DNA of 55,266 nt. Source: Sulfurovum sp. (GTDB lineage: Bacteria; Campylobacterota; Campylobacteria; Campylobacterales; Sulfurovaceae). Below the pieces are notes generated by a model. That model had not been told where the DNA came from, did not search any database, and saw nothing but the letters and a program-made list of their open reading frames with translations. Where the stretch lies: assembly GCA_027063305.1 (NCBI GenBank), contig JAMORY010000015.1, forward strand, positions 1-55,266, read 5' to 3'. Of the stretch, positions 1 through 55,266 are shown piece by piece. A program made the position numbers and the translations under genes. Within the stretch, counting starts at the first letter, position 1. Each line of letters opens with the position of its first letter.

Positions 1-43
1 CGATAAACTCGTCCCTCCAAGTAGAGAATACAACGCGTGACAT
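1..43 (-). CDS. Start of the nuoF-position gene (partial)
   Basis: An ATG at 43 overlaps the TAA stop of the NuoE-like gene by one base (TAATG), so translation is probably coupled. Fourteen codons are visible before the window edge and read MSRVVFSTWRDEFI. In Campylobacter and relatives the canonical NADH-binding nuoE/nuoF genes are replaced by two unrelated genes at this place, and this is the position of the second. Too little sequence is present to assign a function beyond that positional inference. Confidence 0.6.
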   Translation of the reverse strand, partial: MSRVVFSTWRDEFI

Positions 44-600
44 TATTTAGCCTTTGATTTACGTGCCGGTTTTTTTGAAGCCGGTTTTTTTGCTGCTTTT
101 TTCGGTGCAGGTTTGGAAGGTACCTCTTTCTTGCTCTGGGCTTCTGCCTTTGCCTTTGCTTCCGCTTCCTCTTTCGCTTTTGCTTCCGCAGCAGCTTTCT
201 CAGCCTCTGCTTTTGCTTCAGCCTCAGCTTTCGCCTTCGCTTCGGCTTCTTCTTTTGCTTTAGCTTCTGCTTCCGCTTTTGCCTTCGCCTCGGCAGCTTC
301 TTGGGCCGCTTTCTTTTCCGCTTCGATACGCGCTGCTTCTATCTTTTCAGCTCTGGCTTTACGTGTCGCTTCGTCCACTTTTTTCACAACGATCGTCCAG
401 TCCACTTCATTGAACTTCAATGAGTTCATCAAGTCGTGTCCAAGCTCTTTAATGAAGTCTGCCGATCTTTGAATATGTGAGAAATCACCTACTTCAAAGA
501 GAAAGATCCCTACTTCACCTGTCTGAAGTCCTTGATCGATCAACTCCGCCATACGGTCATAGAAGTTGTCATGTAAATGTCTTAAGTCATATCTTTTCAT
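43..600 (-). CDS. NuoE-like complex I protein with Ala/Lys/Glu-rich tail
   Basis: The protein has 185 residues. The first ~75 form a globular domain (DLRHLHDNFYDRM at the start, then GIFLFEVGDFSHIQRSA and NSLKFNEVDWTIVVKK) that resembles the short protein standing in for NuoE in Campylobacter and Helicobacter complex I. It has no cysteine set for a [2Fe-2S] cluster, so it is not canonical NuoE. Residues ~78-155 are almost entirely A, K and E in short repeats, which predicts a long charged helix. The last ~30 residues are Lys/Pro/Ala-rich like a histone H1 tail. It lies 12 bp after nuoD in the nuo operon. The likely role is a peripheral part of the electron-input module, which in this phylum is thought to use ferredoxin or flavodoxin rather than NADH. 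The tail is an odd extension of unknown purpose. Confidence 0.75.
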   Translation of the reverse strand: MKRYDLRHLHDNFYDRMAELIDQGLQTGEVGIFLFEVGDFSHIQRSADFIKELGHDLMNSLKFNEVDWTIVVKKVDEATRKARAEKIEAARIEAEKKAAQEAAEAKAKAEAEAKAKEEAEAKAKAEAEAKAEAEKAAAEAKAKEEAEAKAKAEAQSKKEVPSKPAPKKAAKKPASKKPARKSKAK

Positions 601-612
601 CTAGGCTGCTCC

Positions 613-1842
613 TTAACGGTCGACTTCACCGAATACGATGTTGGTTGTACCAATGATCGTAACGACGTCTGCAATATAGGTTCCTACAAGAATATCCTGT
701 AGTAATCCGGTGTGGAAGAAGCTCGGTGCTCTACATTTCAAACGGTAAGCGTACGGCTCACCCTCGGATTTGATATAGAACCCAAGTTCACCTTTTGGTG
801 ACTCAGTCGGTACATAGACCTCGCCTTTTGGCGGTCTCATCCCTTGTGTTACCAATACGAAATGCTGCATCAATGCATAGTTCTGCGTCATGATCTCCTC
901 TTTCGGTGCGGAGATGTACTGCGGCGCGTGTGCCATAAGTTGCGGCTCGCTCTCTTTGTACATAGGCACAAGTTGTCTAAGAATTCGTGTTGACTGATAG
1001 ATCTCCTGCATATAGATCATATAACGCCCGTACGAGTCACATCTGTCACTAATAGGAATATCGAAATCGAGTTCTCCGTAAAGCTCATACGGCTCCTCTT
1101 TTCTAATATCGTACTTGACACCCGATCCTCTGATCATCGGACCTGAACATCCCCAGTTAAGGGCATCTTCGGCAGAGATGACACCGACGTCCTCAAGACG
1201 CATTTTCCAGATACGGTTCTCCGTTAGAAGCGCTTCATACGTGTTTTTAACCTCATGGTCCACCTTGTCACACCATGCGATCATATTCTCGATGAAACCT
1301 TCCGGAAGATCCAAAGGTACACCACCGATACGTACCGCCGAGTGTGTCAAACGCGCACCACAGTAATCTTCCATGAGGTCCATACCGAACTCTCTTTCGC
1401 GGAACGCGTAAAGGAATACCGACATCGCACCGACATCGAGTGCATGCGTTGCGATGAAGAAGAGGTGAGAGATGATACGGTTGATCTCAAGAAGCATCGT
1501 TCTAATGACCTGTGCACGTCTTGGTGCTTCGATACCAAGAAGTTTCTCTACGGCCAACGCATATGCATAGTTGTTCGATGTGGATGCGATATAGTCGAGT
1601 CTGTCCGTGGTTGGAAGGAACTCGTTATAGGTCATGTTCTCCGCCATCTTCTCGATACCTCTGTGAAGGTATCCGATATCAGGGTAGGCTTTGACGACCT
1701 GCTCACCGTCAAGTTCAAGTACCAATCTTAGCTGTCCGTGCGCAGAAGGGTGCTGAGGACCGAAGTTGATCACCATAGTATTGTCGTCACGCTCAAAATT
1801 GAGGTTTTCAAAGAATGGTGTTAATTTATTGGGTTGTTGCAT
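613..1842 (-). CDS. nuoD: NADH-quinone oxidoreductase subunit D
   Basis: At 409 residues this is the usual length for the 49-kDa-type subunit of complex [23 protein letters not shown] near the N terminus is the family signature, and [13 protein letters not shown] and [11 protein letters not shown] follow it, as in NiFe-hydrogenase-related large subunits. The C terminus ends in the conserved VFGEVDR. NuoD forms the quinone-binding cavity together with NuoB at the membrane junction. It is a separate gene here, 11 bp after nuoC, not the NuoCD fusion of enterobacteria. Confidence 0.97.
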
Positions 1843-1853
1843 ACTCTCTCCTC

Positions 1854-2639
1854 TTATCTTCTGTGATCCAGTTGTTTACCGGAGTCTTTGTTGTAATCAA
1901 CAAGCACGGTCTCACTGTACTCGATCGGATTCTCTTTTTCACCTTCGGAGATATCGGCACCGAACGGTACTTCATATCCGACTCTTGAGAAACGCTTGGT
2001 ATCGTAACGGTCGATACGTGCAGGGTCTCTGTTCTCAGGCCCGATGATATCACGGTACTCTTTACCGAAGATCTTATCGACCTCGTACCATGATGCGAAC
2101 TCATCCCCTTGAAGCGGATAGGTCTTGAGCAGCGGATGCCCTTCCCAGTCGTCAGGCATAATGATACGCTTGAGGAACGGATGGTTGTTCACTTTGATTC
2201 CGAACATATCGTACATCTCACGCTCTGCGAAGTTCGCCGAGTTGAAAAGCGGTACGATCGATTCGATCGCTTCCCCTTGCTTGATACGACATACGATACG
2301 TACACGTTTGGCTTCATTGATGTTCAAGAACTGATAGAAGAGCTCGAACTCTCCGTCTTGTGCAAGGTAATCCACCGCGCTTTGCTCGGAGCATTGTGCA
2401 TATCCGCACTCCTCTTTAAGCGTTTTGATTGCTTCGAAGTTCTCTTTCGCATCGATATGGATGACCAGCTGTCCCACTTCGATATAGCTCTCTTTGACGA
2501 AATCCTTCATCTTCTCAACTACCTCGGCAAAGTGAGTCCCCTCTTCTACCGCTTCTCTAGGAACACGCGGTGCGACCCAGTATCTGTCCGTATAGTAGGA
2601 CTTTTTCTGTACATTGTCTTTGGGAGTATACTTTCTCAT
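1854..2639 (-). CDS. nuoC: NADH-quinone oxidoreductase subunit C
   Basis: The protein has 261 residues and belongs to the 30-kDa subunit family. The signature ERE(M)YDMFGI with [15 protein letters not shown] is clear at about residues 147-180. It is longer than a minimal NuoC because of an N-terminal segment (residues 1-60), common in epsilon-type NuoC. The ATG overlaps the last base of nuoB, so the two are translationally coupled. NuoC is a hydrophilic connecting subunit of the peripheral arm. Confidence 0.96.
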
Positions 2640-3157
2640 TACACTAACCTCAAGTTCTGTTTAGTATTGTTCTTCATGTTAGCCGACTCTTTTCTGATCT
2701 TCTTTTGAAGCATCATCAACGCGTACTGAAGCGTCTCAGGTCTTGGCGCACATCCTGGAAGGTAGATGTCAACAGGAACGATACGGTCAACCCCTTGAAC
2801 GGTCGCGTAGGTGTTGAACATACCACCGGTGTTGGCACATGAACCCATGGAGATGACCCATTTAGGCTCTGTCATCTGATCGTATAGTCTTCTGGCGAAC
2901 TCCGCGTGTTTCTTGGAGAGCGTTCCCGCCAAGATCATCACATCCGCCTGTCTCGGAGAGGCTCTAAAGATCGTACCCATACGGTCGAAATCGTAACGGG
3001 ATGCACCCGCCGCCATCATTTCGATCGCACAACATGCGAGTCCGTAGGTCAAAGGCCATAGGGAGTTGGAACGTCCCCAGTTGACGAGTTTGTCTACCGA
3101 AGTCAATGCTATCGGCAATCCAGCTGCGCTGGCATAATTTACTTGATGCTGTGCCAT
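2639..3157 (-). CDS. nuoB: NADH-quinone oxidoreductase subunit B
   Basis: The protein has 172 residues. It carries the PSST-family cysteines that hold iron-sulfur cluster N2: the adjacent CC in [12 protein letters not shown], then a Cys in [12 protein letters not shown] and one in [10 protein letters not shown]. This cluster passes electrons to quinone. The gene starts 19 bp inside the 3' end of nuoA and ends on the nuoC start. The C terminus (about residues 157-172) is a short polar extension. Confidence 0.97.
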
Positions 3158-3528
3158 TCAAGTGCTCCTTTCTTCCATGCATATACGAAACCAATCGCAA
3201 GTAGTAAAATAAACAGAATCATCTCTGCGAAACCGAACCAACCGAGCAATTTAAAGTCGATCGCCCATGGGAACATGAAGATGATCTCCACATCGAAAAG
3301 GATGAAGAGAAGTGCGATCAGATAGAACTGTGCCGAGATCGTGTTTGGCTGCTTTGTCACTTCCGGTCCACATTCATAGATCGTAAGCTTTAGCTTCTCA
3401 GTGTCCAGTTTGGCAAGTTTTCTACTGACAAAACGTGCCAAAAACAGCGTTGCTGTAAATGCAATGGCGGTCAATGCAAACAGTATGAACACACCATAGT
3501 ACGGATGTTGCGTAATTACATGAGTCAT
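3139..3528 (-). CDS. nuoA: NADH-quinone oxidoreductase subunit A
   Basis: The protein has 129 residues and three membrane segments, about residues 11-32, 66-88 and 95-115. The family motif YECGPE occurs in the loop after the first segment, followed by [21 protein letters not shown] with its conserved acidic residues. It is the first gene of the nuo operon. The 190 bp upstream separate it from the divergent rhodanese gene and must hold both promoters. NuoA is a small membrane-arm subunit next to the quinone cavity. Confidence 0.96.
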
Positions 3529-3650
3529 AGTAATCCCTTAGCTAAGTTTAATTCTTCCCTGCTGTTACCGGCAGAGTATTCTCAGAATAGTGCTTCTATA
3601 TTAACTAAAAGATGATTAAAATTATGGTGAGGTTTTGATGATCTTTTACG

Positions 3651-3656
3651 TATAAT
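3651..3656 (+). promoter_or_regulatory. Probable -10 box of the rhodanese gene
   Basis: TATAAT lies 63 bp before the rhodanese ATG in the nuoA/rhodanese divergent region. No good -35 hexamer is seen, only T-rich sequence, which is normal for sigma-70 promoters of Campylobacterota. The nuo promoter must lie in the same 190 bp, but I could not single out one -10 box for it. Confidence 0.5.
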
Positions 3657-3718
3657 GGGGGTTGTAACTATGTGAAACAAGCCAAAAGTGCTAAAATGGC
3701 ATCAAAAAAAGGTACCCG

Positions 3719-4123
3719 ATGAAAAGAACAACCGATATACTATACTATATTGCGATGGTCGGACTGCTGGTATGGTTCGCCTATTCCAAGGGGTGGATAC
3801 TTGCTGATTTCAAATCGATCACACCCGAAGAGGCCATAGCGCGAATGCATCATGAGAGCAATCTTACCCTGCTGGATGTACGTACTCCCGAAGAATTCAG
3901 GAACGGACATCTTATCCATGCGATCAATATACCGCTTGACCAGCTTCCGGACAGGCTCTCCCAACTGGCCCCTTACAAAGCAAAACCGATGCTTGTCTAC
4001 TGCCGTAGCGGTAACCGCAGTGTCTCCGCGTCGCGTATTCTAAAATCACACGGCTTTACCCCTATTAATGTAAAGAACGGCATTGTCGGACTCGCAGGTG
4101 CCAAAGCGCAACTGGTGCGCTGA
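3719..4123 (+). CDS. Membrane-anchored rhodanese-domain protein
   Basis: The protein has 134 residues. One N-terminal membrane segment (about residues 8-26) is followed by a single rhodanese domain: LLDVRTPEEFRNGHL, then the active-site loop VYCRSGNRS with the catalytic cysteine, then SHGFTPINVKNGI. Such proteins carry persulfide sulfur, and the anchor places the domain at the membrane, probably on the periplasmic side because few positive residues follow the segment. This fits a sulfur-oxidising lifestyle, but the partner is unknown. Its stop is directly followed by the stop of the convergent AAA+ gene. Confidence 0.88.
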   Translation: MKRTTDILYYIAMVGLLVWFAYSKGWILADFKSITPEEAIARMHHESNLTLLDVRTPEEFRNGHLIHAINIPLDQLPDRLSQLAPYKAKPMLVYCRSGNRSVSASRILKSHGFTPINVKNGIVGLAGAKAQLVR

Positions 4124-5857
4124 CTAGACCTTGAACCCCATGCTCTTAACACCCTCGAAACTGCTGCCAAGCTCCTTCTCGATCTCTTCGAGGAAGTCTT
4201 TTTGAGTGAAGATGCTCTCCTCTCTTACCGCTACTTTATAAGCGGTGTTACGGATAATGAGGTTGATCTGTCCGCCGGTAAGCTCATATTTGGCAAGTGC
4301 TTCGACATTGAAATCCTCTGCATAATCGGCCTTTTCAGGGAGCATGAACTGCCATAGCCGCATACGTTGTTTCTTCCCCGGTTTCTTGAACTCGATCTTG
4401 TAGTTGAAGCGTCGGGAGAAGGCTTTGTCGATATTGCCCAGAAGGTTGGTCGTAGCGATAAGGATACCCTCAAAACGTTCGATCTGCTCAAGGAAGATAT
4501 TCTGCATCTGGTTGTGCATCTTGTCCGCACTGCTTCCGGCACCTTCGCTTCTTGCTCCCAGAAACTGGTCGGCTTCGTTCAACAGCAGGATCGGTTCGAC
4601 CTTCGCTTTGGCACTGAGCTCTTTAAAGTCGTCGAATATCTTACGGACGTTCTTTTCACTCTCTCCGACATACATCGAGAGGATCTTCGAGCAGTCAAAA
4701 GAGAGAATGGGCTTTTTAAGTGTCTTAGCAAGGCTCATTGCCGTCATAGTCTTGCCAGTCCCTGCCGCACCGTAGAAGATAATGCGTGCATCGATGCTTT
4801 TACGCTTGTCTTTAATGCCCCACTCTTTAAGCTTCTTAAAGACATTTTTGTCAACCTGTTTGACAACGTTGTTGAGCGTCTCTCTCGTTTTGGGGTGCAG
4901 TACCACATCATCGAGTGTCGTTTCGGGTTTGAGATATTCAAAGAGCTCTTGCTCTTTAACAAGGGCATCGAGTTTGAGCTTTGTGACCTTCTTTTTCTTC
5001 TTGGGGTGGATAATACGTTGCATCACCTCCTCTTGCAGATAGAACGAACGGCTGACACCACCGAACATATTGAGGATCTCCTCATAGTCGATGATCCCTT
5101 CGGTGATCAGCTTGGCACCGTCTTCAAGCAGGGCACGGTTCTTGATCTTCTCGTACTCGTCGAACGAGATAAGCTCAATGAGGGTATTCATGTCACGGAA
5201 CTGCCCCTCACCCCCGCTGTACTCCTCTTTGAGCAGGGCAAGAAAGATACGCTGTTCCTTCTCGTCAAGCTGTTTCTCTTTAAAGAACTCCTCTACGACA
5301 ATAGGGGTCTTGGTGATCTTGACACGCTCTTCGATCCGTTTTGTCAAGAGGTTGAGCTTGTTCTTCAAACGTCCAATACTCAATGAGTTGTCGGCAAAAC
5401 CCTGTTTAAAGGTAGCGATATTGTGTAGTAACGACACCATATCGAATTGATCTTGCAGGTACTCCAAATGGTCGGTGTAGGGCTTGATCTCAGGGAGGAA
5501 TATCTCCAAAGAGCCCTCTTCCAAAAGACGCAGAAGCGACATGCTGGGTGTCACTGAGGTATTGACAAGCTCAAGCTGAGAAGCATCGTGTGCTTTGACC
5601 TGCCCGAAGCTCACCTGTATGAACCAGCCAAGATCGAGCAGGTTCTTTACGAGCGAAAGCTTTTTGAGATAGAGGTAGGGTTCGCTATTGTAATGCTCTT
5701 GAAGCATATCGAGTACAGAGACCTCTTCGACCCCTTTTACGTAACGGCGGCAGACATGCTGTACCAGTTTCGCTTCCTCTTCACTACATTTTAGATGTGG
5801 GAAGATGGTACTTTTACGCACATTTTTCGCTTCTATGAATTCGATCAGGTATTTCAA
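4124..5857 (-). CDS. AAA+ family ATPase
   Basis: The start is taken as TTG at 5857, preceded by AGGAAAGAAAGA. An ATG 120 bp upstream is in frame but would overlap the divergent PTS gene and its ribosome-binding site. The product has 577 residues. An N-terminal ~340-residue helical region of unknown fold is followed by one AAA+ module. Walker A is GAAGTGKT at about residue 365 and Walker B is ILLLNEAD at about 425. The usual Walker B aspartate is asparagine while the glutamate is kept. A sensor-like TTNLL and the arginines of AFSRRFNYK follow. The module resembles the CDC48/FtsH-type clade. The substrate is not evident from the sequence. Confidence 0.85.
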   Translation of the reverse strand: MKYLIEFIEAKNVRKSTIFPHLKCSEEEAKLVQHVCRRYVKGVEEVSVLDMLQEHYNSEPYLYLKKLSLVKNLLDLGWFIQVSFGQVKAHDASQLELVNTSVTPSMSLLRLLEEGSLEIFLPEIKPYTDHLEYLQDQFDMVSLLHNIATFKQGFADNSLSIGRLKNKLNLLTKRIEERVKITKTPIVVEEFFKEKQLDEKEQRIFLALLKEEYSGGEGQFRDMNTLIELISFDEYEKIKNRALLEDGAKLITEGIIDYEEILNMFGGVSRSFYLQEEVMQRIIHPKKKKKVTKLKLDALVKEQELFEYLKPETTLDDVVLHPKTRETLNNVVKQVDKNVFKKLKEWGIKDKRKSIDARIIFYGAAGTGKTMTAMSLAKTLKKPILSFDCSKILSMYVGESEKNVRKIFDDFKELSAKAKVEPILLLNEADQFLGARSEGAGSSADKMHNQMQNIFLEQIERFEGILIATTNLLGNIDKAFSRRFNYKIEFKKPGKKQRMRLWQFMLPEKADYAEDFNVEALAKYELTGGQINLIIRNTAYKVAVREESIFTQKDFLEEIEKELGSSFEGVKSMGFKV

Positions 5858-5960
5858 TCTTTCTTTCCTGTTTTCTTTTGAGTATAGCAAAGTTTTGTTT
5901 TGATTCGCTATACTTTCTGCCAAAGAGCATACATACCGTCCGTATGCGAAACCTTCCGTC

Positions 5961-5966
5961 AAGGAG
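5961..5966 (+). promoter_or_regulatory. Ribosome-binding site that sets the HPr-EI start
   Basis: AAGGAG lies 9 bases before ATG 5976 but only 3 bases before an in-frame TTG at 5970. This favours the ATG as the start of the PTS fusion protein. Confidence 0.7.
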
Positions 5967-5975
5967 TTTTTGACC

Positions 5976-7829
5976 ATGTTCGCCCTCTTTCAACGTCTAT
6001 TTGCATCCAGCGTGACCGATGTTCTGCACGTCACCTCCCCCAATGGATTTCACCTGCGCCCCGCCGCTCTCTTCGTCAATGAGGCAAAACGCTTCTCATG
6101 CCGTATCGAAGCGGAGAACCGCGGAAAGATCGTTAATGCGAAGAACCTGAACGAATTTCTCTCTTTGGGTTTGGAGAGGGGAGACCACTTCGACCTGATA
6201 TGCACAGGCTCTGACGCAAAAGAGGCACAAGCGGCACTCATCGCCTGTTTTGAGAGATTGATGCAGGAAGAGAAGCCCCATACCCCTAAAGAGACACCGC
6301 AACCCTCCGATACACAAAGCGAGTCTTTTTATGAAGGTGTATCGCTTCCTCTTACCACGCTGGTCGGATCGGTTGCGATAGCGCCACTATGGCACTACCG
6401 TACTACGACCCGCCAAACAGAACGAAAGCGAGACTTTTCAGAAGCACTCTTGCACACACTCCAAACGCTTGAAACGGAAGCCCATACACACAAGGGGAGG
6501 ACCGAAGCATCGATCTACCGTGCACAGCATGCCTTGCTTCACTCCTTGGCAGAAGATGTAGAGACACTTCAGGCATTTGAGGCGAAGATAGCGCAGAGCA
6601 TGGAGGCTTTGGAAGGAAGCATACTCTCTGCTAAACGCGATGATTTCCGTGATATACTTTTTCGTATCAAAAAGGCCATGGGGGAAGAGAGTGACGTGAC
6701 ATACCCCACGCATCCGTTCATCCTTGTCGCTGACGACCTGCTTCCCTCCCAAATAGCGACACTTACCCAAACCGCTGTTGCGGGGGTTATCTTGCAAAAA
6801 AGCTCACCGTTCTCCCATACGGCGATCCTTCTTAAAGAACACCCCTTCCCTTCCGCCCTGTTAAGCGAGGAGATACCCGACGAAGTTAGCGAAGAGGTGA
6901 TCCTCGATACCGTACATGCACAACTCGTTCACAAGCCCACGCCAAACGACCTTCAACTAGCAAAAGAGACCGTGAAGAAGATCTGCACACAGGCCGATAC
7001 CATGCAAGAACAACGTTTTGCACCGGCAACGACACAAGATGGCGAACGAATATTCGTCTATGCCAACGTGACCGATGTAGCGAGTGCCAAAGAGGCCAAA
7101 AGTGCCGGTGCCGAGGGAGTCGGGCTTTTGCGTACGGAATTTCTTTTCAAGGAACATCTCCCCTCTCACCAAGCACAGGTCGATGCCTATAGCGAGATCT
7201 TCAAGCTTTTTGACGATGTTACCGTACGTACACTGGATATTGGAGGGGATAAGGTGCTTCCTTATATCGATCTTCCCAAAGAGTCCAATCCCTTTCTGGG
7301 TATACGGGGGATCCGTCTGCTCGAAACCCACCCCGACCTCATCGAAGCACAACTGCATGCTATTTTTGAAGCGGCAAACGGAAAGTCGGTAAGAGTGATG
7401 TTCCCCATGATATCCACTCCCGAAGAGTTCTCTAAGGCCAAAGCCTTTGCAATGCAAACCGCACAGAAGTACGGGCTCTCCATCTCCTCTATACGTTTTG
7501 GGATGATGATAGAGGTTCCATCCGTACTCTTTATGCTTGATGCGTTCAATGCTATCGTAGACTTCTACTCCATCGGAAGTAACGATCTTACGCAATATCT
7601 CTACGCCATCGAGCGTACCCATCCTGCACTCCAGCCACCACATGATACACCGGCACTCTTTTATGCCATCGCACACATCACCGCACACTGCAACAAACCT
7701 GTAAGTCTATGTGGCGAGATAGCCGGAGACCCCACACACACCGCAGCACTCATTCAAAGCAAGATCCGCACCTTCAGCCTCTCTCCCGCACGCATCGCAC
7801 AGATCAAAGAAGCGATCAGGTCGATCTAA
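5976..7829 (+). CDS. HPr-Enzyme I fusion of the PTS
   Basis: The protein has 617 residues and two PTS phosphocarriers in one chain. Residues ~16-100 are HPr, with phospho-acceptor His26 in SPNGFHLRPAAL. The position of regulatory Ser46 in other HPr proteins is Asn here (NAKNL). After a polar linker (about 105-120) comes Enzyme I. It shows active-site His281 in SPFSHTAILLKEH, the PEP-binding GLLRTEFLFKEH and DIGGDKVLPY, and the C-terminal SLCGEIAGD with Cys579. It should take phosphate from PEP and pass it to EIIA. EIICB lies downstream on this strand, and EIIA and nagA are 5 kb away on the other strand. PTS proteins are uncommon in Campylobacterota, which suggests acquisition. The 3' end overlaps the convergent regulator gene by 4 bp. 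Confidence 0.93.
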   Translation: MFALFQRLFASSVTDVLHVTSPNGFHLRPAALFVNEAKRFSCRIEAENRGKIVNAKNLNEFLSLGLERGDHFDLICTGSDAKEAQAALIACFERLMQEEKPHTPKETPQPSDTQSESFYEGVSLPLTTLVGSVAIAPLWHYRTTTRQTERKRDFSEALLHTLQTLETEAHTHKGRTEASIYRAQHALLHSLAEDVETLQAFEAKIAQSMEALEGSILSAKRDDFRDILFRIKKAMGEESDVTYPTHPFILVADDLLPSQIATLTQTAVAGVILQKSSPFSHTAILLKEHPFPSALLSEEIPDEVSEEVILDTVHAQLVHKPTPNDLQLAKETVKKICTQADTMQEQRFAPATTQDGERIFVYANVTDVASAKEAKSAGAEGVGLLRTEFLFKEHLPSHQAQVDAYSEIFKLFDDVTVRTLDIGGDKVLPYIDLPKESNPFLGIRGIRLLETHPDLIEAQLHAIFEAANGKSVRVMFPMISTPEEFSKAKAFAMQTAQKYGLSISSIRFGMMIEVPSVLFMLDAFNAIVDFYSIGSNDLTQYLYAIERTHPALQPPHDTPALFYAIAHITAHCNKPVSLCGEIAGDPTHTAALIQSKIRTFSLSPARIAQIKEAIRSI

Positions 7830-8206
7830 CGATCGAGCTTCAGCAATCTTGCAAAGCTCACCTTATAGTCACTAGACATGATCGGTTTGCGAAGATAGAG
7901 GTCAAAAAAAGCTTTTTGATCCTCATACTTACTCGGGTAGATCGTCAATGCGGCAATACGTGTTTGTTCACTCTTTTTCAGTGCCGCTTTGGCGATCTCC
8001 ACACCTGAGCCATCTGGCAGGTTCATATCGATGATCATCGCATCATAGGGTTCGTTCTCTTCGATCATCCCCAGCGCTTCTGCAACGGAGGAAGCGATAT
8101 CGACATCGATACCGATATGGTTCTCGCTCATGAACGCCGTGATCACTTTACTCTCGAACGCCAAATTGTACGCTACGTCATCTACGATCAGAATTCGTTT
8201 TGCCAT
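7826..8206 (-). CDS. Single-domain response regulator
   Basis: The start is ATG 8206, preceded by AAGGAGAT. A longer reading from 8236 has no such site. The 126-residue product is only a receiver domain: acidic pair in ILIVDD (residues 9-10), phospho-acceptor Asp60 in MIIDMNLPDGSG, Thr in ALTIYP and Lys in LRKPI. There is no output domain, so it acts by protein contact, like CheY or Spo0F. It sits between the two PTS genes on the opposite strand. No kinase is adjacent; the nearest is the one at 10829-11887. Confidence 0.88.
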   Translation of the reverse strand: MAKRILIVDDVAYNLAFESKVITAFMSENHIGIDVDIASSVAEALGMIEENEPYDAMIIDMNLPDGSGVEIAKAALKKSEQTRIAALTIYPSKYEDQKAFFDLYLRKPIMSSDYKVSFARLLKLDR

Positions 8207-8396
8207 TTTCGTATCTCCTTTATCTTCATATCTCATTTGGCCGCGCCGATCTACTACACTTGGGCGGCACCACTAAGATGTATCATAAGGCATTCTGTCA
8301 AAAATAACTATAGGACTATTCTTAAAGCCCTCTTCGTATCGGCGGTAAAGATGCAATATGGTATCTTTTCACATACAAAGTACAAAAGGAAAACGC

Positions 8397-9785
8397 ATGT
8401 TCAACCTGCTTCAAAAGATCGGGAAAGCGCTTATGACCCCTATTGCCGTACTGCCTGTTGCCGCACTGCTTCTAAGACTCGGTTTTGGAGATATCTTCGA
8501 CGGAACGGTCGCACTGGTGATGAAGAGTGCCGGAGAGGCTGTCTTTAGCAATCTCGATCTTCTTTTCGGGATCGGGATCGCTTACGGTCTGGCAAAGAAC
8601 AATGACGGTGCGGCGGCACTTAGCGGTGCGGTCGGTGTGCTCATTGCAAAAGCGGTCTATACAGGCATAGACAAAGAGGTGAACATGGGTGTCTTTGTCG
8701 GGATCATCATCGGTGTGATCGCCGGTACGCTCTACAACCGTTTCCATACGATCAAACTACCTGAGTTTCTGGGCTTCTTCGGAGGAAAGCGCTTCGTACC
8801 TATCGTCACTGCACTCTGTGCCATTATCGTCGGGATGCTGGCAGGATACTTCTGGCACTATGCCCAAAGCGGTATCGATGCCTTCTCCAATGCTATTATC
8901 GGACTGGGAGAAGTCGGAACATTCATCTACGGAACGCTCAATCGTCTACTCATCCCTCTTGGTCTGCATCATATTCTTAACTCCGTCTTCTGGTTCCAGC
9001 TGGGTGAATACATCTATCTCAAAGAGGGAACGGAAGTTATCGCCAACGGTGACCTTCACCGCTTCTTTGCAGGAGATCCGAGTGCGGGTATCTATATGTC
9101 TGGCTTCTATGTAGTCATGATGTTCGGACTGCCCGCTATGGCACTGGCGATCTGGATCACCACACCCAAGGCCTATAGAAAAAAAGCGGGTGCGATCCTT
9201 GCAGGTGTGGCGTTTACCTCTTTTCTTACTGGTATCACCGAGCCTCTTGAATTCCTCTTTCTCTTTGCAGCACCCGCACTTTTCGTACTGCATGCACTAT
9301 TGACCGGTCTGGCACTTGCCACAGCACAAGCACTCGATATTCATGCGGGGTTCGGCTTCTCCGCAGGTTTGATCGACTATATCATCAACTATAAACTTGC
9401 CACCCATCCGCTACGCATCATCCCTTTGGGGCTGCTCTTTGCCCTGCTCTATTTTAGCCTGAGCTACCTGCTCATACGCAAACTCCACTTGAACATTCTT
9501 GAAGTAGAGCTCAAAGAGCCTTCAAGTACACCCCCTGTAGAGACAGACAGTACCGCCGAAGCGTTTATTCGTGCATTAGGGGGCAAAGAGAATATTGTCC
9601 GTACCGATGCCTGCATTACCCGCTTGCGTATGGAGGTAAGAACAAGCAAAATATTAAGTGACGAAGCCTTTTTATCCCTTGGTGCAAAAGGAGTCATACG
9701 CCCGAATGAGCAGACTGTTCAGGTCGTACTCGGAGCAAAGGCTGAACAGATTGCCGAGTCGATCAGGGAGATCGTGGGGAAGTAA
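8397..9785 (+). CDS. nagE: PTS EIICB, N-acetylglucosamine type
   Basis: Start ATG 8397 follows AAAAGGAAAACGC. The product has 462 residues. The IIC permease domain spans about 1-370, with the family start FNLLQKIGKALMTPIAVLPVAA, LGLHHILNSVFWFQ and the substrate-site loop FLTGITEPLEFLFLF. A linker leads to a IIB domain (about 385-462) with phospho-Cys406 in DACITRLRMEVR. No IIA domain is fused, unlike E. coli NagE; a separate EIIA is at 12617-13087. The closest families are the GlcNAc and glucose permeases. NagA in the same block supports GlcNAc, but glucosamine or glucose cannot be excluded. Confidence 0.88.
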   Translation: MFNLLQKIGKALMTPIAVLPVAALLLRLGFGDIFDGTVALVMKSAGEAVFSNLDLLFGIGIAYGLAKNNDGAAALSGAVGVLIAKAVYTGIDKEVNMGVFVGIIIGVIAGTLYNRFHTIKLPEFLGFFGGKRFVPIVTALCAIIVGMLAGYFWHYAQSGIDAFSNAIIGLGEVGTFIYGTLNRLLIPLGLHHILNSVFWFQLGEYIYLKEGTEVIANGDLHRFFAGDPSAGIYMSGFYVVMMFGLPAMALAIWITTPKAYRKKAGAILAGVAFTSFLTGITEPLEFLFLFAAPALFVLHALLTGLALATAQALDIHAGFGFSAGLIDYIINYKLATHPLRIIPLGLLFALLYFSLSYLLIRKLHLNILEVELKEPSSTPPVETDSTAEAFIRALGGKENIVRTDACITRLRMEVRTSKILSDEAFLSLGAKGVIRPNEQTVQVVLGAKAEQIAESIREIVGK

Positions 9786-9900
9786 TGTATCAGTCGAAGT
9801 GATAAAAGAGATAATGCCTACAAATACCTGCTTCTTTATTTTTTTATTGTAGAATATAGGAAAATTTTTATCTATGTACCCAAAAGGCTATGCGATTTTC

Positions 9901-10821
9901 ATGAAAAAACTGATCTTATTTCTTTTCTTGTTCCTGTTTAACGGCTGTTCTGTTAATAACCTGATGACATGGATCAAACTCGATCGGGTAGAACAGATCA
10001 GTCACAATGCCTATATGACACACTACCGTGCCTACTTTCAGCGCGATGGTCTTCGTACGATCCGTCACGGAAAGAAGTATCTCTTCTTCTACAACAAGAA
10101 AAAAGGTGACCTTGCGATCCTTCTTCGTGACAAGCAACACTATAAGCTTTACAGTATCACTCATCCCAGTCCACTCAACACCTATCTGCCTTCCGACCGT
10201 AAGCATGGATACTATGCGACCATCAAGGCGTTGAAGAAGCGCGGATATAGACTTGCCTCTCCATCAACCTACGGATTTACCTACAGTGTTCAGGCCCAAC
10301 GCTATAAGGGTGTGCGTACCTATAGAGTAGATGTAAAGGATTACCGTAAGCTCATCTCCCTGTACAAAAAAGCCATACGCAACTACAATGCAAAATATGT
10401 ACGCCACATACGTACCAAGCTCCCCTCATACTTTATACGAAGCTATTACAACCGCTACAAAGCAAAAGCGAATAGTGCCAAAAAGAGAGCACAGCAGCTT
10501 CGTATCATTGCACAAAAGCTAGGGTGGATCAAACCTGAACGCAAAGAGGAGAAACGCAAGCAGCCATCCAAACAAGAGATAAAACAGACTTCGGAAGCTC
10601 AGAACGAGCCGCAGGAGATCAATACACCGCAAAAGACTGAAACCAAAGAGCCTCGCACCAGCCCGAAAAAAACACAGACCGCTTCTTTGAAAAAGAAAGA
10701 AGAGAGCCTGCTAGAGAACGGTTCGCTAGAGGAGCTCATTACAGCATACAAACAGAACGGAAGCCCTGAGTACAAAGCAAAGATCCTTGCACGTATCAAA
10801 GAGCTTCAGCACAAAAAGTAG
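9901..10821 (+). CDS. Hypothetical lipoprotein, basic
   Basis: Start ATG 9901 is chosen because it gives a clean signal peptide. Another ATG at 9874 would put polar residues ahead of it. The product has 306 residues. A hydrophobic stretch ends in a lipobox-like FLFNGC with Cys16. The mature part is rich in Tyr, Arg and Lys up to about residue 220. A Lys/Glu/Pro/Thr-rich linker (about 221-280) follows, and the chain ends in a short helical segment. I recognise no family. It follows nagE by 115 bp and faces the histidine kinase gene tail to tail. Confidence 0.7.
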   Translation: MKKLILFLFLFLFNGCSVNNLMTWIKLDRVEQISHNAYMTHYRAYFQRDGLRTIRHGKKYLFFYNKKKGDLAILLRDKQHYKLYSITHPSPLNTYLPSDRKHGYYATIKALKKRGYRLASPSTYGFTYSVQAQRYKGVRTYRVDVKDYRKLISLYKKAIRNYNAKYVRHIRTKLPSYFIRSYYNRYKAKANSAKKRAQQLRIIAQKLGWIKPERKEEKRKQPSKQEIKQTSEAQNEPQEINTPQKTETKEPRTSPKKTQTASLKKKEESLLENGSLEELITAYKQNGSPEYKAKILARIKELQHKK

Positions 10822-10828
10822 GTGTTGC

Positions 10829-11887
10829 CTACGCCTCCTCGACAATGATCTGTTTAAGATCAAGGATCATGATCGTCCCCAGTGATTCTTGACTGTCAAC
10901 ACTGATCTTGATCCCCAGTTCATCACACAACTTCTTTACGATATGAAGCCCGATACCGATACCGCGCTCTTGCTCTTTGTAGTAACGGTTGAATATCTTT
11001 GAGGGGTTCTTGATACCCTTTCCTGTATCTTGAATATAGAGGGTCGTCTCTTCCAAGTATAGACGGACCCTTCCGTTTTGTGCATTATACTTACTGGCAT
11101 TGCTTACAAGGTTGTCGATAATACGAACGAACGCCTCCTTATTGCATGAAAGGGAGACATCCATCTCCTCTACCGTATAGATGATATCGGGAAAAAGTGT
11201 TTGAAAATAGCGCATACGCTCATACAGAAGCGTATCGAGTGCAAAAACCTCGGTCTGTGTCGGGATACCTTTAAGGAATATCTGTAGGTTGTCCTGTAGG
11301 GCAAGAATGGTCTGGATGTTATGCTCCATCCGCTCGATCTTCTCACTCTCCCCCTTCTCCCGTTTCAGCAATTTCAGATTGATACGCAGTGAGCTGATAG
11401 GGGTATTGAGATCATGCAGAATATCTTTGACGAACTCTTCATTAAGCTGAAGCGCACGCTGAAGCGGACGCAGGGCATAGATGGCAAAGAGCAAGGAGAC
11501 TACCATGGCAAAGAGCGTATAGAAGATACTCTTTCGCATGACCTCGTTCTTAAGATGCTCCACATAGTGCAAGTAGCGTGCCTGAGGGTAAACGATCTTC
11601 ATCACGTAGCGGTCGACGGTAGGTACCTTGTAGTACCCGTAGAACTCTCCATGATCGTGTTGAAGGGTCTGAAGCGGCATATAGTCACGCTTCTCTACAA
11701 AGTCCGTCACCATACCGTTACACTCGACCTTATAGGCACAAAGCTTCATCTCCATCTGTATTCTATCGGCGATCTGCTGCTTCTTCTCATGGTACTCATT
11801 CCAAAAGTTCCACCCCAGAAGCACCTCAAGAAGTATGAAAAAGATAAAAAAGCTCTTTAAGAGAGACTCCCACTCATAGTTCTTCAA
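10829..11887 (-). CDS. Sensor histidine kinase
   Basis: The protein has 352 residues. Membrane segments at about 11-29 and 121-138 enclose a ~90-residue periplasmic sensor with two cysteines (Cys50, Cys56). The dimerisation helix carries phospho-His158 in ILHDLNTPISSL. The ATPase domain shows the N box DNLVSNASKYN, the G1 box DTGKGI and the G2 box GIGLHIVKKL. Its start lies 14 bp inside the regulator gene, so the pair is one unit. It is the last gene of the minus-strand series that includes lipase, fadL, fadD, nagA and EIIA. The signal is unknown. Confidence 0.92.
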   Translation of the reverse strand: MKNYEWESLLKSFFIFFILLEVLLGWNFWNEYHEKKQQIADRIQMEMKLCAYKVECNGMVTDFVEKRDYMPLQTLQHDHGEFYGYYKVPTVDRYVMKIVYPQARYLHYVEHLKNEVMRKSIFYTLFAMVVSLLFAIYALRPLQRALQLNEEFVKDILHDLNTPISSLRINLKLLKREKGESEKIERMEHNIQTILALQDNLQIFLKGIPTQTEVFALDTLLYERMRYFQTLFPDIIYTVEEMDVSLSCNKEAFVRIIDNLVSNASKYNAQNGRVRLYLEETTLYIQDTGKGIKNPSKIFNRYYKEQERGIGIGLHIVKKLCDELGIKISVDSQESLGTIMILDLKQIIVEEA

Positions 11888-12512
11888 GCATATACCCCTG
11901 TCCTCGGATATTACGTATCTCGATACCGAGCTTGTTCTTCAGTTTTGCCAGATTGACCCGTAGCGCATTGGCATTGGGGTTCTCAAGGCAGTCCATCAGC
12001 TGCATCGTATCGACCACTTTCCCTTTACGGGTGATCAACTCGTGGAAGAGCTGCTGCTGTACCTTCCCCAATGCGATCAGTTCAGCCCCTTTTCTGACCT
12101 CTCTGCGGTACGGATCATAGATCACATCCCCATAATGGACCATATTCTTATCCTGAGTATCGTACTTTACCTTGATACGCACCACAAGCTCTTCCGGATC
12201 GAAGGGTTTTTTGATGTAATCCTCCGCACCGATGTTGAATGCATGGGTAATGGAGTTGATATCAGTCAGTGCCGTAATGTAGATCACCGGTGTCTCGTCA
12301 CCAGACTCTTTAAGCGCTTTAAAAACATCAAAACCGTTCTCCTCGGGAACATTCACATCGAAGATATAGAGATCGTACTTCTTGGAGAAGGTCAGATCAT
12401 ACACCTCCACCCCCGTATAAGCGGTATCGACATGATACCCCTCATACTCAAGGTACTCCTTTAACGAATCGCTCAATATTCTGTCGTCTTCAAGTAAAAG
12501 TATATTCATCAT
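11874..12512 (-). CDS. OmpR-family response regulator
   Basis: The protein has 212 residues. The receiver domain has acidic residues in LLLEDDR, phospho-acceptor Asp52 in IFDVNVPEENG, Thr in YITALTD and Lys in KKPFDPEELV. The C-terminal winged helix (about 130-212) is compact and ends in IRNIRGQGYMLEEL. The Shine-Dalgarno sequence is weak. The start is 6 bp after the stop of the 32-residue membrane peptide, which suggests coupling. It should act with the kinase just downstream. Its targets may include this operon or nagE, but I could not find a matching operator. Confidence 0.9.
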   Translation of the reverse strand: MMNILLLEDDRILSDSLKEYLEYEGYHVDTAYTGVEVYDLTFSKKYDLYIFDVNVPEENGFDVFKALKESGDETPVIYITALTDINSITHAFNIGAEDYIKKPFDPEELVVRIKVKYDTQDKNMVHYGDVIYDPYRREVRKGAELIALGKVQQQLFHELITRKGKVVDTMQLMDCLENPNANALRVNLAKLKNKLGIEIRNIRGQGYMLEEL

Positions 12513-12518
12513 ACTCTG

Positions 12519-12617
12519 TTACTTTTTCTTCTTTGGGGAGATCAGTACAATAAATGTACCGACCAAGATAAGCGCATACAGCGCATAGTGATAAAACTCT
12601 CCGTCGCTAGGTTGCAT
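12519..12617 (-). CDS. Small membrane protein, 32 residues
   Basis: An ATG at 12617 overlaps the TAA stop of the EIIA gene by one base (TAATG). The frame runs for 32 codons to TAA, 6 bp before the response-regulator start. The product begins MQPSDGEFYHY, has one hydrophobic segment (about residues 12-27, ending GTFIVLIS) and ends PKKKK. A single membrane span with a basic C terminus is expected, with the tail in the cytoplasm. Packing between EIIA and the regulator with no spare bases, and the GAGGTGAAG ribosome-binding site, support real translation. I know no family for it. A link to the kinase or the PTS permease is inference from position. Confidence 0.65.
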   Translation of the reverse strand: MQPSDGEFYHYALYALILVGTFIVLISPKKKK

Positions 12618-13087
12618 TACTTCACCTCCATTATAAGATCTCCCTGTTTGACGATACACAGGTGTTTCTCTATCTCTTTAACATCACTCTCTTCAGTCAT
12701 GATCACAGGCGTGAGGGTCGATTTCGCATGTGCCTCAAGATAGGGAAGATCGACCTTGATGATCGCATCTCCCGCATTCACTTCGCTCCCCTCCTCCACA
12801 AGACGTTCAAACCCTTTCCCGTCCAAGGCGACCGTCTCAAGACCGATATGCACCATCACTTCAAGATCCTTGTCACTCTTGATACTAAAAGCATGATCTG
12901 TAGAGAATATCTTGGTGACCTTCCCGGATATTGGGGCACAGAAGGTATCCCCTGCCGGACGGACCGCCACCCCGTCCCCAACCATTTTCTGGGAAAATAC
13001 GGCATCGGGAACCTCACTGATATCGATCACCTGACCATCGACAGGCGAGAGTATCTCTCTTTGTTTTCTCTTGAACAATCCAAACAT
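12617..13087 (-). CDS. crr: PTS EIIA, glucose/GlcNAc family
   Basis: The protein has 156 residues and is very like E. coli EIIA(Glc). It has SPVDGQVIDISEVPDAVFS, then TDHAFSIKSD with His65 (the partner His of the family) and VMVHIGLETVALDG with phospho-acceptor His80, then DLPYLEAHAKSTLTPV. It starts with FGLFKRK, as stand-alone IIA proteins do. It should receive phosphate from the HPr-EI fusion and pass it to Cys406 of EIICB. Its ATG directly follows the nagA TAG. Confidence 0.93.
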   Translation of the reverse strand: MFGLFKRKQREILSPVDGQVIDISEVPDAVFSQKMVGDGVAVRPAGDTFCAPISGKVTKIFSTDHAFSIKSDKDLEVMVHIGLETVALDGKGFERLVEEGSEVNAGDAIIKVDLPYLEAHAKSTLTPVIMTEESDVKEIEKHLCIVKQGDLIMEVK

Positions 13088-14167
13088 CTATTGGCTCCTT
13101 TGATATTTCACCTCACCGGCGACAATTGTTGTTATAATACTGAAATCTTCATCAAATATCACTATATCCGCATTATATCCCTTTTGCAACCGTCCTTTGC
13201 GAAGTCCGAGCTTTTGTGCCGGAATCTTCGTGACAAGATCAACGACCTGCCAAAGAGAAAGCGCTGTATGCGTACGCATATGCCTCAATGCATCGTTCAT
13301 GCGTAGCACACTGCCCGCAAGGGTTCCATCATCCAGTACTGCCTTCCCCTCCAAGACAGATACCTGCTGCCCTCCAAGATCATAAGTACCCTCACGCATA
13401 CACCCCGCACGCATGGCATCGGTGATCAGCATCAAACGTACACCTTTCATCTTCCATGCAAGGCGTAGATGGTGCGGATGGGTATGGACCATATCTGCGA
13501 TCAGGTCACAGGTGACATCATCTCTATCGAAACACGCCCCTACCACACCCGGTTCCCGATGATGATAAGGGAGCATGGCATTGAACAGATGTGTCACATG
13601 GGAGACCCCCATATCGAATGCCTGCATACTCTGCGCATAGGTCGCTTCGGAGTGCCCAAGACTAAGAACGATCTGGGGATAGCGTGCCCGACACTCCCGT
13701 ATGAACGCTTCAGCCCCCGCCATCTCCGGTGCAAGGGTGATCATACGGACAATCTCATGATAGGGGGCTAGCCAAGAGAGGGTCGCCTCCTGAATATGTG
13801 CGGCATCCTGTGCTCCTTGTTTGGAGGGGTTGATAAAGGGGCCTTCAAGATGCACGCCGATGATCCTCGCCCCGCTGAGCGTATCTTTCACCTTAACGAC
13901 GGTCTCCAAAGCCGCTTCGATCTTCGTACGTGCCATGGTCATCGTCGTTGCCAAAAATGCCGTCGTTCCCGTACGAAGCAGTGTCGTAGAGATCGTTTCC
14001 AAGGCTTGGGGTGTTGCATCCATCACATCGGCACCTCCGCTACCGTGAATGTGAATATCGATAAATCCGGCACTCACATACGCCCCTTGCGCATCGATCA
14101 CTTCGGCTATGCCCTCCTGAGGCAACGTATCTCCCACAGAAACGATCTGTGAATCAAAAAGGATCAC
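13088..14167 (-). CDS. nagA: N-acetylglucosamine-6-phosphate deacetylase
   Basis: The protein removes acetate from GlcNAc-6-P, the product of the PTS permease. Metal and substrate motifs are present in order: GFIDIHIHGSGG, GVHLEGPFINP, LSLGHSEAT, HLFNAM, and ITDAM with the catalytic Asp. The coordinates use GTG 14167, giving 359 residues. However, the frame stays open and family-like upstream (KAIVNATLVTSEGIV), back to an ATC codon at 14224 that follows AAGGATAGGG. No ATG, GTG or TTG occurs in that stretch. The true start may therefore be the ATC, or a start codon has been lost. No nagB (glucosamine-6-P deaminase) is in the window. Confidence 0.92.
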   Translation of the reverse strand: MILFDSQIVSVGDTLPQEGIAEVIDAQGAYVSAGFIDIHIHGSGGADVMDATPQALETISTTLLRTGTTAFLATTMTMARTKIEAALETVVKVKDTLSGARIIGVHLEGPFINPSKQGAQDAAHIQEATLSWLAPYHEIVRMITLAPEMAGAEAFIRECRARYPQIVLSLGHSEATYAQSMQAFDMGVSHVTHLFNAMLPYHHREPGVVGACFDRDDVTCDLIADMVHTHPHHLRLAWKMKGVRLMLITDAMRAGCMREGTYDLGGQQVSVLEGKAVLDDGTLAGSVLRMNDALRHMRTHTALSLWQVVDLVTKIPAQKLGLRKGRLQKGYNADIVIFDEDFSIITTIVAGEVKYQRSQ

Positions 14168-14236
14168 GCTATTTGGAACGATCCCTTCGGAGGTGACTAG
14201 TGTGGCATTGACGATCGCTTTGATATCCCTATCCTT

Positions 14237-15802
14237 TTATCGTTGTTGGTTCTGAAGCTGCTCTTTAAGTACACGCTTCAGCACTTTTCCCGTTGCATTC
14301 TTCGGCAGACTTTCGACCACATAGAGATGCTTGGGTAGTTTATAGTTGGCAAGGTGTGCTCGCATATGTTTTTTCAGTGCCGCTTCATCCAACTTCTCTT
14401 CTCCCTCTTCCAGCTCGATATACGCTACGGGGATCTCTCCACTCTTCTCATCGGACACGCCGACCACCGCGGATGCGGCAACCCCGCTAAAACTATCGAT
14501 CACCTCTTCGATCTCTCTTGGGTAGATATTGATCCCTTTGGAGATGATCAGGTCTTTTTTTCTATCGACGATGAACAAGAAGCCCTCCTCGTCCATATAG
14601 CCCATATCTCCGGTTAACAACCAGCCGTTGATGATGGTCTCTGCGGTCGCTTCAGGACGTTGCCAGTATCCTTGCATCACATTGTCCCCTCGAACGATGA
14701 TATCGCCTATCTTACCACGAGGAAGCTCCTCCATCTCTTCATTGACGATCTTCATCTCATAGCCATAGAGCGCCGTACCGACCGACCCGACCTTCTGCTT
14801 CTTGAAGGTGTTCATACAGACTGCCGGACTTGCTTCGGAGAGTCCATATCCCTCAAGAAGGGTCGCTCGCTTGAACTTCTTTGCCATCGCATCGAGGGTC
14901 TTTTGCTGTAACGCAGCCGCTCCGGAGATAAATGCACGGATACGGTTGAACCACATAAAGTACCATGGAAGCTTCGCTTTTGCCAAGGCATTATAGACAT
15001 CGGGGATACCAAAAAAGACCGTAACACGTTTGAGAAGAACCTGCTTGAAGATATTGGAGAAGGGTTGAATAGAACGGATGATCACAATACTCGCTCCCAC
15101 ATAAAGCGGCAACATCACACCGATAGAGAAGGTAAAGGTGTGGAACATCGGCAAGAATACGATCGCTCTGTCTCGTGCAGTGACATTGATGGTTTTTCGT
15201 CCGGACTCTGTATTGGAAAGGACATTACGATAGCTTAGCATCGCCCCTTTGGGACGCCCTGTCGTTCCTGAAGTATAGATGATCACAGCGGTATCATCCA
15301 GCATACACGGTGTGGTCATATCCGTTGGAGTATCCACCGAAGCAAGAGAGGAGAAGCAAAGGTCGCCAGAACGTACAGGGGATGCCTCTTCCCCTTCCCA
15401 GATGATCTCTTTACACACTTCTCGCACCAAAGAGGCATCTGCCACACTGCGGTACTGCCATGAAGCGATCAGCAACGACGCGCCGCTATCTTTGAGAATA
15501 TAGCTGACCTCCTCCTCTTTTAAAAAGGTGTTGACAGGCACGATGATCGCACCGATCTTCGAGATAGCGAAGATACTGTAGACGAATTCCGGTGAGTTCC
15601 GTAACAAAAGCGCAACACGATCCCCCCGCTTCACCCCTTTCTGTACCAGTACGGAAGCAAGCTTATCCGCATGTGCCAGCACCTCCTTATAGGAGATCTT
15701 CTCATCATCCACCAAAAGGGCACTTTTGCGTCCTCTTTTTCGTGCATGGTGCACGATCATCTCATAGAAGGTACTAAAAGGGTAGTCCGTCCTAGAAGGC
15801 AT
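14237..15802 (-). CDS. fadD: Long-chain acyl-CoA ligase (AMP-binding)
   Basis: The protein has 521 residues. It has the AMP-binding P-loop IIYTSGTTGRPKGAMLSYRN, the adenine site EGYGLSEASP, the hinge LTGDMGYMDEEGF(LF)IVDRKKD with LIISKGINIYPREIEE, and the C-terminal catalytic Lys in PKNATGKVLKR. It activates a carboxylic acid as acyl-AMP and then acyl-CoA. The FadL-like porin and lipase next to it favour long-chain fatty acids. Its start overlaps the fadL-like gene by 11 bp, and its stop is 12 bp from the probable nagA start. No beta-oxidation genes are in the window, so the acyl-CoA may feed lipid synthesis instead. Confidence 0.9.
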   Translation of the reverse strand: MPSRTDYPFSTFYEMIVHHARKRGRKSALLVDDEKISYKEVLAHADKLASVLVQKGVKRGDRVALLLRNSPEFVYSIFAISKIGAIIVPVNTFLKEEEVSYILKDSGASLLIASWQYRSVADASLVREVCKEIIWEGEEASPVRSGDLCFSSLASVDTPTDMTTPCMLDDTAVIIYTSGTTGRPKGAMLSYRNVLSNTESGRKTINVTARDRAIVFLPMFHTFTFSIGVMLPLYVGASIVIIRSIQPFSNIFKQVLLKRVTVFFGIPDVYNALAKAKLPWYFMWFNRIRAFISGAAALQQKTLDAMAKKFKRATLLEGYGLSEASPAVCMNTFKKQKVGSVGTALYGYEMKIVNEEMEELPRGKIGDIIVRGDNVMQGYWQRPEATAETIINGWLLTGDMGYMDEEGFLFIVDRKKDLIISKGINIYPREIEEVIDSFSGVAASAVVGVSDEKSGEIPVAYIELEEGEEKLDEAALKKHMRAHLANYKLPKHLYVVESLPKNATGKVLKRVLKEQLQNQQR

Positions 15803-17009
15803 AGGAGATACCTACCGTTGTCAAATACGCACCTCCCCCGTCGAACGATCCGCCGTAAGAGAGCACTTCGTTCTCCGCCACTCCCGGTGTAAGAGAGCGG
15901 GACTCTTTACTATCCCAAAGAAACGCAGCACCCCAAGAGAGTGCTTCGGTCTGCTGATAGCGGAATCCCATACTGAAAATCTTCGCATCACTGTCAGGGA
16001 GTTCAAAACCAATGGTCTTATCGGGTACAGGGGTCTCATCCAGTGCGAACCCCATCATGAAAGTGATCTTGTTAAGCACCATCGTTGCTCCGATACGGAA
16101 CGTATTGGTATCTTTCCAGTGCTTATCGATAGGGTCGTCGAACTTCTCGACCAAAAGATCGTTCGCCAACGGCTCTCCATAGTTGAAGTCCAGATATTTA
16201 TAGCTTGACCAGTAGGTGCGCTCATAGTTGAACTCCAAGGTAAAGGTCTCATCCCATGTTTTCGAGATAGCGATGTTCAACGCCGCAGGCAGTGGTACGG
16301 TCACATCGGCACTATACTGTTTTCCAACATCCCCGAACCAGATATTCGCCTCTCCCTCCTCCTTAAGATCGATATTGGAACGATAGGTCACAGCGATATT
16401 GATATCATCGGTAGGACGATAGGTCATCGCGAGGTTATATCCAAACTCAAGGGTATCTCCTTCCATATGACGCTTCAGCGGAGCGATATCGCCACCGTCA
16501 CTCTTAACGACACCTTCACTATAGACCACACGTATCCCCCCACCGACGGCGAACTTCTCATTGACCTTATAGGAGAAAACAGGGTTGAGCTCAACGTTCT
16601 TAAGCGTGAACTCCTCGGCGTAGAGCTTCTGATAAGCAGTATCCCACCGCTTGGTCAGACCGCCCGGAACGGTCATACTCACTCCCCAACGCCAATTGCC
16701 TATCGGATTGGAGACATAGTGCATGGTCGGTGTAACGATATTCTCCTCTTCCGATTCACCCGAATAGGGCTCTATGAGCGTATAGGTCGTCGAAGGGAGA
16801 TGGATCAGCGTCAACGCTCCGTCAAAATACTGCTTATCACCCATGAACGCCATATTGGCAGGGTTGAAGTATGCCGTATCCGCTTCGGTCGTATGGGCGA
16901 CATATGCAGCCCCCAACGCCATGGAGTTCAATGACTGCTCCGGCAGTTTATAGGCACCTGCAACCGCCGCGCTTCCCAGTAGTGTCGTTAGTAGTAGTGT
17001 TCGTTTCAT
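15792..17009 (-). CDS. FadL/TodX-family outer-membrane transporter
   Basis: The protein has 405 residues. A signal peptide ends in AAVAGA (about residue 19) and is followed by the family N terminus: YKLPEQSLNSMALGAAYVA and then ADTAYFNPANMAF, the NPA hatch motif. The rest is beta-barrel-like and ends in aromatic SYAF, typical of outer-membrane insertion. The family takes long-chain fatty acids or other hydrophobic molecules across the outer membrane. A lipase is 11 bp upstream and an acyl-CoA ligase overlaps downstream, so fatty acids freed by the lipase are the likely substrate. Confidence 0.9.
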   Translation of the reverse strand: MKRTLLLTTLLGSAAVAGAYKLPEQSLNSMALGAAYVAHTTEADTAYFNPANMAFMGDKQYFDGALTLIHLPSTTYTLIEPYSGESEEENIVTPTMHYVSNPIGNWRWGVSMTVPGGLTKRWDTAYQKLYAEEFTLKNVELNPVFSYKVNEKFAVGGGIRVVYSEGVVKSDGGDIAPLKRHMEGDTLEFGYNLAMTYRPTDDINIAVTYRSNIDLKEEGEANIWFGDVGKQYSADVTVPLPAALNIAISKTWDETFTLEFNYERTYWSSYKYLDFNYGEPLANDLLVEKFDDPIDKHWKDTNTFRIGATMVLNKITFMMGFALDETPVPDKTIGFELPDSDAKIFSMGFRYQQTEALSWGAAFLWDSKESRSLTPGVAENEVLSYGGSFDGGGAYLTTVGISYAF

Positions 17010-17020
17010 CTCTTCTCCCC

Positions 17021-18292
17021 TTAATATCCGATGGTCGCTTCTCTAATTCCAGAGAATATCTGTGCCGTAAGACCGTATGCCGGTGCGGCACACTCCGCAT
17101 GCCCCAACAAACTTCCGTCACCCATCCCGTATGCAGCGAGTGTCGCCTCTACGGGTACCAGTGCCACATCTGCCGCATCCATCGCCTGCATGGTACCTTC
17201 GGTCAACTCCGAGATCGCGTACGGGATCACATCATCCCCTTGACAATGGATCAGGCGTACCGGTGTTTGCGGTGCCCACTGGTAGGTATCGTTGTCCAAC
17301 ATCGCTTCTTTGAACCAATACTCCGGATCGTTAAAGTAATTCTCCACTACCGCAGAGGTAAATAGCCCATCCTCTCCGCTGGTGACCGTTGTCAGCTCAG
17401 GGTCTATCTCCTCACGGGTATATAAGCCGTCAAAGAGTGTCGGCAGCTTGGAAGCATACGGTTCATTGATCAACTCCGTTAAGGGTCTGTTATAGGCGTT
17501 CGCATACGCATACGCCACATCCGCCATGAACGAAGGAACCCCCAATGTATCTGAAAAGAGCACGCCCTGAGCCATCGCATCAAGGGCATAGGGACCTGCC
17601 ATAGGTGCGGCAAGCGTTACTTGCATACTCCCCTCCGCCTCGATCTTCTCCAGTGCTGCCATTGCAGCATAACCGCCTTCGCTATAACCGGTCAAGAAGA
17701 GCTGTCCATTAAGCGGAATGTTATTATCCGCAGCGAACTTTCGTGCCGCTTCAATGAAGTCAACGGTCGCATTCGCTAAAGAGCGCTTCAAGACAAAGGG
17801 ATGATAGTGCCCAAAAGAGTCTCCAAATCCGATATAGTCCGCCTGAAGCGTGACAAAGGCGGTAAGCGAGGTTAAAATGACCGGTGCTCCGTCAGGAGAG
17901 CTTGTATCCAACGCGATCTGTGTCGGTGCCTCTTTATTGGCGAAGATCGTACCATGAGAATCACTCACTACGGAGAAACCGAGCTGTTTGACCACGTCAG
18001 GTACACCTGTAGGTATGACCATCAGACCGGATACGGCAACTTCATTCCCCTCTTCATCGGTCGTGGTATAGGGGATCTTATAGGCTTTATAACCATACAC
18101 CGTGGTATTCTCGTCCACACCGGGAACCCCTTGTTCCAAAAGGCTATACTTGATGCTCTTCCCGTCAAGATCGACCACCACTTCTCCGCCAATGACAGTT
18201 TCGTTCGCAGGCTGAGAGAGGTCGCTACTGCCACATCCGCTTAACCATAACAGTGATGCAACCATCACCCCTCGTATTACCGTTCGTTCCAT
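17021..18292 (-). CDS. Secreted lipase/esterase lipoprotein
   Basis: Start ATG 18292 is chosen because AGGAGG lies 7 bases upstream; a GTG two codons earlier is too close. The product has 423 residues. A lipoprotein signal ends in LWLSGC (Cys20), so it is exported and lipid-anchored. The alpha/beta-hydrolase core has the nucleophile elbow GYSEGGYAA, the acid in HCQGDDVIPY and the His in LGHAECAAP. The oxyanion region SDSHG and the segment ADYIGFGDS match the secretory lipase (LIP) family. It begins the lipid part of the operon, 23 bp after nfo. Confidence 0.85.
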   Translation of the reverse strand: MERTVIRGVMVASLLWLSGCGSSDLSQPANETVIGGEVVVDLDGKSIKYSLLEQGVPGVDENTTVYGYKAYKIPYTTTDEEGNEVAVSGLMVIPTGVPDVVKQLGFSVVSDSHGTIFANKEAPTQIALDTSSPDGAPVILTSLTAFVTLQADYIGFGDSFGHYHPFVLKRSLANATVDFIEAARKFAADNNIPLNGQLFLTGYSEGGYAAMAALEKIEAEGSMQVTLAAPMAGPYALDAMAQGVLFSDTLGVPSFMADVAYAYANAYNRPLTELINEPYASKLPTLFDGLYTREEIDPELTTVTSGEDGLFTSAVVENYFNDPEYWFKEAMLDNDTYQWAPQTPVRLIHCQGDDVIPYAISELTEGTMQAMDAADVALVPVEATLAAYGMGDGSLLGHAECAAPAYGLTAQIFSGIREATIGY

Positions 18293-18315
18293 TTTCACTC
18301 CTCCTTTTGTTAAAA

Positions 18316-19206
18316 TTAAGCTTCTACCAGATCATACAGTGCACGGATCTCTTGTGCCCAGATCTGCTCATCGATCGTCTCCAATACCAACGGGATATCA
18401 TCCATTCTCGGATCGTTCATGATAAACCTGAACGCATCCCAGCCGATCTCTCCCATCCCCAAAGAGTGGTGCCTGTCGACACGCGATCCCAAAGGTGGCT
18501 TGGAGTCGTTGATGTGCATTCCCATCAGGTACTCAAAGCCCACGATACGCCCGAAAGCATCCATTGTCTCGTCGTACGCCTCTTTGGTTCTAAGATCATA
18601 GCCTGAAGTGAACGTATGGCACGTATCCAGACAGACCCCCACACGACGCTTATCTTCGACCTTATCGATCAGGTGTGCCAGATGCTCGAACCGATAACCG
18701 AGGTTGCTTCCCTGTCCCGCCGTATTCTCAATGACAAGCTTGACATCCAGATCGGAGGTTGCTTCTATGGCAAGGTTCATCGACTCGGCAATGACATCCA
18801 GGCAATGCAGCTCCGCCTCCATCAACTTCTCTTCATAGTTCGGATCACGCTTAGGGATCTTGACCAGATGAGAGCCTGGATGAAAGTTCAGCTTGTCCAA
18901 TCCAAGCTGTGCACAACGGCGCAGCTCATCGATGAATGCCTCACGGGATTTTTCAAGCTTCTCTGCTTCAGGATGCCCCAGATTGATCAGGTAGGAGTCA
19001 TGAGGAAGTACGTGCTTGGGGAGTATCCCGCTCTTTTCCAGATTCTCTTTAAATGCGGTAATGGACTTTTCCGTAAGGGGTTTGGCAACCCACTGACGCT
19101 GATTTTTAGTAAAGAGCGCAAAGGCTTTCGCGCCTATTTTCATAGCATTGAGCGGGGCGTTCTCCACACCGCCGCTTGCACTTACGTGTGCACCGACAAA
19201 TTTCAT
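18316..19206 (-). CDS. nfo: Endonuclease IV (AP endonuclease)
   Basis: The protein has 296 residues, slightly longer than E. coli Nfo. It begins [17 protein letters not shown] and shows the metal-binding signatures [64 protein letters not shown] and LVLET. It cuts abasic sites in DNA base-excision repair using three zinc ions. It overlaps the upstream lipoprotein gene by 4 bp. Only 23 bp separate it from the lipase, so the following genes may be read from the same promoter. Confidence 0.96.
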
Positions 19207-19688
19207 TGTTTGATCACCTTGATTTGGATTTTGTTTATTGTATCACGGAAAATAACCCGCTTATTTAAAACACTATAGGAGATATCATATTTCCCCGCCT
19301 TCACGATCGTTTGGGTAAAGCCGTTACGCTTTTGTACCATTCCCTCCCCGTTCATGATCGCCTCTGCCCGGAAAATATGCTCCAACAATGTCGGCGGATA
19401 GTAAGGGCTGAGCATCTCCTTGTTAAAACGTGTCTTATCCATACATGCAAGGAAACTGCTACATATGTGTGTAGGGGTGACATCCAAACGCATGAGTGCT
19501 TGCGCATTGCTGTATATCTCGATACGCAACCGATCCTTCCCCTCATAGATGAACCCCTGATCGGCATATTTGAGCCGAGGACTCTTCCAGACGATAAAAG
19601 CACTCTCCTGCTGTGTGAACTCCGGCTGTTGACACCCACCCAAGATACCCATAAGCAATATAAAAAGCAAAAATTTTAAAAATTTCAC
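19203..19688 (-). CDS. Hypothetical lipoprotein
   Basis: The start is GTG 19688 after AGGGGAATTTTC. The product has 161 residues. A signal peptide ends in the lipobox GILGGC (Cys19). The mature part carries [38 protein letters not shown] and two cysteines in [10 protein letters not shown], which may form a disulfide. The beta-rich pattern recalls LolB-type outer-membrane lipoproteins, but I cannot assign it firmly. It overlaps nfo by 4 bp and is the first gene of the minus-strand series. Confidence 0.75.
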
Positions 19689-19712
19689 GAAAATTCCCCT
19701 GTTTTTTTCAAA

Positions 19713-19718
19713 ATTATA
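19713..19718 (-). promoter_or_regulatory. Probable -10 box for the lipoprotein-nfo unit
   Basis: TATAAT on the minus strand lies 24 bp before the GTG start at 19688. It sits in AT-rich DNA with no clear -35 box. If the genes down to 10829 are one unit, this may be the main promoter. Confidence 0.45.
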
Positions 19719-19751
19719 ACAAATTTAAGAGTTATTTAAGGTGTCTGTTTA

Positions 19752-19757
19752 TATAAT
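19752..19757 (+). promoter_or_regulatory. Probable -10 box for the tRNA cluster
   Basis: TATAAT lies 20 bp before the first tRNA-Glu gene on the plus strand. The -35 region is AT-rich and unremarkable. Confidence 0.5.
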
Positions 19758-19777
19758 TTCGTCCACAAGTTGTTAAC

Positions 19778-19852
19778 GGCCCCTTCATCTAGCGGTTAGG
19801 ATTCATGGTTTTCATCCATGCCACAGGAGTTCGAGTCTCCTAGGGGTCACCA
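19778..19852 (+). tRNA. tRNA-Glu (UUC), copy 1
   Basis: The 75-nt cloverleaf has a 7-bp acceptor stem (GGCCCCT with AGGGGTC), an anticodon stem CATGG/CCATG and loop TTTTCAT, so the anticodon is UUC. The T loop TTCGAGT is normal and CCA is encoded. The gene is identical to the copy 101 bp downstream. Confidence 0.97.
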
Positions 19853-19878
19853 TCTTGTTTTATCTACTTTTTATTGTC

Positions 19879-19953
19879 GGCCCCTTCATCTAGCGGTTAG
19901 GATTCATGGTTTTCATCCATGCCACAGGAGTTCGAGTCTCCTAGGGGTCACCA
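19879..19953 (+). tRNA. tRNA-Glu (UUC), copy 2
   Basis: This gene is base-for-base the same as the tRNA-Glu at 19778-19852, with anticodon UUC and encoded CCA. The flanking sequences differ, so only the mature tRNA is duplicated. Confidence 0.97.
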
Positions 19954-20008
19954 CTTCACACAAATACATTTTACAATTTTAGCATTCGAAATTGAAATAA
20001 ATATGTAT

Positions 20009-20084
20009 GGGTCCTTAGCTCAGCTGGGAGAGCGCTTCGCTGGCAGCGAAGAGGTCGTCGGTTCGATCCCGATAGGATCCACCA
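20009..20084 (+). tRNA. tRNA-Ala (GGC)
   Basis: The 76-nt cloverleaf has anticodon stem CTTCG/CGAAG with loop CTGGCAG, so the anticodon is GGC. The D loop AGCTCAGCTGGGAGAGC and T loop GGTTCGATCCC are typical and CCA is encoded. It ends 1 bp from the convergent dnaG stop codon. Confidence 0.97.
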
Positions 20085-20085
20085 G

Positions 20086-21738
20086 CTACGGCAGTTCGTA
20101 ACTTACCAATATCCCCTTTTTTAACTTCGGTAAGATATCGGTTTTAATCTTCCGTATCCAGTAGACCTTTTGTGATGACGGCATATTTGTATCACGAGGG
20201 ATCATTTTTAGCTTACGTTCATAGTATAACACTAACATCTGTATCAATGCCCTTTCCAACTCCTCCTCGCTCATGACCTTTAAGTTCTCGTCCAGAGCGA
20301 TACCCATAAGGTGTGGATGTTCACGATCTCCTTGGATCAATACACTAAGCAACGGTGCATAGACACCGAACATCTCCACATCCACCACATCGAGTACCAA
20401 GTCGATCAACTCAGGTTTTTCAAGAAGTGTCTTGATGATACTCAGCTGTGCGACATCATCCTTTCTTTGTGTAAAGTTCTCTTTTGCCCGGCTCGGCTGA
20501 GTCTGTGTACCGAACATCGCAGGAGCGATAGAGAGCAGTGTCGCGGCCATCGGGATATAGGCATCCTTGATAATGGGGCTTAGACCGTTCAAGAACTGTC
20601 TGACCACTCCAAATGCCGCCTCTTTGGCACGCGGGTCTTGCAGGTCATAGTTTGCAATGAGCTGTTCGATCACAAACGGGATCAACGCCTTGGCATCACG
20701 CAACAATGCCGAAACCCTCTCACTTTCACCCGCAGCGATCATATCGGCAGGATCCTGCCCGTTAGGAAAAAGCACCACCCCTCCGTCGAATCCTTCATGT
20801 GAGAGCATCTGAGCCGCTTTGAGCGCCGCTTCCACACCTGCCCTGTCACCATCATATGCTAGGATCACCTTAGGTTCACCCTTGCGCAGAAGCGGCAGAT
20901 GTTCACGTGTCAACGCCGTACCCAGCGTCGCTACCGTCTCATTGAAACCTGCCTGATGGAACATAATGACATCCAAATACCCCTCACATACGATCAACCG
21001 CTTCTGTTTATAGATACTCTCCTTGGCAAGATGATATCCGTAAAGCAGTCGCGACTTGTTAAAGAGCTTGGTTTGTGGGGAGTTGATATATTTTGCCGGA
21101 TGGCTTCCCAATGTCCGTCCACCAAAGCCTACCGGAGCACCACTCGCAGAGAAGATAGGAAAGGTCACCCGCTCTACCAGTCTGGCATAGTAACCGCCAT
21201 CCTCTCCTTTGGCAAGTATCCCCGCTTCGACCGCTTGAGGCTTAGGAAGTGATGCCGCATCCAAAAAACGCATGACAGAACGGCCATCCGGCACATACCC
21301 GATACCGAAGCGTTCAATGGAGTTTTGCGAGATACCGCGTGAACGTAAATAGTCTTTAGCTCCTTCATGATGTTCAAGGTTCTTGACATACCAGCGCTGC
21401 ACTGCTTCAAGCACACGCTTTGCATCGGAATAGTCAGAGCTTCCTTTGGTATAGTTCAGCGAGAAGTTGAACATCGCAGCAAGCTTCTCTATGGCTTCAG
21501 GGTATGTGAGCTTCTCCAGCTCCATCACGAACTTAATGGCATCACCTCCGACCCCACATCCGAAACAGTGATAGATCTGTTTTGAAGGGCTTACGACGAA
21601 CGAGGGGGTCTTCTCTCCGTGAAAAGGGCAGTTCGCCTTGTAGTTCGCTCCTGCCTTTTTCAGCTCGATATAGTTGCCGACCACATCGACGATATCGATC
21701 GTACTCTTTAACGACTCTATCGACGCACTATCGATCAT
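20086..21738 (-). CDS. dnaG: DNA primase
   Basis: Start ATG 21738 gives the usual N terminus MIDSASIESLKSTIDIVDVV. A longer frame from 21816 is unlikely because a -10 box lies at its very start. The product has 550 residues. The zinc-ribbon motif (CPFHGEKTPSF, then YHCFGCGVGGD) is at about 35-65. The TOPRIM core has LIVCEGYLDVIM and ILAYDGDRAG. The C-terminal part (about 420-550) should bind DnaB helicase. The neighbours TPR protein, rnhA, rnc and aroC match the order in Campylobacter. Confidence 0.96.
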   Translation of the reverse strand: MIDSASIESLKSTIDIVDVVGNYIELKKAGANYKANCPFHGEKTPSFVVSPSKQIYHCFGCGVGGDAIKFVMELEKLTYPEAIEKLAAMFNFSLNYTKGSSDYSDAKRVLEAVQRWYVKNLEHHEGAKDYLRSRGISQNSIERFGIGYVPDGRSVMRFLDAASLPKPQAVEAGILAKGEDGGYYARLVERVTFPIFSASGAPVGFGGRTLGSHPAKYINSPQTKLFNKSRLLYGYHLAKESIYKQKRLIVCEGYLDVIMFHQAGFNETVATLGTALTREHLPLLRKGEPKVILAYDGDRAGVEAALKAAQMLSHEGFDGGVVLFPNGQDPADMIAAGESERVSALLRDAKALIPFVIEQLIANYDLQDPRAKEAAFGVVRQFLNGLSPIIKDAYIPMAATLLSIAPAMFGTQTQPSRAKENFTQRKDDVAQLSIIKTLLEKPELIDLVLDVVDVEMFGVYAPLLSVLIQGDREHPHLMGIALDENLKVMSEEELERALIQMLVLYYERKLKMIPRDTNMPSSQKVYWIRKIKTDILPKLKKGILVSYELP

Positions 21739-21826
21739 GCAACATCCATTCTTGCCATAGACGAATTTCAGATGAACAGCAGCGATAGAAAAGGTGCTTA
21801 GGATACGTTTGATCAATCATAACGAT

Positions 21827-21832
21827 ATTATA
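21827..21832 (-). promoter_or_regulatory. Probable -10 box of dnaG
   Basis: TATAAT on the minus strand would start RNA near 21820, giving an ~80-nt leader before ATG 21738. It lies only 10 bp from a plus-strand TATAAT, so the two promoters overlap back to back. Confidence 0.5.
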
Positions 21833-21842
21833 TCGAATTTGG

Positions 21843-21848
21843 TATAAT
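21843..21848 (+). promoter_or_regulatory. Probable -10 box of the LapB-like gene
   Basis: TATAAT on the plus strand lies 195 bp before ATG 22039. A transcript from here would carry both heptamer arrays and both hairpins of the leader. No strong -35 box is visible. Confidence 0.5.
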
Positions 21849-21856
21849 CCAACATA

Positions 21857-21908
<52 letters not shown>

Positions 21909-21952
21909 CTGAGGAATGAAAATTGAAAAAAAATACTCTCTATCCAATAAAA

Positions 21953-21969
21953 GCACAACAAAGTTGTGC
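21953..21969. repeat. Inverted repeat in the LapB-like leader
   Basis: GCACAAC and GTTGTGC form a perfect 7-bp stem around a 3-base loop. It lies between the two heptamer arrays and has no T run, so it is not an obvious terminator. Confidence 0.6.
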
Positions 21970-21976
21970 ATACCAA

Positions 21977-22007
21977 CACTATTCACTATTCACTATTCAC
22001 TATTCAC
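21977..22007 (+). repeat. Heptamer array CACTATT, 31 bp
   Basis: Four perfect CACTATT units plus CAC. It is a different heptamer from the GATGAAT array 70 bp upstream and directly abuts the start-codon hairpin. Confidence 0.95.
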
Positions 22008-22045
22008 GCTCCATTAACAGCTCCGAAAGGAGCCGTTAATGGAGC
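22008..22045 (+). promoter_or_regulatory. Hairpin covering the ribosome-binding site and start codon
   Basis: Two 17-base arms (22008-22024 and 22029-22045) pair at 16 positions around the tetraloop GAAA. The right arm contains both the GGAG ribosome-binding site and ATG 22039. In RNA this would hide the start of the LapB-like gene, so it may control translation. Confidence 0.7.
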
Positions 22046-23082
22046 ACATTCTTCCCGCTTACAACGATCCTCTTTTCAGTATTCTGCTTATTATCACCAC
22101 AGGACTTGTCATTGCACTGGCAACCTATGGATGGGGACTGTATAAACAGCAAAAAGAGGCGACCAATCTTCTGAACTTCCTTGATAAGTTCGACAGTGCC
22201 GAGTGTGTGCTCGATACGGCGAACATGCCATTTGAGAGCCATATGTTCAAACCTTTGACCCTTCTTGCAAAGGCATTTGAGAACTCTGGCGAATACCATA
22301 AGGCCATCAGTATCTACCTCTATCTTATCAAAAACGCTGAGCATGATGCTACCAAGACAGAATTGATGGAGCGTCTGGGAACGACCTATCTACATGCAGG
22401 CTTCTTGGAGCGTGCCAAAAGTATTTATGTAGAGATATTGCGTAAAAAGCCCCGAAGTAGAAAAGTACTCTATGAACTGGGTGTCGTCTATGAGATGATG
22501 CATGAGTACACCAAAGCACAAGAGGTCATTGAACCCCTACGCTTACTGGGGGAAGAGACCCATGCACTACAGGACTTCCTCGAACTCTCGAAGATCAATG
22601 CCGACAGACACCATAGCAGTGAAGAGAAGATCGCGAAACTCCTGTCACTGCTAGAGAAGAACCCTTTGCTCTACCGTGAGATCATCGCTTCACTACTGCG
22701 ACTTGATACCCGCGTAGCTTGGGAGCATATCGATCCTAAACGCATGAAAGAGATCCTCGACATCCTCTGGTTCTTACCCAATTCACAACTCGATTTAGAT
22801 ATAATTTCGTCCAATACACAGCTGAGTACGCTCTACTATGCAAAAGGGTATCTGCAAAAGCCGATGGCACAAAGCGGTATCTTCTCGCTGGATATGATCG
22901 CCAAGGCCAGAGAGAATGGTTGTGAAAGTGCGGACCTTCAATTCTCTTACCTGTGTAAAAAATGTAAACAGAGCTTTCCCGTATCGTTCAAACGGTGCCC
23001 GAACTGTATGGCGATACACTCTGTAGAAGTCGAGGAACAGATTGCAAAAGCAAGTACGCAAACGTATCACTCTCTACTCTGA
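22039..23082 (+). CDS. LapB-like TPR protein with zinc ribbon
   Basis: The protein has 347 residues. An N-terminal membrane segment (about 12-33) is followed by TPR-like helix pairs (about 70-200; for example GEYHKAISIYLYLIKN, GFLERAKSIYVEILRKKPRSRKVLY). A C-terminal rubredoxin-like zinc ribbon has Cys pairs in LCKKC and CPNC (about 308-325). This order of anchor, TPR and metal ribbon is that of LapB/YciM, which controls LpxC and lipopolysaccharide level in E. coli. The gene occupies the place of the conserved protein between dnaG and rnhA in Campylobacter. Its 3' end overlaps rnhA by 41 bp. Confidence 0.8.
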   Translation: MEHILPAYNDPLFSILLIITTGLVIALATYGWGLYKQQKEATNLLNFLDKFDSAECVLDTANMPFESHMFKPLTLLAKAFENSGEYHKAISIYLYLIKNAEHDATKTELMERLGTTYLHAGFLERAKSIYVEILRKKPRSRKVLYELGVVYEMMHEYTKAQEVIEPLRLLGEETHALQDFLELSKINADRHHSSEEKIAKLLSLLEKNPLLYREIIASLLRLDTRVAWEHIDPKRMKEILDILWFLPNSQLDLDIISSNTQLSTLYYAKGYLQKPMAQSGIFSLDMIAKARENGCESADLQFSYLCKKCKQSFPVSFKRCPNCMAIHSVEVEEQIAKASTQTYHSLL

Positions 23083-23488
23083 CGGTTCCAGTCTCGGTAA
23101 TCCCGGTCCCGGGGGCTACGGTGGTATTTTGGAGTATAACGGACATACCAAAGAGTACAGCGGTGCAGAACCCTACACCACCAACAACCGTATGGAGCTT
23201 CGCGGGGTCATCGAAGGGCTCAAGCTCCTCAAAGAGCCGTGTGAGGTCGAAGTGGTCTCAGACAGCTCCTACGTTATCAAAGCGATCAATGAATGGCTTG
23301 AAGGGTGGGTACGTAAAGACTTCAAGAAGGTCAAGAACCCCGATCTCTGGAGAGAGTACCTTGAAGTATCCTCACCCCATACCATACACGGGACATGGGT
23401 ACGCGGACACGACGGCCATCCGCAGAATGAACGCTGCGACAAACTGGCACGCCAAGAAGCCGAGCGTATCAAGGCTTCGACACTCTAG
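23042..23488 (+). CDS. rnhA: Ribonuclease HI
   Basis: The start is TTG 23042 with GAGG six bases upstream, inside the preceding gene. The product has 148 residues. The catalytic acids are seen in LYSDGSSLGNPGPGG (Asp14), NNRMELRGVIEGL (Glu), VVSDSSYVIKAI (Asp) and NERCDKLA (Asp), with the His loop VRGHDGHPQ. It degrades RNA in RNA-DNA hybrids. A second RNase H gene (rnhB) is 1.9 kb downstream. Confidence 0.95.
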   Translation: MQKQVRKRITLYSDGSSLGNPGPGGYGGILEYNGHTKEYSGAEPYTTNNRMELRGVIEGLKLLKEPCEVEVVSDSSYVIKAINEWLEGWVRKDFKKVKNPDLWREYLEVSSPHTIHGTWVRGHDGHPQNERCDKLARQEAERIKASTL

Positions 23489-23510
23489 GCCACCTGCTGG
23501 CATAAACACT

Positions 23511-23529
23511 CCCTGAGCTTGTCGAAGGG
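23511..23529. repeat. Short dispersed repeat between rnhA and rnc
   Basis: CCCTGAGCTTGTCGAAGGG is an imperfect palindrome. Its complement contains TTCGACAAGCTCAG, an intergenic repeat found in many unrelated bacterial genomes. Only one copy is seen in this window. Confidence 0.55.
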
Positions 23530-23554
23530 AAACTAAAACAATAGGAGAAGATAG

Positions 23555-24226
23555 ATGACAGACTACAGTCAACTCGAAAAACGACTGAACTATACGTTTA
23601 AAGATAAGCAATTGATTATTGAGGCTTTAACCCACAAAAGTTATAAAAAGCCTTACAATAATGAGCGGCTTGAGTTCTTGGGAGATGCCGTGCTCGACCT
23701 CATTGTCGGCGAGTACCTCTTTAGCAAATTCCCAAACTCCAATGAAGGGATACTCTCAAAGATCCGCGCCTCACTGGTCAACGAGAGCGGTTTTACCCTG
23801 CTTGCAAGAGCCATTAACCTCGGAGAGTACATCTATCTCTCCGCAGCAGAAGAGAACAACAACGGACGTAACAAACCCTCTCTGCTCTCCAATGCCTTCG
23901 AAGCGGTCATCGGTGCCATCTACCTAGAAGCAGGCTTGGAGAAAGCGAAAGATATCTCTATCGCCTTGCTTGAAGAGGCGCATCCGAAGATCGACCTCGA
24001 TTCTCTCTCGAAAGATTACAAAACAGCCCTGCAAGAGCTAACACAGGCAACACACGGTGTCACCCCTAACTATGAACTTCTCGGTGCTTCTGGTCCTGAC
24101 CATAAAAAAGAGTTTGAGATCGCCGTAACGCTCAACGATGAGACCATCGCGACAGCCAAAGGCAAAAGCAAAAAAGAGGCGCAACAAAAAGCGGCGCAGA
24201 TCGCACTGGAGGCACTGAAAAAATGA
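23555..24226 (+). CDS. rnc: Ribonuclease III
   Basis: The protein has 223 residues. The endonuclease domain carries the signature [21 protein letters not shown] and the second acidic motif [16 protein letters not shown] double-stranded-RNA-binding domain (about 155-222) has [10 protein letters not shown] and ends [20 protein letters not shown]. It processes rRNA precursors and other duplex RNA. AATAGGAGAAGATAG precedes the ATG, and the stop overlaps aroC by 4 bp. Confidence 0.97.
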
Positions 24227-25299
24227 ATACGTTCGGAAAAAGATTAACCCTGACCACCTTTGGAGAGTCACACGGAAAAGCGATCGGGTGTATTTTAGAC
24301 GGTGTTCCTGCGGGACTCAAGATCGACGAAGCTTTCATCCAATCCGAGCTTGACCGCCGTAAACCCGGAAAAAGCAAACTTGAGACAGGGCGCAAAGAGG
24401 ATGATAAGGTTGAGATACTCTCCGGTGTCTTTGAGGGGGTCTCGACCGGTACCCCCATTGCAATGGTGATCTTCAACACTAACCAGAAATCTAAAGACTA
24501 CGACAATGTCAAAGACCTCTTCCGTCCAGGACACGCCGACTTTACCTACTTTCATAAGTATGGACTGCGCGATTACCGCGGTGGAGGACGAAGTTCGGCC
24601 AGAGAGACCGCTGCACGTGTAGCAGGCGGTGCCATTGCCAAACTAATGCTCAAAACCATCGGTATAGAGATACAAAGCGGACTGTGCGAAGTAGATGGTA
24701 TTAAAGCAGAGACCATCGACTTTACCCATGCCAAAACATCCAAGCTGTATGCCCTCGACCCAAATAAAGAGAAGGCACAAGAAGAAGCCGTGCTTGCAGC
24801 CAAAGAAGCACACGACTCCGTAGGCGGTGTCGTACTTACGATTGCTACAGGCGTACCTATCGGACTGGGTGAACCGCTCTACTACAAACTTGATGCCGTG
24901 CTTGCCGATGCAATGATGGGCATCAATGCCGCCAAAGCCGTCGAGATCGGCGACGGTGTGGCAAGTACCCATCTTAAAGGAAGCCAGAACAACGATGAGA
25001 TCACTCCTGAGGGCTTTAAAAGCAACCATGCGGGAGGAACACTAGGCGGCATCAGTAACGGTGACACCATTATCGTCAAGACCCACTTCAAGCCGACCCC
25101 AAGCATCTTCCAAGAGCAAGACACCATCACCACATCCAACGAGCCGGTCAAGTGTAACCTCAAAGGGAGACACGACCCGTGTGTGGCTATTCGCGGTGCG
25201 GTCGTGACCGAAGCGATGATGGCACTGGTACTTGCCGATATGACCCTGCTGAACATGGGTCGCAAGCTGGAACACCTCACTTCTCTTTACAATGATTAA
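24223..25299 (+). CDS. aroC: Chorismate synthase
   Basis: The protein has 358 residues. The family signatures are [52 protein letters not shown] and [23 protein letters not shown]. It makes chorismate from EPSP with reduced FMN, the last step of the shikimate pathway. It overlaps rnc by 4 bp, the same arrangement as in Campylobacter. Confidence 0.97.
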
Positions 25300-25305
25300 G
25301 GCGTC

Positions 25306-25319
25306 GGGACTTTAGTCCC
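25306..25319. terminator. Hairpin between convergent aroC and rnhB
   Basis: GGGACT and AGTCCC pair around TT. It is the only hairpin in the 42 bp between the two stops. It has no T run, so intrinsic termination is uncertain. Confidence 0.4.
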
Positions 25320-25341
25320 TTATCCATATATCGCACTCCCG

Positions 25342-25902
25342 TCAAAAGAGCGTCGGCTCATCCAAGCCTTTGACCCGGAATGTCTTTCTGTGCACAGGGC
25401 AACGACCATGCGTCACCAACGCTTCGATATGCGCTTTGGTACCATACCCCTTATGCTTCTCAAAGCCATATACAGGATAACGCTTCGCCATCTCTACCAT
25501 CTCTCTGTCTCGTGTCACTTTTGCCAAAATACTCGCCGCACTCACTTCTGCCACTTTGTCATCGGCTTTGACCATGGTCTCAATATTGTCAACCCCAAAG
25601 GTACTGTTGCCATCAAAGAGGTAGTGACACTCTGGCAGTGCTTTCTGTATTGCTTTGAGCCCCGCTTGTAAACACTTCGATATCCCCATCTCATCGATCT
25701 GCTGTGCAGAGAAGGTGACAATATGATGTTGACTCCGCTCAAGCACCAAAGGGAAAAGTGCTTCTCTCTTTTTTTCCGTCAACTTTTTAGAATCCATCAG
25801 TCCGTCAAGCTCTTCTGTCAACACTACACCGGCTATTACAAGCGAACCTGCCAAGGGTCCACGTCCTGCCTCATCTATGCCGCATAACGGTTTACGCTCC
25901 AT
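25342..25902 (-). CDS. rnhB: Ribonuclease HII
   Basis: The protein has 186 residues. The N-terminal motif CGIDEAGRGPLAGSLVIAGVVL holds the catalytic Asp-Glu pair. LTEKKREALF and SAASILAKVTRDREM are further family motifs. It removes ribonucleotides from DNA. The start lies 11 bp inside the recQ gene, so the two are probably co-translated. Confidence 0.96.
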   Translation of the reverse strand: MERKPLCGIDEAGRGPLAGSLVIAGVVLTEELDGLMDSKKLTEKKREALFPLVLERSQHHIVTFSAQQIDEMGISKCLQAGLKAIQKALPECHYLFDGNSTFGVDNIETMVKADDKVAEVSAASILAKVTRDREMVEMAKRYPVYGFEKHKGYGTKAHIEALVTHGRCPVHRKTFRVKGLDEPTLF

Positions 25903-27673
25903 TCAACAACTCCAAGAACTGCTCTCCATACCGCTCGAACTTCACCTCTCCAATACCATGTACCTCAAGCATCTGCACTTTACTCTGCGGTTTCTTGGCT
26001 GAAAGGTCTTTGAGTGTCTTGTCGGAAAATACAATATACGGCGGTATGCCGTTCTCCGAAGCGATCGTACTTCGAAGCTCTCTTAGCTTGTCGTACATCT
26101 CCACATCATAGTCGTCAAAGTAGGTGACTTTACGTTTGGGTATTGCCTTCTGTACACTCAGACGCTCTTTTTTCAAATCTACCTTATGTAACCCTTTAAG
26201 CACCTCAACCCCAAATGGTGTCAACCTGTAAACCTTGAACTCCCCTATCTCTACGGCACCAAGCTCTAAGAGTTTGTCACCGATGGTCAACCACTGCGAT
26301 TTACTATACTCCTGCCCGATCCCATACACAGAGAGCCTATCATGGCCATTTTGCAAAATGCGCTGCTCTTTACTCCCACGCAATACATCGATAATATAAT
26401 GCAAACCGAACTTCTGTTCCGTACGGAAAATAGCAGAGAGCAGTTTACGGGAAGCTTCGGTAATATCAACACGCTCACTTGTATCACAGCTACAGTTGTC
26501 ACACTTGTCAGCACACGCATCGATACGGTCGTCAAAGTAAGCGGCAATGCTCTGATGACGACAGTTCTCAGAGTTGGCAAATCGTATCATACTCTCCAAT
26601 TTATTGAACGCATGCTGCTTGTAAGGGGTTTCCGGAAGATCTTCAATGAACATCTTCTGCTGCACAATATCCGAAGCGGAAAAAAGCAATAGTGTCTCCG
26701 CCTCCAAACCATCACGTCCGGCACGACCGATCTCCTGATAGTAGTTCTCCAGTGTCTTTGGCATGCTCATGTGTACTACGAAACGGATATTGGACTTGTC
26801 GATCCCCATCCCAAAGGCGATGGTTGCCACGACCACCTCTACCCTGTCGGTTACGAACTCCTTAAAAGTACTGTTCTTCTCCTCTGTCGAGAGCCCCGCA
26901 TGATACGCACGGGCTTCTATCCCTTTGGTCTGCAAGAAGTGGGCGACGGACTCTGTCGATTTACGTGAAAGCGTATAGATAATACCCGATTCCCTCTCAT
27001 GCTGCTTCAAAAATGTAAGTAATTGCTCTCGTCCATCCTTAATGCGATGTTTGGCATAGATCGTCAGGTTCTTACGAAAAAGAGAACCCCTGACACGCTT
27101 AGGGGAATGCAACCCTAGATTGGTAACAATATCGGCTTCGACCGCCTGTGTTGCCGTAGCAGTGAATGCCGCAATGGGGGTGTGTGGGAAATGCTCTTTG
27201 AGCAGAGAGAGCCGACGGTAGTTCTCCCTGAACTCATGTCCCCACTCACTCACACAGTGCGCTTCATCAATGACAAAGAAATTGATCTCAAGCTTTTGCA
27301 GCAAAGAGAGGAAGTAACTATTGGTCAACCGTTCGGGTGCAACATAGAGAAGCTTGATCTCACGCTTAAAAAGACGCTGTTCGATCTCTCTGCTCTCTTC
27401 AATATCCTGCATGGACGAGAGCATCGCCGCTGGGATCCCGTTTGCTTGAAGTGCCATAACCTGATCGTGCATCAGAGCAAGCAATGGAGAGATGACCACT
27501 GTAATACCGGGCATCATCAATGTCGGTAGCTGGTAACAGAGTGACTTTCCTCCGCCTGTAGGAAGAATCATCAGCACATCCTCCTTATTGACGATGGCAT
27601 CGATCACCTCTTCTTGCAGAGGGCGGAATGACTTGTGACCAAAATAGTCTTCTAATATTTCAAATTTTTGCAT
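25892..27673 (-). CDS. recQ: ATP-dependent DNA helicase RecQ
   Basis: The protein has 593 residues. Helicase motifs appear in order: MILPTGGGKSLCYQLP (Walker A), FVIDEAHCVSEWGHEFR (DEAH box), FTATAT, and QEIGRAGRDG (motif VI). The zinc-binding RecQ-Ct region has CRHQSIAAYFDD, then CADKCDNCSC. An HRDC domain fills the C terminus (about 515-590). A minus-strand TATAAT at 27730-27735 is a possible -10 box. Confidence 0.96.
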   Translation of the reverse strand: MQKFEILEDYFGHKSFRPLQEEVIDAIVNKEDVLMILPTGGGKSLCYQLPTLMMPGITVVISPLLALMHDQVMALQANGIPAAMLSSMQDIEESREIEQRLFKREIKLLYVAPERLTNSYFLSLLQKLEINFFVIDEAHCVSEWGHEFRENYRRLSLLKEHFPHTPIAAFTATATQAVEADIVTNLGLHSPKRVRGSLFRKNLTIYAKHRIKDGREQLLTFLKQHERESGIIYTLSRKSTESVAHFLQTKGIEARAYHAGLSTEEKNSTFKEFVTDRVEVVVATIAFGMGIDKSNIRFVVHMSMPKTLENYYQEIGRAGRDGLEAETLLLFSASDIVQQKMFIEDLPETPYKQHAFNKLESMIRFANSENCRHQSIAAYFDDRIDACADKCDNCSCDTSERVDITEASRKLLSAIFRTEQKFGLHYIIDVLRGSKEQRILQNGHDRLSVYGIGQEYSKSQWLTIGDKLLELGAVEIGEFKVYRLTPFGVEVLKGLHKVDLKKERLSVQKAIPKRKVTYFDDYDVEMYDKLRELRSTIASENGIPPYIVFSDKTLKDLSAKKPQSKVQMLEVHGIGEVKFERYGEQFLELLNGA

Positions 27674-27763
27674 GTGGGAAGTGTAGCGGATTTTTGACTA
27701 TAGCGTGATAAAATATGTCATATTGTCATATTATACAATGTACAATCCATCAGGGATAAAAGG

Positions 27764-28447
27764 CTAAAAAAATTTATACCCTACACCCCATACAGGATGA
27801 AAATAACCATGCTCACTCTGAGGGTCAACCTTGTTCTTAAGGCGGTTGATCGCAACATTCACCGCATTGTCGTTGATCCCCTCACCATCACTCCCCCACG
27901 CTTCATCTCGCAAAAAATCCCTTGTAAGCGGTTTATCAATATGTTTGAGGAAGGTATGTAGCAGATTGAACTCTAAATTGGTCAGCGGTACGGCTTTATC
28001 ATCAACATAAAGTGTTCGTTGGGAGAGATCGAGGGTCAGTCCTTTATATTTTAGCTTCTCCTGTTTTTGTAATGCTCCCGAGCGCTTCAAGAGTGCCTTA
28101 ACCCGCAACAGTAGCTCTTTGGGATTGAACGGCTTGGTCATGTAGTCGTCACCACCCGCTTCAAAACCACTCTCTAGGTCACTCTCTTTATCTTTTGCCG
28201 TTAGAAAGATCACGGGGATGTCATACCCGCATTGGCGCAAATGGGCGATAAACTCACTTCCTTCCGTTCCGGGCAGGTTACGGTCTACAATCATCAAAGA
28301 GGGGTTTTCCTCTTCAAGAAAGCGCTCGACACTCTCCGTAGAGAGAAAGCCCGTTACCGTATATCCCGCTTTTACCAGATGATATTCGATCAGCTCTAAA
28401 ATATCCTCTTCGTCTTCAATAACGACTATTTCTATCTGCTTGTTCAT
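27764..28447 (-). CDS. PhoB-like OmpR-family response regulator
   Basis: The protein has 227 residues. The receiver has IEDEED, phospho-acceptor Asp55 in MIVDRNLPGTEG, Thr in FLTAKD and Lys in MTKPFNPKELL. The winged-helix domain (about 128-227) ends in GYFHPVWGVGYKFF. No kinase gene is adjacent. A TATAAT at 28455-28460 ends 7 bp before the ATG and there is no ribosome-binding site, so a leaderless message is possible. A second promoter with a Pho-box-like layout lies at 28660-28691. The next genes upstream on the same strand are pit and an OprP-like porin with the same promoter layout, so phosphate control is the best guess. Confidence 0.85.
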   Translation of the reverse strand: MNKQIEIVVIEDEEDILELIEYHLVKAGYTVTGFLSTESVERFLEEENPSLMIVDRNLPGTEGSEFIAHLRQCGYDIPVIFLTAKDKESDLESGFEAGGDDYMTKPFNPKELLLRVKALLKRSGALQKQEKLKYKGLTLDLSQRTLYVDDKAVPLTNLEFNLLHTFLKHIDKPLTRDFLRDEAWGSDGEGINDNAVNVAINRLKNKVDPQSEHGYFHPVWGVGYKFF

Positions 28448-28454
28448 AAAGAAG

Positions 28455-28460
28455 ATTATA
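28455..28460 (-). promoter_or_regulatory. -10 box directly before the regulator start
   Basis: TATAAT on the minus strand would start RNA at or within a base of ATG 28447. No Shine-Dalgarno sequence lies between, so this promoter would make a leaderless regulator mRNA. Confidence 0.5.
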
Positions 28461-28552
28461 GCAAAATCTCTCTCATAGAAGGAGAGTAATACCTTACAAC
28501 TTTATATCGGGACCAAGACGAGAGAAGAAGTGTATGGAAGCATATATTTTAT

Positions 28553-28653
28553 GGAAATATAGAGGGGTCGATCAAAATAGAGTATGCATGTGATTTCCGG
28601 CTCAATTTACGAAGGAGACTACTGATCCGTAGGTCGTGCCCATCTATATTTCC
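28553..28653 (-). ncRNA. Candidate structured RNA or leader upstream of the regulator
   Basis: The ends GGAAATATAGA (28653-28643) and TCTATATTTCC (28563-28553) pair perfectly over 11 bp; after one mismatch, GGG pairs with CCC. Inside, GACCTAC and GTAGTC form a second hairpin with one bulged base. A minus-strand TATAAT at 28660-28665 predicts RNA starting within a base of the 5' arm. It therefore looks like a transcript of about 101 nt closed by its own ends. It could be a small RNA or the first part of the regulator leader. I recognise no known RNA family. No T run follows the 3' arm. Confidence 0.45.
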
Positions 28654-28659
28654 AAGCAC

Positions 28660-28691
28660 ATTATAGAATAAGAGTGTAACAGAAGTATTAC
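28660..28691 (-). promoter_or_regulatory. Pho-box-like promoter upstream of the regulator and RNA candidate
   Basis: Read on the minus strand: GTAAT, 6 bases, GTTAC, 10 bases, TATAAT. The two half-sites are 11 bp apart and sit where a -35 box would be, as in PhoB-dependent promoters. The same layout precedes pit and the porin gene. Confidence 0.6.
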
Positions 28692-28782
28692 CTTCGCCAA
28701 TAAGCTACATCTTCTTCAATAGTGACCGTGTTAAAAAGAAAGAGTGGGGAAAGAGAAAGCGAAGGAAACCCTCCGCAGTGAA

Positions 28783-28810
28783 CGAAAAATCAAGTGCTTA
28801 ACTTAAGCAC
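28783..28810 (-). terminator. Intrinsic terminator of pit
   Basis: On the minus strand GTGCTTAA, G and TTAAGCAC form an 8-bp stem followed by TTGATTTTT. The stem includes the pit stop codon (28803-28805), so the gene ends inside its own terminator. Confidence 0.75.
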
Positions 28811-30341
28811 CCAAACCTTTAAGGACAAAGAAGATCAATGCAGAGAGTACTGCCGCCGCAGGAACAGTAATGACCCATGCCGCTACGATCTTTTTGACCA
28901 TACCACGCTTGACATAGTTCTCTCTAAGTGCTTTTTTGATCTTTTTGACCTTTTTCTTCTGTGCTTTATGTGCTTCGATCAATTCAAGCTTCTTCGCAGG
29001 CTCTTCATTGGTACATGCATCCAATTCACTCTTGAGCGCTTGGAGTTTATCCATCTCCTCTTGAAGCTTCTGCTGTTTGACACCCATCTCTTTACTGTCA
29101 AGCCATTCACGAAGAAACCCGACACCAAATACCGCACCGACCGCAATATGCGTAGAGGATACAGGCAATCCAAGCTGAGAAGCGATAACCACCGTGATCG
29201 CTGCTGCCATCATGATCGAGAAGGCTCTCATCTGGTCAAGCTCCGTGATCTCCGAACCGACCGTTTTGATAAGTCTTGGGCCAAAGAGTGCCAGACCGAT
29301 AGAGATACCGATACCTCCTGTTACCATGACCCATAGAGGGATCGCCGCTTTTTTGGAAATGGCAAGGTTACTGAGCGCATCATTGACCGCTGCCAGTGGG
29401 CCGACCGCATTGGCAACATCGTTCGCACCGTGTGCAAAAGAGAGCATTGCCGCAGCAAAAATAAGCGGGATCGTAAAGAGAAGGTTGATATCCGCACGGG
29501 TTCCTTCCATACCACTGATCTTCTTGATCACTCTTGGTTTAACCATGAGGAACGTAACGATACCACCGATCACACCAAATACCAATGCTATACCGAACGT
29601 TGGCTTTTTGGTTTGAGGAAGGAAACTTAGAACATCTGTCAGGTCTTTCCAGACATGCTTTAACCCTTTAAGGGTCAAATAGGTCAAGAAAGCTGCCGCC
29701 ATGATCGATACCAGTACAGGTACGACCTTTTTTGCCGCAGCGATCGTATCTTCTTTATAGAGAATCTGTGATTTGATGATGTAAAGGAAAACCGCCGCGA
29801 TCACACCACCCAATACCGGAGAGATGACCCATGATGCAGCGATCTTACCCATCGTACCCCATGAGACGATCGCAAAGCCACCCGCTGCGATACCCCCACC
29901 GAGTACACCACCAACAATAGAGTGTGTAGTGGAGACAGGAGCTTTGAGCCATGTTGCAAGGTTCAACCACAATGCTGCTGCCAAAAGTGCTGCCGACATT
30001 GCATAGACAAAGAGCATCGGATCGCCTCCGAACGCCGCAGGGTCGATAATTCCTTTTTTAATGGTACCGACAACATCACCACCGGCGATCAATGCACCCG
30101 ATGCCTCAAAGATAGAAGCGATCACGATCGCACCACCGATCGTCAATGCACCTGCACCGACTGCCGGCCCTACGTTATTGGCAACATCGTTCGCACCGAT
30201 GTTCATCGCCATGTAGGCACCAAAGAGTGCCGCAAGCACCAAGAACCCACCATGGGATGCCTGCCCGATAATCGAATTGGCATAGAATGCCACAGCCACA
30301 GCGAAGCCCGCACCAAGTACGACTTTGATCATATTGTTCAT
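28803..30341 (-). CDS. pit: Pit-family inorganic phosphate transporter
   Basis: The protein has 512 residues and about 11-12 membrane segments. Two inverted family repeats are visible: NIGANDVANNVGPAVGAGALT near residue 50 and AHGANDVANAVGPLAAV near 305. SSTHIAVGAVFGVGFLREW and APVSTTHSIVGGVLGGGI are further Pit motifs. A charged cytoplasmic helix (about 415-480) precedes the last span. It imports phosphate, probably as a metal-phosphate complex driven by protons. The Pho-box-like promoter at 30373-30404 suggests induction by phosphate shortage, which is unusual for Pit, often constitutive elsewhere. Confidence 0.94.
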   Translation of the reverse strand: MNNMIKVVLGAGFAVAVAFYANSIIGQASHGGFLVLAALFGAYMAMNIGANDVANNVGPAVGAGALTIGGAIVIASIFEASGALIAGGDVVGTIKKGIIDPAAFGGDPMLFVYAMSAALLAAALWLNLATWLKAPVSTTHSIVGGVLGGGIAAGGFAIVSWGTMGKIAASWVISPVLGGVIAAVFLYIIKSQILYKEDTIAAAKKVVPVLVSIMAAAFLTYLTLKGLKHVWKDLTDVLSFLPQTKKPTFGIALVFGVIGGIVTFLMVKPRVIKKISGMEGTRADINLLFTIPLIFAAAMLSFAHGANDVANAVGPLAAVNDALSNLAISKKAAIPLWVMVTGGIGISIGLALFGPRLIKTVGSEITELDQMRAFSIMMAAAITVVIASQLGLPVSSTHIAVGAVFGVGFLREWLDSKEMGVKQQKLQEEMDKLQALKSELDACTNEEPAKKLELIEAHKAQKKKVKKIKKALRENYVKRGMVKKIVAAWVITVPAAAVLSALIFFVLKGLGA

Positions 30342-30372
30342 AGAACTTCCTTCACGATTTTATATGCTCAGA

Positions 30373-30404
30373 AGTATAGAAAAAAAGTATTACAATTTTG
30401 TTAC
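30373..30404 (-). promoter_or_regulatory. Pho-box-like promoter of pit
   Basis: On the minus strand: GTAAC, 6 bases, GTAAT, 10 bases, TATACT. The ten-base spacer is T-rich (ACTTTTTTTC), as at the porin gene. The -10 box lies 32 bp before the pit ATG. Confidence 0.65.
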
Positions 30405-30546
30405 GGAATGATCACAATGAAAAAAAGAAGAAAACATAGGGGCAGCACTTTATGGCCACCCAAAGAAGATTACATAATGAAAATTAAAATACTTGCAGGA
30501 TTGTCGCCTTCAGCTCGGATCGACCCTACAAATGTGAAAGCCGTTC

Positions 30547-30572
30547 ATAGACAAGAATAGTTTCTTGTCTAT
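30547..30572. repeat. Perfect inverted repeat, 11-bp arms
   Basis: ATAGACAAGAA and TTCTTGTCTAT pair fully around TAGT. It lies between the decayed and the intact 82-bp repeats. There is no T run on either side. Confidence 0.65.
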
Positions 30573-30619
30573 AGGCTTGGAACCGAAGGTGTTGTCTCAA
30601 AGAGACCACCGCAAGCTGG

Positions 30620-30888
30620 CAGTTCACGTTTGCTTTACGGGTTTGCCTCCACGGCTCCGCTTCGCTACGACCGTTCCAGTTTCGCCCCTACAAACGTGAA
30701 GCAGTTCACGTTTGCTTTACGGGTTTGCCTCCACGGCTCCGCTTCGCTACGACCGTTCCAGTTTCGCCCCTACAAACGTGAAGCAGTTCACGTTTGCTTT
30801 ACGGGTTTGCCTCCACGGCTCCGCTTCGCTACGACCGTTCCAGTTTCGCCCCTACAAACGTGAAGCAGTTCACGTTTGCTTTACGGGT
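30620..30888. repeat. Tandem array of 82-bp units
   Basis: Three full units start at 30620, 30702 and 30784, and a partial unit of about 23 bp starts at 30866. They appear identical. At each junction CAAACGTGAA, GCAG, TTCACGTTTG makes a perfect 10-bp hairpin. The array ends one base from the porin stop codon. Units are adjacent with no spacers, so this is not a CRISPR. Confidence 0.95.
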
Positions 30889-30889
30889 C

Positions 30890-32140
30890 TCACCAATTAA
30901 CCTCGGCGGTTAGCATGAGAGCGTCGGTTACATCTTCTCCGTCAACTTGCTCGTTAAGATAGTTTGCAATGAACTCTACATATTTATTGTATTTGTATGC
31001 TAGACCGGCAATGGTTCTTTCTCTCTCTTCTCCCGCATCAAGCTCGAAGTCGTCATATTTACCAAGAAGGTTCCATCCGTTAAGTGATTCCGAAAGGGTA
31101 TTGAGCCTGAACTCACCGTTAACAGACCAACCGTTACCTTCATAGTCTACACCACCATCCGTTGCTTCAACATATTGTGCCGCCAACAAGAACTCTGGTT
31201 GGTTATAGACTGCATGCAGACCATACCATACAAAATCATTTCCTGCCGCTTTATAGTCAGTGTTGTATTGCCCGAAGAATGAGATATCCGCATAGGTATC
31301 GGACTTATGTACATGTTTTTTCCCTGTTCCCCAAAGGTGACCTGTCAATCTCCACTCTCCACTTAAACCATCTCCATTTTGAATACCATGATACCCCTCA
31401 CCGTTGAATACACCCAGCTCAGAAGAGAAGTAGTCCGTTTTTGTCTTGAAGTTCACCCCAAGGTCTGCGGAGTTCGTAAAGTGTGCTCCCTCATGTGCTT
31501 CGACAAATACTTTGGAGATAGAACGGTAGTACCATCCATGGTGTTCTTCATAGTCAATCCAAGGTCTATGCGCCTGACCGATCTCGACACCGGTAAAAGG
31601 AAGGACATTATCAAGATAAAGGTATGCATACTTCAATCTCACTTCCCAGCTTCCGTCATCTTTACCATCATCCGTTGTATTGTGGTATGTATCGAGCGTC
31701 ACTCTCATATAATTTTTAGGATTATCTTCAAAGTAGGCTTTTACCTGAATATAGTTTCTTCTTGTCTCAAAGTAGTTGTCGGTGTTCTCACCTGCACTGT
31801 CACTTACAAAACCAAGGTAGTGTTTCCCTGAGAACTTCAAGACCGGTGCTTTAGACTTTACTGTCGTATGCTTTTCGATCTTCTCTACTTTCTCTTCCAA
31901 AGACGCGATTCTCTCAGACTGCTCAGACTTTGTATAGTGTACTTTTTTCTTCGGTGCACTTCTTTTCTTCTTTGTCACTTTCGCTTTAAGCTGTTTATTT
32001 TCCGCTTCCAATGCAGCCAAACGTTTATTCATCTGTTGCATCATCGCTTTAAGCTCAGCAATATCCGTCGTGCTGTCGGCTAATACACCTGTTGTAGCGA
32101 TCGCAGAGATCGTTGCTAGTGAAAGTAGGGTTTTTTTCAT
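30890..32140 (-). CDS. OprP/OprO-like outer-membrane porin
   Basis: The protein has 416 residues. A signal peptide ends near residue 21 (TTGVLA). A coiled coil follows (about 25-95, with IAELKAMMQQMNKRLAALE and SEQSERIASLEEKVEKIEKH). The rest is an aromatic-rich beta-barrel beginning LKFSGKHYLGFVSD. N-terminal coiled coil plus 16-strand-type barrel is the build of phosphate-selective porins O and P. The final residue is Trp rather than Phe. Position next to pit and the shared promoter layout support phosphate uptake; other anions are possible. Confidence 0.8.
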   Translation of the reverse strand: MKKTLLSLATISAIATTGVLADSTTDIAELKAMMQQMNKRLAALEAENKQLKAKVTKKKRSAPKKKVHYTKSEQSERIASLEEKVEKIEKHTTVKSKAPVLKFSGKHYLGFVSDSAGENTDNYFETRRNYIQVKAYFEDNPKNYMRVTLDTYHNTTDDGKDDGSWEVRLKYAYLYLDNVLPFTGVEIGQAHRPWIDYEEHHGWYYRSISKVFVEAHEGAHFTNSADLGVNFKTKTDYFSSELGVFNGEGYHGIQNGDGLSGEWRLTGHLWGTGKKHVHKSDTYADISFFGQYNTDYKAAGNDFVWYGLHAVYNQPEFLLAAQYVEATDGGVDYEGNGWSVNGEFRLNTLSESLNGWNLLGKYDDFELDAGEERERTIAGLAYKYNKYVEFIANYLNEQVDGEDVTDALMLTAEVNW

Positions 32141-32175
32141 GGTAGATTCCTTCCTTGTTCGTTATGAATTTCGGA

Positions 32176-32207
32176 AGTATAAAAAAAAAGAGTTACAAAA
32201 TAGTTAC
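32176..32207 (-). promoter_or_regulatory. Pho-box-like promoter of the porin gene
   Basis: On the minus strand: GTAAC, 6 bases, GTAAC, 10 bases (TCTTTTTTTT), TATACT. A third GTAAC lies 12 bp further upstream (32215-32219). The match to the pit promoter extends past the -10 box (TATACTTC). Confidence 0.68.
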
Positions 32208-32275
32208 AACGCAGGTTACAGATAGCCTTTTATACACTTGTGCTTTACTGCACATTGCTACCTGCTCTTTTTAGA

Positions 32276-32803
32276 TCAATCTCTATAGGCAGCGTGTTTG
32301 GCACCACGCTCTTCAAGATACGTCTGCATCTTCTTCTGCCCGAGTTTACGGGCATAATCAAGCGGGGTCATACCCGTTCTATCAACCGCATTCATCTCAC
32401 CGCCACCCTCAAGCAGCATCTCCATCATCTGGGTATCGGAAAAACATGCTGCAAGCATAACAGGAGTGATCCCGCTTTTACGTCTAGTGGTATTGAGGTC
32501 GAACCCCTCTTCAAGACAGAGTGCTATCACATCTTTACGCTTGAACTTTATCGCCATATCAAGTGCCGAGATACCATCATCATCCACCTGATGCAGATCG
32601 ACCCCGTTCTCCAACATAAAACGGATCAACTCCAATGATGCCTGCGTACGGATCGCATAGAAAAGCGGGCTGATCTCATCATGCTCCTCTAAGTCATACT
32701 CCTCTCCGATCAAAATCGGACGGTTAAGGTCCACACCTTGTTTCAAAAGAGATCTCAATCCTGCGATCGAATCCTGCTCTATCGCTTGTGTTATCGTATT
32801 CAT
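32276..32803 (-). CDS. Ankyrin-repeat protein
   Basis: The protein has 175 residues and no signal peptide, so it should be cytoplasmic. About four ankyrin units fill most of it, including LIRFMLENGVDLHQVDDDGISALDMAIKF, KSGITPVMLAACFSDTQMMEMLLEGGGEMNAVD and RTGMTPLDYARKLGQKK in abbreviated form. Such repeats bind other proteins; the partner is unknown. It lies 83 bp after ybaB on the same strand. Confidence 0.88.
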   Translation of the reverse strand: MNTITQAIEQDSIAGLRSLLKQGVDLNRPILIGEEYDLEEHDEISPLFYAIRTQASLELIRFMLENGVDLHQVDDDGISALDMAIKFKRKDVIALCLEEGFDLNTTRRKSGITPVMLAACFSDTQMMEMLLEGGGEMNAVDRTGMTPLDYARKLGQKKMQTYLEERGAKHAAYRD

Positions 32804-32886
32804 CGTAACTCCTTGTTACATAAAAGTTCACCGGAAAAAAGAGAGAAGCAAGGAGGGTCACAAAGGAGCACCTTTAACGGAGAGGG

Positions 32887-33201
32887 TTAGGATGCAAAGG
32901 GATTCATGCCGCCTAGCATCCCCATCGCTTGTGATTTTTTATTGTCTTCGACCATTTTATTGACATCGTTTATCACCGAGATAAGCAGGATCTGTAACGA
33001 CTCCTTATCTTCAAGGAGTGAATCATCAATGTTCAAATCTATGATCTCACCCGCACCGTTTGCACGGATCTCGACCAGTCCACCGCCCGCTTTCGCAGTC
33101 AGTTCAACACTCTTGGCCTTCTCTTCCAGCTCTTTGGCCTTCTCTTGCATCTGAGACATCATCTCAGACATCTTGCTCATATCAAATCCGCTACCGAACA
33201 T
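32887..33201 (-). CDS. YbaB/EbfC nucleoid-associated protein
   Basis: The protein has 104 residues, the usual size. A Met-rich amphipathic N terminus (MSKMSEMMSQMQEKAKELEEKA) is followed by the conserved core GGGLVEIRANGAGEIIDLNID, and the C terminus is MGMLGGMNPF. The family forms dimers that bind DNA. The ATG overlaps the panD stop by one base (TAATG). It is not next to dnaX or recR here, unlike in many bacteria. Confidence 0.93.
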   Translation of the reverse strand: MFGSGFDMSKMSEMMSQMQEKAKELEEKAKSVELTAKAGGGLVEIRANGAGEIIDLNIDDSLLEDKESLQILLISVINDVNKMVEDNKKSQAMGMLGGMNPFAS

Positions 33202-33569
33202 TATTCAAGTCCTTCGAACTGCTGTGCGATGGTATTGTCATCGTTCAAGATCACGATCTTCGGACGGTAACGCTCCGCCTCCTCTTCACTCATACTCGCA
33301 TAGGCGATAATAATGATCTTATCCCCTTTATGCACCTTACGTGCCGCGGCACCGTTAAGACAGATGTCCCCTTTGCCACGCTCCCCTGAGATAATGTATG
33401 TAGAGAAGCGCTCACCGTTATTGATATTGACAATATCGATCTTCTGCCCTACACGCATTCTGGCAGCATCAAGAAGATCCTGATCGATCGTAATGGAACC
33501 TACATAGTTCAGGTTCGCATCGGTAACAGTCGCTCTATGTAGTTTAGAATAAAGCATTGTGATGTTCAT
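33201..33569 (-). CDS. panD: Aspartate 1-decarboxylase
   Basis: ATG 33569 is chosen over the adjacent ATG 33572 because AGGTGG then has proper spacing, and the self-cleavage site falls at the standard place. The product has 122 residues. It begins [21 protein letters not shown], with Gly24-Ser25 in VGSITID, where the pro-enzyme cuts itself to form the pyruvoyl cofactor. [15 protein letters not shown] and [25 protein letters not shown] are conserved. It makes beta-alanine for pantothenate and CoA. Confidence 0.96.
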
Positions 33570-33690
33570 CATATCCCACCTAAATTGGTTTAAATTGCCG
33601 GAATTATACCGAACTTCTTACTATATTATACCCTAATCGTGAAGAAATCGTTAACGGATGGAAGGGGAAAGCCCCGCGAGGAGGCGTTTG

Positions 33691-34068
33691 CTAGCGTGCC
33701 ATTTGAGACGGAGGAACAGGCTCGCCCCACATCTCGGCAGGGATCACATACTCCTCAACGACATTACCGCCGATAAGGTGCTCGTCGATAATACGGTCGA
33801 TCTTCTCTTTCGTCAAACCTACATACATCGTATGACCAGGCTCAACGAGCATGACCGGTCCTTGCTGACAACGGTTCAAACATCCTGTCTGGATCGGCTG
33901 TACCGTTCCGATGATCCCTTTCATCATCAACTGCTGTGCCAAGTGTTGGAAAAGCTGCTGAGACTCAGGGTCGTTCTGACTTACACAACTTGGTTTTGGC
34001 ATTCCCGGAGGTGCCGACTGCTGACATTTAAAGATATAGAAGGCTGGTTGTGGTACACCTTGCATCAT
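33691..34068 (-). CDS. Thioredoxin-like [2Fe-2S] ferredoxin protein
   Basis: The protein has 125 residues. Four cysteines in the spacing of thioredoxin-like ferredoxins (FKCQQSAPPGMPKPSC, then QTGCLNRCQQGP) should bind a [2Fe-2S] cluster. The tail VPPSQMAR is polar. Similar proteins occur alone or in NuoE-like and hydrogenase subunits. It stands alone here and is divergent from the FmdE operon. A perfect GGAGTA/TACTCC hairpin lies at 34099-34113 in the shared upstream region. Confidence 0.88.
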   Translation of the reverse strand: MMQGVPQPAFYIFKCQQSAPPGMPKPSCVSQNDPESQQLFQHLAQQLMMKGIIGTVQPIQTGCLNRCQQGPVMLVEPGHTMYVGLTKEKIDRIIDEHLIGGNVVEEYVIPAEMWGEPVPPSQMAR

Positions 34069-34145
34069 GGTTGATCCTTTGATTGTGATTTTTAATTGGG
34101 AGTATTTTACTCCGAATTGCTTAAATAGGGATTAATCTTTGCCCA

Positions 34146-34159
34146 TTGATATACGTCAA
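34146..34159 (+). promoter_or_regulatory. Crp/Fnr-like site upstream of the FmdE operon
   Basis: TTGAT, ATAC, GTCAA matches the Fnr-type palindrome TTGAT-N4-ATCAA with one change. A TATAAT at 34182-34187 predicts a start near 34194, which puts the centre of the site at about -41.5, the class II activator position. Confidence 0.55.
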
Positions 34160-34181
34160 CTACTTATTAAACCTTTTCAAC

Positions 34182-34187
34182 TATAAT
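34182..34187 (+). promoter_or_regulatory. -10 box of the FmdE-NosL operon
   Basis: TATAAT lies 31 bp before ATG 34219. The -35 position is poor, consistent with an activator-dependent promoter. Confidence 0.55.
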
Positions 34188-34218
34188 CCCAAAAGACTTT
34201 ACTTTAGGAGAAACCCTT

Positions 34219-34827
34219 ATGAAATATCCGGAATTTTTTGATCAGGTACCTACCATCGCACTGCAAGATCCGCTAAGCGATTTTCTAGGTGCGTTCGAGA
34301 ATGGGGAGATGGAGATCAGTTATTTGGAGTGTGTCAAATTAGCCGGACACTCGTGTCCGACAGTCGCAGGTGCATACCTTATGGCAAAGATAGGAATGGA
34401 AAAGCTCTATGACGATACCCTTCCTCAGCGTGGTATGATCCACGTCTCCATGAGAGAGAAAGAGGTAGAGGGTGTGACCGGCGTTATCTGCAACGTCATC
34501 TCCTTTATTGCCGGAGCGAACGGTGTAAGCGGATTCAAGGGTATCCAAGGGAACTTCTCTAGGGACAACCTTGTAAGTTACAAAGTACCGATGAACGGAG
34601 ATGTCACACTGACAAGACTCGATACCAATAAACGCGTCACACTCAGTTACAACCCTTCAGTCGTTCCCGTTGCACCCGAGATGAAACAGCTTATGGGCAA
34701 AACCCTGCAAGGAGTTGCCAGCAAAGAGGAAAAAGCGGCGTTCGGCACACTCTGGCAACAGCGTGTCGAGAAGATCCTACTCTCCCCTGAACTATGGGAA
34801 CAGATGATCACCGTAGAAGTACAATAA
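34219..34827 (+). CDS. FmdE-family protein
   Basis: The protein has 202 residues. The family motif CVKLAGHSCPTVAGAYLMAK contains the conserved His and Cys. FmdE was named from a formylmethanofuran dehydrogenase operon, but in bacteria its role is unclear; metal binding is likely. TTTAGGAG precedes the ATG. It is the first gene of a five-gene unit with hemerythrin, DUF2249, a membrane protein and NosL. Confidence 0.85.
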   Translation: MKYPEFFDQVPTIALQDPLSDFLGAFENGEMEISYLECVKLAGHSCPTVAGAYLMAKIGMEKLYDDTLPQRGMIHVSMREKEVEGVTGVICNVISFIAGANGVSGFKGIQGNFSRDNLVSYKVPMNGDVTLTRLDTNKRVTLSYNPSVVPVAPEMKQLMGKTLQGVASKEEKAAFGTLWQQRVEKILLSPELWEQMITVEVQ

Positions 34828-34850
34828 CCGAACAATATAAGGAGCAGACC

Positions 34851-35291
34851 ATGAACATTTCACAATTTATGACACAAGAGCACCGTATGTGTGACACAAC
34901 ATTCGCAGAAGCGGAACAAGCCGTAGCCAACGGAGACTGGGAAGCGGCAGAAAAAGCATTCTTACAGTTTTCCAATGAGACATTGACCCACTTCAAACGT
35001 GAAGAGGATGAGCTCTTCCCTGTCTTTGAATCCCACACGGGAAGTACCGAAGGACCTACGCAAGTGATGCGTTACGAACATGAACAGGTCAAAGGGCTTA
35101 TCGGTAAAATGGCAGAAGCGATCGAATCGCAAGAGAAAGATACCTATCTTTCATTATGTGAATCGATGATGATCCTACTACAGCAGCACAATATGAAAGA
35201 GGAGCAGATGCTCTACGCTATGTGTGAACGCCTCCTTCCGCCAGAACTTAAAGATGAGACACTCGAAAAGATGAAACAGGTGGAGCTGTAG
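34851..35291 (+). CDS. Hemerythrin-like protein
   Basis: Start ATG 34851 follows AAGGAG. The product has 146 residues. The diiron ligands of a hemerythrin four-helix bundle are recognisable in EHRMCD, THFKREEDELFP, YEHEQVKG and QHNMKEEQMLYAM. Proteins of this kind bind O2 or NO or protect Fe-S enzymes. It lies 23 bp after the fmdE-like gene and 4 bp before the DUF2249 gene. Confidence 0.92.
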   Translation: MNISQFMTQEHRMCDTTFAEAEQAVANGDWEAAEKAFLQFSNETLTHFKREEDELFPVFESHTGSTEGPTQVMRYEHEQVKGLIGKMAEAIESQEKDTYLSLCESMMILLQQHNMKEEQMLYAMCERLLPPELKDETLEKMKQVEL

Positions 35292-35295
35292 AGCG

Positions 35296-35556
35296 ATGAA
35301 GCATCCTGAAAAGATCTTCCTTGATGCGAGAGAACTGGAGCATCCCATTCCCTTGGAGCGTGCGATGCAAGCACTTCGTTCCCTCCATATGGACAACTAT
35401 CTCTATATGATCCACAGAAAGAACCCTATTCCACTGATCGACCTGGCAAAAGAGCAAGGCTTCAACCTCCATCAACAAGAGGATAACAACGGTACTTGGC
35501 ATATTTTGATCAGTAGAGACAGAACACTTGACCTTACAGAGTTGTGCGATGTTTGA
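35296..35556 (+). CDS. DUF2249-domain protein
   Basis: The protein has 86 residues. It begins KIFLDARELEHPIPLERAM and has the beta-alpha-beta layout of DUF2249 (SirA/TusA-like fold), but the Cys of TusA is absent. These small proteins often accompany hemerythrins and denitrification genes. Its last 8 bp overlap the start of the membrane protein gene. Confidence 0.82.
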   Translation: MKHPEKIFLDARELEHPIPLERAMQALRSLHMDNYLYMIHRKNPIPLIDLAKEQGFNLHQQEDNNGTWHILISRDRTLDLTELCDV

Positions 35557-36835
35557 TCAGAACGGACTCTCGCTCGACCAGGCACCCCCGATATCGGTCG
35601 TACTGCGATTCTTTCTCTCCGGTGCCCTCTTTGGGATAGTTGCCGGTCTTTTGATACTTGTATTCAATACCGCTATATTCGACCCTGCTGCCATAGAAGC
35701 TGTCATCCTTACGCATACATTGACATTGGGTGTGATGCTTTCGTTCATGTTCGCAGCACTCTTTCAGATGCTACCGGTTATTGCAGGGGTCAAGCTTACC
35801 GCTCCCGTTCGTAAAGCCAATATGCTTCAATACCCTTTTATTTTAGGAGTGATCGTACTTCTTTTTGCATTTTATAGCGGGAAAGTACTCCTTTTTACAA
35901 TAGCTTCATTTCTATTGGGAGGGGCGATACTCTCCATTACCGTCACGATGCTCAGGGAGCTTTTAAAGCTACCTAATCACAGCAGTTCATCCAAAGGGAT
36001 GAGCATCGCACTTATCGCACTGGGAATATTAACCATACTTGCCCTCTATATGACAGGTACGCTTGGGGGTATCTTTGAAGGTATGCACTATCTTCAGGTC
36101 AAACAAGCGCATTTCACCTTCGGTCTATTCGGATGGATCGCACTTCTGATCATCTCCATCTCTTTTCAAGTAATCGAAATGTTCTATGTCACCCCATCCT
36201 ACCCCACACTAATGCACAAGCATCTCCCTTTAAGTCTTCTTATTCTGATCGGAACAGGGACATTGCTCTCGCCAATCATAGCTGATGTATGGTCATTTGT
36301 CACTCCGCTCTTGGCACTGCTGATGGTACTCTATGCACTTATCACACTCAAACGTCTTACCCAGCGAAAACGCCCTATCACCGATGCTACGGTACTCCTG
36401 TGGCGTATAGGTACAGGACTCTTGATCGCCAGCATGCTGTTGATGCTGAGTGCGGACTATAGCGGCTACACAATACTTGCGAAACTAAGTTATCTAAGCT
36501 TTGCGGGCTTTGCGATCAGTATCGTTTTTGCCATGTTTTACAAGATCGTACCTTTTCTAACATGGTTCCACCTCAGTTCACAGGGATACTTCACCGCACC
36601 TATGATGCATGAGGTGATCCATCCCAAAACAGCGATGAGGCACTTCTATATTCATAGCGCTACATTGCTGGTTCTGGCACTTTCGCTCTTTTTCTCTCCG
36701 TTGATCTACCTAGGAGGCTTCCTGACCCTTCTTTCGTTCGGCTGGATACTATGGCAGATCATACATGCATGGAGACTCTATCTTCATACACAACGAACCG
36801 GTGAGAAATTTGAAATGAACATACCCACAACCTAA
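35549..36835 (+). CDS. Polytopic membrane protein of a nitrogen-oxide-type cluster
   Basis: Start ATG 35549 lies within the end of the DUF2249 gene. The product has 428 residues and about 12 membrane segments. Conserved-looking His residues sit inside spans: ILTHTLTLGVMLSFMFAALFQM, KQAHFTFGLFGWIALL and HSATLLVLALSLFF. This recalls heme-copper-oxidase-like and NnrS-like membrane proteins, but I cannot place it in a family with certainty. Hemerythrin, DUF2249 and NosL next to it suggest a role in NO or copper handling. Confidence 0.7.
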   Translation: MFDQNGLSLDQAPPISVVLRFFLSGALFGIVAGLLILVFNTAIFDPAAIEAVILTHTLTLGVMLSFMFAALFQMLPVIAGVKLTAPVRKANMLQYPFILGVIVLLFAFYSGKVLLFTIASFLLGGAILSITVTMLRELLKLPNHSSSSKGMSIALIALGILTILALYMTGTLGGIFEGMHYLQVKQAHFTFGLFGWIALLIISISFQVIEMFYVTPSYPTLMHKHLPLSLLILIGTGTLLSPIIADVWSFVTPLLALLMVLYALITLKRLTQRKRPITDATVLLWRIGTGLLIASMLLMLSADYSGYTILAKLSYLSFAGFAISIVFAMFYKIVPFLTWFHLSSQGYFTAPMMHEVIHPKTAMRHFYIHSATLLVLALSLFFSPLIYLGGFLTLLSFGWILWQIIHAWRLYLHTQRTGEKFEMNIPTT

Positions 36836-36844
36836 GGAGAGACA

Positions 36845-37354
36845 ATGAAACGAATCTCACTGACGCTACTGCTGGTACTGGGCGTACTCCTAAGCGGTTG
36901 CGGCAACCCCGCACCCAAACAGATGGGAGAGCGCTTCCAAAGTGTTCCCCAATCCAAAGCAAAGATCGTACAAAAAGGCGAGCATAAAGACTCCTGTGCC
37001 ATCTGTGGTATGCACCTTGCAACATTTTACAAGACCAACCATGCTGCGACCTTGCGTGATAGCACCAAACGTCAGTACTGTTCACTGCACTGTGTCGTAC
37101 ATGACAATGAGATCAATAAGACTGACTTGATCAACCTTAAGGTCGTTGATGCTAAAACACTAAAATTCATTCCTGCTCTCTCGGCATACTATGTCGTAGG
37201 AAGCAGTAAACCGGCAACCATGAGCCGTGTAAGTAAATATGCATTTGCCAAAAAGAAGGATGCAGAAGCTTTCGCAAAAGCGTATGGTGGTAAGGTTATG
37301 AAGTTCTACGATGCATACGAAGTGGCAACAAAAGATTTTACAAGAAGAAGATAG
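36845..37354 (+). CDS. nosL: NosL-family lipoprotein
   Basis: The protein has 169 residues. A lipoprotein signal ends in VLLSGC (Cys19). The copper site motif is in DSCAICGMHLATF, followed by a second Cys pair in QYCSLHCVVHD. The C-terminal half, with MSRVSKYAFAKKKDAEAFAKAYGG, is a typical NosL fold. NosL delivers Cu(I) for nitrous-oxide reductase, but no nosZ is present in this window. It lies 9 bp after the membrane protein gene. Confidence 0.88.
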   Translation: MKRISLTLLLVLGVLLSGCGNPAPKQMGERFQSVPQSKAKIVQKGEHKDSCAICGMHLATFYKTNHAATLRDSTKRQYCSLHCVVHDNEINKTDLINLKVVDAKTLKFIPALSAYYVVGSSKPATMSRVSKYAFAKKKDAEAFAKAYGGKVMKFYDAYEVATKDFTRRR

Positions 37355-37363
37355 TAATAAACA

Positions 37364-37381
37364 GAGGGCTTCTTAGCCCTC
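37364..37381 (-). terminator. Terminator-like hairpin between nosL and murE
   Basis: GAGGGCT and AGCCCTC form a 7-bp stem with a 4-base loop. It overlaps the murE stop codon, and on the minus strand it is followed by TGTTTATT. It may serve both convergent genes. Confidence 0.55.
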
Positions 37382-38671
37382 ACGCACTGCAAGCAGCTCT
37401 CTGACGACCTCTCTATCATCAAACGGATACTTCACCCCTTTGATCTCCTGATAGGTCTCATCCCCTTTACCTAGGATCAACAGCACCTCATTAGGCTCAA
37501 GCGCCTCCAGTGCCATTTTAATAGCCAAACGGCGATCAGGACAGGCTGTGACATTCTCTTTGCCTACAAGCCCCACAAGGATATCCTCGAGGATCATCTC
37601 CGGGACTTCATCACGCGGGTTGTCCGATGTGACATAGATCTTGTTCGCATAGCGTCCTGCAACCGCACCCATACGCGGACGCTTCTCTTTATCACGATTT
37701 CCACCCGCACCAAAGACTACGGAGATATCACGATCTTTCATCGACTCCAGTACCGCATGTATACCGTCATCGGTATGGGCAAAATCGACAATGACCAGCG
37801 GATCGGTACTGACAACCTCCATACGGCCGGCAACCCCTGCAAAATTCTCGACCACATCACAGATCTCCTGTAACGGTCGTTTGGTCAGCAGATGCACGGA
37901 ACCAATGGCAGCCATAAGGTTAAAGAGATTGAAAAGCCCTACCATCGGAGAGTGGAACGTCACCTCTTCTTGCATATATTTAATACCCGCTGTAATACCA
38001 TCGATAAGTGAAAATGCCTGTACTTTATACGTTGCAGGCTCATCCACCCCGTAACTGAACGCATTTCGCCAATTATAGGTAATGTGTTTAATATCATCCT
38101 TGTTCAATAGCTTCATCGTATCATCGGCAAAGAAGAGGCTCTTGACACGACGGTACTCTTCGATCGTACCATGATAGTCCAGATGGTCGCTTGTAACATT
38201 GGTGTGTACCTTTAGTGCAAAGGTGATCCCCTCTATACGTTTTTGGTCGATCGCATGGGAACTAACTTCCATAATGAAGTAGTTACATCCCATATCGGCT
38301 GTCTGCTTCATATTATGCAACGTCTCAAGAATAGACGGTGTGGTCATGCTCTTCTCTTCGATCCGCTCTTCTTGCGCAAATAACCCTCGCGTTCCTTGAA
38401 GGGCCGGTTTTTCACCTAGGTCAAGCAAAAAGGAGTAGATCGCTGCTGTAACAGTCGTTTTACCGTTCGTTCCTGTCACCCCCACCACACACATATTATC
38501 AAGCCCCCAAAGCTTTATAAGCTCTTTAGGCTCGATGTAGGCGGGCTGGGGATCAAGCTTCTCAAAATAGGGGGTATTCTGTGCGGTCTTTAAAAAGAGG
38601 GTGTCCTCCCCCCGTGCCGTTGTATCGTCCGTAATGAAGGCAAAACCCTTCATATCAAAAGGGAGTTTCAC
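37373..38671 (-). CDS. murE: UDP-MurNAc-tripeptide synthetase
   Basis: The protein has 432 residues, shorter than the ~490 of E. coli but usual for this phylum, because the N-terminal UMP-binding domain is reduced. The ATP-binding VGVTGTNGKTTVTAAI, the carbamylated-Lys region and the substrate loop TSDNPRDEVPE are present. DNPR is the motif that selects meso-diaminopimelate. It adds DAP to UDP-MurNAc-Ala-Glu in peptidoglycan synthesis. The start overlaps the TPR-like gene by 4 bp. Confidence 0.95.
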   Translation of the reverse strand: MKLPFDMKGFAFITDDTTARGEDTLFLKTAQNTPYFEKLDPQPAYIEPKELIKLWGLDNMCVVGVTGTNGKTTVTAAIYSFLLDLGEKPALQGTRGLFAQEERIEEKSMTTPSILETLHNMKQTADMGCNYFIMEVSSHAIDQKRIEGITFALKVHTNVTSDHLDYHGTIEEYRRVKSLFFADDTMKLLNKDDIKHITYNWRNAFSYGVDEPATYKVQAFSLIDGITAGIKYMQEEVTFHSPMVGLFNLFNLMAAIGSVHLLTKRPLQEICDVVENFAGVAGRMEVVSTDPLVIVDFAHTDDGIHAVLESMKDRDISVVFGAGGNRDKEKRPRMGAVAGRYANKIYVTSDNPRDEVPEMILEDILVGLVGKENVTACPDRRLAIKMALEALEPNEVLLILGKGDETYQEIKGVKYPFDDREVVRELLAVREG

Positions 38672-39249
38672 TGCTTCATTCCTTTTACTACATTATAGAG
38701 TGCCAGTACATCCTGATCATCACCGAATAGACTGGTCGTTGCATCCAGATAGTTCAGAGCCATTTCATCAAAGCCCTCCTCTGCCAAACGTGTCACAAAG
38801 TCGATGAACTGATCCTTATCCGTGATCACGACCTTTGTAGAGAACATAATATCCTCAAACGCCTTTTTAAAGCTTCCCCTGCTTTCAACCAATGTCAGGA
38901 AGTCGCTGTAACGAATACCGTCACTATACTCCGCTTGCTCTTGAAGCGGCTCTTTGAGCAGTTCACCTAACTGGAACTTGGCAGACGAGAGTGACTCCAG
39001 CAGACCGTCAATGATATCTGCTGCATTCTCTTTTTCCGTTTTGATCACCTGATAGTAATCAAAAAGAGCCTGTGCCTCTTCCGCACTCTCAAGTCCCAGA
39101 TCGCTCAAATAGACACCGATCTTAGCCTCTTCCATTTCAGGATGGTCCTTCAGTACCAACCCATAGGTTTGAAGCGCCACACGGAAGTCACCTTCCAAAA
39201 AGGCCTGTTCTGCTCTTTCCAATAGTAAATTCGGACTGACTTTACACAT
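38668..39249 (-). CDS. TPR-like hypothetical protein
   Basis: Start ATG 39249 is one base after the stop of the NifU-type gene. A longer frame from 39279 would overlap that gene. The product has 193 residues, is all helical and soluble, and begins with a TPR-like pair (LLERAEQAFLEGDFRVALQTYGLVLKDHP). The second half has FVTRLAEEGFDEMALNYLDATT, another TPR-like unit. It is acidic. No function is known; the gene is locked between nifU-like and murE. Confidence 0.75.
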   Translation of the reverse strand: MCKVSPNLLLERAEQAFLEGDFRVALQTYGLVLKDHPEMEEAKIGVYLSDLGLESAEEAQALFDYYQVIKTEKENAADIIDGLLESLSSAKFQLGELLKEPLQEQAEYSDGIRYSDFLTLVESRGSFKKAFEDIMFSTKVVITDKDQFIDFVTRLAEEGFDEMALNYLDATTSLFGDDQDVLALYNVVKGMKQ

Positions 39250-39250
39250 A

Positions 39251-39529
39251 TTATCCCAGCTGATCCAGTTTGTCTTCAAAACCTTTAGGTACGTTCATTA
39301 CAGTCAGTTCAGGGTGGATCAGCGTCTTTAACTGTCTCTCCACACCGAACTTCAGTGTCGTACCACTACTACCGCATCCGACACATGCTCCTTGAAGCTG
39401 CACATATACAACACCATCTTTTATATCGATCAACTCAATATCCCCTCCGTCCAACTTGATTGACGGTCTTACCTTTTCGATCACATCTTTTACCGGCGGG
39501 AAGAGTTCTTCATCTGTAAACGGGATCAA
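39251..39529 (-). CDS. NifU C-terminal-domain Fe-S scaffold
   Basis: The protein has 92 residues. It begins with PFTDEELFPPVKDVIEKVRP, and the cluster-binding motif VQLQGACVGCGSSGTTLKFGVE has the CxxC pair. This is the stand-alone NifU C-terminal (Nfu) domain, which binds and passes on [4Fe-4S] clusters. AAGGAG precedes the ATG. It heads the short nifU-TPR-murE unit. Confidence 0.93.
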   Translation of the reverse strand: MIPFTDEELFPPVKDVIEKVRPSIKLDGGDIELIDIKDGVVYVQLQGACVGCGSSGTTLKFGVERQLKTLIHPELTVMNVPKGFEDKLDQLG

Positions 39530-39682
39530 CGTGTCTCCTTCAATTCTATATCTGTCATCAAGACAGTATCTATATTAATTATAACAAAAATCGAGTAAAT
39601 ATTCACTCTTACGCTGTGTTTATACACTAAATGCGATAGTTTGTCAATGATATGTAAATAATTTGAAATAGTTTAGAGAGAA

Positions 39683-39710
39683 TTGACTACAGAGGGATCT
39701 CTGTAGTCAA
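39683..39710 (-). terminator. Terminator hairpin of the ribosomal super-operon
   Basis: TTGACTACAGAG and CTCTGTAGTCAA form a perfect 12-bp stem with a 4-base loop, 16 bp after the rplQ stop on the minus strand. The following sequence (TTCTCTCTAAAC) is only moderately T-rich. Confidence 0.7.
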
Positions 39711-39726
39711 AAGTGTAGAAGAAAAC

Positions 39727-40077
39727 TTATACAAGTTCGATGATCGCCATTGGCGCTGCATCACCTCTTCTCATACGTGTTTTGATGATTCTTGTGTAAC
39801 CACCGTTTCTGTCCGCATACTTTGGTGCGATTTCAGTAACGATCTTGCTCGTACACTCTTTGTCCTGCAACATAGCAAATACTGCTCTGTGTGCATTGAA
39901 GTCACCAGCAGATGCTTTAGTGATCAACTTTTCATAATAGCTTCTAAGCTCTTTTGCTTTAGGAAGCGTAGTTTCGATTCTTCCCTCTTTCGTCAATGCG
40001 ATCGAAAGGTTCTTGAGCAAAGCCGCTCTATGAGAAGAGGTTCTGTTCAGTTTACGATATCCGTGTTTATGTCTCAT
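39727..40077 (-). CDS. rplQ: 50S ribosomal protein L17
   Basis: The protein has 116 residues and begins [20 protein letters not shown], the L17 signature. [16 protein letters not shown] follows, and the C terminus is MAIIELV. It is the last gene of the 13.8-kb ribosomal unit, 24 bp after rpoA, and is followed by a strong hairpin. Confidence 0.97.
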
Positions 40078-40101
40078 ACTCTTTCCTTATATCTTGGCAG
40101 C

Positions 40102-41103
40102 TTAGACTTTAAGCTGCTCGATTTTTTTCACAAGATTCGCTCTTGTGCTCTCTGCAAGTTCAAACTCCGGCCCGAACCCATGCTCGATCAGACACTCATT
40201 GATCTCATCAAGTGATTTCTTACCAAGGTTCTTGATGTTCTTGATCTCATTTTCGCTCATGAGTACCAATTCACCAAGATATTTGATCCCTGCTCTATCA
40301 AGTGAGTTGAACGAACGTGCACTCAATCCTAGAGAGTCCACTGTCTGCAAGAATGCTTTAAGTTCACTCTCATCACTGCTTTTTCTCGGTGCAGGGGCAC
40401 TGATATCAACATCAAGTACTCCGTTAAATACAGAGAGTTGCTTGCTCATCACTTCCAGTGCATTGGTAAACGCTTCTACCGGACCGATCTGTGCATCTGT
40501 CTCGATATCGAACGTGATCTTTTCAAAGTTAGGGTTATCCTCTACAAGTACGGGATCGATCTTGTAGTTGGCTTTACGAACCGGTGTGAAGAAAGCATCC
40601 AATGCAATAGCATCGTTCGCAACTTCATCTCTGAGGTCTTCACTCGGAACATACCCGATACCTTTTGCAACGACCATCGTAAAGTTCAATTCCGCATCTT
40701 CATTGAGTGTTGCCAACGGAAGATCTCCGTTGACTACCTCGATGAGATCGTTATTGAGGTCTTGTGCCGTTACCTCTTTGTGTCCTGAGAAGCTGTATTT
40801 CAACTCTACTCTGTCACTATCGTCCTTGATCTTAAAACGAATGTTCTTCAAGTTGATAATAAAGACGGCTACATCTTCATGCATCCCTCTGATAGTATCA
40901 AACTCATGTGCCGCACCTTCGATCTTGACCGAGATCGGCGCATACCCGATAGATGATCCGAGGATCAAACGTCTAAGTGGGTGTGCAAGTGTAACGGCAT
41001 AACCGCTCTCAAAGGGGTAGGCGATGATCTCAGCACGATTCTTGCTGATCTCATTCACTTCAACCTCTGTCGGCATAAATGGCGCAACTTTAATTTTTCT
41101 CAT
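40102..41103 (-). CDS. rpoA: RNA polymerase alpha subunit
   Basis: The protein has 333 residues. The N-terminal assembly domain has HPLRRLILGSSIGYAP and EFDTIRGMHEDV. The C-terminal DNA-binding domain (about 245-325) has SLGLSARSFNSLDRAGIKYLGEL and NIKNLGKKSLDEI with the helix-hairpin-helix that contacts UP elements and activators. It lies between rpsD and rplQ, the normal alpha-operon position. Confidence 0.97.
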   Translation of the reverse strand: MRKIKVAPFMPTEVEVNEISKNRAEIIAYPFESGYAVTLAHPLRRLILGSSIGYAPISVKIEGAAHEFDTIRGMHEDVAVFIINLKNIRFKIKDDSDRVELKYSFSGHKEVTAQDLNNDLIEVVNGDLPLATLNEDAELNFTMVVAKGIGYVPSEDLRDEVANDAIALDAFFTPVRKANYKIDPVLVEDNPNFEKITFDIETDAQIGPVEAFTNALEVMSKQLSVFNGVLDVDISAPAPRKSSDESELKAFLQTVDSLGLSARSFNSLDRAGIKYLGELVLMSENEIKNIKNLGKKSLDEINECLIEHGFGPEFELAESTRANLVKKIEQLKV

Positions 41104-41121
41104 TACTAGCCTTTAGTACGA

Positions 41122-41748
41122 TTATTTAGAGTATAGCTCGACGATTAGACGCTCTTCCACAGGAATTGAAATTTCTTCTCTTTCCGGTACTCTACTGAAG
41201 ATTCCGAAAAGTTTCTCTTTATCTACATCAACCCAGTCAACCATACCAGTTTGGTTTGTCAACTCGATCGCTCTAAGGATCTGAGGGTTGTTCTTGCTCT
41301 TCTCTCTAATCTCGATCTTTTGTCCGGCTTTTACTCTGTATGATGGGATATCAACACGTTTACCGTCAACAAGTACGTGACCGTGGTTTACAAATTGTCT
41401 AGCAGACGCTCTAGTTGTAGCGAATCCCATTCTGTAAACAACGTTGTCAAGTCTCTGCTCAAGAAGTTGGATCAGGATCTCCCCTGTGTTACCTTCTTTT
41501 CTGTTCGCCTCTTTAAAGAGCGCTCTAAACTGCTTTTCAGAAACACCGTACATGAACTTCGCTTTTTGCTTCTCTTGAAGCTGAAGACCGTATTCACTGA
41601 TCTTTGAACGTCTCTGTCCATGTTGTCCCGGAGCATATGGTCTCTTTTCCAATGCAGATTTACCAGCAAGTCTACGCTCACCTTTCAACCCTAGATCAAC
41701 ACCAAGTCTTCTTTCTAGTTTTTCAACTGGACCTCTATATCTTGCCAT
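41122..41748 (-). CDS. rpsD: 30S ribosomal protein S4
   Basis: The protein has 208 residues. It begins [23 protein letters not shown]. The S4 RNA-binding domain has [34 protein letters not shown]. The N-terminal region has no Cys cluster, so it is the zinc-free form. It binds 16S rRNA early in assembly and often represses its own operon. It is 2 bp after rpsK. Confidence 0.97.
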
Positions 41749-41750
41749 GC

Positions 41751-42125
41751 TTATACCCTTCTCTTCTTAGGTGGTCTACAACCATTGTGTGGAAGCGGAG
41801 TGATGTCTTTAAGGAATGTTACACGAATTCCCTCAGTTGCACCGATCGCTTTAACCGCTGTATCTCTTCCTGAACCTGGACCTTGAACTTTGATCCCTAC
41901 TTCTTTGATCCCGTGCTCTTTTGCTTTGTTCATCGCATCAGCAACTGCTTCTGTCGCTGCGAACGGAGTCGATTTCTTAGACCCTTTGAACCCAAGAGAA
42001 CCTGCAGAACTCCAAGAGATCACGTTACCCATTTCGTCTGTTACCGTAATAACAGTATTGTTAAATGTAGCCGCTACGTATACGACACCTTTAGCAATAC
42101 TCTTTTTTGCTTTTTTCTTTGCCAT
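41751..42125 (-). CDS. rpsK: 30S ribosomal protein S11
   Basis: The protein has 124 residues. It begins with a Lys-rich stretch. [28 protein letters not shown] and [14 protein letters not shown] are the family signatures, and it ends PPKKRRV. It forms part of the platform of the 30S subunit. It is 13 bp after rpsM. Confidence 0.97.
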
Positions 42126-42138
42126 ACTTCGCTACTCC

Positions 42139-42501
42139 TTACGCTGCACCGACAGTCTTACGCTTACCTTTTCTAGTACGCGCATTTGTCTTTGTTTTTT
42201 GTCCACGAACAGGAAGCCCTCTTCTGTGTCTAAGCCCTCTGTAGTTACCAAGATCCATCAATGCTTTGATGTCAAGTGCAACCTTCTTACGAAGATCCCC
42301 TTCCACCATTACATGCTCTTGGATGTCGTTACGGATCGTTGCCGCTTCAGCATCTGTAAGTTCATAGACTCTTTTGTCATAGCTGATACCTGTTCTGTCA
42401 AGGATCTGTCTTGACGTTGTCAAACCGATACCATAGATGTATGTCAGTGCATACTCCATTCTCTTTTTCTTTGGTAAATCAACACCTGCAATACGTGCCA
42501 T
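42139..42501 (-). CDS. rpsM: 30S ribosomal protein S13
   Basis: The protein has 120 residues. [25 protein letters not shown] opens it in the standard way, [22 protein letters not shown] is the signature near the C terminus. It contacts the P-site tRNA and the 50S subunit. It starts 2 bp after the rpmJ stop. Confidence 0.97.
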
Positions 42502-42503
42502 GT

Positions 42504-42617
42504 TTATCCTTGTCTCTGTTTATGTTTTGGATTTTTACAAATCACGCGTACGATACCCTTGCGCTTGATGATTTTACAATCTTCGCACATCTTTTTAACT
42601 GATGGTCTAACCTTCAT
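42504..42617 (-). CDS. rpmJ: 50S ribosomal protein L36
   Basis: This 37-residue frame begins [20 protein letters not shown] and ends [10 protein letters not shown]. It has the three cysteines and a His (CxxC, C, H) that bind zinc in L36, so it is the zinc form. CAGGAGTAACC precedes the ATG. It lies between rpsM (2 bp) and a 256-bp gap that separates it from infA. Confidence 0.95.
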
Positions 42618-42873
42618 GGTTACTCCTGTGATTTATGTATGCACCTGATGTTTGCGTGGATTGTTGATGTATGAACAATCCAACCCTTGAGTAATCGGTG
42701 CGAATTAATCAAAGATTCTTCGCGCAGTTCCTATACCTATAGCAATAGGGAGAGGGATTATACCGAAATGTATATTAATGTTTTCTTATATGAGAAGTTA
42801 TGGGTGGAGGATATTCTATAGAAATATATATCTGAACGCTTAGCGCTTAACGCTAAACGCTCACGAAGTGTTC
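42618..42873. other. 256-bp gap between infA and rpmJ
   Basis: This is the only sizeable gap inside the ribosomal unit. It holds a perfect hairpin GGATTGTT/AACAATCC at 42658-42681 and a shorter TTAGCG/CGCTAA stem just after the infA stop (near 42840-42856). It may contain a terminator or attenuator and a promoter for rpmJ onward. I see no reading frame. Confidence 0.5.
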
Positions 42874-43092
42874 TTATTTGTATCTAAATGTGATACGCCC
42901 TTTATCAAGGCTGTAAGGTGTCAACTCTACCTTCACCTTGTCACCAGGAAGGATCTTGATGTAGTGCATTCTCATCTTTCCGGCGATGTGACAAAGGATC
43001 ACATGTCCATTGTCAAGCTCTACTCTGAATGTCGCATTTGGCAACGCTTCAACCACTTTACCGTCAATTTCAATTACATCATCTTTTGCCAT
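42874..43092 (-). CDS. infA: Translation initiation factor IF-1
   Basis: The protein has 72 residues, the standard length. It has the S1-like OB fold: [48 protein letters not shown] and [17 protein letters not shown]. It binds the A site during initiation. It is 18 bp after map. Confidence 0.97.
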
Positions 43093-43110
43093 GATTAATC
43101 CTCTTTCTCT

Positions 43111-43884
43111 TTACGCATTATCTGAAGCTTTCGCTTCGGTCAGAATGACTGCTTTTCCGTCAACAACTGCAACTTGATGTTCATAGTGTGCCGTACGCAA
43201 CCCGTCTTCACTGACAACCGACCACTCATCCTCAAGCAGTACAGGAGTACCGCTTTTTTGACAGATCATCGGCTCCAGACAGAAGACCATACCGTTCTTG
43301 ATCTTCGGACCTTGATTGGGTTTACCCTCAAGATAGTTCGGAATGTTCGGTTCATCGTGTGGTTTGGTTCCGATACCATGACCACAGTAGTCCCTTAACG
43401 GTACGAAGCCCGCCTTAGTAATATACTGTTCCAAGATCTGAGTCAGCTCTTTAAAGCGCATACCTGGCTTGATCTGTTCGATCGCATGGTACAGTGCCCC
43501 TTTGGAACAGTCGATCAATGCTTGATCGGACTCGGAAATCTTTCCGATCGCCATCGTGATCGCAGCATCACCATAGTAACCGTCAAGTTTCGTTCCGATA
43601 TCCAGACCCAGTATATCGCCTTCTTTGACCACGGTATCGTCAGGAACACCATGAATACAGACCTCATTCAACGAAGTACAGACCGATCCAGTAAATCCAT
43701 AGAGTCCTTTAAATGACGGAACAGCTCCCTGCTCACGAATATAGGACTCGCCCATTGCATCGATCTCTTTAAGTGTCATACCCGGTTGAATGTGGTTTTG
43801 AAGATATTGAAGTGTATTTCCGACGATCTCGCCAGCTGCTTTGAGCTTGGCGATCTCGTTAGGTTTTCTGATAGCAATAGCCAT
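43111..43884 (-). CDS. map: Methionine aminopeptidase type I
   Basis: The protein has 257 residues. The metal ligands are in GLDIGTKLDGYYGDAAIT, the signature YCGHGIGTKPHDEPNIPNY, MVFCLEPMI and the C-terminal EHQVAVVDG. It removes the initiator Met from new proteins, which explains its place in the ribosomal unit. The ATG overlaps the secY stop by one base. Confidence 0.97.
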   Translation of the reverse strand: MAIAIRKPNEIAKLKAAGEIVGNTLQYLQNHIQPGMTLKEIDAMGESYIREQGAVPSFKGLYGFTGSVCTSLNEVCIHGVPDDTVVKEGDILGLDIGTKLDGYYGDAAITMAIGKISESDQALIDCSKGALYHAIEQIKPGMRFKELTQILEQYITKAGFVPLRDYCGHGIGTKPHDEPNIPNYLEGKPNQGPKIKNGMVFCLEPMICQKSGTPVLLEDEWSVVSEDGLRTAHYEHQVAVVDGKAVILTEAKASDNA

Positions 43885-45146
43885 TATAGACCCACGTTAC
43901 CTAAAGTATCGTACTGGTTCATTGTTCGTTGTGCTTCGATCTTTCTCATCGTATCAAGTGCAACTTGCACAATGATCAGTACCGAAACACCACCGAAGTA
44001 GAAACTTGCACCCATACCTGAAATAACTGCGAAAGGTACGGTCGAGATGATCCCTAGATAGATCGCTCCCGATCCTGTTAATCTACTTGCTACCTCGTTC
44101 AAGAACTCTTTTGTGTGCTCGCCGGGTCTTACACCCGGAATAAATCCACCCTGTCTCTTGAGGTTATCCGCAATATCTTTTGCATTGAATGCAATAGATG
44201 CATAGAAGAATGCGAAGAAGATGATCAGGAAGAACGTTACGATATTAAAGATCATTCCCCCCGGTGCCAAAGCATCCGCGATCGCTGTGAGTATCGGGCT
44301 GCTGCTCGCCTGCAACATCGTTAGAGGGAACATCAATACCGCCGATGCGAAGATCGGAGGAATAACACCCGAAAGGTTCACTTTGATCGGAATGTAGTTC
44401 ATCACTCTTTTATTCTGGTTCTGCATGATCGTCTTACGCGAATAGGAGATCGGTACACGTCTCTCTCCCAACTCGACATAGATGATCGTCAAGACAGTGA
44501 TCAACATCACAGCCAAAATACCCAATACTACAAGGAAGTTCATCTCACCTGCATTGACCGCTCTGATAGTATTCCCGATCGCTGAAGGCAATCCGGAGAC
44601 AATACCGGCAAAGATGATCAAAGAGATACCGTTCCCGATCCCTTTTTGAGTGATCTGCTCACCGATCCACATCAACAGCATCGTACCAGTCAACATCGAG
44701 AAGGTTGTCAAGACCGTAAATGTCATCGGATCGATCATTACTGCACTTTGACCGGCACGGCCTGTCATACTTTGGAGTCCCATAGAGACACCGATCGCTT
44801 GAACAACTGTAATAAAGATGGTGAAATAACGAATGATCTGCATATATTTCTGCATACCGTCACGCTCTTTTTTCATTTGACCAAGTGCAGGGAAAGTAGC
44901 AGCAAGAAGTTCCATTACAATCGATGCTGTAATGTAAGGCATAATACCCAGGGAGATGATACTCAAACGAGAAACCGCGTTTCCAGAGAACATATTCATC
45001 ATCCCAAGGGCGTTGTTCGAGTTGCTATCAAAGAACTCTTTGATAACACCCAAATCAACTCCCGGTGTTGGAATGTAGGCTAAAACTCTGTACGCAAAAA
45101 GGAATCCCAATGTAATCAGGATTTTTTGAGTTAAAGCGTTACCCAT
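43884..45146 (-). CDS. secY: Protein translocase subunit SecY
   Basis: The protein has 420 residues and ten membrane segments. The N-terminal family motif LGIMPYITASIVMELL and the SecA-contact loop GERRVPISYSRK are present. So are QGGFIPGVRPGEHTKEFLN and the late RLTGSGAIYLG segment. It forms the Sec channel in the inner membrane. It begins 2 bp after rplO. Confidence 0.97.
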   Translation of the reverse strand: MGNALTQKILITLGFLFAYRVLAYIPTPGVDLGVIKEFFDSNSNNALGMMNMFSGNAVSRLSIISLGIMPYITASIVMELLAATFPALGQMKKERDGMQKYMQIIRYFTIFITVVQAIGVSMGLQSMTGRAGQSAVMIDPMTFTVLTTFSMLTGTMLLMWIGEQITQKGIGNGISLIIFAGIVSGLPSAIGNTIRAVNAGEMNFLVVLGILAVMLITVLTIIYVELGERRVPISYSRKTIMQNQNKRVMNYIPIKVNLSGVIPPIFASAVLMFPLTMLQASSSPILTAIADALAPGGMIFNIVTFFLIIFFAFFYASIAFNAKDIADNLKRQGGFIPGVRPGEHTKEFLNEVASRLTGSGAIYLGIISTVPFAVISGMGASFYFGGVSVLIIVQVALDTMRKIEAQRTMNQYDTLGNVGL

Positions 45147-45148
45147 GA

Positions 45149-45547
45149 TTATTTTCCGCTTGTTGTTACAGCGTCATCTTTGATCTTGCTTGCAAGATCT
45201 TTTGCCGATGCACCGATGAGTTTAACTCTTTTTACGGTTTTTTGTAACTTGTGTACAGACTTGATAGTCTCAAGTGTGATCTCTTCCAACTCGGCAACCG
45301 CTTTGATCTTCTCAACGTTGATCACGTACGGCTTCTCGATCTTAGATGTGAATCCAACTTTAGGAAGTCTCTTTTGAAGTGGCATTTGTCCACCTTCAAA
45401 ACCTCTTTTCTTGCTGTAACCAGATCTTGCTTTTTGACCTTTGTTACCACGTCCAGCTGTCTTACCTGTTCCTGATCCCTGTCCACGACCTACTCTTTTT
45501 CTGTTACGAGTAGATCCTGGTGCAGGTTGTAAATTATGTAGACCCAT
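45149..45547 (-). CDS. rplO: 50S ribosomal protein L15
   Basis: Start ATG 45547 gives [22 protein letters not shown], the normal L15 start. A frame from 45592 would run into rpsE. The product has 132 residues. The Gly/Arg/Lys-rich N-terminal tail [22 protein letters not shown] reaches into 23S rRNA. It directly follows rpsE, where most bacteria have rpmD (L30). Confidence 0.96.
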
Positions 45548-45557
45548 ACTGTACCCC

Positions 45558-46016
45558 TTACGCTTTGATTCTGGTAAGTGCCTGGATAGCACATCTTACC
45601 AAGTTATTTGGGTTGTTAGAACCGATAGACTTACAAAGTACATCTTGTACACCTGCAAGCTCTAGTACAGGACGTGCAGCACCACCGGCGATCACACCCG
45701 TACCTTCACTCGCTGGTCTAAGCACGATTCTACTTGCGTTGAATTTGTGCTCGATGTCATGAGCGATGGTTGTTCCTTTGATGTTTACTTTCACAAGGTT
45801 CTTGTGTGCATCATCAACCGCTTTTTTGATCGCATCAGGAACCTCTTTGGCTTTACCAAATCCGTATCCTACTGTACCTTTTTTGTCACCGATCACTACG
45901 AGTGCTGTAAATCTGAATCTTCTACCACCCTTAACAACTTTGGTAACACGACCGATATTAACGATAACTTCTTCGAATTCTTTTTCGATTTCTTCATTAT
46001 GATTATTGTTTTGCAT
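45558..46016 (-). CDS. rpsE: 30S ribosomal protein S5
   Basis: ATG 46016 is preferred over ATG 46019 because AAGGA then has normal spacing. The product has 152 residues. [22 protein letters not shown] and [17 protein letters not shown] are the S5 signatures. The usual C-terminal helix ends in ALTRIKA. S5 takes part in decoding accuracy and mRNA unwinding. The next gene is rplO; L30 is missing. Confidence 0.96.
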
Positions 46017-46025
46017 CATGCTTCC

Positions 46026-46382
46026 TTAAAACTTAATTCCGGCTTCTCTAAGACCATCAGCAAATGCTGCAACTACACCGTGGTAAAGGTATCCGTTTCT
46101 GTCAAATACAACAGTCTCAATGTTTTTAGAAGCAAGATTCTTAGCCATCTCAGCAGCTACTTTCTTCACATCTTCTCTATTCGCTTTGAGTCCAAGCTTT
46201 CTACCATCAACAGATGCAAGTGTCACACCTGCATTGTCATCGATCGCTTGTGCATAGAAGTGCTTGTTAGACTTGTAAACAGAGAGTCTTGGAAGCTCTG
46301 CTGTTCCAAAGATCTTACCTCTAACTCTCGCTTTTCTTTGAGCGCGAAGTTTATTTTTTCTTTTTTGAATACTTTTTAACAT
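46026..46382 (-). CDS. rplR: 50S ribosomal protein L18
   Basis: The protein has 118 residues. It begins with a basic tail ([22 protein letters not shown]), then [17 protein letters not shown], and ends [19 protein letters not shown]. It binds 5S rRNA together with L5. It is 10 bp after rplF. Confidence 0.97.
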
Positions 46383-46392
46383 CTATCGCCCC

Positions 46393-46929
46393 TTACTTAC
46401 CAGCTGCTTTACCAGCTTTTCTGATGATCACTTCATCGGTATACTTCACACCTTTACCTTTATAAGGCTCTGGTGGTCTGAACGCTCTGATCTCTGCAGC
46501 AGCTTGACCAACCGCTTGCTTATCCGTTCCTTTGATCGTGATGATGTTCTTCTCAACAGTGATCTCAAGACCTTCAGGGATCTCAAAGTTGATATCGTGA
46601 GAGAAACCAAGCTGTAGGTTCAATGTTTTACCTTGAACTGCAGCTCTGTAACCGACACCGTTGATCTCAAGAGATTTTGTGAACCCCTTGTCAAGTCCGA
46701 TAATGATATTGTTGAAAAGTGATCTGTATGTTCCCCAGAACGCAGCTGACTGCTTGTCGTCACCTTTTCTGATGAAGACCACTTCGTTCCCGTCGATGTT
46801 CACATCAACACGTCCGTGTGTTTCAAGTCTCTTTTCAAGATTGCCTTTTTTAGCCACGAGAGTCGTACCGTCGAGTGATACTTCAATACCGCTAGCGACA
46901 GTTACTGGTCTTTTTCCTATTCTTGACAT
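46393..46929 (-). CDS. rplF: 50S ribosomal protein L6
   Basis: The protein has 178 residues in two similar domains. It begins [20 protein letters not shown]. The C-terminal signature [24 protein letters not shown] is intact. It lies near the factor-binding site of the 50S subunit. It is 10 bp after rpsH. Confidence 0.97.
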
Positions 46930-46939
46930 TCTTGTCTCC

Positions 46940-47335
46940 TTACCAAATACTACAGATTACTTCGCCACCGATACCACGCTTGTACGCTTCATCGTTAGCA
47001 AGTACGCCTTGGCTTGTTGAAACAACCAATGTACCGTAACCGTTTTTAAATGTTCTGATCTCATCTTTACCTTGGTGAACACGACGTCCTGGTTTAGAGA
47101 TCTTTTTAATTTCATTGATAACACTTTTTTCATTGTCATCATACTTCAAAACCACTTTGATGGTTTTTTTATTGCCGTCTTCTTTCACTTTATAACTCTC
47201 GAGGTACCCCTTCTCAACGAAGATTTTTACGATCGCCTCGATCATGTTTGAGTGAAGAAGTGTTGTTGTATCCAATCTTCTTTGCGCAGCATTTCTGATA
47301 CGAGTCAGAGAATCTGCAATTATATCTGTCATCAT
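46940..47335 (-). CDS. rpsH: 30S ribosomal protein S8
   Basis: The protein has 131 residues. It begins [20 protein letters not shown] and has the C-terminal signature [31 protein letters not shown]. It binds the central domain of 16S rRNA and is the usual repressor of the spc operon. It is 13 bp after rpsN. Confidence 0.97.
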
Positions 47336-47348
47336 CTTTTACTTCTCC

Positions 47349-47534
47349 TTACCAGCTTGCTTTACGCATACCAGGAATAAGACCTTCATTGGCCATTTTT
47401 CTCAAACACACACGGCAAAGACCGAAATCTCTATAGACAGAGTGCGGTCTACCACAAATGTTACATCTTGTATACGCCTGAACTGCGAACTTAGGTTTTC
47501 TCTTCTGCTTTGCAATCATCGATTTCTTAGCCAT
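47349..47534 (-). CDS. rpsN: 30S ribosomal protein S14 (zinc form)
   Basis: The protein has 61 residues, the short type. Two Cys pairs (CNICG and CRVC) bind zinc, and [20 protein letters not shown] is the S14 signature. The start overlaps the rplE stop by one base. Confidence 0.97.
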
Positions 47535-48079
47535 TAGTTTCTCCCTTTAGCGAAAGGCATACCAAGCTTCTCTAAAAGCGTGAATGCTTCTTTATCATCT
47601 TCCGTATTGGTTACGATAGTGATGTTCATACCGTGTGTTTTGATAATGTTGTCAAACTCAACTTCAGGGAACATCAACTGCTCTTGAAGACCGAAGTTGT
47701 AGTTACCACGACCGTCAAAACCTTTTCTAGGTACACCTCTAAAGTCTTTTACTCTTGGAAGTGCGATAGAAACAAGTTTATCAAAGAAGTTGTACATATT
47801 CTCGCCTCTAAGTGTCACTCTGATACCAGAAGGTGCACCCTCTCTCGCTTTAAATCCTGCAACGGATTTCTTTGCATTGACAATCACTGCCTTTTGACCG
47901 GCGATTAGAGAGATCGTATCTGCCATGTTTGCGATGAGCTTGGAATCTCTTCCCTCTTCACCGGCACCTACAGAGATAACGATCTTTTCAAGCTTCGGTG
48001 TCTGCATCGGGTTTTTGATCCCGCACTCTTCTCTTAGTGCAGGCACGATGTCATTGTACTTTTGCTTCATTCTACTCAT
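47534..48079 (-). CDS. rplE: 50S ribosomal protein L5
   Basis: The protein has 181 residues. [17 protein letters not shown] is the N-terminal signature. [24 protein letters not shown] and the C-terminal [20 protein letters not shown] follow. It binds 5S rRNA and contacts P-site tRNA. It is 4 bp after rplX. Confidence 0.97.
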
Positions 48080-48083
48080 AGGA

Positions 48084-48317
48084 TTAACCCTCTACTTTTT
48101 TTACATTTGAGATGTGGATAGGCATCTCTTTGTTGACAAATCCACCCTCTTTATTCTGCTCGCTCGGTTTAACGGCTTTTTTAGCCATTTTACAACCAGC
48201 AACGATCACTGCATCTTTTTTAGTAAGTACTTGAAGAACCTCTCCTGTCTTACCTTTGTCATCACCAGCGATGATCATGACTTGATCACCCTTTTTGATC
48301 TTGAATTTCTTCGCCAT
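48084..48317 (-). CDS. rplX: 50S ribosomal protein L24
   Basis: ATG 48317 overlaps the rplN stop (TAATG), with GGAGGT six bases upstream. An ATG at 48323 has no room for a ribosome-binding site. The product has 77 residues. It carries the KOW motif in [23 protein letters not shown]. It is shorter than the ~103 residues of E. coli L24, as is usual in this phylum. Confidence 0.95.
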
Positions 48318-48685
48318 TACCATACCTCCGGTGCAAGTGATACAATTTTCATGAACCCTGCATATCTTGTTTCACGACTTACAGGTCCGAAGATACGTGT
48401 ACCGATCGGCTCTTTTTTGTCGTCGATGATTACTGCTGCGTTATCGTCGAATCTGATAAGTGAACCGTTCTCTCTTTGGATCTCTTTCTTTGTTCTAACG
48501 ACAACCGCTTTTACAACTTTACCTTTTTTAACTCTTCCTGTAGGAAGGGCTTTCTTAACAGAAGCAACGATCACGTCACCTACAGAAGCGTATCTTCTTT
48601 TTGATCCGCCAAGGACCTTGATACACATGATCTCTTTCGCACCGGAGTTATCCGCAACGTTTAGTCTAGTAAATCCCTGGATCAT
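48317..48685 (-). CDS. rplN: 50S ribosomal protein L14
   Basis: The protein has 122 residues. It begins [27 protein letters not shown] and carries the signature [26 protein letters not shown]. It forms an intersubunit bridge. It overlaps both neighbours by one base. Confidence 0.97.
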
Positions 48686-48933
48686 TACACTTCTCCTCTC
48701 TTCACGATCTCAAGAAGTCTGAAGCTTTTTGTTTTAGAAAGTGGTCTACACTCGATCGCTGTGATCGTATCTCCAACATTTACATCGTTCTTCTCATCGT
48801 GAACAAGATATTTTTTAAATCTTTTTACTGTCTTGTGATATCTTGGGTGGAGAACACGTCTCTCAACCAATACGGTTGCAGTCTTGTCTCCAGCCTTTTT
48901 AATCACAGTACCTGTTATTTGTCTTTTTGGCAT
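48685..48933 (-). CDS. rpsQ: 30S ribosomal protein S17
   Basis: The protein has 82 residues. [23 protein letters not shown] opens the OB fold. [25 protein letters not shown] is the family signature. It is a primary 16S rRNA binder. It is 10 bp after rpmC. Confidence 0.97.
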
Positions 48934-48943
48934 AGATGACCCC

Positions 48944-49135
48944 TTACTTCGATCTCACAGCTGTGAGTGCTGTTTGGATTCTAGCGATATCTTTCTTCGC
49001 TGTTCTCAACTCTGAAGTGTTCGTAAGCTGCATAGTTTTTAGCTTTGCATTCAGTGTGAACAGTTCAAGTTTTTTCTCTTTGAGCATCTCAAGCAATTCT
49101 GCTTCGCTCTTCTCTTTCAAATCAATATATTTCAT
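48944..49135 (-). CDS. rpmC: 50S ribosomal protein L29
   Basis: The protein has 63 residues forming two long helices. [25 protein letters not shown] and [12 protein letters not shown] are the L29 segments. It lies at the exit of the peptide tunnel. Its start is 14 bp inside rplP. Confidence 0.96.
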
Positions 49136-49547
49136 TACTGTCCTTTGAAGTGATGATTTTACACTTGAATGGTAGCTTATGGATCGCTAGTGTCAACGCT
49201 TCTCTTGCAAGAGACTCTTCAACACCTGCCATTTCGAAAATGATACGACCTGGCTTGATATTCATAACCCACTTATCAACAGCACCCTTACCTTTACCCA
49301 TTCTGGTTTCAAGAGGCTTCGCAGTAAGAGGCTTATCAGGGAATACACGGATCCATGTCTTACCTGTTCTACTGATTCTTCTTGTCATCGTAATACGCGC
49401 TGCTTCGATCTGACGAGAATCGATTCTTCCAGCCTCTACCGCTTTGATCGCGATATCACCGAACTCGATCTTGTTACCTCTGAAAGATTTACCGCGGTTA
49501 CGACCTTTTTGTTGCTTTCTCCACTTGGTTCTTTTAGGCATCAACAT
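49122..49547 (-). CDS. rplP: 50S ribosomal protein L16
   Basis: The protein has 141 residues. It begins [43 protein letters not shown] and [13 protein letters not shown] are signatures. It shapes the A-site tRNA pocket. GAGGTG lies 7 bases before ATG 49547. Confidence 0.97.
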
Positions 49548-49549
49548 GG

Positions 49550-50248
49550 TTATTCACCTCTCTTTCTTGGTGCTCTACGACCACCTTTTTTCTCTTCTTT
49601 AGGCTCTTGTTGAATTCCTTTTGCAAGAACTTCACCTTTGAAAATCCATACTTTGATCCCAATGATCCCGTATGTTGTATGTGCTTCAGCAAATCCATAA
49701 TCGATCTTTGCTCTTAGTGTATGAAGCGGAACACGTCCCTCAAGGTACCACTCGGTTCTTGCCATTTCAGCACCACCAAGTCTTCCTGAAACAGAGATCT
49801 TGATCCCTTTTGCACCTGATTTCAATGCACCCTGGATCACTTTTTTCATCGCACGTCTGAAAGCAACACGTCTTTCAAGTTGAGTAGCAACGTTCTCAGC
49901 TGCAAGTTGTGCAGATGCTTGTGGACGCTTCTCTTCTTTGATGTTGATCGCAACGTCTTTTCCAAGCATTTTTGTCAATGTTGCTTTCAACTTCTCAATA
50001 TCAGCACCTTTTTTACCGATAATAATACCAGGACGTGCAGTTACAATATTGATTCTAAGTTTTTTCACTGTTCTTTCAATGATGATGTTCGATACACCAG
50101 CATAGAAAAGCTCTTTTTTCAAGAACTTTCTGATCTTATAATCTTCAGCGATAAAATCAGCAGCTCTTGTTTTAGCAGGGAACCATCTTGACTCCCAGTT
50201 TCTGTTGATCCCTAGTCTAAGACCTATCGGATTGACTTTTTGACCCAT
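49550..50248 (-). CDS. rpsC: 30S ribosomal protein S3
   Basis: Start ATG 50248 gives [20 protein letters not shown]; a longer frame from 50293 overlaps rplV. The product has 232 residues. The KH domain has [18 protein letters not shown]. The C-terminal domain has [31 protein letters not shown]. The end is a Lys/Arg/Glu-rich tail. It sits at the mRNA entry site. Confidence 0.97.
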
Positions 50249-50249
50249 A

Positions 50250-50588
50250 TTATGCGTCCTCCCCATCTTTTTTCGCCGGAGCAACTTCCACAAGGATGTG
50301 TGCTGTTGGTTTAATGATTCTAGACGCAGTACCTCTTGCTCTCGGTCTCCATCTCTTCATTACTGCCGCTTTATCCACTCTACAAGAAGTGATCTCTACC
50401 TCTTCAGGTTCATAATCACCGTTTGCTACTGCAGACGCGATCACTTTAGAGATGATACCTGCCGCTTTGTTTGGCATGAACTCCAAAGATGCCAATGCAA
50501 GCTCCGCATTCATTCCCTGTACTTCTCTAGCGATCAATCTCGCCTTTGTAGGTGATACTCTTACGAATTTCAATAGTGCTCTACTCAT
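50250..50588 (-). CDS. rplV: 50S ribosomal protein L22
   Basis: The protein has 112 residues. [20 protein letters not shown] is the N-terminal region. The tunnel loop and C-terminal signature are in [24 protein letters not shown]. Its loop lines the peptide exit tunnel. Confidence 0.97.
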
Positions 50589-50589
50589 C

Positions 50590-50868
50590 TTAACCTACCT
50601 TCTTCTGAACAGAACCTTTGTGGCCCTTAAATGTTCTTGTCGGTGCAAATTCACCGAGTTTGTATCCTACATGGTTCTCAGTGATGAAAACAGGTACGAA
50701 CTGTCTTCCGTTGTGTACGTTGATCGTCAAACCGATGAACTCAGGGAAGATCACAGATCTTCTTGACCAAGTTTTGATCGGTTTGTTAGAACCCTCTTCT
50801 TTTGCTTTAAGCACTTTTTTCATTAGGTGACCATCGATGAATGGACCTTTTTTTAACGATCTTGCCAT
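50590..50868 (-). CDS. rpsS: 30S ribosomal protein S19
   Basis: The protein has 92 residues. [20 protein letters not shown] opens it, and [24 protein letters not shown] and [18 protein letters not shown] are signatures. It is in the head of the 30S subunit with S13. It is 11 bp after rplB. Confidence 0.97.
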
Positions 50869-50879
50869 ATCTCAGCCCC

Positions 50880-51707
50880 TTACTTTTTTCTCTTACTAAT
50901 GATAAGTTTATCACTAGCTTTTTTCTTACGAGTCTTATACCCTTTCGTTGGCATACCCCAAGGAGATACCGGGTGACGACCAGAGTTCGTTTTACCTTCA
51001 CCACCACCGTGAGGGTGATCGATCGGGTTCATTGCAGAACCACGTGTCTGTGGTCTAATACCAAGGTGTCTGCTTCTACCTGCTTTACCGATAACGATGT
51101 TAGAGAAGTCTTCGTTCCCTACTGTACCGATCGTTGCAAGACACTCACCAAGGATGTATCTCATCTCACCAGATGGAAGTCTAAGTGAAACGTATTTACC
51201 GTCTCTACCCATGATCTGAGCATAACCACCGGCAGATCTAGCGATCTGACCACCGTGACCAGGGCTCATTTCAATGTTGTGTACCAATGTACCAACTGGG
51301 ATGTTCTTAAGCTTCATCGCATTACCGGTCTTGATATCAAGTCCAGCTTCCGCGGCCATGATCTTATCACCGACGTTCAAACCTTTTGGTTGAAGGATAT
51401 ATCTTCTGTCACCGTCTGTATATTTTACAAGACAGATTCTACAGTTTCTGTACGGATCGTACTCAACAGTTGCAACTGTACCTTCAACACCGAATTTATT
51501 TCTTTTAAAGTCAATGATTCTGTATAGTTTTTTTGCACCTGCTTCTCTGTGACGAGAAGTGATTCTACCGTTACTGTTTCTACCTGCAGATCTTGGAAGA
51601 TTCTTAAGTAGGGCTCTAACACTTGCTTTAGCAGTGATGTCACCGCTGTCAAGGTTAGTCATATAACGACGTGAAGGTGTGGTTGGTTTATATGTTTTAA
51701 TTGCCAT
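50880..51707 (-). CDS. rplB: 50S ribosomal protein L2
   Basis: The protein has 275 residues. [24 protein letters not shown] is in the N-terminal half, and [19 protein letters not shown] contains the conserved His needed at the peptidyl-transferase region. The basic tail ends in ISKRKK. It is 9 bp after rplW. Confidence 0.97.
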
Positions 51708-51716
51708 CTTCTATCC

Positions 51717-51998
51717 TTATACCGCTAAGCTTTCGATTTTCGCATCTTCAGGAAGCTTGACGTAGAACTTTTTCGTATCCGGTCTTTTCCCTTCAACACC
51801 CTTAAATCTTTTCACTTTTCCGTTTACTCTCATAGAGTTTACTCTCAGTGGCGTGATCCCAAAGAACTCTTTAAAGACCTCTTTAAGACCATTTTTAGTC
51901 ATTCTTGGAGTTGTTTGAACTACGATGACACCCTCTTCTTGAAGAGCCAAACTCTTCTCTGTATACATAATGGATTTAATATCTGTAATATCTGCCAT
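51717..51998 (-). CDS. rplW: 50S ribosomal protein L23
   Basis: The protein has 93 residues. [20 protein letters not shown] and [25 protein letters not shown] are recognisable L23 segments, the latter in the order of the family. It is the docking site of trigger factor and SRP at the tunnel exit. It begins 1 bp after rplD. Confidence 0.95.
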
Positions 51999-51999
51999 C

Positions 52000-52593
52000 T
52001 TAAGCCTCTTTAGTCAATTTATCAAATACGGCTTTTTCGATCACTACAGAGTGATATGCCGCAGCAAGGTATGCATTAAGCTCGTTTGCTTCGATCAGAT
52101 ATGCATTCTGAAGGTTTCTGAATGCCAAAAATGTCTTATCGTCGATCATCTCTTTAACAACCAAAACATCTCTCTGGTTCAAAGAGTTCACGAAAGATAC
52201 TGCATCTTTTGTCTTTCCAGACTCGATTACAACGCTATCTACAACGAAAAGCGCTTCATTTGCAGCTTTTTCCGCCAATGCGTGGTAAAGTGCAAGTTTC
52301 TTCTGCTTTTTATTGACTTTTTGGTCATAGTTCTTGTTTGTACTAGGTCCAAACGCTACACCACCACCAACAAAGTGAGGTGCTCTGATAGAACCTTGTC
52401 TCGCACGACCGCCACCTTTTTGTGCAAATGGTTTTTTACCACCACCGCTTACAGCCGATCTGTTCTTTGTCTGTGCAGTATTTGCTCTAAGTCCTGCCGC
52501 ATACGCTTTACAGTAAAGGTAAAGGTTGTGCGGGTGTACTTCCAAGAACTTCTGAGGAAGATCTGTTGTTTTAATAGTTGTTACATTGCTCAT
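52000..52593 (-). CDS. rplD: 50S ribosomal protein L4
   Basis: The protein has 197 residues. [36 protein letters not shown] forms, in its parts, the extended loop that lines the exit tunnel and the family signature. The C-terminal half has [23 protein letters not shown]. In many bacteria L4 represses the S10 operon. It overlaps rplC by 4 bp. Confidence 0.96.
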
Positions 52594-53171
52594 TTAACGA
52601 TCCTTACCAATCCTCTGGCACCGTTATGTCCAGGAATTGAACCTTTTAATACTAGGATGCCGTTCTCAGCATCGAATGAAATCACTTCATTTTTTACTGT
52701 TACTTTGGTATTTCCGTACTGTCCAGGCATTTTCTTACCTTTTTGTACACGACCTGGCCACTCAGCATTACCGATAGAACCGATACGTCTACCGAATCTG
52801 TGCCCGTGAGACCCTGGTCCACCACCGAAACCGTGACGCTTCATACCACCTTGGAAACCTCTACCTTTGGTGTTCAAAGATGTCTTTACCACAGCTGCTT
52901 CAGCCAATGGTGCTGCATCAAGATCACCTGCTTCGGTACCTTCAGCAACTTCGATCGTCATAAACTTGTTGAACTCTTTGGAGATCCCATACTTTGTTTG
53001 CTGACCTTCGATCGCTTTGTTGATCTTTTTAGACGAGTTGTACGCAACAAGTGCTTTTCCGTCTTCTCTTACTTCACACACTTTCGTATCAACGACTTTG
53101 AGAAGTGTAACAGGAACACTTGGTACGTCGACTGTTCTGCTCATACCAATTTTTTCTACGATAAATTCCAT
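52590..53171 (-). CDS. rplC: 50S ribosomal protein L3
   Basis: The protein has 193 residues. It begins [14 protein letters not shown]. The signature is in [26 protein letters not shown], near the peptidyl-transferase centre, followed by [16 protein letters not shown]. It is 9 bp after rpsJ. Confidence 0.97.
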
Positions 53172-53180
53172 TTTCTACTC

Positions 53181-53492
53181 CTACTTGTCCATCGATCTGA
53201 TCTCAACTTCGATCTCAGGTGCAAGATCCAACTTCATAAGTGAATCGATAGTATCTGAGGTCGCCGAAACGATGTCGATCATTCTTGCGTGAATTCTGAT
53301 CTCGAATTGCTCGCGAGAGTCTTTGTTCACGTGCGGTGATTTAAGTACGGTATAACGCTTGATCTTAGTTGGCATTGGGATAGGCCCTCTAATCTCAGCA
53401 CCTGTACGCTTGACTGCATCTACGATAGCAGCAACTGATCTGTCTAGAACACGGTGATCATAAGCTTTAAGCTTCAATCTGATTTTTTCCAT
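53181..53492 (-). CDS. rpsJ: 30S ribosomal protein S10
   Basis: The protein has 103 residues. [24 protein letters not shown] opens it, and [30 protein letters not shown] holds the signature. It is also the NusE antitermination factor. It is the first gene of the super-operon, with a strong promoter 90 bp upstream. Confidence 0.97.
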
Positions 53493-53582
53493 TGTTACCC
53501 TTTAAAGAACTCGTTAGCATAGCAAAGCTACGGTGCCTAAACACAGGACATAATGCCCCCTAACATAAATTTAGGAACGCGA

Positions 53583-53611
53583 ATTATATCCAAACTTTTG
53601 CAAAGGTGCAA
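53583..53611 (-). promoter_or_regulatory. Promoter of the ribosomal super-operon
   Basis: On the minus strand TTGCAC (53611-53606), a 17-base spacer and TATAAT (53588-53583) make the best sigma-70-type promoter in the window. The start would be near 53576, leaving a leader of about 83 nt before rpsJ. Confidence 0.75.
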
Positions 53612-53683
53612 TACTTTTTACATGATATACGCTACAATATGAAAATTTATTTCCTTGTAAAAAGGAAACTTTAGGAGTTTATT

Positions 53684-54803
<1,120 letters not shown>

Positions 54804-54907
54804 AGGTGACACTGTTTGTTTGATATCAACCTTAAATTATAAAAGCTTTTCGCAGAAAAGCCTACCGAAACTATTCATTCAGAACGAAGCTATAAGCTTT
54901 ACTCTGC

Positions 54908-54913
54908 TATAAT
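54908..54913 (+). promoter_or_regulatory. -10 box of the SRP RNA gene
   Basis: TATAAT lies 7 bases before the predicted 5' end of the SRP RNA. No clear -35 box is seen. Confidence 0.55.
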
Positions 54914-54919
54914 TCTCCC

Positions 54920-55025
54920 GCCTCTTTTCAGACCTGTGCAACGGGACTGAGGGACAACGGGTCAGGACGGGAACGTAGCAGCCCACCCCTCTTTCTCGTG
55001 TGCCGCAGCCATCTGGAGAGAGGTA
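54920..55025 (+). ncRNA. ffs: Signal recognition particle RNA (4.5S type)
   Basis: The apical domain shows the invariant Ffh-binding structure: GTCAGG, a 3-bp ACG/CGT stem capped by GGAA, then AGCAGCC. The ends CCTCTTTTCAGA (54921-54932) and TCTGGAGAGAGG (55012-55023) pair over 12 bp with G-U pairs. The length of ~106 nt fits the bacterial 4.5S type without an Alu domain. Exact ends are inferred. It works with Ffh and FtsY in membrane targeting of nascent proteins. Confidence 0.93.
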
Positions 55026-55036
55026 CTTACGACTGT

Positions 55037-55125
55037 AGACAGGTGGCCGAGTGGTCGAAGGCGCACGACTGGAACTCGTGTAGGGTTAATAGCCCTCGAG
55101 GGTTCGAATCCCTTCCTGTCTGCCA
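55037..55125 (+). tRNA. tRNA-Ser (GGA)
   Basis: The 89-nt class II tRNA has acceptor stem AGACAGG/CCTGTCT, anticodon stem CACGA/TCGTG with loop CTGGAAC (anticodon GGA), a long variable arm and an encoded CCA. It starts 11 bp after the SRP RNA, so the two may be co-transcribed. Confidence 0.96.
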
Positions 55126-55159
55126 TTTCTATCTTCTTCTAATCACTAACTTTATTTAC

Positions 55160-55266
55160 GTTCGCCCATTCAAATCACAAGTGCAATTTCACCTCAATCA
55201 CGCCGCTAATTCCTTAGCAAATTCTTCGAAAAATACTTCATACGGCGTTCTAAAACCAAGCACTTT
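55160..55266 (-). mobile_element. 3' end of an IS30-family element (cut by window edge)
   Basis: The right end of the window reads, on the minus strand, as the last 22 codons of an IS30-type transposase followed by the typical downstream tail TGCACTTGTGATTTGAATG. The element continues beyond the window. The left boundary (about 55160) is approximate because no target duplication can be checked. Confidence 0.75.
55198..55266 (-). CDS. IS30-family transposase, C-terminal end (partial)
   Basis: The 22 visible residues read KVLGFRTPYEVFFEEFAKEL and then AA and stop. LGFRTPYEVFFE matches the conserved C terminus of IS30 transposases (LGWKTPYEVF type), just after the last catalytic residue. It is truncated only by the window edge. 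It lies 72 bp from tRNA-Ser. Confidence 0.8.
   Translation of the reverse strand, partial: KVLGFRTPYEVFFEEFAKELAA

Follow-up and report, generated by a model that had tools for sequence, protein, structure and literature searches.

The PTS and NagA genes of the Sulfurovum locus

The window, the 55,266 nt stretch of DNA analyzed here from a sulfur-oxidizing Sulfurovum sp., forms contig 15 in the 34-contig assembly of a 2.03 Mb genome with a completeness of 99.96%. Four intact ORFs, as named by Pfam and NCBIfam, encode an HPr-EI fusion (positions 5976-7829, + strand, 617 aa), a NagE-type EIICB (8397-9785, + strand, 462 aa), a Crr-type EIIA (12617-13087, - strand, 156 aa) and the N-acetylglucosamine (GlcNAc)-6-phosphate deacetylase NagA (13088-14224, - strand), just where the original prediction had placed a fusion, a GlcNAc-type EIICB, an EIIA and NagA. 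EI, HPr, EIIA, EIIB and EIIC are all present with their His/His/His/Cys phospho-acceptors, and these are found at the residues that had been claimed: His281 and His26 of the fusion, His80 of EIIA and Cys406 of EIICB. The acceptor residues and surrounding motifs are kept among the relatives with the sole exception of a truncated HPr-EI in genome G219 (L023, 7830-9590), in which the HLRP start of HPr is missing and the open frame contains no start codon, a defect due to a frameshift, an assembly error or decay. A contaminating contig in the window assembly was ruled out, as the same neighbors are found in the complete, single-contig genomes of three relatives (G221, G225 and G264).

The HPr-EI fusion was characterized by Pfam and NCBIfam searches, motifs, a family alignment (A2) and an AlphaFold model. 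HPr spans residues ~12-94 (PTS-HPr, 5.8e-20), followed by the EI N-domain (~120-340) and the PEP-binding C-domain (~345-617; PEP-utilizers, 4.8e-07; PEP-utilizers_C, 1.1e-78); the chain contains His26, His281 and Cys579. No separate Pfam family was reported for the EI N-terminal domain, and in the AlphaFold model (pLDDT 84.9) the helices of this domain are kept and a solved Enzyme I is matched over ~555 columns. The fusion is the fastest-evolving part of the locus, with a mean pairwise identity of 49% (42% for the EI N-domain in a nine-genome subset), compared to 64% for EIIA and 74% for EIICB, the best-conserved PTS protein.

EIICB matches PTS_EIIC (6.9e-71) and PTS_EIIB (3.4e-10), with Cys406 in the motif ACITRLR (alignment A1). 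Its best NCBIfam model is the N-acetylglucosamine IIBC family TIGR01998 at 524.6 bits, slightly under the equivalog cut-off of 553.2 bits, as are the EIICB proteins of all 18 genomes that carry the gene. A longer ORF beginning at 8358 is an alternative, and the relatives begin at MFNLLQ. EIIA matches PTS_EIIA_1 (2.2e-48) and has the conserved His motifs, with His65 and His80. NagA scores 335.4 bits against TIGR00221, above the cut-off of 225.65, and its best solved match is the NagA structure 2vhl (2.1e-77). There is no ATG, GTG or TTG at 14224; the first standard start in the NagA frame is a GTG at 14167, giving an ORF of 13088-14167. The codon at 14224 is ATC, which is preceded by AAGGATAGGG and aligned with the ATG of the relatives. 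This ATC probably is the homologous start; it is a rare start codon or else reflects an error in the sequence. Promoter-like sites were not detected above the level seen in shuffled sequence.

Distribution and gene order in the Sulfurovaceae

To our knowledge, Campylobacterota usually are treated as being without PTS sugar uptake. We surveyed 397 genomes from across the phylum for PTS genes of the GlcNAc/glucose class. Only 18 of them, all from the family of the window, have an EIICB (TIGR01998), and these 18 also are the ones with an EIIA (PF00358) that passes the curated cut-off. The scarcity of the PTS in this phylum, also part of the original prediction, thus holds for this class, which was found nowhere else in the sample. 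The carriers comprise 10 of the 11 genomes of the genus of the window as well as members of three sister genera, and the loci from named genomes are Sulfurovum. The 30 family genomes fall into two sets: 18 have all four of HPr, EIIA, EIICB and NagA, and the other 12 have none of them. NagA scores above its cut-off in 18/18 carriers and 0/12 of the others, and each carrier has one HPr and one EIIA.

In most genomes of genus g1, an AAA ATPase gene, HPr-EI and EIICB are followed on the opposite strand by EIIA, NagA, an acyl-CoA ligase and an outer-membrane protein. The ligase adjoins EIIA-NagA in g1 and also in g4 genomes. One g4 genome (G364) retains the full gene order. In the other g4 genomes EIIA, NagA and the ligase lie together, and HPr-EI-EIICB is ~100 kb away or on a different contig. 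HPr-EI and EIICB directly adjoin each other or share a few bases in most relatives; in the window, a response regulator gene (7826-8236, - strand) intervenes. Also interposed in the window are genes for a protein of 315 aa and for a two-component pair. The pair lies between EIICB and EIIA here as well as in the relatives L024 and L025, and is missing from most loci.

We also noted a different GlcNAc/glucose PTS in the carrier genome G284 (L036, contig C113, 8306-13950), comprising an EIIA-HPr-EI triple fusion, an EIIC that bears two EIIB domains, and an OprB porin. The NagA of this genome is of the Sulfurovaceae type despite the different PTS, and L036 represents either a displaced PTS or a contaminating contig.

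Origin of the EIICB, EIIA and NagA genes

In phylogenetic trees, the Sulfurovaceae sequences of EIICB (support 100), EIIA (99/98) and NagA (100/99, and 96/92 after more NagA sequences of the family, including that of G284, were added) each group in a single clade. The nearest outsiders for all three proteins are Petrocella (Clostridia) or other Bacillota: EIICB groups with Petrocella with a support of 95 in a quick tree, the corresponding grouping for EIIA is weak (80/49), and NagA lies within a group of Bacillota and Sulfurovaceae, away from the Pseudomonadota. The three genes are also side by side in Petrocella, Selenomonas and Halanaerobacter. The cluster of Petrocella sp. FN5 (L126) has the nearest EIICB outside the phylum (53% identity), but in the Sulfurovaceae EIICB stands behind HPr-EI and the EIIA-NagA run is joined by the acyl-CoA ligase and a FadL-type porin. 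EIICB shares at most 53% identity with any outsider and sits on a long branch (1.02), so that the trees point to a Bacillota-like source rather than to a particular donor.

EI likewise forms one Sulfurovaceae clade (100/100), which is separate and long-branched. The EI tree took in only EI genes near EIICB genes and therefore names no donor for HPr-EI. HPr and EI also are joined in a single protein, next to a NagE-type EII, in the EIIA-HPr-EI triple fusions of Elusimicrobia, Endozoicomonas, Reinekea and Pseudovibrio, and of G284 within the family, but the fusion in the window is without EIIA and its EI belongs to the separate clade.

Judged from these trees and the shared gene order, a single ancient gain of EIICB-EIIA-NagA from a Bacillota-like source, followed by mostly vertical descent, would fit best, and presence in the ancestor of the phylum with vertical descent and many losses is less likely. 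The transfer suggested in the original prediction is plausible as an old, lineage-wide event affecting these three genes, but not as a recent or isolated import: a recent transfer into the window genome alone is ruled out by the single Sulfurovaceae clade with common synteny. The trees do not favor a gammaproteobacterial origin of EIICB or NagA.

Probable fate of GlcNAc

After NagA, GlcNAc recycling branches to peptidoglycan precursor synthesis or to exit through NagB, as described for Caulobacter (eLife, PMC13046382). In searches by family, on which all absences reported here rest, the window genome had no match to the nagB family PF01182, nor did 17 of the 18 carriers. The lone match, in G284, lies between zwf (glucose-6-phosphate dehydrogenase) and edd (6-phosphogluconate dehydratase family); given this zwf-pgl-edd setting we take the gene to encode 6-phosphogluconolactonase, and its position rules it out as evidence for catabolism. 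An alternative SIS-type deaminase in the window genome also was ruled out, as its only SIS proteins are GlmS (765.6 bits) and KpsF/KdsD. A complete nag route, with either type of deaminase, thus was not found in the window genome, and the "complete" amino-sugar use that had been claimed is not supported, judged by the absence of nagB that the original prediction itself had named as a test. NagA and GlmM, both needed for salvage to UDP-GlcNAc, are present; GlmM occurs throughout the family set of 30 genomes.

Elsewhere in the window genome, we found a NagZ-like GH3 beta-N-acetylhexosaminidase gene (L224, 1404-2519, - strand) with a KHFPGHG...DTH motif; its NCBIfam score of 184 falls short of the 207 required. 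Many genomes without the PTS, family members included, carry this gene as well, so that it does not track with the PTS. The N-terminus of the protein is hydrophobic and signal peptide-like, and the enzyme thus appears to be exported; NagZ of E. coli is cytoplasmic.

These observations lead us to propose that the locus probably is a dedicated, single-substrate GlcNAc PTS that feeds amino-sugar salvage rather than carbon use. The apparently exported GH3 hexosaminidase would free GlcNAc during turnover of the cell's own wall, and dead neighbors may be another source. PEP would phosphorylate EI at His281, with the phosphate passing to His26 of the fused HPr, on to His80 of EIIA and then to Cys406 of the EIIB domain. 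GlcNAc, phosphorylated during import by EIIC, would arrive in the cytoplasm as GlcNAc-6-P and be deacetylated by NagA to GlcN-6-P. Because no GlcN-6-P deaminase was found, GlcN-6-P most likely goes to GlmM and could then reach UDP-GlcNAc by way of GlmU, sparing GlmS. An unrelated, unrecognized deaminase is possible and would speak against salvage.

Such a deaminase, or a reversal of GlmS, is what catabolic use of GlcNAc from chitin or peptidoglycan would require, with GlcN-6-P converted to fructose-6-P and the sugar serving as a carbon and nitrogen source. PTS, NagA and NagB are the usual set in other bacteria, such as Caulobacter (PMC13046382), and GH20 hexosaminidases are encoded in three g1 carriers, some of which may process chitin oligomers. 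However, the window genome has no GH20 gene, and the lack of a PF01182 deaminase in any carrier and of an SIS-type deaminase in the window genome weakens the chitin or catabolic reading, advanced in the original prediction, in favor of cell-wall salvage; we regard catabolism as unlikely. It is quite improbable that the PTS serves a different substrate, such as glucose, glucosamine or a mixture: EIICB does score 427.5 bits with the glucose IIBC model of NCBIfam, and the closest solved full-length structures are glucose EIICB proteins, but the GlcNAc model scores ~100 bits higher, and the NagA gene adjoins that of EIIA in g1 and g4 and accompanies the PTS without exception. Least probable is a mainly regulatory PTS with transport secondary, in which phosphorylation of EIIA or HPr-EI would report PEP/pyruvate or amino-sugar supply, a role brought to mind by the two-component pair in the window, L024 and L025 and by Crr-like EIIA as the classic regulator in enterics, but countered by the absence of that pair from most loci, by the strongest conservation being in EIICB (74%, against 64% for EIIA and 49% for HPr-EI), which favors transport, and by the lack of a Ser at the Ser46-like place of HPr (N in the window, alignment A2).

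The GlcNAc salvage system proposed here shares the GlcNAc-branch EIIC and EIIB, the Crr-type EIIA, NagA and the canonical acceptors with the NagE-type systems of E. coli, Caulobacter and Vibrio. It differs from them in lacking NagB and in having HPr fused to EI and a stand-alone EIIA, these being the only HPr and EIIA of the genome; in addition, no NagC or GntR regulator was seen beside the locus. With peptidoglycan GlcNAc recycling (NagZ, NagA, GlmM) the window genome has in common NagA, GlmM and the NagZ-like GH3 enzyme, but here the GH3 enzyme appears to be exported and entry would be through the PTS rather than AmpG/NagK. PTS sugar uptake in Sulfurovum metagenome-assembled genomes has received a one-line passing mention (PMC6899741), and our literature search, which mostly covered sources other than subscription journals, found no paper that deals with this locus, with its spread through the family or with the lack of nagB. 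Much of this family, made up of autotrophs of vents and sulfidic sediments, has one self-contained GlcNAc PTS and lacks the deaminase needed for catabolism. If salvage is the function of this PTS, it would be a clear case of a PTS retained for cell-wall economy and a caution that the presence of a PTS in vent metagenomes does not equal heterotrophy.

Lipid-uptake genes adjoining EIIA-NagA

Three genes on the - strand (14237-18298) lie behind EIIA-NagA in a conserved order. They encode an AMP-binding acyl-CoA ligase (14237-15802) and an OMPP1/FadL/TodX-type outer-membrane transporter (15792-17009; Toluene_X, 6.4e-50), both assigned by Pfam and synteny, and a protein with weak similarity to lipases (17021-18298; LIP, 1.9e-06), which is found in several relatives. 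The conserved order suggests that fatty-acid scavenging is coupled to GlcNAc salvage, and the adjoining genes hint at wider scavenging for the envelope. An extended proposal, which we put forward only tentatively and consider rather doubtful, is that the lithoautotrophs of the Sulfurovum family keep the PTS solely for envelope building blocks, with GlcNAc, and fatty acids obtained through the lipase-like protein, the FadL-type transporter and the ligase, going to wall and membrane synthesis and not to energy or carbon.
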